From Babesia bovis T2Bo (lineage: Eukaryota > Apicomplexa > Aconoidasida > Piroplasmida > Babesiidae), in assembly GCF_000165395.2 (NCBI RefSeq), contig NW_026261571.1:1-64000 (forward strand): 64,000 nt of DNA. Direction: 5' to 3'. The first letter of the stretch is position 1; each line of letters begins with the position of its first letter. Made by a program: the position numbers and the translations under genes. The notes under the pieces were generated by a model that worked only from the letters and a program-made list of their open reading frames with translations, did not search any database and was not told the origin of the DNA. Of this stretch, positions 1 through 64,000 are shown in pieces.

Positions 1-9564: not shown

Positions 9565-10404
9565 CTATTTTGCATGGTCTGTCCTGATAATTCTGTCAAC
9601 CAATCCGTATTGTAGGCTTTCTTCAGCTGACATGAACTGTTCACGTTCTAAATCCTTAGCTATGTTGTCCAAAGGCTGATTAGTTACTTGGCTGTATAAT
9701 TTCTGCAAGATTCGCTTCATATTAAGCATATATTGAGCCTGGCTTCTGATTTGCTCTGCTGACCCTTCCAGTGTCCCAGCGGGTTGATGCATAACAACTC
9801 TTGAATGAGGTAGAGCTGAGCGCATCCCCGGTGTTCCAGAGGCCAGCAGTAGCGAAGCCGTTGCACTGCAGAAGCCAACATTTATTGTTGCAATTTTAGA
9901 CTTCAGGTGTTTAATCGTATCATATAATGTTATACCAGCGGTAGATGGGCCACCCTGGCTATTGATATACAACGTGATTGGTTTCTCATTGGAGTCGCTA
10001 TCGAGACATAGAAGTGTGCCGATGATCATATTAGTGTAGCTCTCATCGAGAGATTGACTGACAAATAGAATACGTTCTCTATATAACCTTGTATGAATAT
10101 CATGGAATTCAGATCGCTGGGTTCCAGGTATTTTGTACTCCACGAGAGGCACACCTAAAGGCGTCATAAACAACTTGTCGGTTAAATAGTTGCTGCAAGG
10201 CTTGTAATACCTGTTTCTACGTTCTATTTTAAAAGTGGCAATAAATCCCTACAAAATCATTACATCAGTATAGAGATCATGCAATAGCAATGGTCCATAA
10301 AGTATCTGAAGTAACCTTTGTCATGACCGTGCATTTCCACATTAACATACCTGTAGAAGCACTATGATAGTTAATATTCCGGTGATACAATGCATCGTTG
10401 CCAT
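9565..10404 (-). CDS. ClpR-like inactive ClpP protease subunit, apicoplast-type leader, copy 1
   Basis: Two exons, complement(join(9565..10248,10351..10404)), 245 residues. Exon 1 encodes an 18-residue hydrophobic signal (MATMHCITGILTIIVLLQ); exon 2 begins with a basic, Asn/Tyr-rich stretch, together forming a bipartite apicoplast-type leader before the Clp core. The core aligns with ClpP along its length (INSQGGPSTAG, SRVVMHQPAG, MSAEESLQYGLVD). The nucleophile Ser of the GxAASMG motif is Ala (GFCSATAS, about residue 147). The His is kept (HQP, ~172) and the Asp of ERD is Glu (EREQF, ~221). Loss of the Ser is the mark of ClpR, a non-catalytic ring subunit described in Plasmodium apicoplasts. 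A partner catalytic ClpP should lie elsewhere in the genome. Confidence 0.82.
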
Positions 10405-10488
10405 ATGCTACGTGGAGAATGATCAACATTGTCAGTTACTTATCGTAGCCGAAAGACCAACTAAGGTAGGTGTTCTAACAAAATAACA

Positions 10489-10671
10489 ATGCTTTATTCT
10501 TCGGCATTCGACATAACGAGGAAGGGCCACAAAATAGGACAATTACGTGCTATTGGCGCTCGACGCTTTGCAAGGTATTTCACTGACGTATATAATGTAC
10601 ACACATTCTGTTACATAAAAGACCGTCGTTTTAATACCAAATATGGAATATATGATGTAGGAGCATTATAG
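10489..10671 (+). CDS. Small hypothetical ORF, 60 residues, copy 1
   Basis: ATG at 10489 in an A-rich context (ACAATG), stop TAG at 10669-10671. The product is basic and Arg/Tyr-rich (RAIGARRFARYF, then KDRRFNTKYG), with no signal or membrane segment. I do not recognise it. It is conserved without change in unit 2, but so is all neighbouring non-coding DNA, so conservation is no evidence for coding here. It could be a small ribosomal-type protein, an exon, or chance. Confidence 0.3.
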   Translation: MLYSSAFDITRKGHKIGQLRAIGARRFARYFTDVYNVHTFCYIKDRRFNTKYGIYDVGAL

Positions 10672-11131
10672 TGAAAAAGGAAAGTGTTTTCGGTATTAGT
10701 ATATTTAGCTACAATAATCTCATAATGATCATCCTTTGTTCGACATTTTAAGAAAATGGAGTGTATATCTAACAAATAATGGGCATCTAACCAGAAAGCA
10801 TTGAAGTGAAATCAAATGAACTGTGTACTAGGTAGATTCCACTGTGCATAGAGTTTTCACATCCATGGGACACATAAGCAGGTTAAATAGCATGAAAAAA
10901 GAAATGATGTTTATTATTCAACCACACTAGCTGAAAATCGTAATAAATACCTGTATACTTGGTAAACAGAAGGGGAAACATCATCGGTCACCTAACGTGT
11001 TATCTTCATTGTTGGGTTCGTCCGACGCATGCCCATCCCATAGTACTGAAGGCATACCTTATTCTTTGCAAGAATCCCATAGGATTCTCTAGCCTTGAGG
11101 TATCCCGCCATTTGATTTGCAAATATATATA
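10672..11131. other. Intergenic, upstream of kinase copy 1
   Basis: Holds the distal promoter of the kinase gene. A minus-strand ORF (10992-11198, 68 codons, ending TNPTMKITR) overlaps the likely promoter. Its composition is plausible, but nothing else supports it, so I do not call it a gene. Confidence 0.4.
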
Positions 11132-11173
11132 AGCGCTGCGCTATTGTTCGCACACGAACATTATTCCGTGCAC
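11132..11173 (+). promoter_or_regulatory. Palindrome cluster upstream of kinase copy 1
   Basis: Just after a TATATATA run are AGCGC-T-GCGCT (11132-11142), GTTCG-CACA-CGAAC (11146-11159) and GTGCAC (11168-11173). They are 85-126 bp upstream of the kinase ATG and identical in unit 2 (18060-18101). GTGCA is a known ApiAP2 recognition core in Plasmodium; applying it here is inference. Confidence 0.35.
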
Positions 11174-11257
11174 TCACTTGTTTTAGACAGAGTTTCACAC
11201 AGTGTCATTTGACCCTATTTTTCTTTTTAATTTTTTGGGAAAACATTTGTCTTCAAG

Positions 11258-12277
11258 ATGGCAGACGTCATTATGCATCACGGAAATGCTTCAGTCTTGT
11301 TCATTGGACACCCAATGATGGACATGTTTGCACGTGTTGACGATTCCGTTGTGGAGCGTTTCTCTGTGCCCAAGGGTGAATCCAACATTGTTAGCCAAGA
11401 AGTGTTCGATGAGTTGAACAGTATGATCAAGCTTGAGAAGGTTACTCCAGGTGGATTGTCTAGCACTATGGCTTTTGCTTACCTTGGTGGTATCGTCAGC
11501 TTCTTCGGTATTGTGGGTGACGACGCCTATGGTAAACAATTTTACAAGGCTGTAAAGTCTCAAGGAGTAAAAATGTACACTCCGTTTAGGAAAGGCGTAC
11601 CAACAAGCAGGCTTTTGTCCCTTATTACTCCTGACCATGAACGTACTATGTACCTATCTATGGGTGCTTCCCACACGCTCACTGTAAACGATATTAAGCC
11701 TAGTATTATGGACAAGCACGACTACTTTGCAGTCAATGGATTCGTTTTTTCTGGTCCTGACCAAGTTATCTTTACGAACATGATGGTTGGAGAGTCCCTT
11801 CGTCGTGGAAAGGGTGTTATCACCCTCATTGCCAATCCTTTCTGTGTTCGTGTCAACGGTCACTTCTTGAAGCCAATTATTGACAGATCTGAATACGTTT
11901 CTGGTAACATAGAAGAGTACTCTAACTTGTACAACATGCACGACAGGTCCGAGTTGCGCAAGTACCTTGCTTCTCGTACCGCTGGTGAAACCCCTATTAA
12001 CAAGGCTATCATTTTGACCCTGGGACCAGAGGGCGCTATCATCTTCCACCACGGTGAAGAATTTTTCATCCCCGCTGCCGAATGCGATGTTGTTGACACC
12101 ACCGGTGCTGGTGACTTCTTCGCCGGTTCCGTGCTCTACGGTATGCTTAACGGCTACACTTTGCAAAAATCTGGAGAATTCGCTCGTGTTATTGTCGGTG
12201 ATCTCATCTCTCATATCGGTTGCACTTTGAGCCCAGAAGTTCGCGCCAAGGTTGACGCTATCAAGATGGAAGCTTAA
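11258..12277 (+). CDS. pfkB-family (adenosine-kinase-like) sugar/nucleoside kinase, copy 1
   Basis: Single exon, 339 residues, ATG at 11258. pfkB kinases phosphorylate ribose-type hydroxyls; adenosine kinase would make AMP in purine salvage, but the substrate is inferred. Seen: an N-x-x-E motif (NIEE) and the pfkB signature DTTGAGDFFAG at ~280-290 with the catalytic Asp at 286, so the phosphate-transfer site is intact. Odd: the substrate-binding Gly-Gly loop reads PGGLSSTMAFAYLGG, two residues shorter than the same loop in copy 2 and without the conserved Asn. Codons are strongly biased (C-ending, few rare codons), as in a highly expressed gene. Mosaic relation to copy 2: bases 11293-11329 and 11397-11623 are strongly diverged, while 11330-11396, 11624-11704 and a long run after ~11833 are identical. 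Confidence 0.78.
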   Translation: MADVIMHHGNASVLFIGHPMMDMFARVDDSVVERFSVPKGESNIVSQEVFDELNSMIKLEKVTPGGLSSTMAFAYLGGIVSFFGIVGDDAYGKQFYKAVKSQGVKMYTPFRKGVPTSRLLSLITPDHERTMYLSMGASHTLTVNDIKPSIMDKHDYFAVNGFVFSGPDQVIFTNMMVGESLRRGKGVITLIANPFCVRVNGHFLKPIIDRSEYVSGNIEEYSNLYNMHDRSELRKYLASRTAGETPINKAIILTLGPEGAIIFHHGEEFFIPAAECDVVDTTGAGDFFAGSVLYGMLNGYTLQKSGEFARVIVGDLISHIGCTLSPEVRAKVDAIKMEA

Positions 12278-12601
12278 ACTTTTACTTTTTCAAAATTAGC
12301 TATATGTTTCCTATAATTACATTTTTTGCAATATACATCTGACATAGGGCATGTAATATTAATATTTTGTGCATCTCTACATTTATTGTCATTAAATCCA
12401 AGTGTTTAGGGTAGGCGATTGAAATATTGATGCATTATTTTCAATTATTAACCACATTGTAAAAAGATGTTTATGTTTTCCACAAAGTTTCGTCCCTTTT
12501 TGTAAATCTCTGAAAACTCATCAGTTTTCCTTTACACAATATTCAATAGCCATGCCCTAACATCTATGAAAAAATAACAATACACTGATACTAATAATAT
12601 T
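12278..12601. other. Kinase 3' flank and unique spacer between units
   Basis: 12278-12422 is shared with the 3' flank of copy 2, except for a diverged patch at about 12338-12378. 12423-12601 (~179 bp) is unique to this place and abuts the left edge of unit 2. No gene is seen. Confidence 0.7.
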
Positions 12602-13939
12602 AAATTTCCAGACATGGTTTGTGTATTGCTTTGAAGTGTTGTTTTTCTAAAATTTCCACTTCGGCAACAACAATCTTTTCATTGTTGTGTATCAATATGA
12701 GTAGTACAATCTGTATCATTCCCGAGATCATCCCAATGAAGTTAGGGGCAATTACTATGTAATCCCATATGATGAACCCGTAACACAAAGTGAAAAAAGA
12801 TCCAATAAAGTTAGCCAACGATATTTCCGTCGGCATCGCTGAAGTACTCCTTTGTTTCATAATTTCTCTTATGGAGAAGAGCGGTGCGATATAAGAGAAA
12901 GCCTGGATAGATCCACCAAAAAGGCCAATGAAGTTGAGATAACTCGTAGTATCTAAACCTATATAACTCATTCCAAGAACCATGCAGCATATAGCAGAAA
13001 TCTTATAGAATAAGTGAAGAATGCGCATCTGATGTGAATCCTGGCAGTACCGGTGAAAAATCAGAATATACGAGCAGCTAAGGACAAAACCTATGACAAA
13101 ACATTAACATCAAATTAAATTAAGGCGCTATACTAGATAAAGTACTCAAGGAATTGCAAAATATTAAATACTAGCATAATGAAAGACGATGCCTCTATCA
13201 AATTAGACAATATGAATCAAATATGATATATATAGGATAGCAATCATATGGACTTACTTGGAATGCTAGATAGGATGATAACCGTATTGTAGCAAATCAG
13301 TCCATATAGCGACCATAAGAAATTAGCAAAGGCAACTGTGACAAAATTCAAGGTCTTCAAATTGCCCGTTGATTTGTTATAACGCACAGTCATAACAGTA
13401 TGCAATGGTATAAGTTGCGTGATTATTGAAGATAAAACAGTTCCACAGCCAATGAGGTAGTTGAAATCGGTCTGTATCATTTCTCTTGCCCACACCATAA
13501 GCCTTCCAACAAGTGGAGTATCACCCGGATTGTCATCATTAGCTTCTAAAGCCTCATCATGTGTAACTATTGGCTGCCTTTGCACTACTTCCGAGCTATT
13601 AATCGATGTTGAGGATTTTGTCATGTCCGGGGCAGTTTCAACTATGTCATTATTTTCACTAGAATCGTCAACAAATGCAAGCTTGGGTTTTGCTTCCCCC
13701 GTCATCACAGTCTTTTGTGTTTCCTTTGCATCTGCAATACTCATGTCACGAATAATCGGTGAACTTGTTATAGGCTTCAGAGGTTCTGTATGTTCAGGAC
13801 TGGGGGAAACGACATTAAGCAGTATCCCGTCCCCGATAATATTCTCATCATTATTAACATCATCTTGACAAATAACGGTTCCTCTAATTAATGCGATGCC
13901 AAGCAGCCAAAATTGCGCCAACCGCCACTTACGCGGCAT
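12600..13939 (-). CDS. SWEET/MtN3-family sugar transporter, copy 2
   Basis: Complement(join(12600..13090,13258..13939)), 390 residues, identical in protein sequence to copy 1 (two MtN3 repeats, signal-like N-terminus, acidic extension). The stop is TAA rather than TGA because the last two bases of the codon (12600-12601) come from the unique spacer and only the first coding-strand base lies in the duplicated block. The breakpoint thus falls inside the stop codon, yet a stop is preserved. The terminator and polyadenylation region of this copy is therefore different DNA from that of copy 1. Confidence 0.8.
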
Positions 13940-13940
13940 A

Positions 13941-13954
13941 TTGGCGCGCGGGAA
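13941..13954. promoter_or_regulatory. GC-rich motif between divergent starts, copy 2
   Basis: Same TTGGCGCGCGGGAA element as at 7013-7026, between the divergent SWEET and SNAPC1-like starts. Function is inferred only. Confidence 0.3.
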
Positions 13955-14117
13955 GAAAACACTCCCCTTATCACTACTTTTTTAACGACGAACCGACGTA
14001 TTTGCAAAAGAAAGAAAAAATACACACCACTATATCTATAGCTACTGCACATTTATTGAGAGTTGACGACCGAATCTGGTATACCTGCTGCCCAATCTAT
14101 GCGTGTTGTACACATTT

Positions 14118-15218
14118 ATGGAGATCCTTCCTAATATTCCTGGAATAGAACAACATGTATTTGGAGACATATACTTTGGTTACTTTGTACCTACCGTATT
14201 GCGTGGTCGTTCAGATGCGTTCCAGCGTGATATCAATGCCATACTGTCTGAATGGGTTTTGCTTTCTTTGAATGGTGGATTTGATAAGTTTATTGAGGTA
14301 TGCGGACAATTAGTTACGCTTTATGTTAGTATATATGTCACTTAAATGATATATGTTCAAATGTTTAAGTAATTCTTCGCAGAGAGATAGCGACTTTGGT
14401 TTGAAATTGTTTGGCACCATATTCCGAGAACTGTGCTTTTCAAAGATTTTGACAACCCATCCATTAGAATCGATTAGTACTGTGTGGGAAGTATTTTGGG
14501 GTGTTTTGGCAGGTGGGTGGGATGTTCACATTGTGGAACAATCATTGGCAGATTGTTTTAACAGTACAATACGTGAAGATGAGGACCAGGTTTGGTTACT
14601 TCGTAGAAGTGGCTGCATTTACATAATGTTTTATCTATATCATTGTCAGTCGAATTCCAACATCCTTCCCATTCCGCTTGCAGTTGGTAAGATCTTACTT
14701 CGATGCGTACAACGTTATATAGAGACCATAACGAATTGCGTTGATACCTGTTTTGTAATATCACGAAAGTTCTCTATTTCAACAGTATTAGAGGTGTTCA
14801 TCTTCCTTCTGAGGAGACACTGTATTCGTGTTTGTCTGATCGACGGACTCCAATATATTCCGCAGGATAGGACTGGGAGGCCAATGGGTTCGGCGATTAA
14901 CGAGGACTACAATTGAACCAAGGTATGAGTTATTCTTAAACGTATATTAAGGTAATATCCCTAAATTGCGAATTTATGTAACATTTTTATCAAGTAGTAC
15001 CATTGAACTGGATGACATCCTTTCTAACTTACGTGTCACTATTGTGCAGCGTGTAAAGCTGGATCGTGTTTTCTTAAACTTTAATGCTTTGAATATAAAC
15101 ATACTTAGATATTGTTCCTAACTGCAAATGTGCTGCCTTCTCCACTAAAGCTACGCCAATAACATCTGGTGTATTAAAAAGAAATACTTTGCCAACTAGA
15201 GGCACCATAAAGTGGTAA
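14118..15218 (+). CDS. SNAPC1 (SNAP43)-like protein, copy 2
   Basis: Same structure as copy 1: exon 1 14118-14297, exon 2 from 14383, short downstream introns, final stop TAA probably at 15216-15218. The only difference seen from copy 1 within the gene is G to A at 15158. In the reading frame I favour for the last exon this is synonymous (CCG to CCA, Pro); in the alternative frame it would change Arg to Gln. That weakly supports the longer, spliced 3' end. Function, as for copy 1, is a tentative snRNA-activating-complex subunit. Confidence 0.5.
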
Positions 15219-15302
15219 GTTTTTTGATCGCTTTGTTAAAATTCCGCTGATAGACTTGATCAATTTGTCGTGATTATATCCTTGAAGATTCTTTTGGTCA
15301 AC

Positions 15303-16196
15303 ATGGTACACTTCGGTCAAGTGATAATGGGACCACCCGGTTCGGGCAAATCTACTTACTGCGCAGGTGCGAAACAGCTTCTGACAAGATTAGGACGTCC
15401 TACAGCAATAATTAATTTAGATCCACAGGCAAACGTATTTGAGTTACCGTATAAACCGGATATTGATATCCGCGAATTAGTGGATTGTTGTAATGTGGCC
15501 AATACGTATGATTTGGGGCCAAATGCATCCTTGTTGTTTGCAATGGACTACCTGCTTGCAAATTTGGATTGGCTTATACAGAAGGTACATTCATTGGGCA
15601 ATGTATACCTCCTTTACGATATACCAGGGCAAATAGAGTTATTTACCCATCACACATCTCTCAAGAAAATAGTAGATACTCTCCAGTGTAGGCATGATCA
15701 TATACTTACCGGGGTCAATCTAATAGATTCTACACTCTGTGCCGATCCATACAAGTATGTTGCAGCCTTATTGGCATCGTTGAGTTGTCAAATTTTTATA
15801 CATCTACCTCATGTTAACGTCCTAAGCAAATTGGATGTGCTATGTATGATATCGCAAGATTTGGCTTTCAATCTAGAATTTTACACTTCCGTAGCTTCTT
15901 TAGAAGAATTATTATGTCATTTCAAAAACTCGTTTTCGTATCGGCATGATGAAAGTTTCGAAAGGTTCGTTAGAGCCCTATGTGAGTTGGTTGATGATTT
16001 TAATCTCATATCCTTTGCCACACTGGATGTTCAAAACGTTACATCCATGATTAAATTGTTAAGAGTCATAGACAAAGCAATGGGCTACCTAACAACAGGA
16101 GGCATAGATGATTATAATATAGATGAGTATTTAGAAATTGATTACAGAGCCAGCCTATGTGTTGAAACTACAAAAAATAAATTTCTTGAGGGATAA
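15303..16196 (+). CDS. GPN2: GPN-loop GTPase 2 (GPN2), copy 2
   Basis: Identical 297-residue product to copy 1, with P-loop GPPGSGKST and the Gly-Pro-Asn loop intact. Both copies look functional; neither has a frameshift or premature stop. A T at 15266, 37 bp upstream of the ATG, is the only nearby difference. Confidence 0.88.
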   Translation: MVHFGQVIMGPPGSGKSTYCAGAKQLLTRLGRPTAIINLDPQANVFELPYKPDIDIRELVDCCNVANTYDLGPNASLLFAMDYLLANLDWLIQKVHSLGNVYLLYDIPGQIELFTHHTSLKKIVDTLQCRHDHILTGVNLIDSTLCADPYKYVAALLASLSCQIFIHLPHVNVLSKLDVLCMISQDLAFNLEFYTSVASLEELLCHFKNSFSYRHDESFERFVRALCELVDDFNLISFATLDVQNVTSMIKLLRVIDKAMGYLTTGGIDDYNIDEYLEIDYRASLCVETTKNKFLEG

Positions 16197-16492
16197 TAAG
16201 GACATGTTTATTCACAGAGTTTTGGTGTAGTATATCGGGTATACTCCTTGTTACACTGATTCAAAAAAGGGTATTTGCCGATCGTACTGAAAACTCCATC
16301 TAAGTAACACGGTGATAAGTTTTACCTAGATATCATACACGCCAAAATATAGTTAATAATGAAAACGGTATGATCACAATTTATTTATCCAGTGATTGTA
16401 CATGTATGTAAATTCGAACGTTCTAACTATACAAGAAACCAGGAATTATTTTTTAGTGGACGTTCGGCAAAGTTGCGTCTGTTATATGTATG

Positions 16493-17332
16493 CTATTTTG
16501 CATGGTCTGTCCTGATAATTCTGTCAACCAATCCGTATTGTAGGCTTTCTTCAGCTGACATGAACTGTTCACGTTCTAAATCCTTAGCTATGTTGTCCAA
16601 AGGCTGATTAGTTACTTGGCTGTATAATTTCTGCAAGATTCGCTTCATATTAAGCATATATTGAGCCTGGCTTCTGATTTGCTCTGCTGACCCTTCCAGT
16701 GTCCCAGCGGGTTGATGCATAACAACTCTTGAATGAGGTAGAGCTGAGCGCATCCCCGGTGTTCCAGAGGCCAGCAGTAGCGAAGCCGTTGCACTGCAGA
16801 AGCCAACATTTATTGTTGCAATTTTAGACTTCAGGTGTTTAATCGTATCATATAATGTTATACCAGCGGTAGATGGGCCACCCTGGCTATTGATATACAA
16901 CGTGATTGGTTTCTCATTGGAGTCGCTATCGAGACATAGAAGTGTGCCGATGATCATATTAGTGTAGCTCTCATCGAGAGATTGACTGACAAATAGAATA
17001 CGTTCTCTATATAACCTTGTATGAATATCATGGAATTCAGATCGCTGGGTTCCAGGTATTTTGTACTCCACGAGAGGCACACCTAAAGGCGTCATAAACA
17101 ACTTGTCGGTTAAATAGTTGCTGCAAGGCTTGTAATACCTGTTTCTACGTTCTATTTTAAAAGTGGCAATAAATCCCTACAAAATCATTACATCAGTATA
17201 GAGATCATGCAATAGCAATGGTCCATAAAGTATCTGAAGTAACCTTTGTCATGACCGTGCATTTCCACATTAACATACCTGTAGAAGCACTATGATAGTT
17301 AATATTCCGGTGATACAATGCATCGTTGCCAT
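16493..17332 (-). CDS. ClpR-like inactive ClpP subunit, copy 2
   Basis: Complement(join(16493..17176,17279..17332)), 245 residues, identical to copy 1, including the hydrophobic leader exon, the Ala in place of the catalytic Ser and the Glu in place of the catalytic Asp. Two intact copies would double the dose of a non-catalytic subunit unless one is silent. Confidence 0.82.
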
Positions 17333-17416
17333 ATGCTACGTGGAGAATGATCAACATTGTCAGTTACTTATCGTAGCCGAAAGACCAACTAAGGTAGGTG
17401 TTCTAACAAAATAACA

Positions 17417-17599
17417 ATGCTTTATTCTTCGGCATTCGACATAACGAGGAAGGGCCACAAAATAGGACAATTACGTGCTATTGGCGCTCGACGCTTTGCA
17501 AGGTATTTCACTGACGTATATAATGTACACACATTCTGTTACATAAAAGACCGTCGTTTTAATACCAAATATGGAATATATGATGTAGGAGCATTATAG
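17417..17599 (+). CDS. Small hypothetical ORF, 60 residues, copy 2
   Basis: Identical to the ORF at 10489-10671. Unrecognised, with weak evidence for coding. The downstream intergenic stretch 17600-18059 holds the kinase promoter and differs from unit 1 only at 17684. Confidence 0.3.
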   Translation: MLYSSAFDITRKGHKIGQLRAIGARRFARYFTDVYNVHTFCYIKDRRFNTKYGIYDVGAL

Positions 17600-18059
17600 T
17601 GAAAAAGGAAAGTGTTTTCGGTATTAGTATATTTAGCTACAATAATCTCATAATGATCATCCTTTGTTCGACATTTTAAGAAAGTGGAGTGTATATCTAA
17701 CAAATAATGGGCATCTAACCAGAAAGCATTGAAGTGAAATCAAATGAACTGTGTACTAGGTAGATTCCACTGTGCATAGAGTTTTCACATCCATGGGACA
17801 CATAAGCAGGTTAAATAGCATGAAAAAAGAAATGATGTTTATTATTCAACCACACTAGCTGAAAATCGTAATAAATACCTGTATACTTGGTAAACAGAAG
17901 GGGAAACATCATCGGTCACCTAACGTGTTATCTTCATTGTTGGGTTCGTCCGACGCATGCCCATCCCATAGTACTGAAGGCATACCTTATTCTTTGCAAG
18001 AATCCCATAGGATTCTCTAGCCTTGAGGTATCCCGCCATTTGATTTGCAAATATATATA

Positions 18060-18101
18060 AGCGCTGCGCTATTGTTCGCACACGAACATTATTCCGTGCA
18101 C
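18060..18101 (+). promoter_or_regulatory. Palindrome cluster upstream of kinase copy 2
   Basis: Same AGCGC/GCGCT, GTTCG/CGAAC and GTGCAC elements as in unit 1, at the same distance from the ATG. Both kinases therefore probably share expression control at the promoter. Confidence 0.35.
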
Positions 18102-18185
18102 TCACTTGTTTTAGACAGAGTTTCACACAGTGTCATTTGACCCTATTTTTCTTTTTAATTTTTTGGGAAAACATTTGTCTTCAAG

Positions 18186-19211
18186 ATGGCAGACGTCATT
18201 ATGCATCACGGAAATGCTTCGATGCTCATTTCTGCTCATCCCTTGATGGAGATGTACGCACGTGTTGACGATTCCGTTGTGGAGCGTTTCTCTGTGCCCA
18301 AGGGTGAATCCAACATTGTTAGCCGAGAAGTATTTAATGAGTTAGAAAGGATTGTGGAGGTAGATAGAACGAGTCCTGCTGGTTCGTCGTGTAATACTGC
18401 GCTAGCTTATGCATATCTTGGTGGTATTGTTACTTTATTTGGTATCGTGGGTGATGACAAGGCTGGTAGAATTTACAGAGAGGAAATAAGTTCTCAGGGA
18501 GTTCAGTTGAAGACAACAGTAAGAAAAGGACATCCCACCAGTAAGTTATACACTTTGATTACTCCTGACCATGAACGTACTATGTACCTATCTATGGGTG
18601 CTTCCCACACGCTCACTGTAAACGATATTAAGCCTAGTCTTATGGACAAGCACGACTACTACGCTGTCAATGGCTTCCTATTTGCTAATCCTGACCAAGT
18701 TATCTTTACGAACATGATGGTTGGAGAGTCCCTTCGTCGTGGAAAGGGTATTATCACCCTCATTGCTAATCCTTTCTGTGTTCGTGTCAACGGTCACTTC
18801 TTGAAGCCAATTATTGACAGATCTGAATACGTTTCTGGTAACATAGAAGAGTACTCTAACTTGTACAACATGCACGACAAATCTGAGTTGCGCAAGTACC
18901 TTGCTTCTCGTACCGCTGGTGAAACCCCTATTAACAAGGCTATCATTTTGACCATGGGACGAGAGGGTGCTATCATCTTCCACCACGGTGAAGAATTTTC
19001 AGTTCCCGCTGCCGAATGCAATGTTGTTGACACCACCGGTGCTGGTGACTTCTTCGCTGGTTCCGTGCTCTACGGTATGCTCAACGGCTACACTTTGAAA
19101 GCCGCCGGAGAGTTGGCTCGTGCTGTTGTCGGTGATCTCATCTCTCATATCGGTTGCACTTTGAGCCCAGAAGTTCGCGCCAAGGTTGACGCTATCAAGA
19201 TGGGAGCTTAA
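18186..19211 (+). CDS. pfkB-family (adenosine-kinase-like) kinase, copy 2
   Basis: Single exon, 341 residues. It shares its first 11 codons, several internal blocks and most of its C-terminal half with copy 1, but residues ~12-24 and ~47-122 are very different. The substrate loop here is PAGSSCNTALAYAYLGG, with the usual Gly and Asn (N70) of pfkB kinases that copy 1 lacks. NIEE and DTTGAGDFFAG (about 282-292, catalytic Asp 288) are intact. The diverged blocks use relaxed, A/T-rich codons (such as GAAAGG, GTAGATAGA), unlike the biased codons of the shared blocks. That suggests they came from a differently expressed paralogue by gene conversion. Of the two, this copy looks the more canonical enzyme. 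Confidence 0.8.
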   Translation: MADVIMHHGNASMLISAHPLMEMYARVDDSVVERFSVPKGESNIVSREVFNELERIVEVDRTSPAGSSCNTALAYAYLGGIVTLFGIVGDDKAGRIYREEISSQGVQLKTTVRKGHPTSKLYTLITPDHERTMYLSMGASHTLTVNDIKPSLMDKHDYYAVNGFLFANPDQVIFTNMMVGESLRRGKGIITLIANPFCVRVNGHFLKPIIDRSEYVSGNIEEYSNLYNMHDKSELRKYLASRTAGETPINKAIILTMGREGAIIFHHGEEFSVPAAECNVVDTTGAGDFFAGSVLYGMLNGYTLKAAGELARAVVGDLISHIGCTLSPEVRAKVDAIKMGA

Positions 19212-19550
19212 ACTTTTACCTTTTCAAAATTAGCTATATGTTTCCTATAATTACATTTTTTGCAATATATAGCTAACTTTTTTTTATAAAATCGTTATTT
19301 TGCGCATCTCTACATTTATTGTCATTAAATCCAAGTGTTTAGGGTAGGCGATTGAGAAAATTATATTTTGCTTTGTTGATTACTGGTGTAGGTATTTGAA
19401 TTAATTGTGGGATTGTTTAATATGTCGAGTTACTCATTCAATGTTTACTTAGAGCTGAGGGTTTTGTTGTTGCGAAATTATGTTGTGATGTCTTTTAGTC
19501 CATAGCATCTTACTTGTATTGTTTCGTTATTAGATATTTAGACAGTCATA
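19212..19550. other. Intergenic, right edge of the duplication
   Basis: The kinase 3' flank is shared with copy 1 up to ~19354; after that the sequence is unique. It is convergent with the UBA4-like gene. No gene is seen. Confidence 0.6.
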
Positions 19551-21338
19551 CTACGATAGAGGCATTGATATACCACTTATTGTGCGAATACCTCGACACC
19601 CTCCAGCGACTGAATAGCATTTGATTAATGTATTTGAAGTACAATTCTCAATCACCCTTCGAACTAACTCTGTTGCAGTGCGTGATGAATTCCCCAAAAA
19701 GCATATAAAAAAGATTAATGCACGCTGCTTCTTTTCGTTACCAAAGCATTTCTTGTATAAAATGTTCTCGAAATCCTTAGTCTTTCCAATGTACCTTTGG
19801 GCATCGTCGAAAAACAAATCGTCCATCATGTCATTAATGGGCCAGCTCTTTGCTCCAGTTAAGTGGCACATACTATAATGCTCCTTAGGCCTAACATCTA
19901 CCAACGATATGACGTACTCTTCACCATTTTGATTCAATATAGGACCTTTGTTGCCAAAGCATACCTTTACCAACCTAGGACCACAATTAGTGACGCTGGC
20001 CATGTAAATGTTCAAGAATGATTGGTTACTGATTGCAACATCGTCCTCTATGGTATTCATAACAGAACATTGAGATGGCAATAACTGTTAAATTTATGTA
20101 TGATGAATATGTTCCTTACCTCAAGTTTTATTACTGCATTATCACCACAAGCTATGGTATTATTTTAACATAACATAAAAACTACCTTTACATGATGAGC
20201 TCTTCTTTACTTGGATGCACCTAAACGGTCTAGTTACATTGATAGTATCGTAAAGTAACATGTAACCAGGTGATAATACCGCATTATCAATACCGGCAGC
20301 AAGTTTAATAACTTCGTTGGCCTATAAAATAGATACTTATACTGATGTAACTTACTTGGAGACATCCAAATATACCAGGTATGGTGCCTAGAACACCGGC
20401 AAAGCTACATGCTCCCCTGACCGATGTGATTAAAGGATTTTCTATTGGACAGATGCACTTATAACACGGAGTAACTTCCACATTCTTAGAACGGTTAAAC
20501 ACCATTAGTTGCCCTTGTGTCCCTATAGAGCTAGCGATTACTAAGGTCTTATTATACTTCACACAAGCATCATTGATTAGATATCTGCTTTGGGGGTTGT
20601 CTGTGGCATCCACTATTATATCATATAAAGGAAGTATTTCATCAGCTTCCGATACACCGAAAAAACGCTGATATGCGATGTATTTGCCCTGTACGCTATC
20701 ACAAACATTATGCAAACATACTTTAGAATTGATTTTTAACATGCGATTTGTAGCAGACAGAGCTTTGTTCATCCCTCGACTCTCCTCATCATGTATTATT
20801 TGTCTATAGCCACTAGTCAATACCAAAAATTACAATACCTATGGAGATTAGAAACTTCTACGACGTCGCCGTCCATAACACCGATGATACCTTTTCAGTT
20901 TCAATTCCTATGTAATGTACACATACCGATTCCACCCGCTGCAAGATATAACAGCAATGGTGAGCCCAGACCCCCTGCACCAATGACAAGCACGGCACAT
21001 GTACTAACAGCATCAACAATATGTGCAGCGTTCTTTTCTGCGTCACACTTTTGCAGAGCTATATATTGAGCACCTAGTCGTTCAGCTTCATCTATACTAA
21101 GAGCGGTGCAGAAGGGAATATCATTAGCATTACACGTCCTTGAAGATTTATTGTCGGGATAGCTCCTTACAGCCCATGGAACACGCGTAGCCAGTAGGTC
21201 GTTGCTATATGATTGTTTTGTATTTCTAACAGAACCTGTGAAACAGCCGTTTACAGGAGTAGCACTACTATTGATACTACTTGCTCGTTTGATGCAATAT
21301 TCAACCGTGGATCCATCTTCACCAACAGTGTGAGTCAT
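19551..21338 (-). CDS. UBA4/MOCS3-type E1-like adenylyltransferase with rhodanese domain
   Basis: Six exons: complement(join(19551..20084,20120..20151,20186..20321,20356..20803,20839..20890,20927..21338)), 537 residues; all introns are 34-36 nt and every phase closes. UBA4/MOCS3 activates the ubiquitin-like Urm1 for tRNA 2-thiolation and, in other organisms, MOCS2A for molybdopterin. Seen: the nucleotide loop VLVIGAGGLGSPLLLYLAAG; DGDVVEVSNLHRQ across introns 1 and 2; zinc Cys pairs CYKC and, across an intron, CKAC; and the probable thioester Cys in GACSFAGVLG. The C-terminal rhodanese domain has active-site loop CFLGNSSR with its Cys present. A ~100-residue N-terminal extension is unlike the family. 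Exon 5 is only 32 nt. Confidence 0.88.
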
Positions 21339-22123
21339 TGTATCAATGACGTTATTAGAGTGCGAATAAGACAGTTTATACTTCGTTACAAGTATATATA
21401 TATACTAATGTCAATGGACCACGATGTTGTTGAAATATATAACAAAACACACTGTACGCAAATCGAGCTGCAATATATTATGAATGAGTGTACTCTTTAT
21501 TATAACGGTGTTAAGACATAATATTATAAGTTATGTACCGGGGAAATTTAGGTAGCCTTACACCAATATACTGAACTATCCGTAATTACCGTAATATTCC
21601 ACACATGGACAATGCAAGTAAAATAAATAGTAATGGTGGATTAAGAATCAACATTTTGGTGTACGAAGTGTGGTATATATAATATATCTTCATGTTGGTA
21701 CACGACTGTGATATAAATAACACAAGTTTGCACAAAAAGTATATGAATAATACAATAAACAGTATGACACCAATTAAATTCACCAACGATATATATACAC
21801 ATAACGTTTATTACAAGAGAATAGTCACATTTCTAGGGTGATGTCGTTTTGTGGTTTCCTAATTTTTCGCATTAATATTAGTATTCTCGATAGGGGAAAA
21901 TAACTAGTTATTTACGTTTTATTCTTTGCGACATTCTAGTTGTGTGATTAACGTTACGGAGGTATAGTGTGTATGGCGGTGTATGATTTTTGTGTTGTGT
22001 GTATGGTTAAATGACACAAACTTCACTATTGTGTGATTAACTCTGCAGTCATATACCAAATACAATAAGTTCAATAACATAATTTGAACCGGGAATTTCT
22101 AGTTAATGGTTTTGTAGACAGTG
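21339..22123. other. Divergent promoter region
   Basis: 785 bp between the UBA4-like start and the J-domain-like start. It contains A+T-rich runs and TG-rich stretches (GTGTGTATGG, GTTGTGTGTATGG near 21968-22005), but no gene I can support. Minus ORF 21586-21786 is low-complexity and rejected. Confidence 0.5.
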
Positions 22124-24247
22124 ATGGCTACCGTGGGAAAGCGCCGCTTGATTAACACTAGCAGGCGTCGGCTATGTGTAGACTCGGATGACGAAATGCA
22201 GGTTGACAAATGTCCTCCAGCATCGGCATCGGCCACAACAACGGATGGACTTGATTCTGATGAGCCATATGTGAAACGACATGCCAAAACACCTAAATGG
22301 GCCAATCGCAAATCAAAATCAATAACTACGCAGTTTTTGGATAACTTTTTAGTGGATTTTACACCAGATGAACTTGCTGCTAAGCGGACGGTTGAGGTCA
22401 TATATGGCAGTAGCGGCTCCTTTTCATATACTTTCAAGAGTTTACAGGAATCATTGTTTTCATCTAGAGGTGAAAATGATCTTATTTTAAAATTTTTAAA
22501 GGCATTATCTGCCGTCGCTGATGAGTACTTCCTGTTGGATGTCTTGTCCACTGGTGAAAAAGTTGAAACATTGTCAACAGCACCAAATAAATCTCCTATT
22601 GTGACATCCACAATTACCAACTACGGTTTGCTTTTGAAAGGTGTTGTCAGGAGATTGGAAAGCGTTATTAAAATAGATTTAAATGCATCCGGATGGCATA
22701 AAATTGATTCAATGGTAAAGTGCTTCTTACTTGATGGCCTTCTTCCTGAATTGCGATCGTTGATACTGTCGTATTTCGACGAGACTAATGCGGGAATAGA
22801 TGAAGTGTTATATTCCTTGCGTCGTGTCAATGAGCTTGCGATAACACTGGATTTAGCATATGAAAATGTAGACGAAGGGATGGAACCCGCCGGTAGTGGT
22901 AAGCTAAATGCCGAACTGTGTATCGGGTTAACCAATCGCATTACTGAGTTTATCACATATTTACGTGATGCACGCAAGATTATTGCAATGGCGGTAATCA
23001 ACCGTCCAGAATCTGAAGGTTTGGAATCACTTATTAAAGTGATTGAAATCCAGTTGGGTATAAAACAGAACTTATCCGCCGTTGATGCAGTTAGCTTACA
23101 TACTAAAGTGGAAACTATCAGGCTTATTTTGAGTAGTGAAAATTCAAAATTCTTCGGAGACAGCGACCTCTCGTTGGACAGTGCCTTTATTAGGCAAAAA
23201 TTCGAGAATATATGTTTGGCTTTTGAGGAACAAAAGAGAAAGCAGCAGGAGGAGCAAGCTGAGTTGATGAAACGCTGCAAGTTGAAACGCGATGCGATTA
23301 GGTACATTCTAGCACGTGTTTCTGAGGTAGAGAACCCCAATACGTCCCTTGGTATAAAGCACCCGGGGTATATAGTAGGAATACCTCCTACAAAATGCAA
23401 CAATGAAACATTGAGAAAATGTGGGCGGAAGCTTAAGACGCTACTGCATCCGGATACTGAACATGATTTGGAGTGGAAGGAACGTGCAGAACATGCCTTC
23501 AAGGAGGCTTCTTTAGCACTGGAAAAATGTGCGAACTACTACACTTCAATACATACATCATCATTGAAAATGCCAATTCAACCACCCTTTGCTGCATTTA
23601 TTGGATTGACCCCTGGTAGCGAACCCAGTGGGCAACCTAATCCGGAATCCAATTTATCAGATACGGACAATATATTGACACAGCCAACGCTGTTGCTGTT
23701 ACCAGTGTTTGCGTTAAACTGTATGGATAGGAAGGTTGGATCCTTGAGTATAGTAATGGACCCTTCAACATTTACTTTATCTGGTTTTTCCAAACTTGGT
23801 AAGAACAAGCGTATGATAGTATACCTGCATCGTCCAACCCATGGTGATGAACCATCCTCTTTTAAAGTAGATCGTTCCTGTGTATCCGAAGTGAAACGCA
23901 TTTCTTTACCGGAAGCTGTCCATGGGAAACACCTCACTGCCCGGGTTGATGCTGTACAACCAATAATCTTTGGCAATGCCTGGAGATACTTTGTGGGTGT
24001 ACAGTTGGTTGGCGATATAGGTGCTTCACCCGTCGTATGGAAAAGTATATATGTTGAACTTGCCACAAAAGGACGCACTGTAGCCCAGGTCGGTACTTTG
24101 TTGTCAACTTTTACCGGAGCATCATTCATTGACCAAGATATTTTACAGTCACATATAGCACGTTGCCGTGACGGATCCAAGGTAGACGGCGAGTCGTTCC
24201 TACAGGATTGCGCCCGTGCGGCACAGCGTTGGGCAGATGAACAGTAA
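22124..24247 (+). CDS. Conserved protein with J-domain-like segment
   Basis: Single exon, 707 residues, first in-frame ATG at 22124. The basic N-terminus (GKRRLINTSRRRL) and acidic/Ser patches suggest a nuclear protein. Residues ~70-370 are mostly helical, with a coiled coil near EEQKRKQQEEQAEL. At ~415-475 lies a DnaJ-like unit: LRKCGRKLKTLLHPD (His-Pro-Asp at 442-444), then AEHAFKEASLALEKC, matching helices II and III of J domains. The rest (~500-707) resembles a beta-rich domain and is not recognised. J domains recruit Hsp70; a client or pathway cannot be named. No signal peptide or membrane span. Confidence 0.65.
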   Translation: MATVGKRRLINTSRRRLCVDSDDEMQVDKCPPASASATTTDGLDSDEPYVKRHAKTPKWANRKSKSITTQFLDNFLVDFTPDELAAKRTVEVIYGSSGSFSYTFKSLQESLFSSRGENDLILKFLKALSAVADEYFLLDVLSTGEKVETLSTAPNKSPIVTSTITNYGLLLKGVVRRLESVIKIDLNASGWHKIDSMVKCFLLDGLLPELRSLILSYFDETNAGIDEVLYSLRRVNELAITLDLAYENVDEGMEPAGSGKLNAELCIGLTNRITEFITYLRDARKIIAMAVINRPESEGLESLIKVIEIQLGIKQNLSAVDAVSLHTKVETIRLILSSENSKFFGDSDLSLDSAFIRQKFENICLAFEEQKRKQQEEQAELMKRCKLKRDAIRYILARVSEVENPNTSLGIKHPGYIVGIPPTKCNNETLRKCGRKLKTLLHPDTEHDLEWKERAEHAFKEASLALEKCANYYTSIHTSSLKMPIQPPFAAFIGLTPGSEPSGQPNPESNLSDTDNILTQPTLLLLPVFALNCMDRKVGSLSIVMDPSTFTLSGFSKLGKNKRMIVYLHRPTHGDEPSSFKVDRSCVSEVKRISLPEAVHGKHLTARVDAVQPIIFGNAWRYFVGVQLVGDIGASPVVWKSIYVELATKGRTVAQVGTLLSTFTGASFIDQDILQSHIARCRDGSKVDGESFLQDCARAAQRWADEQ

Positions 24248-24470
24248 TTCATCATTGGGTCATTTATTTCATTAACATAACGCTTATTTCACGAATTAAT
24301 AGTGTACTAATTCGACACGCAGTTTTAAAGAGCTGTTTGTTGGCTACAATTTTAAAACATTATTTTGCACTATAAATATATCGTGATAGATTCCTACATT
24401 ATACTCACTGATATTACTTAATATCTTTATAAGTTGCGTTCTAATGTGTTATTTCGGGCTTAGAATGATA

Positions 24471-25559
24471 CTATGACCACATAGTAATAGGGCGCATGAG
24501 TTTGATGCAAATATTATCATTAGAGTTCCTAGCTTGGTATATCATGGCGTCGTACTCCGTGATAAATTTAACGATATAAAAGAAAACAATGATCAATGAG
24601 CTACATACAGTCCCAGTTATGTGAAATAACATTAAATATCTATACAAATCACTTGGATTCAAGGTATCAAACAGTGGTTCATCATTCTTGGGAAGACGCC
24701 CAAGACACCCAAGTAGCTGACCCGAATGCCAATTTACGTCTAGTACGCTATGTATTATCATATATACACTTACCTTTGCCATCAAACACTAGTGAAAGTG
24801 CTTTGCATACTGCGATGTCCTCCACAGTACAAGATTCGTCATCATCGGATAACGCAAGTAATATCAGGCGTTTCTTTGTTAGATATCCCGGATTATTGCA
24901 TTCTCTAATCTCCTTTTTAGTTGTAATTTGGAAGTTTAGTTTACATCCAGCATAATTGTAGTGTATTATTCTACAATTCTTAACAGCATTAACAGCTGAT
25001 TCGTTAAAACGGTTCCCACACCAATGCCTCGGACTAACGATTGTCCATATCAAGCAACACAATTGAAGCATCGTTAAAGAAAACATGAGGACACCTGCGA
25101 TAGACGGTAACCATTTAAGGGTAAACCCCAATGTTTTAAAAAGTCTTCTAGATGAACTGCACTCATCTATGGAATAATTTGAAAATAGGTTACAGAGTCG
25201 CCCAAGTAGAATAGTAATTAGCAGCAAGGTACCTTCATTTGCTTGTTAAGGGTACTTATAGGACATACCAATTATTACCATTTCCACAAGTATTACAGAC
25301 ACAATGTTCTTCGTACTCCTTGCGGAGCAGCTGTAATTTACAAAGAAACTGTATTTAGAAATGAGATAATGTAGAATGAAGGTGAGTATGAGCCCTAATA
25401 TGAATCATTGTCATTAAATAGTACTTACCGACAACGAGAATACAACTGACACTGTTGTAGTAGAAACTGGCTCGCCAGAGATATCTTCGACGAGCCCATT
25501 TTATTCTAAAATCTGACCATACAAACAAACAGCGTCTTAGTAGTGTAACCATTATGCAT
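24471..25559 (-). CDS. Four-helix membrane protein with Cys-rich loop
   Basis: Five exons assembled by phase: complement(join(24471..24739,24774..25241,25279..25348,25429..25484,25523..25559)), 299 residues. Introns are 34, 37, 80 and 38 nt. Probable membrane helices: STTTVSVVFSLSFLCKL (early), GTLLLITILLGRLCNLF, SIAGVLMFSLTMLQLCCLIW and FHITGTVCSSLIIVFFYIV. Between helices 3 and 4 is a ~110-residue loop with at least six Cys, as in tetraspanin- or claudin-like layouts; between helices 1 and 2 is a short EEHCVCNTCGN Cys cluster. No signal peptide is needed. I do not recognise the family. The first exon (MHNGYTTKTLFV) is the least certain part. Confidence 0.55.
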
Positions 25560-25961
25560 TATTTCATATATCTATCCATCGTTTCTTTAGCATAAGGAAA
25601 CGATTCATGAGCCACTTCTAAGTGACTTTTGACACAAGCGGCACTTTTAGATACCGTTAAAGTGTACAGGATAGCCTGTATTGATGGTAATGGGTTGTAT
25701 ATCAATATTATAGCTCAGTTAAGCCAAATAAATCTATACTTTTGCATCATAAAACTAGTATTCAAAATGCAAAACAACAACGTTTGTAGTCAAACAGATC
25801 TACAATATAGTGAATAGTGATATATCGATAAAAACATTTGAATAACGTTGATAAACAGCCAACCACGCTGTTTATGTAGGCAGAAAGCGCCCAGTACGAC
25901 AATCATATGATGTGCGATGTTCCATATCTTCCATAACCATGAGGAGGCATATACTAATAAG
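25560..25961. other. Intergenic
   Basis: 402 bp between the SUMO 3' end and the membrane-protein start, both on the minus strand. It contains an imperfect inverted repeat around 25579-25602 (GTTTCTTTAGCATAAGGAAAC). No gene is supported. Confidence 0.5.
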
Positions 25962-26403
25962 CTAGGATGCACCTCCAGTTTGTTGTACCATGGCATCTAT
26001 GATATCTCCATGTTCAATACCAAGCTCCTCCGGAGTAGAATCACCTTTAATCCTATCACCGTCGAATAGGAATCTGACTGAATAAAACGTGATAGATGAA
26101 TCATTACAGTGAGATACCAAACAAACAGTAAAACTGAAATAGCTCCACTACTATACGCAACAGTTGAACATGATAGCAGACTTACCAGCATCAGGCGATT
26201 GTCCTAGTCTAACGCAGTAGGTTGACATCAATTTTTCCAATTTTGCCTTTTTCTTAATCTTGAAATATACCTCAGATCCATCCTGGAGATATATAAAACA
26301 AGACATGGTAATATTAAAACTCTAGTGCTGCACTAATACTTACCGGTGACCGTACTTTTATTTGTATATGCTCTGAATTCGGTGTTTCAGAAGTAGTTGC
26401 CAT
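25962..26403 (-). CDS. SUMO: SUMO (small ubiquitin-like modifier)
   Basis: Three exons, complement(join(25962..26077,26186..26282,26344..26403)), 90 residues. No single ORF shows it. Exon 1 ends HIQIKVRSP, exon 2 starts DGSEVYFKIKKKAKLEKLM and exon 3 reads VRFLFDGDRIKGDSTPEELG, ending in DAMVQQTGGAS. These are near-textbook SUMO strands. The mature C-terminal Gly-Gly is followed by Ala-Ser, so a SUMO protease must remove two residues before conjugation. SUMO is attached to lysines of nuclear and other proteins. Introns are 61 and 108 nt. Length is normal for the family, with a short N-terminal tail. Confidence 0.95.
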
Positions 26404-26629
26404 TGTTTGTAATGTTTATGTCCCGTAATATGTATAGACAAATGAAGTCCCAATATTACACCGAAGTTAAATCAATAAAGTCTGTTATTAACACACATCA
26501 GTACCATATATGGGTAAATGTATAATACGTATTGCTATCGACGCGCTTTTCGCTTGATGTAGATGTGTCAGTGTAGGGTAGAGGTAATTATACTAGCGTT
26601 CACTAACGTATTTATATACTAAAAATATC

Positions 26630-29600
26630 TTAAGCACATAATTGTTTCATGCGCGTATACAATGAATTAAGCCGTGAATCTCGGTACCGTCGGATGTCTT
26701 CAGGTACCGCGCTGTCTGCATTCTTCAAGACACTACCTATTCGATTTTGCAAAAAGCGAGCCACACTTGATTCTCGAAATGTTAAATGGTCCAATATAGA
26801 TGCCATCATGTCTATGAACAGTAAAACAAAATAGTAGGAGATAGCATTAAGCTCCTTTTTGCATGCTCGGTTTAGGTATTTATTTAAAAGCCGTTGTAGT
26901 TTTAAGTTGCCGTCAACTGTTATATCCCTTAGTTTATCAGGACAAATTCTATAATTGCCTAAGGCAGCTTCAATATCATCACGAAAATCCTGTGTGATTG
27001 AACTACACAGCAGTGCAACTATTGTTGCTAACACTTTTTTAACATGTTTAGTAGAAGTGACAGCTTCCAGGAACAAACGAACAAGTCCACGTATCCGTGA
27101 AGTTGTTAATTCGGATCCATAACCTAGAATAAATTCGTCTTTAGGAACTAAGCTATCGGGGTTCTTGCTTGCAGTGGTTCTATCTTCCATTGAACAGTTG
27201 CAGTGAGTGCCGCGTCCTTCGTGTAGTGGTGGACATCTCATACAATGTGAGAATGATTCAATGACAACAGAAAATAGTAAACCTTTGAGTGATGAAGCAA
27301 GTTTGGCAAGAAATATTTCGGTATCATTACGAGCAAGTGTTTTTAATACCTGCTCCGCAAGTCTTTGTGTATTAGCATCCCTAGATATGACATTCGAGAA
27401 CAAAAAACCCTGTAAAGGCTCAGGATTAGTAAGCCTGTTGATGACTATCATGTTACATATTTCCAGACTCATCACCAAATTAGCATTGTTTATTGAGCAG
27501 GATGCGATAATGATCTTTTCAACAAAAGCGTCAATAAAAATGCTCAGGCAAGCATCTATTTCATTACTACATTTGTTTATATCGGCCTTATCATGATCTC
27601 CAATGTCCAGATCCGTGCCTTTAACTAGCCTGGTGTATACATTCAGTAGCTGGTACAGTACCATCATTATACTGGTAACCATGGACGATTGATCAAACAT
27701 CCGCAATAAAGAGCGTATTCCTTTGATGCTGAGGGAAAGTACATTCTTTATATTAATAAGCATCCGAGCCACTGATTGGACCAACATCCCAGCAACGTTA
27801 TAGAGTCCTGCATCATAGAATGTATCCGATAAAGTAAGAAGCAAATCAAATAGATCCTGTGTTATAGAGCTATTCTCATGGAATATATCTGATAAATTCG
27901 CAAACTCAGCAATACACCCTAGTTTCCATGCACTTCGCAATAATACATTGTAAGACATTAGGTTAACAACATCCGCGGGATTCCTTGATTCCGAAGAAAC
28001 TAAATGACGCAATTGATCGAGGTATTCATACGACTCCCGAAATATAGACTCTATTTGTTGGGAGCACTTACCCAGTTTGACCAGTAGTTGTATTGCAGCC
28101 CTTGTAAGTGCAGGTGAGTCGAATGAAACCAACATGAGTGCATCTGCCTCAACCCTGCGCGGAATAGTCGTTTGCGCAGCTGCTATAGAAACTAAGTTGC
28201 ATATCAATACAATGAGATCGATCCTTGAAGAATCAATGTGCTCATCAACATCACAGCTCAAATAAGGTAAAAAGTAAGTAACGTGTGATGCAAATGCCTT
28301 TGGATCCGTTTGACCAAACAGCTGTAGAACACATAAAATTTCAGCAAGAACATGTACCGATGCACCTTCATTCCTGCGTAGTAGGAACAAATTCATTAAT
28401 ACAGACATCCATTTCTCAATGGCGCATTTCGCCTGCGTATCAGCAAGTGTTTGCAAACCCTCTTTTGATATTGCATCGGTACAAGCTTCTATCGACTTAT
28501 AATTGCTTTTGAAATGCAATAATAACTTTTCTATAAAGTTATCGTGTGCCTTGGACAAACTGATTTTGTACAGCACGATCTTTATATAACGTTCCGCTAT
28601 CTCAATGGCACCCACGGACATGCTACCCGTTTCATTTATAAATGGATGCTCCTTGGAAAATATGCTATAGCTCAAGATATTCAACAGAGCATCTCTTACT
28701 TGTGGGTGTTCCTTTTCCAAATCGCAGCTCCTTTCAGCAACTGCAGATACAGCTGCCATTGAACTCATATCAATGCCACGGCGACGTATGTAATTCAGAA
28801 TTGCCTTAATCGATTCTAGACGAACTTTCCAGTTAACATCCCTAAGTGATAGGAATACCTTCGACAAGAGCTGATCCCCGCCAATGTCCTCTGGTGTAAA
28901 GCTATTGAATACATCAGCTAATAACCTTGCCGCTGAAAGGCGAACGATATAACATTGATCTCCCATACACGCTATCAATAATCTCCTGACAACCCGATAG
29001 CTCATATAATCGTTATGCCTTTTGACGGTTGAACGTATAAAAGCACTCGCGGAAGTAAGTTGACAATAGTCATTAGATGTATATATAACGTTAGACATGA
29101 GCTTCCATATGGCCAAAAATGTATCATAATAAATATGATACAGTACTAAATGAAAGCATGATGCACTAACGTGATTATCTTGTTGATGGATTAGCCTATT
29201 TATAGGCAGCAGCATATATTGGGAAATATCTGGATCTATCCTGTCGTCATTGTTACGCCCCAACGTAGCCATAAACAACCGCCACGTAATCCTTCCGTAA
29301 TGCATCATTATATCATCCGAGATAACATCGGGATTATAACACCAAGACATGCTAGTATCGTTACTCTGTGGAGAGTCGTCAACAAGGTCATCCACATCGT
29401 CCATATCACCCAAGGCACTATCCGTACAACTCATCTCCTTTAGACCCAAATCTCGTGATTTGTTCTTCGGAAACCTAAGGGATAATGGTATAGCTGCGTC
29501 AGCGCCCTTACATGCCTTCTTAGATGCGTTGTATTTAGTACCTTTTGATTTTATGTACTTTTTGGCATTGGAAAACACACTCTCCGATATTTCGTCCGCG

Positions 29601-32600
29601 TTCATATGTCTCTTTTTATGCACCGTTCTCATGCTGTAGCCCGTAAATCGAAGATTAGCCACGTGCTTCAACGTGAGGAGTAATACCAAGTCACGGATAT
29701 TAGCATTATGTAACAAATCAGATCCTAGATGAACCATGTATTGCCTTGCAGCCTGGCGTATGGAATCACTGTCAATACGTCCCTTGGGAGGTGTAAACTC
29801 ACCATCCATGCAACCTTCCATGGAACTGATGTCAAAAATTCCAATGTTGAACATGCCATCGTTATTCATCTTGAAGCAATTTATATACTCTTGGAGGTAC
29901 CCACATTCGGTATATACCACATTATAAACATCGAAGATAGTAGTAGCAACGGTTTGTATAATCTTTAAACAACGACGCTTGACCGTGATGCTCCATTCGG
30001 CGTCACCCATGTACTGCATTAATAGTTGAACAATGAACCTTAAACAAACATGAGCTGTGATATTATTGACAGCATCCATAAACGCATTCACAAGTGACCT
30101 CGTGAATCCAAAATTATGTGATATTGATACCGACAAAACAGAGTGTATTGCCGTGCGGCATTCATGAAACGGGTTTTTGACACTATAATTCGACAACATC
30201 TGCTCGAAAATACATAATAACAAAGATGATACAGGCCATGTTAGCAATGCGTCGGCATTTATTCTTTTAATCACCATGGCAATTATGGAGTTATATTCTT
30301 CCATGGTATGACATCTGTAGACAGAAGCTGATAAGCACCTGCTTATAGAGATCCCAATATCCTCTAGGTGACCACGTATCCTAAACGCTAAACCTATAGC
30401 AGCATCCACCAAACTCAATACTTCATCCAAAGAAAACTCCTTGCTTATCAGTATGGATATCTCATCAAGTAGCATTTTGAGCACACTAACGTCAGCATGG
30501 CAAGTAGTATCTGAAACGGCTTTGAGTAACCTGGTAGTTAACTGAAGGAATAACTCCCGTTTATGATTTAGATCGCACTTTTTTAAATATAAGGTTAGAA
30601 CGAAACCTAGATGCATATCCGGTTCATCCATGGACTCACGATACATCAACATGGTATCCAAGATTACATCCGTGATATTACCAAACTGTTCTACGCAAAG
30701 TTTGTCTAACAGTTGCTCCGGACGTTGCCTATTGCACCTGTATGCCTCTACATTAGATATCACATTTACAATGTCTGGATTAAAAACTGTTGGTAAAGCA
30801 TCTTTCATAGGCCCAACCGGCAGCGAACGCTCCTGGGCATCAACCGTCACAACACGTGCCTTCTTTAAAGCATATGATTTTACACTAATACCCGGTTCGA
30901 GTTCTACGTCTGTTGTCTGTTCACCTGGATCCGCAATATCAGGCGCAATGTCGATATAAACATCATTATCCACTGCATTAGTTCCCAGTGTTCCAACGTC
31001 TTTAGTGGCACATATAACCTTTTGTTCAGTTATTGAAGTGCCTTGGGCCTCATTGCAACAGTCATCCGGGGTGGGTACTTGGCCATATTCGGGACCATCT
31101 CCTGCATCTTCAGGTGACCCATGTATTGGGTAACTAGTTATCCTTTTATCAACGCCAATGCAAGAAGTTTCCAAATCATCTGGTTCGGTATAACAAGTTT
31201 CGCCTAATGAATCGGTAGAACCAGGGTCGACAGCCTGCCCATCAAAAGCAACTGTGAGGTTCAAAGCATCGCTAGGAGGTTCATCCGCTGTTAATGCCTC
31301 CGTTGTAGTTTCAGTACAATCGTTGGCACTTGAAGTCGTCTCCATATCGCCAGATTCATCCTGATCAATGCTAGCACTGTTTGTGTTATGGATTATGTAG
31401 TGCTCATCTCGTCCTTGTAGATCATTGGCACATAAGTTGTCTAGTTCCACTTTTTCGCCTGTTGTATTCATGAAAATGTCAGGTTGTATATCTTCTGTTT
31501 GCATGGCCTCGCTATTTAGGATGACATCAAGATGCTCGTTGTTGTCGCCAGGATTAACAACGCATTGATTTGTAGTTTTTTGCAAAGTATCTGACATACA
31601 TGGTTCACATGCTTCATTGGTGCTGTAACATACTGGGAAACTAGTATCATGTTCAGCCATGGATGCAGTGGCAGGGGTACCATCCTCTGTTCTTTGCAGA
31701 ATTGTTTCCGGGCTCAGTTCTTTAACCTCGGACGACAAATGTGGCACTAAGTTGGCTGTACTCTGTTCATCATTTTCTGGCGCTTTAGGACATATCACAG
31801 TATGGTCATACGACACAGATGGCGCACTTCTATCCGTTACTTCAGAGTCTTCTATGCTAGCATCGACAGATGACATCTCTGTATATGAAGTTCCAGGTAC
31901 ATCTAAAAAACCGGATTCCTCATGTTGAATACTCTCTTCAACGGTGCCTATAGAACCATCTTGTGCTTCAATGGATTCATGGCTAAGGTCATGCTCTTTA
32001 GATGACTGATCATCAATCAAGCCGTCATCATCATGCGATGCTATTTCTGGCTCATATAAGGCAGTATCACCTACTGTACCATCGTTGCTTTCGCCAACTG
32101 ATATTGGATCTGGTTCAACCATTGGGCTTGTAGTTTGCTCGGAAATGGTATCAATACCTACAACTACGCAAGAAGCTATATTTGTATCGTCATTATCCGT
32201 AAGAACCACTTCGTTGTCGGCATTGGTGTGGTTATCTATAAGTTCAATTGATGTATCCTTAGTAACAGGTCCATAGGGGTCTATGACATCTTTGAAAAAC
32301 AATGAATGGCTACTCTCAGGAGGATGGTTATCTCCTATTGCATCGTTAACAGCAATATCCTTATCAACTTCCACAGGTGGTCTGCATATAGCATCATCAT
32401 GGAACTCTACCAATGATTCCCGGTCAGAGGTACTGTCTGCCCCTAAAACAGATGGAATAGCATCATTATCTACCGTAGTCGCACAATCCTGTTCCGTTTT
32501 GTTATAGTCGTTTAGAGTGCATTCAAGTTTGTCAATGATCCCGATTCCCATATTTGAATATCTATCAGCTTCGGCGTGTTGTTCGTTGAAGGGAGCACCA

Positions 32601-33793
32601 TCTTCAAGTTGTATATGGTTTCCAAGGGCATCGGATGACGCAAAAGGCTGTGATTCATTTTCATCGGAGACATTTCTCATTGCGATATCCACTCGTTGAC
32701 ATTGAGTAGACTGATGTTCTAACGATACATTGTGCGCAGTTACATACGAAAGTTGGACGTCAGACCCCAGGCTATCCAAAAGTTGATCAACAGATAGTTC
32801 CTTAGGATGTACTGTATCACTTTCCTCAGGGTAGGTACATGTTGCACTATCAGGTATATTGCCTAGAATTAAGTCATTATTTAGGTGGTCTTGATGCTGG
32901 ATTTCAGCTTGTATAGTGCCACCATTGTCCTCAGTTGCATCCGTAATGATGAGGATGGGCCTTACATACGATGGCGACTTCACATCTGGTGTGGAAACCT
33001 CATTAACGCTACGCCGTTTACGCTTATTATTAAATCGCTTGTGTTGTGTATGGGCCACCTTAGTAACAAGGTTAAAGTGTTTTTCCGGGACACATGCTTC
33101 CTTATCACTAAGTGAATCGTGGTTTGGATCTGATTGGTCCAGGCTACCGTCAAAGTATGTTGCACTGTCTTCTATAGGGTTTTCGTTAAACGTACTAAAT
33201 AGATCACCTTGGTTGTCATATCTACCCAGGATACTATCCTGTTGATGGTCACATGGTAATACCGAATGGGAGGTATCCGTTAATGAAACTACGTTGTTTG
33301 TTTCCTGAGTACTAGACACCAATGTTATGTCATCGCATTGCTCGGGTTGTGTATCTGATACACATTCCAGCGTGGGATAGTCCTTTACAAAGCGATGTAC
33401 AAATTCGTTACTGAAGACATCAAGCGGCTTCCTAGTAAGGGATTCCAAGTGATATGATGCGTAACGTTTGTTAGTGTTACTGACAACACATGACAAGGTA
33501 GCGCCATCTTCCTTCGGTACATGTTCATTCTGAGTACGTATAACAATTTCCTTTAGCCTATCGCGAGTGTGGAAGCGATTAATTAGGGTATGAGCAAATT
33601 CAATTTTACTACGTTGGTAGACATGGTCCAGTCCGTTCAGATCTATGCCATATAAACGAACGATGTTGCTTATAGAAGCATATGTATTATCTACGAGATG
33701 TGTATTGGCATTACTAGTTTCTAATGGAGTACTTCTGCCCACAACGGCATTGGACGTTACACTCGCGCATTTATCTGCACGATGTAAATTCAT
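26630..33793 (-). CDS. Very large acidic N-terminus plus helical-repeat protein, unknown
   Basis: Single uninterrupted exon, 2387 residues, ATG at 33793. Residues ~150-1000 are acidic, Ser/Thr/Asp-rich and low in hydrophobics, probably disordered. Residues ~1050-2387 are helical; HEAT-like units are clearest around 1590-1690 (GDQCYIVRLSAARLLADVF, then SLRDVNWKVRLESIKAIL). A basic Lys-rich stretch near 1400-1440 (KKRHMNADE, KKYIKSKGTKYNASKK) could be a nuclear signal. The architecture recalls chromosome-associated HEAT proteins such as cohesin loaders or condensin/Integrator subunits, but I see no diagnostic motif and make no assignment. It has no introns, unusual here given the size. Many shadow ORFs on the plus strand are not genes. 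Confidence 0.75.
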   Translation of the reverse strand: MNLHRADKCASVTSNAVVGRSTPLETSNANTHLVDNTYASISNIVRLYGIDLNGLDHVYQRSKIEFAHTLINRFHTRDRLKEIVIRTQNEHVPKEDGATLSCVVSNTNKRYASYHLESLTRKPLDVFSNEFVHRFVKDYPTLECVSDTQPEQCDDITLVSSTQETNNVVSLTDTSHSVLPCDHQQDSILGRYDNQGDLFSTFNENPIEDSATYFDGSLDQSDPNHDSLSDKEACVPEKHFNLVTKVAHTQHKRFNNKRKRRSVNEVSTPDVKSPSYVRPILIITDATEDNGGTIQAEIQHQDHLNNDLILGNIPDSATCTYPEESDTVHPKELSVDQLLDSLGSDVQLSYVTAHNVSLEHQSTQCQRVDIAMRNVSDENESQPFASSDALGNHIQLEDGAPFNEQHAEADRYSNMGIGIIDKLECTLNDYNKTEQDCATTVDNDAIPSVLGADSTSDRESLVEFHDDAICRPPVEVDKDIAVNDAIGDNHPPESSHSLFFKDVIDPYGPVTKDTSIELIDNHTNADNEVVLTDNDDTNIASCVVVGIDTISEQTTSPMVEPDPISVGESNDGTVGDTALYEPEIASHDDDGLIDDQSSKEHDLSHESIEAQDGSIGTVEESIQHEESGFLDVPGTSYTEMSSVDASIEDSEVTDRSAPSVSYDHTVICPKAPENDEQSTANLVPHLSSEVKELSPETILQRTEDGTPATASMAEHDTSFPVCYSTNEACEPCMSDTLQKTTNQCVVNPGDNNEHLDVILNSEAMQTEDIQPDIFMNTTGEKVELDNLCANDLQGRDEHYIIHNTNSASIDQDESGDMETTSSANDCTETTTEALTADEPPSDALNLTVAFDGQAVDPGSTDSLGETCYTEPDDLETSCIGVDKRITSYPIHGSPEDAGDGPEYGQVPTPDDCCNEAQGTSITEQKVICATKDVGTLGTNAVDNDVYIDIAPDIADPGEQTTDVELEPGISVKSYALKKARVVTVDAQERSLPVGPMKDALPTVFNPDIVNVISNVEAYRCNRQRPEQLLDKLCVEQFGNITDVILDTMLMYRESMDEPDMHLGFVLTLYLKKCDLNHKRELFLQLTTRLLKAVSDTTCHADVSVLKMLLDEISILISKEFSLDEVLSLVDAAIGLAFRIRGHLEDIGISISRCLSASVYRCHTMEEYNSIIAMVIKRINADALLTWPVSSLLLCIFEQMLSNYSVKNPFHECRTAIHSVLSVSISHNFGFTRSLVNAFMDAVNNITAHVCLRFIVQLLMQYMGDAEWSITVKRRCLKIIQTVATTIFDVYNVVYTECGYLQEYINCFKMNNDGMFNIGIFDISSMEGCMDGEFTPPKGRIDSDSIRQAARQYMVHLGSDLLHNANIRDLVLLLTLKHVANLRFTGYSMRTVHKKRHMNADEISESVFSNAKKYIKSKGTKYNASKKACKGADAAIPLSLRFPKNKSRDLGLKEMSCTDSALGDMDDVDDLVDDSPQSNDTSMSWCYNPDVISDDIMMHYGRITWRLFMATLGRNNDDRIDPDISQYMLLPINRLIHQQDNHVSASCFHLVLYHIYYDTFLAIWKLMSNVIYTSNDYCQLTSASAFIRSTVKRHNDYMSYRVVRRLLIACMGDQCYIVRLSAARLLADVFNSFTPEDIGGDQLLSKVFLSLRDVNWKVRLESIKAILNYIRRRGIDMSSMAAVSAVAERSCDLEKEHPQVRDALLNILSYSIFSKEHPFINETGSMSVGAIEIAERYIKIVLYKISLSKAHDNFIEKLLLHFKSNYKSIEACTDAISKEGLQTLADTQAKCAIEKWMSVLMNLFLLRRNEGASVHVLAEILCVLQLFGQTDPKAFASHVTYFLPYLSCDVDEHIDSSRIDLIVLICNLVSIAAAQTTIPRRVEADALMLVSFDSPALTRAAIQLLVKLGKCSQQIESIFRESYEYLDQLRHLVSSESRNPADVVNLMSYNVLLRSAWKLGCIAEFANLSDIFHENSSITQDLFDLLLTLSDTFYDAGLYNVAGMLVQSVARMLINIKNVLSLSIKGIRSLLRMFDQSSMVTSIMMVLYQLLNVYTRLVKGTDLDIGDHDKADINKCSNEIDACLSIFIDAFVEKIIIASCSINNANLVMSLEICNMIVINRLTNPEPLQGFLFSNVISRDANTQRLAEQVLKTLARNDTEIFLAKLASSLKGLLFSVVIESFSHCMRCPPLHEGRGTHCNCSMEDRTTASKNPDSLVPKDEFILGYGSELTTSRIRGLVRLFLEAVTSTKHVKKVLATIVALLCSSITQDFRDDIEAALGNYRICPDKLRDITVDGNLKLQRLLNKYLNRACKKELNAISYYFVLLFIDMMASILDHLTFRESSVARFLQNRIGSVLKNADSAVPEDIRRYRDSRLNSLYTRMKQLCA

Positions 33794-33934
33794 ATCGGCA
33801 AGCAGTAGTCTACGATAACGCCATGATTAACGCATATATAATACCCGTTCATGGCTCCCATGTGTGTGATGATTGTAAAGTGAATTTTCTTTACCCGACA
33901 GGCAGCACAACTGAGCTGCACATCATTTACAATC

Positions 33935-35275
33935 ATGAGCCACCGTACCAGAAGGCGCAGTCGCTCTCGAAGTCGAGATTCCCGTCACCGTAGCTACGGT
34001 AGAAGCTCATACAGTAGCTACGGAAGGAGTCGGTCCTTCTCTAAGCCCAGACGTGCCTCATCGCGCGACAGAAGGTCAATTTCTCGCAACGGCGGCCGAA
34101 ATAGTGAACGTAATGGGAGTACGTCGTATTCTGGTACGTTTTTAAATTATAAATTTAGTGAAAATAACGCATCTTAGTGATGATCTATGTTATGGTACAT
34201 ATTAGTGTCCATACTGTTTAACATTGCTGTTTTTTTCTTCACATGTTTATTGTACTATTGGCACGTGTTGTATGTTAAATGTATCAGTAATGTTGTCATC
34301 TTTGTGTTGACTCTACAGCTCATATTGTTGTATCGATTATCCATATCATTTATTTTAGTAATTTGAGTGTAATTTACATTAGATTCATTTTTGTTACTTA
34401 ATGTGCTGTAAAAATGATGCCCATACGTCACATAAGTGTTATGTTATGCGTAATATCTCACACGCCTACAGATAAAAAACACGCATCTGGAGATCGCAGT
34501 AAGGAACACAATGGAAGGAATAATGTAGCTCCCAAAGGTTCTTCGTGGCAGCATTCGCGAAAAACGACGATCTACAATGACCGTGAACCCATGTCTAGAT
34601 ATAACAATGCATATAGACGTCGTAGGATGCCGAGGCAGAGGGGTAGTTACACACCAAGATTGCTTTATGGAGCAAATAAATATGAATCTGAAGACTTTAG
34701 GTCACAGCGTTTGCAAAAGATGGAGCCCGGTCAACAAGAAGTACTTTCAGCAAGGTATGAACGCAAGGACATGATGCGCGAATTGTCTGAATTAACAGCT
34801 CAGTTAAACTCCCTAGTAGCTGAGTTGTCATCATTACCAAAAGATTCAGCTGAACGTGAAGAGATATCAAATAGAATCCAGAGAGTGAAGGATTTAATGA
34901 AGGAGGCGCAAAATAGAAAATCGGCGACTCCAGGTCAAAAGAAATTACTACTTAAAGAACTGCCAGAAGATGCTAATTTGCCTGGCAAGCTGGCTGCGTG
35001 GATTGCTAGTAATAGTGCCATTCTGCAGCCGAAACAAATCGCAATGCTGGGTCACACAGCAGAAGGTGCAGTCGTGGAATATAAGACAGCCGCTATCGCT
35101 GATACTGTAGGTTCCTATTTGTGTGAAATAGTATATATAGGTATACCGATCATGCCAGTTACATGGAATCACTGTATCCTGGGCTAACTCTGAGGGAGAA
35201 TCACGTGAAGACGTACAAATGCGACCAGCAGCATCAAACGACGTTATTTCAGATGTAGACTATAATCTACTGTAG
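33935..35275 (+). CDS. SR-rich RNA-binding protein, RBM26/27-like C-terminal RRM
   Basis: Three exons, join(33935..34133,34472..35130,35159..35275), 324 residues; the introns are 338 nt and only 28 nt. The N-terminus is an Arg/Ser domain (RRSRSRSRDSRHRS). The middle has a coiled coil (MRELSELTAQLNSLVAEL), then an RRM-like unit whose strands KKLLLKELPE, AVVEYKTAAIADTV and HGITVSWAN resemble the AVITFKT...LKLAWN pattern of RBM26/RBM27, nuclear poly(A) RNA decay factors. The acidic tail ends VDYNLL. The last strand and tail are only seen after removing the 28-nt intron. The CCCH zinc finger and PWI domain of animal RBM26 are absent, so the name is a family hint only. Confidence 0.7.
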
Positions 35276-35429
35276 AACGTATAACATTATAAGCATTATG
35301 TTGTGCTGTAATGAACTAGTATGATAATTTATCTGATAATGTGTGGTTCATGATAAGTGTCACTGTTCTAACGCCATAACCATTGGGAGGTATTCTTTTC
35401 CCTTACCAATGTTTGTTTTATAGATATAA

Positions 35430-35823
35430 ATGCAGAATTCTAAAACAAGTACCCTCGGTAAGCTGCGTTTTATGCAGCAAGGTCGTGCACCTGAACCCAA
35501 GGCAACAGAGGTAGTCGAACGCGTATTAGACGACGATACTGCCTGGGTTTCTGAAGGGTTTGAAGAGGTACATAAAAGCAACAGTGCTCCAATATCGCAA
35601 GATAATTCAAAGTTGAAAATTACGTATGCAAGTAGGTAGGTCCCATGTGTAGATTTGCAGTGCCTGCTGTCTAATTGTCAATTCATATCCTGTGCATCAT
35701 TACGTGACTAGTGTGCCGATATAAACAGTGTTTATGTCACTAATATTGCCATACAGAAAGTCATACAACGGCGCTAACCCGTATATTGAACGCTATATGC
35801 AGTCATTCAGGAAACGCAAGTAG
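35430..35823 (+). CDS. MPP6-like exosome cofactor
   Basis: Two exons, join(35430..35635,35757..35823), 90 residues. MPP6 links the nuclear RNA exosome with the Mtr4 helicase and aids 5.8S rRNA maturation. Seen: LGKLRFMQQG near the N-terminus, the family's best-conserved motif, and GRKSF-like RKSYNGANPYIERYM after the splice, matching the conserved C-terminal GRMSFRGFNP box. The basic end is FRKRK. Without the splice the C-terminal box is missed. It is shorter than human MPP6 (~160). Its last 17 coding bases overlap the end of the RAP gene on the other strand. Confidence 0.8.
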
Positions 35824-37827
35824 GATTCAAACGCGATATACACCTTTTAGCGTAAACCATCTGTTCTTGCTTTCCGGAGGGCCACATGAAATATGGTATA
35901 TGTATAACTTTATAGCCTCCCTGACGTAACATATACATTTTAATCCTCGAGTTGTATGTATATGTCAGTCTGTAGTCATCTACATGTCGATTTAAAATTG
36001 AGTTCAAGCTGTGGTATGGTGTATATAATAAATTAATGCCTACCTGGAGTTCAGTGTGGTATTGAAGTGATACGGTCCATCAATTTCTATGACAATGCGG
36101 CGCTTTTTCAGTACCAAGTCACATATGTGTGATCCTATGGTAACCTCTTGATCGCATTCGATGCCTAAAGTAGATAGTACATCGGCAACCTGCTTATGCA
36201 AGTCACTTGTACGGAAATCTTTGCAATAATCCAGACGCGCCTTCGCAAGTAAGGATTCAATGGCACTGATTTCAGTAGATCTAAACCACTGCTTTAAGTG
36301 ATCGTATCCAATGTAAGTGACTAGGAGCCTGACATTGTTGAGTGACCCTTGTAGTACATCGGGGTCTATATGGTCCTCATCATGGAGCTCAGGGTGTTCT
36401 AGGAGATACTTTAGTATATTATAGAACACTGGCATGGTTTCTGTAGATTTGGGAGCTTTATTCAACTTAACCGTTCCCATGATTATATGACTGAATGAGA
36501 GAATAAGTGTGGTCTTGTTGCCTTCCCTGGAGCACAGTTCATTGAAATGTCGTTGATTTGCTAACCTCGACACAAGTGCTGACCTTAGCCTTGAAGCCCT
36601 AACCTTACATTTTCTTATGACGTCCAACACTATTCCAATGTTACGTAGTGACTTCGTTCGCGCTAGTGCCACTTGTTGCTGTGACAATATAGAACCTATG
36701 ATATGGGAGTTAATCGCAGTCTTGTAGTGTGACGATAGTAGAAGATAAGGAATAACAGCATTCTCATGCCTTCTCTTGATGTGCGATATCTGTTTAATGA
36801 TAGACCTCCCAAGCAGAACTATAAACAGCGCCATCTGGTCGTACCCATGTAAATCTAGTAATTGACCATATCTGGTAACACAATTTTGGCATGCCTTATA
36901 GGTATTAGTTATGCCTGTATTAATTTCACATACAGGAACTACAACACAGGAACGGTAATCAGAAATGCTACCTAAGGCCTCGGGCTGGTAAATAACACTG
37001 GAACTGCTAGAAGAATGGTAGTTGTCCTCTTTGGGTGACTTATACTGGCCCAATTCGTTGGATACAGAGCCATCATCATGCCGTGGCGATGTCCCACGAC
37101 GCATGATGTCGATTTTGTGTTTATCATACGCTTCATTAAAGGGGACGTCAGGCCTTATGGATCCCAGTGTATGATCTTTTAATTCTGTTCTAGATATATT
37201 CGATTCCAAGTTTTTAGAATGAGTATCTATACTGCTTGATTGCGTTTCGTTGACCGATTCAAGAGAAGACGTATTTGTATTTTTGGCGTTAATACTGAAA
37301 CCAAATGCAACGTCATCATGTAGCACCCTTACATTTACCCGATCTTCAGGACTTAACAAACATGTTGACCTATTGAACTTTGTAGTTTTTAACAACCTAG
37401 ATAGCCGATATATTTGTTTCAAAGAAAAAAGTCGGTCATTCTCTGCAAGAAGACGGCGATTCATTTCAGCAAGTAGTATCAGTATAATGTCGATACCTTG
37501 ATCATTCTCCCGTATGTCACGTGTAACCAACAATTCTAAAAGCTGTATCAGCTCCTCAGGGTTAAATGCCGTAAGGTATCTTTGGAAGTCACATAAAAGT
37601 ACCTTTATATCATGATCATTATCAAATACACCCTTCGTAAGTAGCCGTAGATACGATTTAGCATTGTAATCATATATATTCTCTAGATAAGCACCGGTAA
37701 CATGGTTTAATGTATTACCCGTACTGTAGTAACGAATCCTTGACCTTATCAAGAAGGTGACTACTCTCACAGATAATATCGGTTTGATTAACCGCATCAA
37801 GCCATTATGGCCACACCCATGCCACAT
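35807..37827 (-). CDS. RAP-domain protein, probably mitochondrial
   Basis: Two exons, complement(join(35807..36008,36044..37827)), 661 residues, with a 35-nt intron inside the RAP domain. The C-terminal RAP domain (RNA-binding domain abundant in apicomplexans) is seen as KRRIVIEIDGPYHF, then KMYMLRQGGYKVIHIPYF across the splice. The rest is helical (tandem OPR/PPR-like repeats are likely but not clear), with a Ser-rich loop around residues 200-270. The N-terminus MWHGCGHNGLMRLIKPILS followed by RSRIRYYSTGN is Arg-rich and lacks acids, consistent with mitochondrial import. RAP proteins in this phylum are thought to handle the fragmented mitochondrial rRNAs; that role is inferred. Confidence 0.82.
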
Positions 37828-37991
37828 ATCAATGTAACATATTGACTATTAAATTTGCATTCAATGTGTAGCTAAATAGCACGTGTTTGTGACATATACC
37901 TACCCTCGGGTTCATGTGGATATCAAGTAGCTAACATTGTGTATTCACAGTGTTATTCCCCAAAGGGATTATTAAAATAATTATCATTATA

Positions 37992-39400
37992 ATGGGAGTC
38001 AGAAAAACTGATATCGATGGCTATCGCGTGGTATGTTCAATGTTACTTGTGTTTCATCAGATTCCACTGTGTAATAATTATATTTGCTAGCTGAAAATGG
38101 CGTACTGTATATATGCTCTATTGGAGTTTGATTTTCCATCTGAAACTCAGTGATTCCATTGACTATAACATGTATTCAGGGCCCGTTTACTGTTGAAGAA
38201 GAAGTGATTTTGCGAAATGCGGTTAGTGAGTACCTTGGCAATTTGAAGGGTAAAGAGCGTGAAGAAGCTTGTCGGAAGCTCACTGAAGCTCGAAGCGGTG
38301 CAGCATCAGATGCAGTTACGATTGGTCGCCAAGTACTCCCAGACCGACACCCACGATCAATTTACTACTACATTCGTCGGCGTATATTGCCTCGGAAAGT
38401 AGGCAGATGGGATGCTGAGGAGGTTTATATATTGCTTAAACATTACTTTGATCACGAAAATGTGCAAACGGAATCGAACCGGCGTGATTGGCGTCCTGTC
38501 TCCACGGCTATTAAGCGTTTACCCGAGCAGGTGTTTGACAAGTGGAAGGAACTGTCACCGGACATAGATTTCTACAGGCCTCTATTTAGTGACCCGAAAT
38601 TATCCAAAAGTGATGTTATCAACAGAATAGCATCTACTTTGCATCCGAGGGATGGGAGCCACAACGCGTCAATGTCCCCAAAAGAATCCCAATTACGTGA
38701 GGACCATACAATGCTTTTTAGAATACATGTTCATGAACACATTCGAGACTTAATAGCACAGGGAGTTATAAATTCACCGGTTGTCCACAACGTACCCTGG
38801 ATGATGATAAGTCAGTCGTTCAAAGGCTACTCAGCATCGTACATTCGGCTGCAGTGGACTACTGTAATATTGCCTATGGCACTAAAGGAATGGATGCCAG
38901 AATTTAGTGACTTGGTTATTGGTCGAGCTGCAGTGTACCTGCTATACAAACATAAAATATTCCATGAGCGGCTCCGAACTGTTGACTTTAGTAATTGGTT
39001 CCCTCAGCTACCGAACCTATACGTTTCATCATGCGTGCGACTATTACTCAATGATTGTGTTAAAAGGTTCAAAAGCGGTACTTTCCAGAATATCGACGTG
39101 TATTACAATAAGGCACTAGTTAACATGGAGTTGCACAAAAGCAAGTTAAACCACTATGACATTTACAGTCAAAATACGGCAACTGAATCGCTGTTGGAAC
39201 TGGCCCAAAGCAATGAATCACTAACCAGTGAAGTCAACGTTATGAGCGTTCCAATCACACTTACACAGAAACGCCGTCTTAAGATGGCATATAATGAGTT
39301 TAAGGTAAAGGAATATATTAACTCTGATGTTGAAGTGCTATCGAGAATACGATGCGATTGGCTTCCACCATTAAAAAATTGCTCTAATGATAGGAAGTAG
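37992..39400 (+). CDS. Myb/Reb1/TTF1-like DNA-binding protein
   Basis: Two exons, join(37992..38030,38180..39400), 419 residues. The 13-codon first exon (MGVRKTDIDGYRV) splices in phase to GPFTVEEEVILRNAV; the exon-2 frame alone has only a GTG upstream. Myb-like units are seen as GPFTVEEE...RHPRSIYYYIRRRI, then GRWDAEEVYILLKHYF...RDWRPVSTAIKRLPEQVFDKW, the arrangement of Reb1/TTF1/DMTF1 proteins, which bind defined sites and in yeast and mammals stop RNA polymerase I. The binding site is unknown. The C-terminal half is helical and unrecognised. The last 17 bases overlap the neighbouring gene tail to tail. Confidence 0.7.
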
Positions 39401-39977
39401 TCAACCCACGCCGCGCCATAGCTTCCAACCTTACACGGGTATAAGGCGGGTCGGATATATCCTTCTTTCGCACGTCATCAAACCTTTTTAACAACCTTTG
39501 AATATTTGATATTTCCACTAGACTGCATATGGCATTTTCAATTGATTCAGTCGATAGGTCGTCTTTACGACACATGTCCACTATTTCATCTGTTGTCAGC
39601 TGATCGGTGTCCACGTCACGTATGCACTTTGGCAACTGCGATTTTATGGTCTTGATTCTCAGTAATGCTTCCGTTTTCAACTGATCGGCATTGTCGCCGT
39701 TATATTTTGCAGCCAAAGTTGAAGCAAAATCAGATAATGGCACAACTCGTGTTTTAGGTTGTGACTTGCGATAATTGATTACATTAACGCAGTGACGTAG
39801 GAAGTCATACTTGCGATGGTATGCAGCTTCCTCGGCACAGCGTACTGATCTCCAGCATGCACGCTCAAAATTTGCTGATAGACGTTGTATCTTATCAATT
39901 TGGTAACGCCTAGACAGCCGGTTTAATGCAGCTAATGCCTGCAAACTGCCTGTAGTGACCCTTGCACGGTTCCACAT
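39384..39977 (-). CDS. Hypothetical protein, possibly mitochondrial
   Basis: 197 residues from the first in-frame ATG at 39977 (the frame extends upstream only to a GTG). The N-terminus MWNRARVTTGSLQALAALN, then RLSRRY, is basic, hydroxylated and acid-free, like a mitochondrial presequence. The rest is helical and basic (KTEALLRIKTIKSQLPKC, QRLLKRFDDVRKKDISDPP). A divergent mitochondrial ribosomal protein is possible; I cannot show it. Its end overlaps the Myb-like gene by 17 bases. Confidence 0.55.
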   Translation of the reverse strand: MWNRARVTTGSLQALAALNRLSRRYQIDKIQRLSANFERACWRSVRCAEEAAYHRKYDFLRHCVNVINYRKSQPKTRVVPLSDFASTLAAKYNGDNADQLKTEALLRIKTIKSQLPKCIRDVDTDQLTTDEIVDMCRKDDLSTESIENAICSLVEISNIQRLLKRFDDVRKKDISDPPYTRVRLEAMARRGLTTSYH

Positions 39978-40491
39978 AGATATTGTATGGTATATAGCAG
40001 TTCTTAACACATAATTGTCATTGAAAAGCAGGTGTAGTAAATGTCCTTCAAATCCAGAACTTCATAGAGTATGCATTATAATCACAATTAGGTAATATAC
40101 TACTGGGATAAATATAAACTTATTATCTCCAGACGCCAAAAAGTTACTAAATGATCAGTTAATATCAGCATCACTAACAAATGTGCAGGCGATAAAGGAT
40201 GTATCAATGATACATTGGTACACCGGGCGCTAGAAACAGCTCATAGCATCCATGAAGGTCCATTAGGGTGATTAATCCAATATCATAATAGATAAAGCCA
40301 TCTAAATACTACTTTATCTTACACATCTGTTATATAACCGTGTGCTACCCGCTGTTGTTACTCTATCTAATGAAACTATTACCACTATATAGACCCATGT
40401 GCAATATATACTAAAAAATATTTCCGGGAAATTAAAACGTATTTAAAACACAATAAGCTATATTATAGATCACGTTTTGTGATCTTTATCG
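39978..40491. other. Intergenic
   Basis: About 510 bp between the propeller-protein stop and the hypothetical-gene start, both on the minus strand. A short inverted repeat GATCACGTTTTGTGATC occurs at 40467-40483, a few bases past the propeller-protein stop. No gene is seen. Confidence 0.5.
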
Positions 40492-41874
40492 TTACAATAC
40501 CTTCGACAGAAGCTTGCGATTCTCAGGGGACTGCCACTCAACAGGCTTTGGAGTCAACCACCGGTTACTCTCAGGGCACCTCCTAATATTGTATACATCG
40601 TCCAATGTCGTATACATAATGGTACCGGTGTCCACACCCTCCATTAGATTGGTGACAAAGTCACGAACCTGTGCGATTGTTTCATAGTGTTCACAACGGT
40701 CTGGTAGAAGTATTTGACGCAATATTTCTGTGCAAAACGTTGAAGAGTCGGCTGGGGAAGGTTTGTTGGCATTAATGGGCGCCGTGTGAAAATCATACGT
40801 CAGCTGCATTGTACAAAGAGTGATTATATATGGCGTGCCCTGGTCATCACAGGTAGATATTATACGAGAAACGCGCCCCTTCCTAGCAGCACGGCAGTGA
40901 ACATACGATACCGACTTGTGCTTTACTATGTCACTATCACGCCTCTTATAAACCAGACAACGGACAGTTCCATCTGAGCACCCACATACTATGGTTATTG
41001 ATGAACTTGCTGCCTGTTTCACACGAAAATCAATACAATCAATGTCAACGTGATCGTCTGTAGAATCTGACATGGTGAAATTGGAACCAATCTCCAACCC
41101 ATTCTCACACAATGGTACGAATAGCAAAGTAATCATCCCCTTGGTAAAACCGATAGCAACGAAATGACCCGATTTGCCATTATAAGTACCCTCAGAGCGT
41201 TGAATACGTAAACAAGAAGCTTTAGCGTCTGCGTTTTCCGATGTTATAACACCCTTAACGCTGCCGTTATGGATGTCGTGGAAGATTACATTACCACTGG
41301 TCTCCAGCGCAAGCAACGTATCAGTTCCCGGGTAATAGTCAACATCAACGTATCCCTCAATACTGGCTGGAACGATTTCTGCAACTGGTCGGACCCGCAC
41401 ATTCGGGTGAACGAATCCCTCAAGTGTCAACGGATCATTAGTTATCTGCCTCAAACGATCTATTGTTGCTTCACTGGCGTCCCAAACGTAAATGTACCTA
41501 TAAAAAAGAATAAGCACATAGACTCAATATATGTACATATAAAAACGTATATAAGCCACGGAATTCTTTGTAATTACGATATGTATATATCTATACGACA
41601 ATGTCCTTATATATAACATTGTATAGAGACAACTTTGGAGAAGACCTTATTTAACTTACCCAGCAGAAGTAAGGCATACTAATTTCTCGAAATTATGTAG
41701 CACAAATATCTTCAATACACTACCGCACATATATTTGTAAACACCAATGAGCTCTTTAGTAGATTGGTCAACCACTGCAATGGAAGAGTCGGATCCTTTA
41801 ATACATAAGTAAAGGAAGCGACTGTCTACAGCCGCCGTGCTAATGTCGCAAGAAGAACGCCAGTCGCGAAACAT
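40492..41874 (-). CDS. WD40/beta-propeller-like protein
   Basis: Two exons, complement(join(40492..41497,41660..41874)), 406 residues; the splice restores LVCLTSAG-YIYVWDASEAT, a WD-repeat end. Other blade-like strands: LLALETSGNVIFHDI, HFVAIGFTKGMITLLFV and SITIVCGCSDGTVRCLVY. Repeats are degenerate and no orthologue is recognised. The C-terminal ~70 residues are helical. Likely a scaffold protein; the complex is unknown. No signal peptide. Confidence 0.65.
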
Positions 41875-42012
41875 CTTGCAAGGAATTAGACAACAAACTG
41901 ATGTGTAATGTTTAAAATGGAAAAAACATCCTTCTAAACCAATGGGCTACACAATTGACAGGCCCATGTAAATATAAGGCTAATAAAACTATAGAGATAT
42001 AAATAAATTATA

Positions 42013-42817
42013 TCAAGGTTTTAATAAGGATAGTGCTTTCTTGTACTTTTTGATACTAGCAGCGTAAATATCCGTACCGAGCTTTTCCTGCTTCTCCTCC
42101 ATATTAACTATGGCAGCCTTAAGACGAGCTCTGACCTCATCAGCACCCTCTATCAACCGAGTGCCTGTGGATTTACCATTCTCAAGTATATTCTGTAAAA
42201 CCTTCTCAGAGGATTTGAGGGATTCCTCGTTACGAGCTACATGAAGCTGCTTTTGCTCATCACGTGAAAGAATAGGCGCCCCCTTCCTAAATATTCTACG
42301 TAAAATAGGTGTGATCTCCTTTACTTCAACCTTTAACACACGGCCGTCAATAAAGTAATTGTTCATAGCTTCAGCAGCTATCTTTGCGATTTCATTGCTC
42401 TCAAATTGCAAAAAACAATATCCCCTGGAATTACCAGTCTACATAAAATGAGCCGATACAGGACCAATAATATTGCACATTACACCAATGTAGAACGATG
42501 TCCACTTAATCAGGCTATATATAAACAAAGGAGATGAAAAATCACACAATTCATACCAGTGTCGTATTGCACATGATCATATAGGCATATAATACAGTAC
42601 AACCAACAGTGTAACACCCATCGATATATAAATATAATGTTAAAACGTATTATAGAGCATGAATTGGTATTTAACGCACCTTTTTTGATTTCATCAAACG
42701 AATTTTTTTCACCGTACCAAACTGCTCAAAATATTTGCGAATATTACTTTCATTAAGAGCCTTCGGCAAATTGCCGACATATATAATATTGCTCTTCTCA
42801 TCCACAGTGTCTTCCAT
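42013..42817 (-). CDS. NIFK/Nop15-like nucleolar RRM protein
   Basis: Two exons, complement(join(42013..42438,42680..42817)), 187 residues; a 241-nt intron splits the RRM. ATG at 42817 (the longer frame has only a TTG). RRM: RNP2 [11 protein letters not shown]1 GYCFLQFE, and between them the family pattern [20 protein letters not shown], very like NIFK/MKI67IP and yeast Nop15, which act in large-subunit rRNA (ITS2) processing. [15 protein letters not shown] also fits. The Lys-rich C-terminus lacks the Ki-67-binding region of animal NIFK. Confidence 0.85.
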
Positions 42818-43802
42818 AGCCAAAAGTGATTTGTGGCGTATCCCAATGGAATACAATGGAGGTTGTGGGATTATAACACACTTTAGTAGAATGGGCCTAC
42901 ACTATACATAAAAAATATTGCTTATTTATTTTTTAATATTAATAAATTTACTATATTGTACTATATTTCATCTGTTGGCTTATGCTACCTGTGTATGATT
43001 TGCTATTCATTTTGTAAAGTAGCACATAAACGCTCTTTGTGTTTAAATTTGACATAGCATTCTATGGCATGAGCTCAATTACACTGTACGCTTGATAAAG
43101 ATGTTCTGTTATCTGTCATCTTCTCTATTCATTTTACCCTTTTCTAGGCACAACAGTTTTATATGACGTTTGATATGATTCCTAATTGCTTTACATTCAA
43201 TGTTGCTCTATTAATGTAAATTAAGCGTTGTGATAATATGTTGTAGGAAGCTACCGATTGTCTTTATCCATAACATAGGTATACGAAGTGGCTTATGGCA
43301 TAAACAACTATATCCGATCCTCAGTAGTTATCATTACGTAAATAAAGTATGCACCTATCGATTATTGATCAGAATCAGACCTTAGTCCCTATGATATATA
43401 CATAGGCTCAAAAAAATAAATGACGCCTCAGTTGCAATTATACCCATTAAATACAAAAACAGTTTTTCAAATAGTCGGGTCATATACACGATTACGCTAT
43501 ATAAAAAATGCCAATTAAACAGTATGTCTTTTGTTAGCCAGCACTGGGGAGAATTTTTTGGCATCATTAAAATCTAGGAATCTATGTTTTTAGTTAATAT
43601 TTTTTGTTATAAGTATTAAATAAACAACTCATAAACAACTAAACTTATAAATTAGCGGCCTATTTATATATCATAGTAATTAAATACCAGTGCTATCCTC
43701 TAGAATCTGGTATTAATTAGAGGACATTTACAAACGTTTATAAACTCAACATTGCTGTATTGATATAAATTGCTTTTCAGTTTACATATTGAAAAAATCA
43801 AT
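42818..43802. other. Long A+T-rich divergent region
   Basis: About 985 bp between the NIFK-like start and the secreted-protein start. One short minus ORF (43382-43567) is hydrophobic and low-complexity, and I do not accept it. No repeat or RNA gene recognised. Confidence 0.55.
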
Positions 43803-45119
43803 ATGATGGTGAAATTTTGCTCCCTAAGTGTGCTATTGGCATTTGTGACGATAAAATTCATCGATTGTGTAATATTGGACCTTCACGAAAATGAATTTCC
43901 ATCGTGTATTGATATTTTTACTGGTACATTTAATGGAGGTGGAGTTTACCGAATGTTTCATTCAAGAAATGAATTGATACGGACTATACATTATGGCGGT
44001 CATATATTAGCAACAACTAGATTTCACAGAGCCTTGCCAGAGGATATATACGTACAAGAATATAAACGTGATGGCATCTCCATAATCTCGCTTCATATAT
44101 TCTTTAATCGTAGCACAAAGACATCAGCAAATTCCTACTATCAAATAGCAGGAGGCCACATTAGAATTATTGGTCGTGATAAAAAGCTGGAATTTGTAGG
44201 TGGTCCCATTTATTTATCAATAGACGTCAATGTGACTAAATATCACCCATTGATCGTTAAAACTATGATAGGAAGTCCACTGCACAAACATATATGGCAA
44301 CTAGCAACGGCTAAACATTTCACAGATCATCAAAGCAAAATTAGCAGATTAAGATTTAGGCAGGAAGTATATTACATGTCTCCAGTTTTAAATATTGATA
44401 CCGAGCAGTCAGATTACCTACCACCGACGGCACTAATTGGTCAATTCAGTAAAGTACAAGTCAGTAAACATGACGGTGTTATAGAAGTGTCATTAAAAAG
44501 ACTCCGAGCAAGTTTTTGTCAACTGATACAAATCCCACCCACAATTGATAATATATTTAAACCTTGTAGAATCATATCGTTACCTCATTACTATAATCAT
44601 CTCGATCTTACAATAAAGGTAAATAGACATGTAACCTTGACTATTGACGTCGCATCATTAGAGGTCAATGTGCCAGACTTAATTATACTGTCCAATCTTA
44701 AGAGGGGTAACTGGATATACACGCAGTATACAGTGGTACCGATCACGGATCAAAGATTTGTTCTACATAAAGTAATTAATTCGCAAATGGCATTTACACT
44801 TTACGAAGCACAGGAACACTGCTATGTATCATATGTGGAACTGTTTAAGCACATTATACATGGATGGCAATATGTTGTTATTAATATTAAACAGGCATCC
44901 AACATCATCACACCTGGACCAACAGAGTTCATCGACGTGAAGCGCATATACATGCTCACAGAAATTTCTGCCGGCGCAATATATGTTGACCTCAGCATGA
45001 CCCTACCTAAGGAGCACCTAGATATTCTATATAATATAAACGTCATGGACGAACAACCATCAATAGATCAACCTGCTGCACCAGCCAATATAGATGTTAT
45101 GCAATGCGATGAGCAATGA
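43803..45119 (+). CDS. Secreted protein with signal peptide, family not recognised
   Basis: 438 residues from ATG at 43803 (a second ATG follows at once). A classic signal peptide (KFCSLSVLLAFVTIKFIDC) is followed by ~415 residues of mostly beta-strand, Ile/Val/Tyr/His-rich sequence with few Cys and no further membrane span or GPI-type end; the tail is Asp/Gln/Pro-rich (DEQPSIDQPAAPA). Such proteins in piroplasms include spherical-body and rhoptry proteins exported to the host cell; whether this is one is unknown. Flanking DNA is more A+T-rich than for the housekeeping neighbours. Confidence 0.75.
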   Translation: MMVKFCSLSVLLAFVTIKFIDCVILDLHENEFPSCIDIFTGTFNGGGVYRMFHSRNELIRTIHYGGHILATTRFHRALPEDIYVQEYKRDGISIISLHIFFNRSTKTSANSYYQIAGGHIRIIGRDKKLEFVGGPIYLSIDVNVTKYHPLIVKTMIGSPLHKHIWQLATAKHFTDHQSKISRLRFRQEVYYMSPVLNIDTEQSDYLPPTALIGQFSKVQVSKHDGVIEVSLKRLRASFCQLIQIPPTIDNIFKPCRIISLPHYYNHLDLTIKVNRHVTLTIDVASLEVNVPDLIILSNLKRGNWIYTQYTVVPITDQRFVLHKVINSQMAFTLYEAQEHCYVSYVELFKHIIHGWQYVVINIKQASNIITPGPTEFIDVKRIYMLTEISAGAIYVDLSMTLPKEHLDILYNINVMDEQPSIDQPAAPANIDVMQCDEQ

Positions 45120-45248
45120 CATTCATCTACGCCATTAATTGCAATATATATACAACAGCCTTCAACATAAGAAACTATATGTATAAATGTTTTTATAATA
45201 CATATTTGATAAATTTGGTAACAGTGTTAAAGTGCACTTTTAGCAGCA

Positions 45249-46961
45249 CTACGGAGAACTATTGTCGGTCACGACTTGTAGTAAACGGGCATCATCCAAA
45301 GATATACCGAACTTCAATTTAAAACTCGTCCTAATATCCTGTAGACTTGGTAATAAACTTGACAACGCTTCAGGATTATCAACTATAATCTCAGTCAATG
45401 CTCCCAAGTGGTACGCAAAAAAGTTGCCTGGATCGTATAAATCAGATTCAAAACTCTCCAGCTGATGTTTGATAATGTTCAACACCTTCTCACCAACGTC
45501 GACGTTTTCTATCAGAAAAGTCTCCGCATTGCAGAGTATTCGGAACATTGACTTCCAATGTTCAAATGATGCATAATGATAATTCAAAAGGAAGACACAG
45601 AAAGCATACTGGTATTCCCCGAGAAATAAACCATATCTAGATGGTTGACAGGATTCATCAAGGCTATCTACATTTGTCTTACTAGATCCAATGATGTCAT
45701 GGCCCATGTGGTGTAACACGACGGAGTCTATGATATGCGATGTGTCAATATGTAATGCCGATATTCTAGAGGGCGGTAGCCGTTTATGACGATGCAGCTT
45801 GCGGTTAATCTTCTGAAGGTCAGAATAGTATATTGTACATTGATCAACAGGTGGTTCCCAGTGCATCAAGTCCTCATGACGTCCCCTATTAGTTGTATTC
45901 TTGGATGTCGTAGTATTATCTGGGTTAACCACGGTGTTTATTGATGGGATATTTTCAGAATCAACATGGCTATCAGACCCATGTATGGATTCCGATGCGC
46001 CTGCACTACCAGCACCAAAAGTTTCACAAAACATGCCTCGGAGAGACTTAATTTCTTTATAACGATTTGCGATAGCTACATAATCCTCTACAGTATCTTC
46101 TGAATCAGAGGGAGCAATTCGACAAGCTGCTGCAATACCAGCTTCTCCTGATAATGCACTGGGCTTTTCGTTACGTCTATTGTCTACTGGGTTATTTAAT
46201 GGTTCACCACTATCGTACGATTCCGAAGTCCTGCTATCTTCATTAACAAAAACACCGTCCTTAGACGACGCAGTAGATGAACCTCCGATATTGTCCTCGG
46301 CATTTGATATTGTTTTAACTTGAGAATCTTCATTTATCATCACATCTGCCGTCGCAGTATCTGATTTAGTAGATCTAATTGGTCTTAACTTGTTTATTAC
46401 ACCTTCGGTAATATATTCAGTCATGTTAAACCACAACTGCTGCAGACCTTCTGGAATACGGGAAAGTTTACCGTGAAAGTGGCCAGCAACGATACCATTG
46501 TGATAATTACGAGATTCCTCCTCAGATAAAATCTCAAACAGAGGCCCATGGTCAAATTTAGATCGCTTCAGAACTGTACATGTATCCTTGTAAATATAAA
46601 CGAATTCACCCAAACGACGATCAAACTCATCTGTGAAAAAATTAAAAGCATACCACAGTTATTCTAAATATATCGTCAATTACTACTAATTCAAATCACA
46701 TGGCACATTGCAAATGAACGACTCTATATATAACAACCATGGCTCCGACGGCATACAATAGACAAACGCACCGTTAGAATTGCCTTCCTTAACATAAACA
46801 AAATGACATCCTGGAGTCAAGTTAACGACACCAACAACTTCATTTGAACTAGGAAATGTAACGAAATCAAAACCTAGAATCTCGTCAACACGTTGATTCA
46901 AAACTAAACAGGCCGTCAAGTTTACATCACCAGGAGTCTGACAATCATCATCTAGCTCCAT
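45249..46961 (-). CDS. AAR2-like U5 snRNP assembly factor
   Basis: Two exons; exon 2 is 45249-46630, and exon 1 runs from the ATG at 46961 to 46757 or 46700 (both donors are phase 1; the GTATGC donor at 46757 fits consensus better). About 530 residues. AAR2 holds Prp8 in the cytoplasm during U5 snRNP biogenesis. N-terminal pattern: LVLNQRVDEILGFDFVTF then VVNLTPGCHFVYV, matching the family's FGIDY...IPPGIHFLHY. C-terminal helical domain: YQYAFCVFLLNYHYASFEHW. An acidic, Ser-rich insertion of ~150 residues (about 45900-46370) separates the two conserved halves, longer than in animals or yeast. Confidence 0.72.
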
Positions 46962-47243
46962 TTGTGATGAGTTGGTGGCTAATAATGCAAAAAGACAACG
47001 TGTAAGGAACACTTATTTATAGTGTGTGGACACCAAAATTAGTACCAGTATTCTACACATCATTAATATCCCTGCACATACATAATGAAATTGCAAAATC
47101 GTTACAAATAAACAATTATTATAGTACAATACGGAGTGTTAGCCTAGGTTCAGACCAATAAACGTAAGACACATACAATATTATATACATGATTCTATCA
47201 GCTGTTGACAGTGAATCTAAACACATTATTGAATACAGGTCTG
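46962..47243. other. Intergenic
   Basis: Short A+T-rich gap between two minus-strand genes; promoter of the AAR2-like gene and 3' region of the chromatin protein. Confidence 0.5.
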
Positions 47244-50200
47244 TTAACAATTACGGAAATTGTATCGCAATGAATCGCGTCTTCTATGCTTCACTGCGAC
47301 TCCTTCGTGATTTTCCCTAGCAGTACGCCTGCCATTTAACTGATACAATGCAGCCAGACGAGCTGAAACACGCCGTATTCCATGTAGATTGTGTTTAACA
47401 TCTAGCCCATCGTGTGTCCTTTTAGGACGACCCCTACTGCCAGATGCATCAGCAACAAGCTTAGAGCTTCGAGTTGTTACATCATCGCCACTTGAAGCGG
47501 GTAATTCTACATTATTCATAAAAGACAGCAAATCGAAATGTCCAGAAAGAGACGCATTCACATTAATTCTTGCAGATGCACCTAACGCTCGAATATCAAT
47601 ACCCACTCTCTCATGAGAGCTAGTAGAACGTTCACATTCACCACTAACCTGAGTGATTCCTTGAGAATCTATATCCGTAAGAGCACTAGGATTTGACGAT
47701 TCCGATTCTGTGTTAAGGCCGACTGGTTCCCCGGTTAATCCCTCCCTGGAAAATAATGGTTTAACAGCTGGCCAAACAGCTGAAATCACAGTCCTTACAT
47801 AGTTTTCAAAAGACAAAGACTTACGGACCTCAGTTTTAATAGGTGACAAGGTACGTTCCAATTTATTAGCCAGACGGAATATTTCGCTATTGGTTCGGCT
47901 TAAAAGCCTGCAGTTTCGTATGATAAGCTCGATGTCACAAATACAAGCATGAGGGCTGATGTAATATGAATTTAATATACGCGCACGAACACGATCCAGT
48001 GTCATCGGATTAGGGATTGTCTTCCAATAATCTTGTATCCACTCTTCTGAATTCTCCGTATAAGCCGGGATACTATTGAATGGCTCAAACTCTGGGTATA
48101 ATGTAAGGTTCAGCAGTTGCTCCATGAACTCTTGAGGAAACAGTGAATTGCACATCTGGCTTATTAAAGTCTTCTCTTCCACAGATGGCATTAAAACCTC
48201 CCAAGAGGAAAATGTATGATTATCAATACTAGCTACGTTTTCAACAGTTATGGAATCCTTGCCCATTTCCATAGCGCTGCACGCTATACTACACATATCA
48301 TCACGTGTGAGGTCATCGGGAACCACCGATGAGTCCTGGAATTCACCCAACTTTATCTCTTTAATCCTACCGTCCTTCCACGTGCCGTCATGGAAAACCT
48401 TTACGTTCTGGCCAACCTGATATTTAGATACACGCCAAAGACTAACAAAAAGGTCAATCAGTGGTAGTATTATACTACTTCCAGGCTTATGAAACAGTGA
48501 TAATACCTTTTTGAGGTTATCTACATAGCGTAAAGTAAGCACTGAGCATACTCCATACTCTCCTAATAATGGACCTATAAAAATTTTTTCAAAGTGTAAT
48601 GCAACAAAACATACCATAAAATTGAAAGTCGATATTCATGATTTCTAAAACCTTTGACTCTTTGATGATGTTCCAAAATGTTGCATCATTGGCCTTTAAG
48701 TTGCCTGAATCCCGATGAAGTAATAGAACAACCTCCCCTCCCTGTGGATTATAGTAACAAGGAAGCTCAATTCTAACGTCATCACTCAACCACAACCTTG
48801 TATCTGGTTTCAAAAATATATCACCCGTGCAAAACTGACGCAGCCCACTGTTCAATTTGCTGCAACGCTTAAGAATGCACTCGATACAATAAAATGGTGC
48901 TGACAACATGGGATCAGGGAAGTTTTCTATAGTATCATAAATGTTTTGTAATTCATCCGAAATAGCTAACTTTGCATGGTAGACCTCATCGTACAAAGCT
49001 TGTATAGAACAGGGGTAATGGTATGCCCTGATGCAGTCATTCCTGGAACACTGCAACGAAGCAAATGCCTCATCACAATAATCACACTTCACGTGTAAAG
49101 TGCACGCCAACAGCCACGGTAAATTTTCAATTTTACGCCATGGTGAATCTATAACGAAACCATCCGTAGATACTAAACAACCTGTATGCATAAAAATATG
49201 CTTTCCCAGTCGTTCATATATAGTAGGCAACTCGTCACGTAAAATGGAACAGCTGTGATCAGAAAGTACAAAGGGACCAACTAGCCTATTCTTTATCATT
49301 TCACAACCGCCAATGAAAACCGGATTGGCTACACTACGCTCACCACGAGTCAGGTCGGCTCCAAGACCGCAAAATACACAAGTGGAACCATAGCCTCTAT
49401 ATGCACGATCTTGTCCATCGTACAACGATATAGGGCCTATGATCTCACTAATGCGCTTCGCTTGCTCTATGAAACTACTGCTGCGCCGTTTCCTAAGGCT
49501 GTAACTACCAGCAACTACACATGGACTTGATTCGTCAGACGATGATGAATCCGGGAGTAGTAGGGGACCATAAGTGCCATCTAATCCAGATGTCTCAGTA
49601 GTATTATCCAAACAAAATGGAGCATTAGATGGAATGTTATTATCGCGTACAGAAGATAATACAGGCGATGCAACACTTGATATAACTGTAGTGTCACTTC
49701 TGCTACTTAAAGTTGAAGACCCATGATCGGAAGCGTTGTCCTCGGAGATTCTAGACGGGGTGCTACGTGGACTACGTACGTCGAAGTCCTCTGTCAATCC
49801 ATCTGATTGACTAGGCGAGACATTTAACAGCTGCTGGCGGCCACGAGGTGGTTGTACCCTAGTAGGCTGTGTTCTACCAGATATAGACAGCCTCAGACTA
49901 GTCCGTGAGTTTTGATGCGTATTTGTGACAGCATTCGATCGAGTGTTTATTTGATCACGTGGTGTTGGTGATGCAATCGTACCGCGGCGATTAGGTGAAA
50001 CTGTAATGCCCCGTCGTTCAACAGAGGTGGTTGCAGTAGTACTGCTGGTTAAACCTGTGCTTGGCCTTGCTGATATAGGTATGCAAGATATAATATCACC
50101 GCGGTTATTAGTCATTGATTTAATACCGCGATTCTCACTTAATGAGCCAACGTAACGTGCAGCACGATCTGTAAAAGTAGACATGTAGTGGCACATCATG

Positions 50201-53200
50201 CAAGATATACCACCGTATGGACAAGTAGCACTCTTCATACGATTCGATGAATCTAAAAGGAACTCTAATCCTTGAATCCTAAGGTACCAGTTTATAAGCT
50301 CTTTAATATCGCAATCCACATGAATGCTGTAATGCCATTGAAGAAACTCAATAATACTGACGTCCACTGGCAAACGACTTAAAACGGAAACCATATGCCA
50401 TTCAGTTGATGACATATTAACATATTCTGATAAATGGTTGAGATTGGGTTCACAGTCCTTAACTTCCATGGCTACCGGGGAGCACTGATAAACCACTTCA
50501 CAACGATGCTCATCCAGAACTGTATGTACTGAACTGGCCGTATATATACGCAAACTCTCGCTACAGTTCTTACCTTGCAACTCCAATGGTGGCATTGAAG
50601 TAGATCCATGATAATATCGCCTAATAAACTGATTGTTTTCCTCTCCACCGGTATAAAAGGCGGTAGTGTTTATAGGTAACATATCACTGTATCCACTCTG
50701 ATGGTTCAATGTGGAACTATAGTTACATGTTAAATTATCCAACGTGAATAAAGAAAAACAACCGTAAGATTGACTGGCAGCAAAATATAAACCACTGGGA
50801 TGCCATGCAGCATCAACCCAAACTGCACTGGGTCCGCAATCTAGCTTCTTGATTATACTCTTCGATTCTATGGATAAAAGGTATATCACACCACCATACG
50901 TCATAGTAAGCAAAAGGTCGTCAGTCACCGGATGTGGTTTCAAGCAAACGATATGATGACTAATTTCATTGTGCAAGAAGTCAGCAACCTTAGATCCATC
51001 TGCGTTGAACGATGACACGCCAGATAAAATCGTACGAGATGTCGTTATCAATTTCTTAACGTTAAAGCGTGTTACAATACTATCCGCAATGTGAATGTAT
51101 CGGTCATTCAATGACCATACAATACCGGTAATCATGTAATGATGCCCAGAGTCACTCAGACTTTGCTTAGTGCGACCCTCCTTTTTAGTAGAAGATTTAG
51201 ACGTGATATGATGTACATCTTTAATGGCATCTGACATGTGCGGCTTTATAACATCGCTTGCAGTAAAATCGTCCACTGCATCTATTGATGATGGGATACA
51301 ACGACTCCGGAGTTTTTTAGCAGCGCTTTGGCCAAGTGAGTCGTCAGTTGAACTAGAATAGGAAGTCGGAAACGATATGTATGGTGTCATAGATTTTGAA
51401 CTATTTGGGACGACAGTATTTGATTTATCCGTGACATCAAGCTCCAATTTATCAACATTTCTTGGGAAGAGGGGTTTTTCAGGAGTTCCAGAATATGGAG
51501 TGCTCCTATTTGGTGATGTATTCAACTCATCAATTTTCATCACAGTGTCATGAGGATACACCTGGATTGTGCTTGATGGTTGTACTGAGTCACTGAAACA
51601 GCCTGATTCACAAGTTTCTTCAGCGGGTATATAGATAAATGCAGGATCAACAACGTGTGTACATTCTTCACTATTATATTGTGTAGTATCCGTATCGCTA
51701 AGCCACCTTGTAATGCACTTTGTGAATAGCCTAGTGCTCTGGAACAACGTCCTTTGGTTACAATGGATCCGTAAATATACAGTACCATCATCACTACCAG
51801 TGACATGGTTTAAGCTAGTGTTGGCAAAACAAACGTCTGGACTCATTTCGTGACCGTGTTCAATATGGTAAATGAGATCTTCAAAGTCACCAGGGTCATG
51901 AATATTGTTATCCTGCAAACCAGGGGTAGGCTCTACCGTAGGAAGAATTATTAATGTAGAGCTATTACGACCTATGGGCATGTTGTTGTCACCGAAGTTA
52001 TGCATCTGTCCAACATCGCTTTCGTCATCCGTGAATGTAAAGGATTCTAGTGATTCGTATATCAATGCCTCAAGATCATTAGTGTTTTCCTCCCATAAGA
52101 AATTAGGCGTGTCATTGCGATGTCTAGAAGTCGTCCCAGTCTCAATTTCATCAAATAGAATGTCACCACTATCACCGTCAAATAAATCTGCATCATACGA
52201 ATGTTGACGTGCAATGGGAGTTCTAAGGCTACGCACACGCTTACAACAATAACGACAGGTATTTGTGAAATCCGTTGTCAACGATAAGTTTGCATCACAT
52301 GTGCAGTACTGTAACACAAATGCATCAGCATCAATCAGTCCATTATTTGACATATTGTCATGGGATGTGTCATCACTACCTTGTTTAGATACACCATCCG
52401 CCAAACCGATCATATCCCCCTTCGTCATCAATCTGCCGTTTGACACGTTGAAAAGAGCGCAATGTGCATTCGAAGTCATTTTTTCGTATTTTCCAGGATC
52501 TTTGTTAGATTGTCTCGTAACTGAATTTTTGTTGAGGATCATCAAGGCAGAAGCTACGTTATCGTCACCAGTCCTCAACTCTTCCAAATAACTAAGTTCT
52601 ATTCCAACAGCTATCAACGATGAGTTGTCATGCATTAACGGGCGTGATACATCGTAAGCCTTGATATTGTGGTTGTATAAATCCACCCTGTACATGGGAA
52701 CGACATCACTGAATATATTAGTACCACTAGATGGCATCACCATATCAGACATACGGTATATCGAAATCTTAGAGTCAGCACTAATGCAAACCACCAAAGT
52801 ATTCTCGATCTCCTGTCTACAACGCTCACTGAAGCCAGAAGGGCATGTTCCATGATAGCCACCAGTAGATACAAAACGACACCAGAGATACTTCGAAGGA
52901 ATTGAAATACGCTTATGAGGACGATGTAAATTCCCATTTATCTCCCAAAGCCACATTTCTCCACCGTCACAACAACTTAATATAAAATGGTTATTAGGGT
53001 GGACATCGATGGAAACAACACCGCCCGCATGCTTACGAAGGCTGGTAATTAAAGTACAGTTGTGGGTATGCCACAATTTAATAATTCCCTCGTCGCCACC
53101 CGTAATAATCACATCGCCAGTCCTGTCGAAAAGAATACAACCGACTTGAGGAGGTTCATTATACGGCTTCCCAGGGTCGAAGTCATCTAAAAGAGATTGA

Positions 53201-53751
53201 TGACCCCAAACATTAATAGCACGTGAAAAGTTTAATGATGCATGCCTTAGTTGTTGCGATGTTAAACTGTATTCTAAAAACCCTCGACCTAGACGACGGT
53301 TGAGCAATTGGTAATATATACCACCAGTTCTATCAGCGAACGATCGACGCCTCTTGACTGCCCTAATAGCATTCTCCTGAAGCTTTACAGCCTCCACTGC
53401 ATGATACAATACTTCGAAAGCGTCGTAACTAGAACTTCGTTTTTGTATATCCCTTGCAAGGTCATAAAGGGTGGTCCCTAATACAGCAGTTAACAGATTA
53501 GCATCCTCTTCTGGACGACTAATGGCAGATTCAGTTGGTGGTGAAGTATCATTGTGATTTAATTGTGAAGAATCCGAGACATCAGGATACCAAGAGGAGT
53601 CGAATTTGTTGGAAGCATCACGCATAAAAGAACGCTTGCCACCAGCAAATGAAAAAACATTGGCGTCATTTATATGACCTAATACATCCTCAAATCCACT
53701 ATATAGTGTTGATTTTAGCCTATCAGAGGTTGATTGGCGTCCCCGCTTCAT
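47244..53751 (-). CDS. Large WD40 / extended-PHD / bromodomain chromatin protein (BRWD/PHIP-like)
   Basis: Two exons, complement(join(47244..48574,48615..53751)), 2155 residues; the 40-nt intron joins IDFQFYG to PLLGEYG. ATG at 53751. Blades: VIITGGDEGIIKLWHT and VSIDVHPNNHFILSCC near residues 210-260, more at ~650, ~870 and 935-1000, separated by long acidic inserts. Residues ~1457-1623 form an extended-PHD-like zinc module (CVFCGLGADL, HTGCLV, CDYCDEAF, CSRNDCIRAYHYPC, CIECILKRC). Next is a Tudor-like strand set (YQVGQNVKVFHDGTW). A bromodomain follows at ~1880-1950 (PNPMTLDRVRARIL then RNCRLLSRTNSEIF). Such proteins read histone marks. The acetyl-lysine Asn after the NCR helix appears replaced (LLS where YN is usual), and only one bromodomain is seen; metazoan BRWD proteins have two and no ePHD. 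Confidence 0.8.
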
Positions 53752-55277
53752 CCTGTTTGACAATGCCAATAGCAAAGGGAGCAATTACAGATGATACGGG
53801 ATAACATTGTTGTTTTAACACATGTATCGAACATGAAAGAAACTCAACATAATGCTTTTACATCTTGTGATCTACAGTGCCATCGCGAAACCGCCACACG
53901 GACGTCCAACAGACACTGGCATTTCGCTTTACATACACATCTATATACATTGGACAATATTTTATTGCCTTCCATAAGATACAGTGATTTTTATTGCATA
54001 GAAATATAACCCAGAGGGATGCTGCGATAATAAAGGCAAAATCAATGCTTTACATTGTCCATGTTAAATGTGTCGATACCTTCTCTGAAATGTGTAAAGG
54101 CAACAAAATAGTGCTCAAAAGTCACGCTAACGCCTTATAACATGCAAAAGCCCATAGAAATCGCTATATATGTATATGTTGAATGCCTAGCAAGCAATTG
54201 CTAGGGCCAGTGTGATGATGTGTATTTAATACTTCAGTTCCACCTGAAGGTCTTCTTGTGCAATAAATGATTACATTATTGAACTATAAACTTAATAATA
54301 CAACCGTCTTCCTTTTTCAAGACATGATTAAAACATGATACAATGCTATGATGGTCGTAATTGAAGTTAAAGATACATCCGTTTAAATATATTGTTAAAT
54401 TATTGTGTATACACTATGTTGACCTCAATAGGCATTGAATGGACACTATAAGGTCCGATCTTCTATAAAAAGCTCCAGCTGCGCATGTAATGCTATTATA
54501 ACATACAGAAACAATTGACATCTTTCGGATATTGTAAAAAACTAAAAAAGTCGAGATATTCAAATTTTTGAATGTTTTTTAGGAACGGGGTAGACGTGTT
54601 CGTATTAATACAAGTTCAAAATACCCCGCACTCTATTAAAATTCCATTATCATGTAAACAAGTACAATGATTTGATAATAACACATAAAATTATGTACTA
54701 AGGAGATATATAAGTATAAAGGTGCTACCCAGAGGTAATGTATAATACCATTATTAAAACAAAATGCGGTATTCTAACTACAGTTGATTTTATTGTAATT
54801 CTGTTGAGCTTTTATAAAGAAACAATTATTCTGGGAATAGAATGTTACAAAAACAGAGAGTCGTTCGGCTTCCCATGAAACAATACCTCGACAACGAAAT
54901 TCGTAAGTAGAAACAATAATGATGGCATCATTCAACTGGTTATAAAAACTTTTATTTAAGATATTATACACAAATTTTATATAATAAAGAAGATTTTGAC
55001 GCATCACATCGTGAACGCTCGCGGGTTACACCCAACTTTCATCAAACAACGTCTACTTTTGATTCTTGTGACGATGTGTTATCAGAATAGGTAATATATG
55101 TTGTGATACGTAACATCCCTAATTTATGCACAGCTACAGGTGACAAATATTTATTTACGGGCTTTTGCGATCTACACCTTTATAATAATGTTGCTAAATC
55201 TTATATTTGGATTGTTATTATATTCACAATTTTGTCAATAATTAAAGTGGTAGTTTGATGCTTATTGTTCATCAAAT
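53752..55277. other. Long divergent intergenic region
   Basis: 1.5 kb between the starts of the chromatin protein and UTP15, so probably two promoters. It contains a perfect 7-bp hairpin CCTAGCA-6-TGCTAGG at 54186-54205. ORFs here (53791-54009, 54774-55007) lack coding character. No snRNA or tRNA recognised. Confidence 0.5.
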
Positions 55278-57204
55278 ATGGGTACTTATATCAAGTTATC
55301 TAAAGTAGAAGGTCTTAGGGAATCCGACCCCGAAGTCATTGAGTATGACAGAAAGATAAAACGTTTCTTTAATGCAAGTAAAGTTGTAGGTGTTGGTAAA
55401 GAATCGGCGCCTATAGCTCACGCAGCATTTTCACCCAATGGGTCTGTAGTCTCCATGTGTTCAGCAACAAAGGTAAGCTGTTTCCATTAACGCAATAATC
55501 TGTTCATAGACAATATTCTACGACTACGTTAAAGAGAAAATAATACATACCTATAGTAATCCAAAGGAATTTGTGAGATGTGTTGCATTCCGTTCTGATG
55601 GTAAAGTTGCAGCTGTGTCTGACAATGGAGGTTGGATACAGCTTGTCGCCTTAGGGCTGAAGACAAACCTTAGAAAATGGCGAGCCCATGATGCAGCTTG
55701 TCATGCACTCATGTTTTCTCCGTCAAAGTTAAATATATTGTCGGGGAGTGATGATGGTGTTGCGAAACTCTGGGATACCGTTACCGGTGAAATGATTCAA
55801 CAATACAATTTTCACACCGATAAAATACGGGCATTGGCCAATCTTGGTGGATCGGGGCACTGGTGGGTAACTGGTGGTTACGATCACATGTGTTATCTAT
55901 TCGACGCCAGAGAAAAAAACAAGTTTGTGTCCAAAATAAATCATGGTGCTCCAGTTGAATGTATCGACATTTCGACATCCAACAAGATAATGCTAACTGC
56001 GGGAGGAAATAAAGTAAACATCTGGGATGTGTCTAACGGTTTTAAGCTCCTACATTCCTTTGAACCTCACCAGAGGACTGTAGTTAGAGGTTACATCCGA
56101 GACTGCATTATTACAGCTTCTTTAGATGGTACCGTTCGTTACTACAACTATTCATCACTAAAACGTGATGGATACAGTGCTACACATGCCAGTGATGTTG
56201 GTGATATGCAAGATGAACCGAAGCCAACCGGAGCTGATCATCAGCCGGAACCATCAACCGGTAACAACATTCCCATCAACCAGGATGCTTTAACATTGGC
56301 AGATGTATATTTCGAAAAACCACAACTAGAAGGCATCGGATCCACCAATAGCCCCAAAGAAACCGATATAAATATGCATGATTCTCTCTCCGATTATAGT
56401 ACGTTTGTGACTCCGAGGAGCAGCGTATTTTCAGCAGGTGATAATTTTACCCCGATGAATGAGAACACACCATTCCGTGATGAAGGGGTTGGTTCTCCCT
56501 TGGGAAAGCAAGATGCCGACAATGTGAACGTAGTTCCTCAAAGTGATAATGATGCTACCGAAGACAAGAGTGTTAGAAACAAATCAGAATCAACGGTATC
56601 ACTGAGACATGTATATAGATTTAATGATGCGGTAACTGCATTTGCAGTTTCCGTAGACGCAAGATCGATTGCTGTGGGCACAAGTAACGGGGAGTGGATC
56701 ATAAGATTTAACCCCAAGGAAGAAACACAATCTATATCGCAACCCAAGAAAATCATTAAAGTCGATGAAACTGTACTCGAGTATAAAAGTCCCAAATTAT
56801 CACTGTTGGATAGGCTGGTGAAAACATTCCAGTACCAGGCAGCGATGGATTTGGCGTTGTCACTAACGCCGCAGCATGTATACAACTTAGTTGAAAGTCT
56901 CGTGCTAAGGGGTAGCCTTGCAACTGCCGTTAGGGGTAAGGATGAACAGACCATATTGCCCCTGTTAAAGTTCATATCATCGCAATTAGGGTCAGATGTC
57001 AAGAATACCAATACACTGCTTGAGCTTGGGAATGCTATCATTGACAACAACGGCTGGCTAGAGACGTGTGATAATTCGCTTGTCATACAAGAACTTCGCA
57101 AAATACCGACTAAAATCAACTTTGAATTGTATCAGCACAACATCCTTCATACGTTGGATGGGACTATTGATCTCATACTAAGCAGGTCAACAAAAGCTGA
57201 ATAG
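55278..57204 (+). CDS. UTP15: UTP15-like small-subunit processome WD40 protein
   Basis: Two exons, join(55278..55472,55510..57204), 629 residues; a 37-nt intron joins CSATK to TIFYDYVKE in phase 0. UTP15 is part of the t-UTP complex for rRNA transcription and 18S processing in the nucleolus. WD blades: FVRCVAFRSDGKVAAVSD, LSGSDDGVAKLWDTV, WVTGGYDHMCYLFDA and LTAGGNKVNIWDV. The C-terminal ~160 residues (YKSPKLSLLDRLVKTFQYQ, AMDLALS, VYNLVESLVLRGSL) match the UTP15 C-terminal helical domain. A Ser/Asp-rich insertion of ~120 residues (about 56160-56600) interrupts the propeller and domain link; it is absent from yeast-type lengths (~510). Confidence 0.87.
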
Positions 57205-57398
57205 TGGATAAATTAATGATTAACCGCTAGAAGTGGATGTTTTATCATCAAAGTTTGTTTTAATAGTCTTGTGCCTACTAGGCATAACCTATTATATGTG
57301 TACGTCATGAAACGCATTATAAGGTGATTTAATATACTACAACGCAGGTTGAATATCTAGTAATCGTAATACATCGCATATATATGGAATGAATACTA

Positions 57399-59121
57399 TT
57401 AGCTAATTTGTGTTCTAGTATTCACAACTGTAATTTGACCTCTACCCAGACGCTTGGTCGACATGTGTTCAATAAGGTCTATGCAGTATTGTTTTGTTTC
57501 ATCCAAACTTTGCGTTAAACGCTTCAACTTTGTGATGATGTCTGGCAAACAGCGAAGCGCTTGTGAGTGAGTTTCTAAATTTGTACTTCCAAGTGCTACA
57601 TCACTCTTATATCCGTAATGCTGTACGAACCACATTAGCGAACAATTGCCTAGAATTCTATCCGCCAATTTGAATAGTGTATTATAGTCAAAAATCAACA
57701 TCACACGTTTTGTATGGTCGTCACATACAATTTGGGATCGTTCGGTGAGATATGACTGAAATAATTTGGGGATTTGGGGTGATAGTGTTGTCCAATGATT
57801 GTTTATTATCAACTGTAGATTGGCAAATATGGCCAACATTAGACCTTCATCCACTGAATCCATAGATAGGAGACAATCTAGAAGTTCATTCAGATCCTGT
57901 AGATTTAATCTTAGAATGCATCTGCGATTATATGTTATGATACAACTGTAGAGCTCATTTCGCAAATTATCAGTTATATCCATACTCAAAGAATAACGTA
58001 AAACACTTATTAGATCACGAGGATACGGATCACTCCTACTGTTCGTTTCTAATTCAAGCATCCTTTTCAACAAAATGCTGTAAAAAATGTGAATGCATTC
58101 TTTAAACAGTCCAATGGTATGCAACCAATGTAAAACAAAAGCTAGCCTTGAGAAATCTTTTCTTTTCTTAAGCCTAAAGATTATATTTGCAAACAATGTG
58201 TCCAATGGATGGTGAGCCAAGAATTCAGAGGAATCGTCACTGTAAAATCCAACCATATATTCATTAGGTGTCAGTAAATTGCTTTCTTGAAGCCCGAAAC
58301 CATTACATGGAGATGAATGATTTAAAGTACCATCAGAAGGAAAACGTATAGTCGACGATAACTGAGATTGTTCCTGCTCAAGGTGTACGATGTGATTTTC
58401 GCGAGGTATGTTGCGTAAAAAGTCAGCAAAAATCTTCCATTTGTTCATAGTTGGTTCAACAGTTTCCGATAATGTTTGAACGTGATCTATAACCCGATCA
58501 CTACACTTTATAAGGCACGCTAAAAAACACTCGATACAATCACGTAAGACATCTAACTTATATAGACCGTAATGCTCTTCTCTTAAAAGTCGAACGATTC
58601 CAACTAACAATACAATTATATCTTTCTGGTGAGTGTTCTTTATGTTGTACAAAACTGTGAAAAATAAACCAGTGTAGTTCCATTTTGCACATTCAGCTGA
58701 TTGGAGGTAAGGCGATCTAGCCTGTTTCTCCAAATGCTGCACAACCTTTCCACAAAGATGCGAATAGAACTCCAACTTGTGTCTAAAGCGCTTTGATTCT
58801 GATGCTCCTTCACGGAATCTATAAAAATGTTGTTTATTCATCACAGTTATACAGAAATAAAGATGCAGCCGCTGTATGATTTACGTATAACAAAATATAG
58901 TTCCATTATACTTACTAATCACAGTTCAATATATAATCTAGACATAGGAAATATACTAACAAACATAAAGGCGTTACAATATACCACAGATAATAAATGC
59001 ATACTTACTTGGCCAGATGTTCCTTAGAATCACGCACATATTGATTGTAGAGTTGCGATACGTAACTTGAATGCCGCCATTTATCACTTGTTGATAACTT
59101 AATTGGTGTTTTGCGAAGCAT
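57399..59121 (-). CDS. Unknown helical protein
   Basis: Two exons, complement(join(57399..58818,59009..59121)), 510 residues; a 190-nt intron splits a Lys codon between KEHLA and FREGASESK. The first exon (MLRKTPIKLSTSDKWRHSS) is basic. The protein is almost wholly alpha-helical and Leu/Cys-rich, with no signal peptide or clear membrane span. Possible ARM/TPR-like solenoid segments include FSRLAFVLHWLHTIGLFKEC and DLNELLDCLLSMDSVDEGL. No orthologue recognised. It is convergent with UTP15, with 194 bp between the stops. Confidence 0.65.
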
Positions 59122-59672
59122 TGATATTGGAATAACACCCAAAGGGTATAAAGAGCATATCAAATTGTTATGATGGACATTCTAACTACATCACGTGTCT
59201 ACCATTATAAATATTAAATAACCATTTTTTATACCTGATAAATATATGTTGAAAGAATATGTTGTTATATGTGCATCGTGCAAGGCACTAGCGATGTGTA
59301 AATAATACAAGGGTTTTTAATCAATAACAAGGGCTCATTTCTTAATTAGACGTTTTATTCATATGAAGGGATTCATTTAAGACTTGAATAGGCGTGGAAT
59401 CCAATATGTATTCATTCATTGTGGTTATGTAACCCGAAGTTTCTTCACTTGGACGGTGTATCTCTTCATACACACAACGAAATAATTCATAACTGATATC
59501 ACGTTGATCATTAAATATCGTACTGGAGTGGTTTCTAGGTGATTGCAAGGCAATATTGCGTTTATTTGAAGTCAACCTTTGGATATGCTGTAGGTTTGTT
59601 GGATGCAAAGGAAAGATTAAAGGAAAATGTACTTTCCTTCATATTGTAGATATCATAAGTACCGTGGTGGAT
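59122..59672. other. Divergent intergenic region with one doubtful ORF
   Basis: Between two divergent genes. A minus ORF (59342-59608, 88 codons, no ATG start) has protein-like composition (for example DISYELFRCVYEEIHRPSEE) and could be an exon, but I could not find an upstream exon in phase, so it is not called. Confidence 0.4.
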
Positions 59673-61022
59673 ATGTACGGAGTATGTATGCTTACTGTAA
59701 TGCTGTTAATGTTGGAGGCAAAATGTTACGGCCATAATCTCAGTGTAAAAAGAGGACGGCTATCAACTTCCTGTACAGCAAAAAATACGACGTTGAGCAA
59801 AAATAATCCTACACAACAAAGTAAGCTAAAAGCTGCGTTCGTTACGTCAAAATCAAAAATCAGTGTCCTGAAATCGCGCTTAAGTTATTCTGCGAAGATA
59901 GAAAAACCGTTAAGTGCTATATCACGTAATGGAGTCTGCCTACCAGAAGATGTTGGACTCTATGGTAGAACTGTTATAGCATATGAATGCCTATATACGC
60001 AAGATGGCAAAACACAAACAGGTGATGAATGGGAAAAAGAACAGATTAACGCGGCCAATGCAGAGGCGCCGAAGAAATTAAAGAAACCTAAACGGGAGCG
60101 ATTAACCAAAAAACCTGGTGATACAACAGTGGAACCTTATAAAAGGTTGATTATTCCACCGCCTTATAATACAACTGGTATGCTACTCAGAGAAGGAGAG
60201 CCCTACATAATCATATCTTCATGGTTACCCGGCATCGATAAAAATGACGTTTTAGTCTTCATGGATTATGCAGAGGGGGATACTTATACGCCTAAAAGAT
60301 ACAGTGAAGAAGTGCTACAAAAGCTGGAAATAAATGACAAGACAGAACAATACTACGAAGCAATTGAAGCTGTGCCGAGGGGTTTCGAACAACATAAAAG
60401 ATCATATAACAGCACATATAATGATGTATTCAACCATATGGTGGAAACTAATGAGGGTATGAATCACTTTTCGACATATGCTAAATGCAAGGAACGACCC
60501 CCAATGATGATAATCAATGCACCAAAAAATACTGTAGTGCAACAATTCGAATTCAATACATTCGGACGAAAACGGGATCCTCAACACCCCAATAGATATA
60601 ATAAATCTGGTTTAAAAGACGAACCAATACCTGATAGAATACAAAGGGCATACAGGCCTTTCACTTATTTGGACATGAGGCATATTCAATGCAACATGCG
60701 AAATGGGACTCTCCAAATAAAAGCCAAATTAACTCATATTCCACCCCCGCCAGATATGAAGAAAATATTTAAACTAGAAATTGGCGATGATTATGTTGCA
60801 CCACCACGTATGTTTCCTACTGAGCAAGTACATGGGTGGATGTACAATTGGCATCATTTTGAAAAATACGATTTGGAGTTTGACATCTCTAAGATCGAAC
60901 CGCCTGAAATGGATCCCGCAGAACGTGATCTCATGGAAATTCCTGACGATGATCAAATGACCCGAAAGGAAGCAATTAAGCTTATGAGGGAGTACGATAA
61001 GTATCACAAAAAGGACAAATGA
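59673..61022 (+). CDS. Conserved protein with signal plus transit-like leader (apicoplast-type)
   Basis: 449 residues from the ATG at 59673; the frame is open upstream but only from a TTG. The N-terminus MYGVCMLTVMLLMLEAKCYG is a signal peptide, followed by ~65 residues rich in Lys, Ser, Thr and Asn with almost no acids, the hallmark of a plastid transit region. The mature part begins near NGVCLPEDVGLYG and is hydrophilic and Pro/Tyr/Lys-rich, with a basic patch (KKLKKPKRERLTKKPG), PPPYNTTGMLLREGEPYI and a Glu/Lys-rich end (REYDKYHKKDK). I do not recognise a domain. Apicoplast location is inferred from the leader alone. Confidence 0.7.
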   Translation: MYGVCMLTVMLLMLEAKCYGHNLSVKRGRLSTSCTAKNTTLSKNNPTQQSKLKAAFVTSKSKISVLKSRLSYSAKIEKPLSAISRNGVCLPEDVGLYGRTVIAYECLYTQDGKTQTGDEWEKEQINAANAEAPKKLKKPKRERLTKKPGDTTVEPYKRLIIPPPYNTTGMLLREGEPYIIISSWLPGIDKNDVLVFMDYAEGDTYTPKRYSEEVLQKLEINDKTEQYYEAIEAVPRGFEQHKRSYNSTYNDVFNHMVETNEGMNHFSTYAKCKERPPMMIINAPKNTVVQQFEFNTFGRKRDPQHPNRYNKSGLKDEPIPDRIQRAYRPFTYLDMRHIQCNMRNGTLQIKAKLTHIPPPPDMKKIFKLEIGDDYVAPPRMFPTEQVHGWMYNWHHFEKYDLEFDISKIEPPEMDPAERDLMEIPDDDQMTRKEAIKLMREYDKYHKKDK

Positions 61023-62789
61023 AGATGTAAACTGTATAGCCTAACTATAACCATTGTGTTACATAATGAATCGCTTCACATACCGTAGTATTTTTGATAT
61101 AATTTGATGGGGTTTTTGGTGCTGCCTCAACATTAATATTACCCCCATATTTTTTTATAATAATAATATAGTGCATTATTTGTTGGGCGCAATGCCTATT
61201 GCAATTATGTGGCGGTTTTTGTATTTCCCCCATTTATTGGGGGGGCTTTATCGACATCCATCCTGTGTCACTTCACTTTACAACTGCCATATTAGCTACA
61301 ACTTTTATTTCGTTACGGTCAATACAGCTTGATACTGCAACTAGCAATAGTTTATAGGAGTTATACATTGTTTAGACAATGTTATTTTGCATATTCTATT
61401 TTTGATTTCAATAGCACCATATAATGTTAAGGAACATAGCTAAATAATTTTAACTATCTTGATGAGTTCCAATGTCTGTGAGTACTTAGATTCAAACGCA
61501 ATGTTGCCAATAAGGTAACCATGTAGTGATCCATCAATGATCATAATTTAACCTTCGACCTTTTTCTCACCAACCTCTGTATGCTCTCTGCATATAGATG
61601 CTTTTCTGTCTGGCTTTTATATTACATAAGCCTTTATACGCGAACGAATTAACATTTCCTGTCTCTATTTCTAATCTAATTGAAATTAATTTAACATTAT
61701 GGTTCTATATAATTTTGCCCAACTTTAATGCAATCCACCTATTGGTGCCATAAAACAGAAAAAAACTGAAATTGACCAAATTTGATTACTAATATATTTA
61801 TTTTTGTTTTAAAAGCAGGGATTGTATTATAGGATGTATACTAAATTGATTGTGTTCTTGGTGACCATGATATATACTAAATAGACATGGTATTGAGTTT
61901 TTATCATATGTAGTGCGTTTTTCAATGTTAAAACCACAAATTATACATTTAATTTGTTGGTCGAACAGAGATACAATCTCAAAGAAAAAGAATGTTGTCC
62001 ATATGTGAAAAGGGTTATCATTATAAATATTATTGGATATAAAATGGCAAATATATATTTATTAACCGTTGTATATATACAAACAAGTAGTATTCTTAAT
62101 GGGTGAAACGGATGAGTTGTTGGATGCTTCCTAGTTATTTTGACGCCAAAAATGGGATATGTTGCCCATTTCGTTTTTCTAATGGTTTACTTCATATGGG
62201 AAAATGCCTACTTGGAGGATTCAGCACCACTGCATTTTCTTTAGTAATCCGTAACATTCTTCTCTTAGGTGATTAGAAAGACAGTTATACTATCTTGAAA
62301 TTTGTTATTATGGTTTCGCCAACGTATAAAAGTTCAATTGAAGTGATAAAATTGTTTGTAAAAATCCAAATCATCATGTATACGTTAGTCACATTAGTTC
62401 TATGGTATATGGTGCAACATCTACAAGAGCATAAATTGCACAAAATACGTTTATTGTAAAACAGATAATATAATCTAACATGGGTACTAACGAAAAACCT
62501 CTCAAAACCTACCGCAGCAAGAATATAAATGAAAACTGCTCGTTGCAATATGTTCTAGTTTTTTGATGTTTGAATATGCAGCAAATTTTACATATACAAT
62601 ACACTACATGATGTAAACAATGATGTTATTAAATATGAAACGCTGTTACGACGAATAATCAATTATGTATAAATCCGTACATGGTTGTAGGGCATCATCC
62701 GATAGTAAAGTCTCAGCATGAAAAACTCAAATATGGCCCTTAATAATAACAATCAACACTATTCATATCGACTTCAGATACACGTATCC
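61023..62789. other. Gene-free A+T-rich region
   Basis: No supported gene. ORFs such as 61045-61233 and 62285-62548 on the minus strand are short and hydrophobic or low-complexity. It contains a C5/G7 hairpin (61227-61245) and otherwise featureless A+T-rich DNA. Confidence 0.6.
61227..61245. repeat. C-run/G-run inverted repeat
   Basis: CCCCCATTTATTGGGGGGG: a 5-bp G:C-only stem with a 7-nt loop, about 205 bp past the stop of the upstream gene, in very A+T-rich DNA. Confidence 0.5.
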
Positions 62790-63300
62790 ACATAGGTATA
62801 AAAGAGGAATGAGCGCATTATGCAGCTCCTGTCGCACTATATGTTGTTGTGATAATTTTGCCTGGCGTTTTGTTTTACAACTACAACATCTGTGGAATGA
62901 AAGATTTCATTAGGAAAATGCCTTCACTGCCAAAGGAGAACCGTCTAGTTCCTATCCCCGGGAAGACTTCATGAAACTTATGATTTAATATTTGTATCTG
63001 TCGTATATTGTTCTTGTGATCTTACTTTACGTAGATGATATCTCTGGGTAACATCAGTGTTACTTATAACTACCTTAAATACCTGGTTGAACATGCCGGG
63101 ATCTATTCAGCACTAGCCTATTTATAGGTTGTCTAGTTCCCCAGCTCAGGGTGAGTGAATTCAGAAATGTGATCCATTAAGGAATAGTTACTCTGATACA
63201 ATCTTGCAAAGTGCTAGGATCATATTATTATAGAACTGTCACCCGAGAGGTTCTATGTGGAATGAATACAGACAGCCCAATAGAAATAGTTCTTATGAAA
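62790..63300 (+). ncRNA. Candidate structured non-coding RNA (unidentified)
   Basis: A less A+T-rich island with no long ORF. A TATAAAAG (62797-62804) could be a promoter on the plus strand. Downstream are hairpins: AGGA(g)AAC...GTTCCT (about 62933-62952), TCCCCGGGA (62955-62963) and ATAGAAC...GTTCTAT with a 13-nt loop (63230-63256). I looked for signatures of U1-U6, SRP, RNase P and U3 RNAs and did not see them. Strand and ends are guesses. Confidence 0.25.
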
Positions 63301-64000
63301 GTTTAATAAGTAAGTTGTGTTATATAAATTTCATTGGTTTTTTAAAATAAGAGTTATTGTTGCTTCATTTTTGATTATTTATTTTTGTTGGTATATGATC
63401 CAAATTTATATTTTCGTTTTCACCCATGTATCTTGTTGTATGTATATTAAAATTGTTATTAAAGCAATTGCAGTGTTGTGGTTAAACTACAAAATTGATA
63501 TTCTTATCTATGAGTTTCATTATCAGCACCACACTAATCACTATTTTTTATACGCTATTCATATAAAAAGGAGAAACGATATATTTTCCAAAGTAGTTTA
63601 TCAAAACTACGATAGATAGTTATGTTAGTGTAAAATATATAATTGATTAAGGTTTATACCTCAATATGATCTATATGTTCGATTGGTTTCAATTTGTGCA
63701 CTATAGTAACCAAATGAACACAGAGCCCGAATGAGTTAGATATTGTTAAAATCCATGTTTCAAGTAGTTCAAGTGACATTAAACCATAAATAAATTGCTT
63801 GTGTTTGGAGCGCTTTATTTTTGATCCGATGTTAAAGACTGTTAATTCCGTGCATAGTGTATTAAAAGACTTTTATTCAATGGCACATATTGCAATTCTA
63901 ATAGTATATATTTACATTGTACAGATAAGTAGACACTGTACCACACTTTCATCGTTAACATTGAATTTTTATATTGTCTTGCGATGTTAAATATAAGAGT
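63301..64000. other. Gene-free A+T-rich end of window
   Basis: Plus ORF 63317-63619 is Ile/Tyr/Phe-rich from A+T-rich DNA and opens with a TTG-type codon; ORF 63799-63990 is similar. Neither has supporting features. Confidence 0.5.

What the first reader, a model, noticed from the sequence alone, without database searches (positions are those of the whole stretch)
11258..19211. Mosaic kinase pair: identical blocks alternating with highly diverged blocks
Between the two pfkB genes, runs such as 11330-11396 and 11624-11704 are base-for-base identical to copy 2, while 11293-11329 and 11397-11623 share little beyond protein-level similarity. Divergence is concentrated in the N-terminal lid and substrate region; the catalytic C-terminal half is nearly uniform. 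This is the footprint of patchwork gene conversion with selection keeping two different substrate-binding halves.
Basis: partly seen in the sequence, partly recalled or inferred. Interest (0 to 1): 0.75.

Follow-up and report, generated by a model that had tools for sequence, protein, structure and literature searches.

The report
Patchwork-converted tandem adenosine kinase genes
In a Babesia parasite genome, two neighbouring adenosine-kinase-like genes appear to have kept copying short pieces of DNA from each other while two stretches expected to shape the sugar-binding pocket stayed very different; this is a clear example of a known process, and whether the two enzymes prefer different substrates is untested.

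Summary
AK1 (11258-12277) and AK2 (18186-19211) are the only two pfkB matches in this 8.23-Mb genome, probably Babesia bovis. Runs 11330-11396 and 11624-11704 are identical. Blocks 11293-11329 and 11397-11623 are saturated at silent sites: 27 of 41 same-residue degenerate codons differ, against 0 of 56 in the identical blocks and 8 of 190 in the C half. In 184 other Babesia pairs the N blocks diverge only slightly more than the C half, so uneven constraint does not explain this; patchwork gene conversion does. Two separately recorded proteins carry the same two N blocks but swapped C-terminal letters.

Corrections: the C half is patchy, the patchwork enters non-coding 3' DNA, and the pair sits in a tandem repeat whose upstream 5.6 kb differs at 3 bases.

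Each copy breaks different near-invariant residues at the expected pocket (AK1 S67, N70; AK2 G17, D22, G65), so different substrates are plausible. Selection as the force keeping the blocks apart is inferred, not shown. A new example of a known kind.

The parts
5674..11292 (.). Upstream part of repeat unit A: SWEET-like exons (5672-6100 -, 6316-7011 -), unassigned + ORFs within 7175-7988, GPN-loop-type ATP-binding protein 8342-9268 +, ClpP 9565-10173 -, and the first 35 bp of AK1
   Evidence: Differs from 12602-18220 at 3 bases: 8230, 8338, 10756; Pfam MtN3_slv, ATP_bind_1, CLP_protease ('GPN-loop' is a recalled name; 7425-7985 matches SNAPC1 below its cut-off); found only twice in the genome
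12602..18220 (.). Same segment in repeat unit B, offset 6928
11258..12277 (+). AK1, pfkB-family adenosine-kinase-like gene, 339 aa
   Evidence: PF00294 109.8 bits; predicted fold nearest the rhizobial 3UBO/4K8P group
18186..19211 (+). AK2, pfkB-family adenosine-kinase-like gene, 341 aa
   Evidence: PF00294 127.7 bits; predicted fold nearest 3UBO; 97% to B. bovis S6CAJ7
11293..11329 (+). AK1 diverged block 1 (AK2: 18221-18257); holds the G17 and D22 positions
   Evidence: silent sites saturated
11330..11396 (+). Identical island 1, 67 bp (AK2: 18258-18324), residues about 25-46
11397..11623 (+). AK1 diverged block 2 (AK2: 18325-18557); holds the GGS..N motif; AK1 lacks 2 codons
   Evidence: pS 0.70, dS 2.0, dN 0.41
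11624..11704 (+). Identical island 2, 81 bp (AK2: 18558-18638)
11705..11754 (+). Diverged patch in the C half (AK2: 18639-18688); four of its replaced residues have AK2's letter in P0001
   Evidence: dS 0.60
12149..12191 (+). Diverged patch in the C half (AK2: 19083-19125); six of its replaced residues have AK1's letter in P0002
   Evidence: dS 0.27, dN 0.26
12278..12431 (.). AK1 3' flank, patchy against 19212-19364: identical 12287-12335 and 12371-12422 with a diverged patch between
12432..12601 (.). Spacer between AK1's 3' flank and the start of unit B; no second copy found in the genome, not alignable to 19365-19550

Best explanation
AK1 and AK2 are an old pair of adenosine-kinase-like paralogues, probably formed within this species' lineage. 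Short-tract gene conversion has overwritten parts of them: island 1, island 2, most of the C-terminal half and pieces of the 3' flank (read from the sequence pattern). Two blocks expected to form much of the substrate pocket have escaped for so long that their silent sites are saturated (saturation shown; pocket role inferred). Later, a 5.6-kb stretch from the SWEET-like gene to the first 35 bp of AK was copied or homogenised, so both genes now have the same upstream region (pattern shown; direction and mechanism inferred). My preferred mechanism is break repair started at AK2's 5' end, using the matching 5' end of AK1 as template, copying leftwards and ending by non-homologous joining at 5674/12602 (inferred). 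The result is two enzymes with the same 5' flank and nearly the same catalytic half but different nucleoside pockets, probably with different substrate preference or affinity (inferred, about 50 percent).
For: Silent differences 27/41 in diverged blocks, 0/56 in identical blocks, 8/190 in the C half; dS about 2 against 0 and 0.10. AK1-AK2 protein path is 0.91 in the N blocks and 0.085 in the C half, while paths to B. sp. Xinjiang are 1.06-1.23 and 0.73-0.74. C-minus-N identity is 0.43 for the pair; among 184 other pairs the mean is 0.08, sd 0.08, maximum 0.30. P0001 and P0002 match their own copy's N blocks fully (89/89 and 91/91 aligned residues), yet of 18 C-half sites that differ between AK1 and AK2, P0001 has AK2's letter at 5 and P0002 has AK1's letter at 7. 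The patchwork continues in non-coding DNA. Only 3 mismatches in 5674-11292. The copies break different near-invariant columns: AK1 S67 and N70; AK2 G17, D22 and G65.
Against: AK1 and AK2 are sisters in both the N-block tree (87/98, below the tool's threshold of 95 for a firm branch; only 3 of 19 inner branches of that tree are firm) and the C tree (the four B. bovis-like rows 100/100), so there is no topological conflict, only a large difference in depth. The order of events (old AK pair, later 5.6-kb copy) cannot be told from an old 6.9-kb tandem duplication that was later homogenised: the missing similarity of 12432-12601 to 19365-19550 fits either if the duplication is as old as the N blocks. 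No synteny in other species could be read.
Confidence: 0.82

Rival explanations
1. Conversion is as above, but the diverged blocks persist passively: once two stretches differ by about 40 percent, conversion can no longer pair there, so no selection for different substrates is needed. This rivals only the last clause of the best explanation.
For: Diverged islands also persist in the C half (11705-11754, 12149-12191) and in non-coding 3' DNA. The big block shows dN 0.41 with saturated dS, so no sign of positive selection.
Against: Island 1 (67 bp) is homogenised although diverged DNA flanks it on both sides. The copies break different near-invariant pocket columns, while no near-invariant C-half column differs between them; but the pocket columns lie inside the diverged blocks, so the two facts are not independent.
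Confidence: 0.45
2. Recent duplication followed by fast adaptive divergence of the N-terminal half only.
For: The flanks are nearly identical and the differences centre on the substrate region.
Against: Silent sites in the diverged blocks are saturated (dS about 2) while the 5.6-kb flank differs by 0.05 percent. The same N region evolves only a little faster than the C half in other Babesia pairs.
Confidence: 0.03
3. A third, divergent pfkB gene or an outside sequence donated the N block to one copy after a recent duplication.
For: Would give the same sharp edges; GC3 of AK2's diverged blocks (0.35) is lower than AK1's (0.48) and than both C halves (0.49-0.50).
Against: No third pfkB match in the genome; the two N blocks are each other's sisters in the tree (87/98).
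Confidence: 0.07
4. Assembly error created the mosaic.
For: Near-identical 5.6-kb repeats are easily misassembled.
Against: Both N blocks recur letter for letter in P0001 and P0002; P0002 is a separately recorded B. bovis protein. The two repeat copies differ at 3 bases and have different flanks. No reads were available to check the order.
Confidence: 0.04

Closest known systems
GOT1p1/GOT1p2 paralogues of Tigriopus californicus (PMC3728101, abstract and section list seen)
   Same: A metabolic-enzyme pair with regions of high divergence persisting beside apparent ongoing gene conversion, and haplotypes that move variation between copies
   Different: Animal transaminase; here a parasite nucleoside-kinase-like pair whose diverged blocks include expected pocket residues, within a 6.9-kb tandem repeat
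Segmental gene conversion of B. bovis ves genes (Al-Khedery and Allred 2006: title seen in reference lists of PMC4066756 and PMC4413850, of which passages were seen)
   Same: Same species by inference; mosaic genes by segmental conversion
   Different: ves genes are a large antigen family with a site of active transcription; here two metabolic genes
Adenosine kinase of Babesia canis rossi (Carret et al.; title seen in a reference list)
   Same: Babesia enzyme named adenosine kinase
   Different: Only the title was seen; its sequence was not compared
Sinorhizobium meliloti adenosine kinase, PDB 3UBO
   Same: Closest solved chain by sequence (105.7 bits for AK2, 104.6 for AK1) and first or second fold match
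   Different: About 26 percent identity; its D and GGS..N residues are intact in the printed alignment

Membership tests
PfkB/ribokinase-like kinases (PF00294) | Pfam profile above curated cut-off | tested here: met
   109.8 and 127.7 bits, cut-off 25.8
PfkB/ribokinase-like kinases (PF00294) | C-terminal DTTGAGD motif (anion hole and catalytic Asp; role recalled) | tested here: met
   VVDTTGAGDFFA in both copies
Adenosine kinase | Fold closest to solved adenosine kinases | tested here: met
   Foldseek ranks 1-31 of the 50 shown for AK1 and 1-33 for AK2 are adenosine kinases or the R. etli 'probable sugar kinase'. A shared fold shows no substrate.
Adenosine kinase | Ribose-holding Asp, GG pair and Asn (roles recalled; conservation tested) | tested here: inconclusive
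   AK1 has D22 and GG but lacks S67 and N70; AK2 has E22 and AG but keeps S67 and N70
Adenosine kinase | A curated NCBIfam equivalog at its cut-off | tested here: inconclusive
   22-23 NCBIfam models matched each copy, none at its cut-off; no adenosine kinase model is among those matched, and the library is made for bacteria and archaea
Adenosine kinase | ATP-dependent phosphorylation of adenosine | not testable with these tools
   no assay
Interlocus gene conversion | Tracts of silent-site identity beside saturated silent divergence in one gene pair | tested here: met
   27/41, 0/56 and 8/190
Interlocus gene conversion | Conflicting tree topology between tracts (a frequent sign, not an indispensable one) | tested here: inconclusive
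   No conflict seen: copies are sisters in both partitions and only depth differs; conversion within a lineage-specific pair need not give a conflict
Interlocus gene conversion | Patches shared between loci differ among isolates | tested here: inconclusive
   P0001 and P0002 show swapped letters, but source and chimerism are unchecked

The most novel reading that the evidence does not exclude
Babesia uses gene conversion to keep a shared catalytic half while holding apart alternative nucleoside pockets, as a natural modular enzyme system: in B. bovis two kinases with the same 5' flank and different pockets, and in B. caballi an independent case in which the same island (residues about 25-64) and the segment near 115-151 look homogenised between paralogue classes while the pocket motif between them is not. 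The B. caballi case is suggestive only: paralogue-like at 11 of 12 and 4 of 4 informative sites in the two segments, 0 of 3 between them and 8 of 15 elsewhere, but permutation P was 0.28 (runs) and 0.16 (scan).
Probability: 0.25. Interest if true: 0.6.

Novelty: new member of a known kind. Interest (0 to 1): 0.42.

Why it matters
An active purine salvage pathway is reported for B. bovis and reliance on it for B. divergens (PMC12386598, passages seen). If the two kinases accept different nucleosides, the pair would explain how a parasite with only two pfkB genes found widens its salvage. [quoted passage not shown]

Tried and rejected
Uneven protein constraint: rejected by silent sites and by comparison with other Babesia pairs. 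Third-paralogue donor: no third pfkB match. A pure 6.9-kb tandem duplication with a shared 3' tail: 12432-12601 and 19365-19550 do not align better than shuffles (local score 7, null mean 10.2); this does not exclude a duplication old enough to saturate. Babesia-wide enrichment of broken pocket columns over other near-invariant columns: not found when the columns are defined on 36 bacterial-like rows (15 of 80 cells against 77 of 464, P 0.63), though the Babesia pocket is more often broken than the bacterial one (4 of 180; P 1e-5). B. caballi mosaic: not significant on strict sites. Rfam: nothing at gathering threshold. Telomere-like repeat: one match with two mismatches; 25 of 100 shuffles had at least one.

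Rows left out: Bbigemina_d from the between-species window baseline as a very long branch. P0001, P0002, P0015, P0123 and P0124 were not in alignments A2/A3; P0124 was in no tree. Of rows P0016-P0120 (P0016-P0036, P0038-P0052) went into A2/A3 and 4 into the trees. One search listed 120 of 263 proteins. The third protein search scored only the 7996 candidates sharing most words and did not list some Babesia rows found earlier, so paralogue counts are lower bounds.

Literature: 'Babesia bovis + adenosine kinase', 'Babesia bovis + genome + segmental duplication', 'Babesia + adenosine kinase', 'Babesia + pfkB', 'Babesia bovis + tandem + gene conversion + kinase', 'adenosine kinase + gene conversion', 'Babesia + purine salvage + adenosine' and a general one on conversion and neofunctionalization (15 of 107 listed) showed no paper whose title or shown start of abstract describes this pair. 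A survey of apicomplexan segmental duplications that includes B. bovis (PMC4053351) has no occurrence of 'adenosine' or 'kinase' in its main text. The library holds open-licence papers only; supplements were not looked at.
Full report
What the window is. The window is the first 64 kb of contig C4 in an 8,234,832-base, 8-contig assembly. A Pfam PF00294 search found two matches in the genome, both in this pair; a DNA search with AK1 also found only the pair.

Check of the observation. The 67-bp and 81-bp runs are identical; the blocks 11293-11329 and 11397-11623 are not. Silent sites carry the weight, because protein constraint does not hold them. NG86 counts give pS above 1 in the first diverged block, pS 0.70 (dS 2.0) and pN 0.32 (dN 0.41) in the second, 0 silent differences over 41 silent sites in the three identical blocks, and dS 0.10 in the C half. 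At codons coding the same residue, silent differences are 27 of 41, 0 of 56 and 8 of 190 respectively; island 2 is in both of the last two sets. A scan statistic free of chosen boundaries gives 32.6 against at most 10.2 in 150 permutations. Two tests were not significant: the longest silent-identical run over the whole gene (P 0.13) and within the C half (P 0.97).

First, the C half is patchy: 11705-11754 has 4 silent and 6 replacement differences in 17 codons, and 12149-12191 has 2.5 and 7.5 in 15, while 11755-11944 has 1 and 1 in 63. Second, the pattern extends beyond the genes. The pair lies in a tandem repeat with offset 6928. From 5674 to 11292 there are 3 mismatches (8230, 8338, 10756), spanning SWEET-like, GPN-loop-type and ClpP genes; this segment was found only twice in the genome. 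The 3' flank has identical runs of 49 and 52 bases with a 35-base diverged patch between, and similarity ends near 12431/19364. The spacer 12432-12601 has no second copy in the genome and does not align to AK2's 3' DNA.

Conversion, not uneven constraint. The same N-block columns were compared across Babesia. AK1 and AK2 share 48 percent there and 92 percent in the C half; either copy against B. sp. Xinjiang or B. ovis shares 41-49 percent and 56-60 percent. The C-minus-N identity gap is 0.43 for the pair and 0.08 on average over 184 other pairs (sd 0.08, maximum 0.30). The two copies remain sisters in the N-block tree (87/98, below the tool's firm threshold, in a poorly resolved tree with 3 firm branches of 19) as in the C tree, so the paralogues probably arose within this lineage. 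There is therefore no topological conflict, only an about seven-fold difference in depth relative to B. sp. Xinjiang.

Exchange among records. P0001 and P0002 match AK1 and AK2 respectively over all aligned N-block residues, 89 of 89 and 91 of 91. In the C half, 18 sites differ between AK1 and AK2; P0001 carries AK2's letter at 5 (residues 157, 163, 165, 166 and 277 of AK1) and P0002 carries AK1's letter at 7 (152, 305, 306, 307, 310, 313 and 314 of AK2); P0002 also has two private changes. This is what exchange in both directions would leave. The caveat is that P0001's organism is not shown, and transcript assemblies can be chimeric.

Function. Both copies are predicted with high confidence (pLDDT 94.5 and 94.9) and are nearest to solved adenosine kinases, first the rhizobial ones (3UBO and its R. 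etli homologue). Of the columns at least 90 percent conserved among 50 relatives, AK1 breaks S67 and N70, AK2 breaks G17, D22 and G65, and both share one C-half change, A to S at 180/182; the first-Met column is ignored. The role of these residues in holding the ribose is recalled from solved adenosine kinases, not tested here. These columns lie inside the diverged blocks, so their difference is not independent evidence for selection. A wider claim that Babesia as a whole breaks pocket columns preferentially did not hold (P 0.63).

Mechanism and history. Short conversion tracts explain islands 1 and 2, the C half and the 3' runs. The 5.6-kb near-identity needs a separate, later event, either copying of the upstream block between two existing AK genes or a long homogenising tract in an older tandem duplication. 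I prefer the first because the DNA beyond 12431 and 19364 is unrelated, but saturation would hide an old relation, so this is open. With near-identical 5' flanks the two genes may be expressed alike (inference), leaving the protein pocket as the difference.

Selection or passive barrier. Diverged patches in the C half and in non-coding DNA show that islands can persist without substrate selection. The different broken pocket residues in each copy argue for function. I put the two near even odds.

Wider context. The protein searches list several AK-like proteins on contigs of one length in B. ovata (four, 3.1 Mb; a fifth on a 17-kb contig), B. bigemina (four, 2.5 Mb) and B. caballi (four, 1.0 Mb), and one cluster each in B. 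ovis, B. sp. Xinjiang, B. divergens and B. gibsoni; these are lower bounds, and that equal length means one contig is inferred. In B. caballi, three paralogues share island 1 at 86-95 percent while sharing 58-60 percent in the C half; the strict site test was not significant. B. ovata and B. bigemina pairs show a milder N/C contrast (0.27-0.30).

Verdict. Observation confirmed, conversion supported, selection unproven. It is a good example of a known process in a setting where a simple enzyme assay would be informative.

Noticed in passing
window 5674-11292 and 12602-18220: A 5.6-kb block with SWEET-like, GPN-loop-type and ClpP genes is present twice with only 3 differences, so these genes too are duplicated in this genome.
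   Followed up: partly
protein rows P0007, P0008, P0011-P0015, P0121-P0123: These Babesia AK-like proteins begin with a hydrophobic N-terminal extension that looks like a signal peptide (weakest in P0012), while the B. bovis copies, P0003-P0006, P0009 and P0010 do not (by eye and by hydropathy); secreted and cytosolic classes are possible.
   Followed up: partly
   Followed up: no
window 1-1678: A tandem repeat array with a 90-bp unit fills the start of the contig, just before an ORF at 1688-2965.
   Followed up: no
window 18221-18257 and 18325-18557: GC3 of AK2's diverged blocks is 0.35, against 0.48 in AK1's and 0.49-0.50 in both C halves.
   Followed up: no
window 5672-5674 and 12600-12602: The repeat's left edge falls inside the stop codon of the SWEET-like ORF, giving TGA in one copy and TAA in the other.
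   Followed up: no
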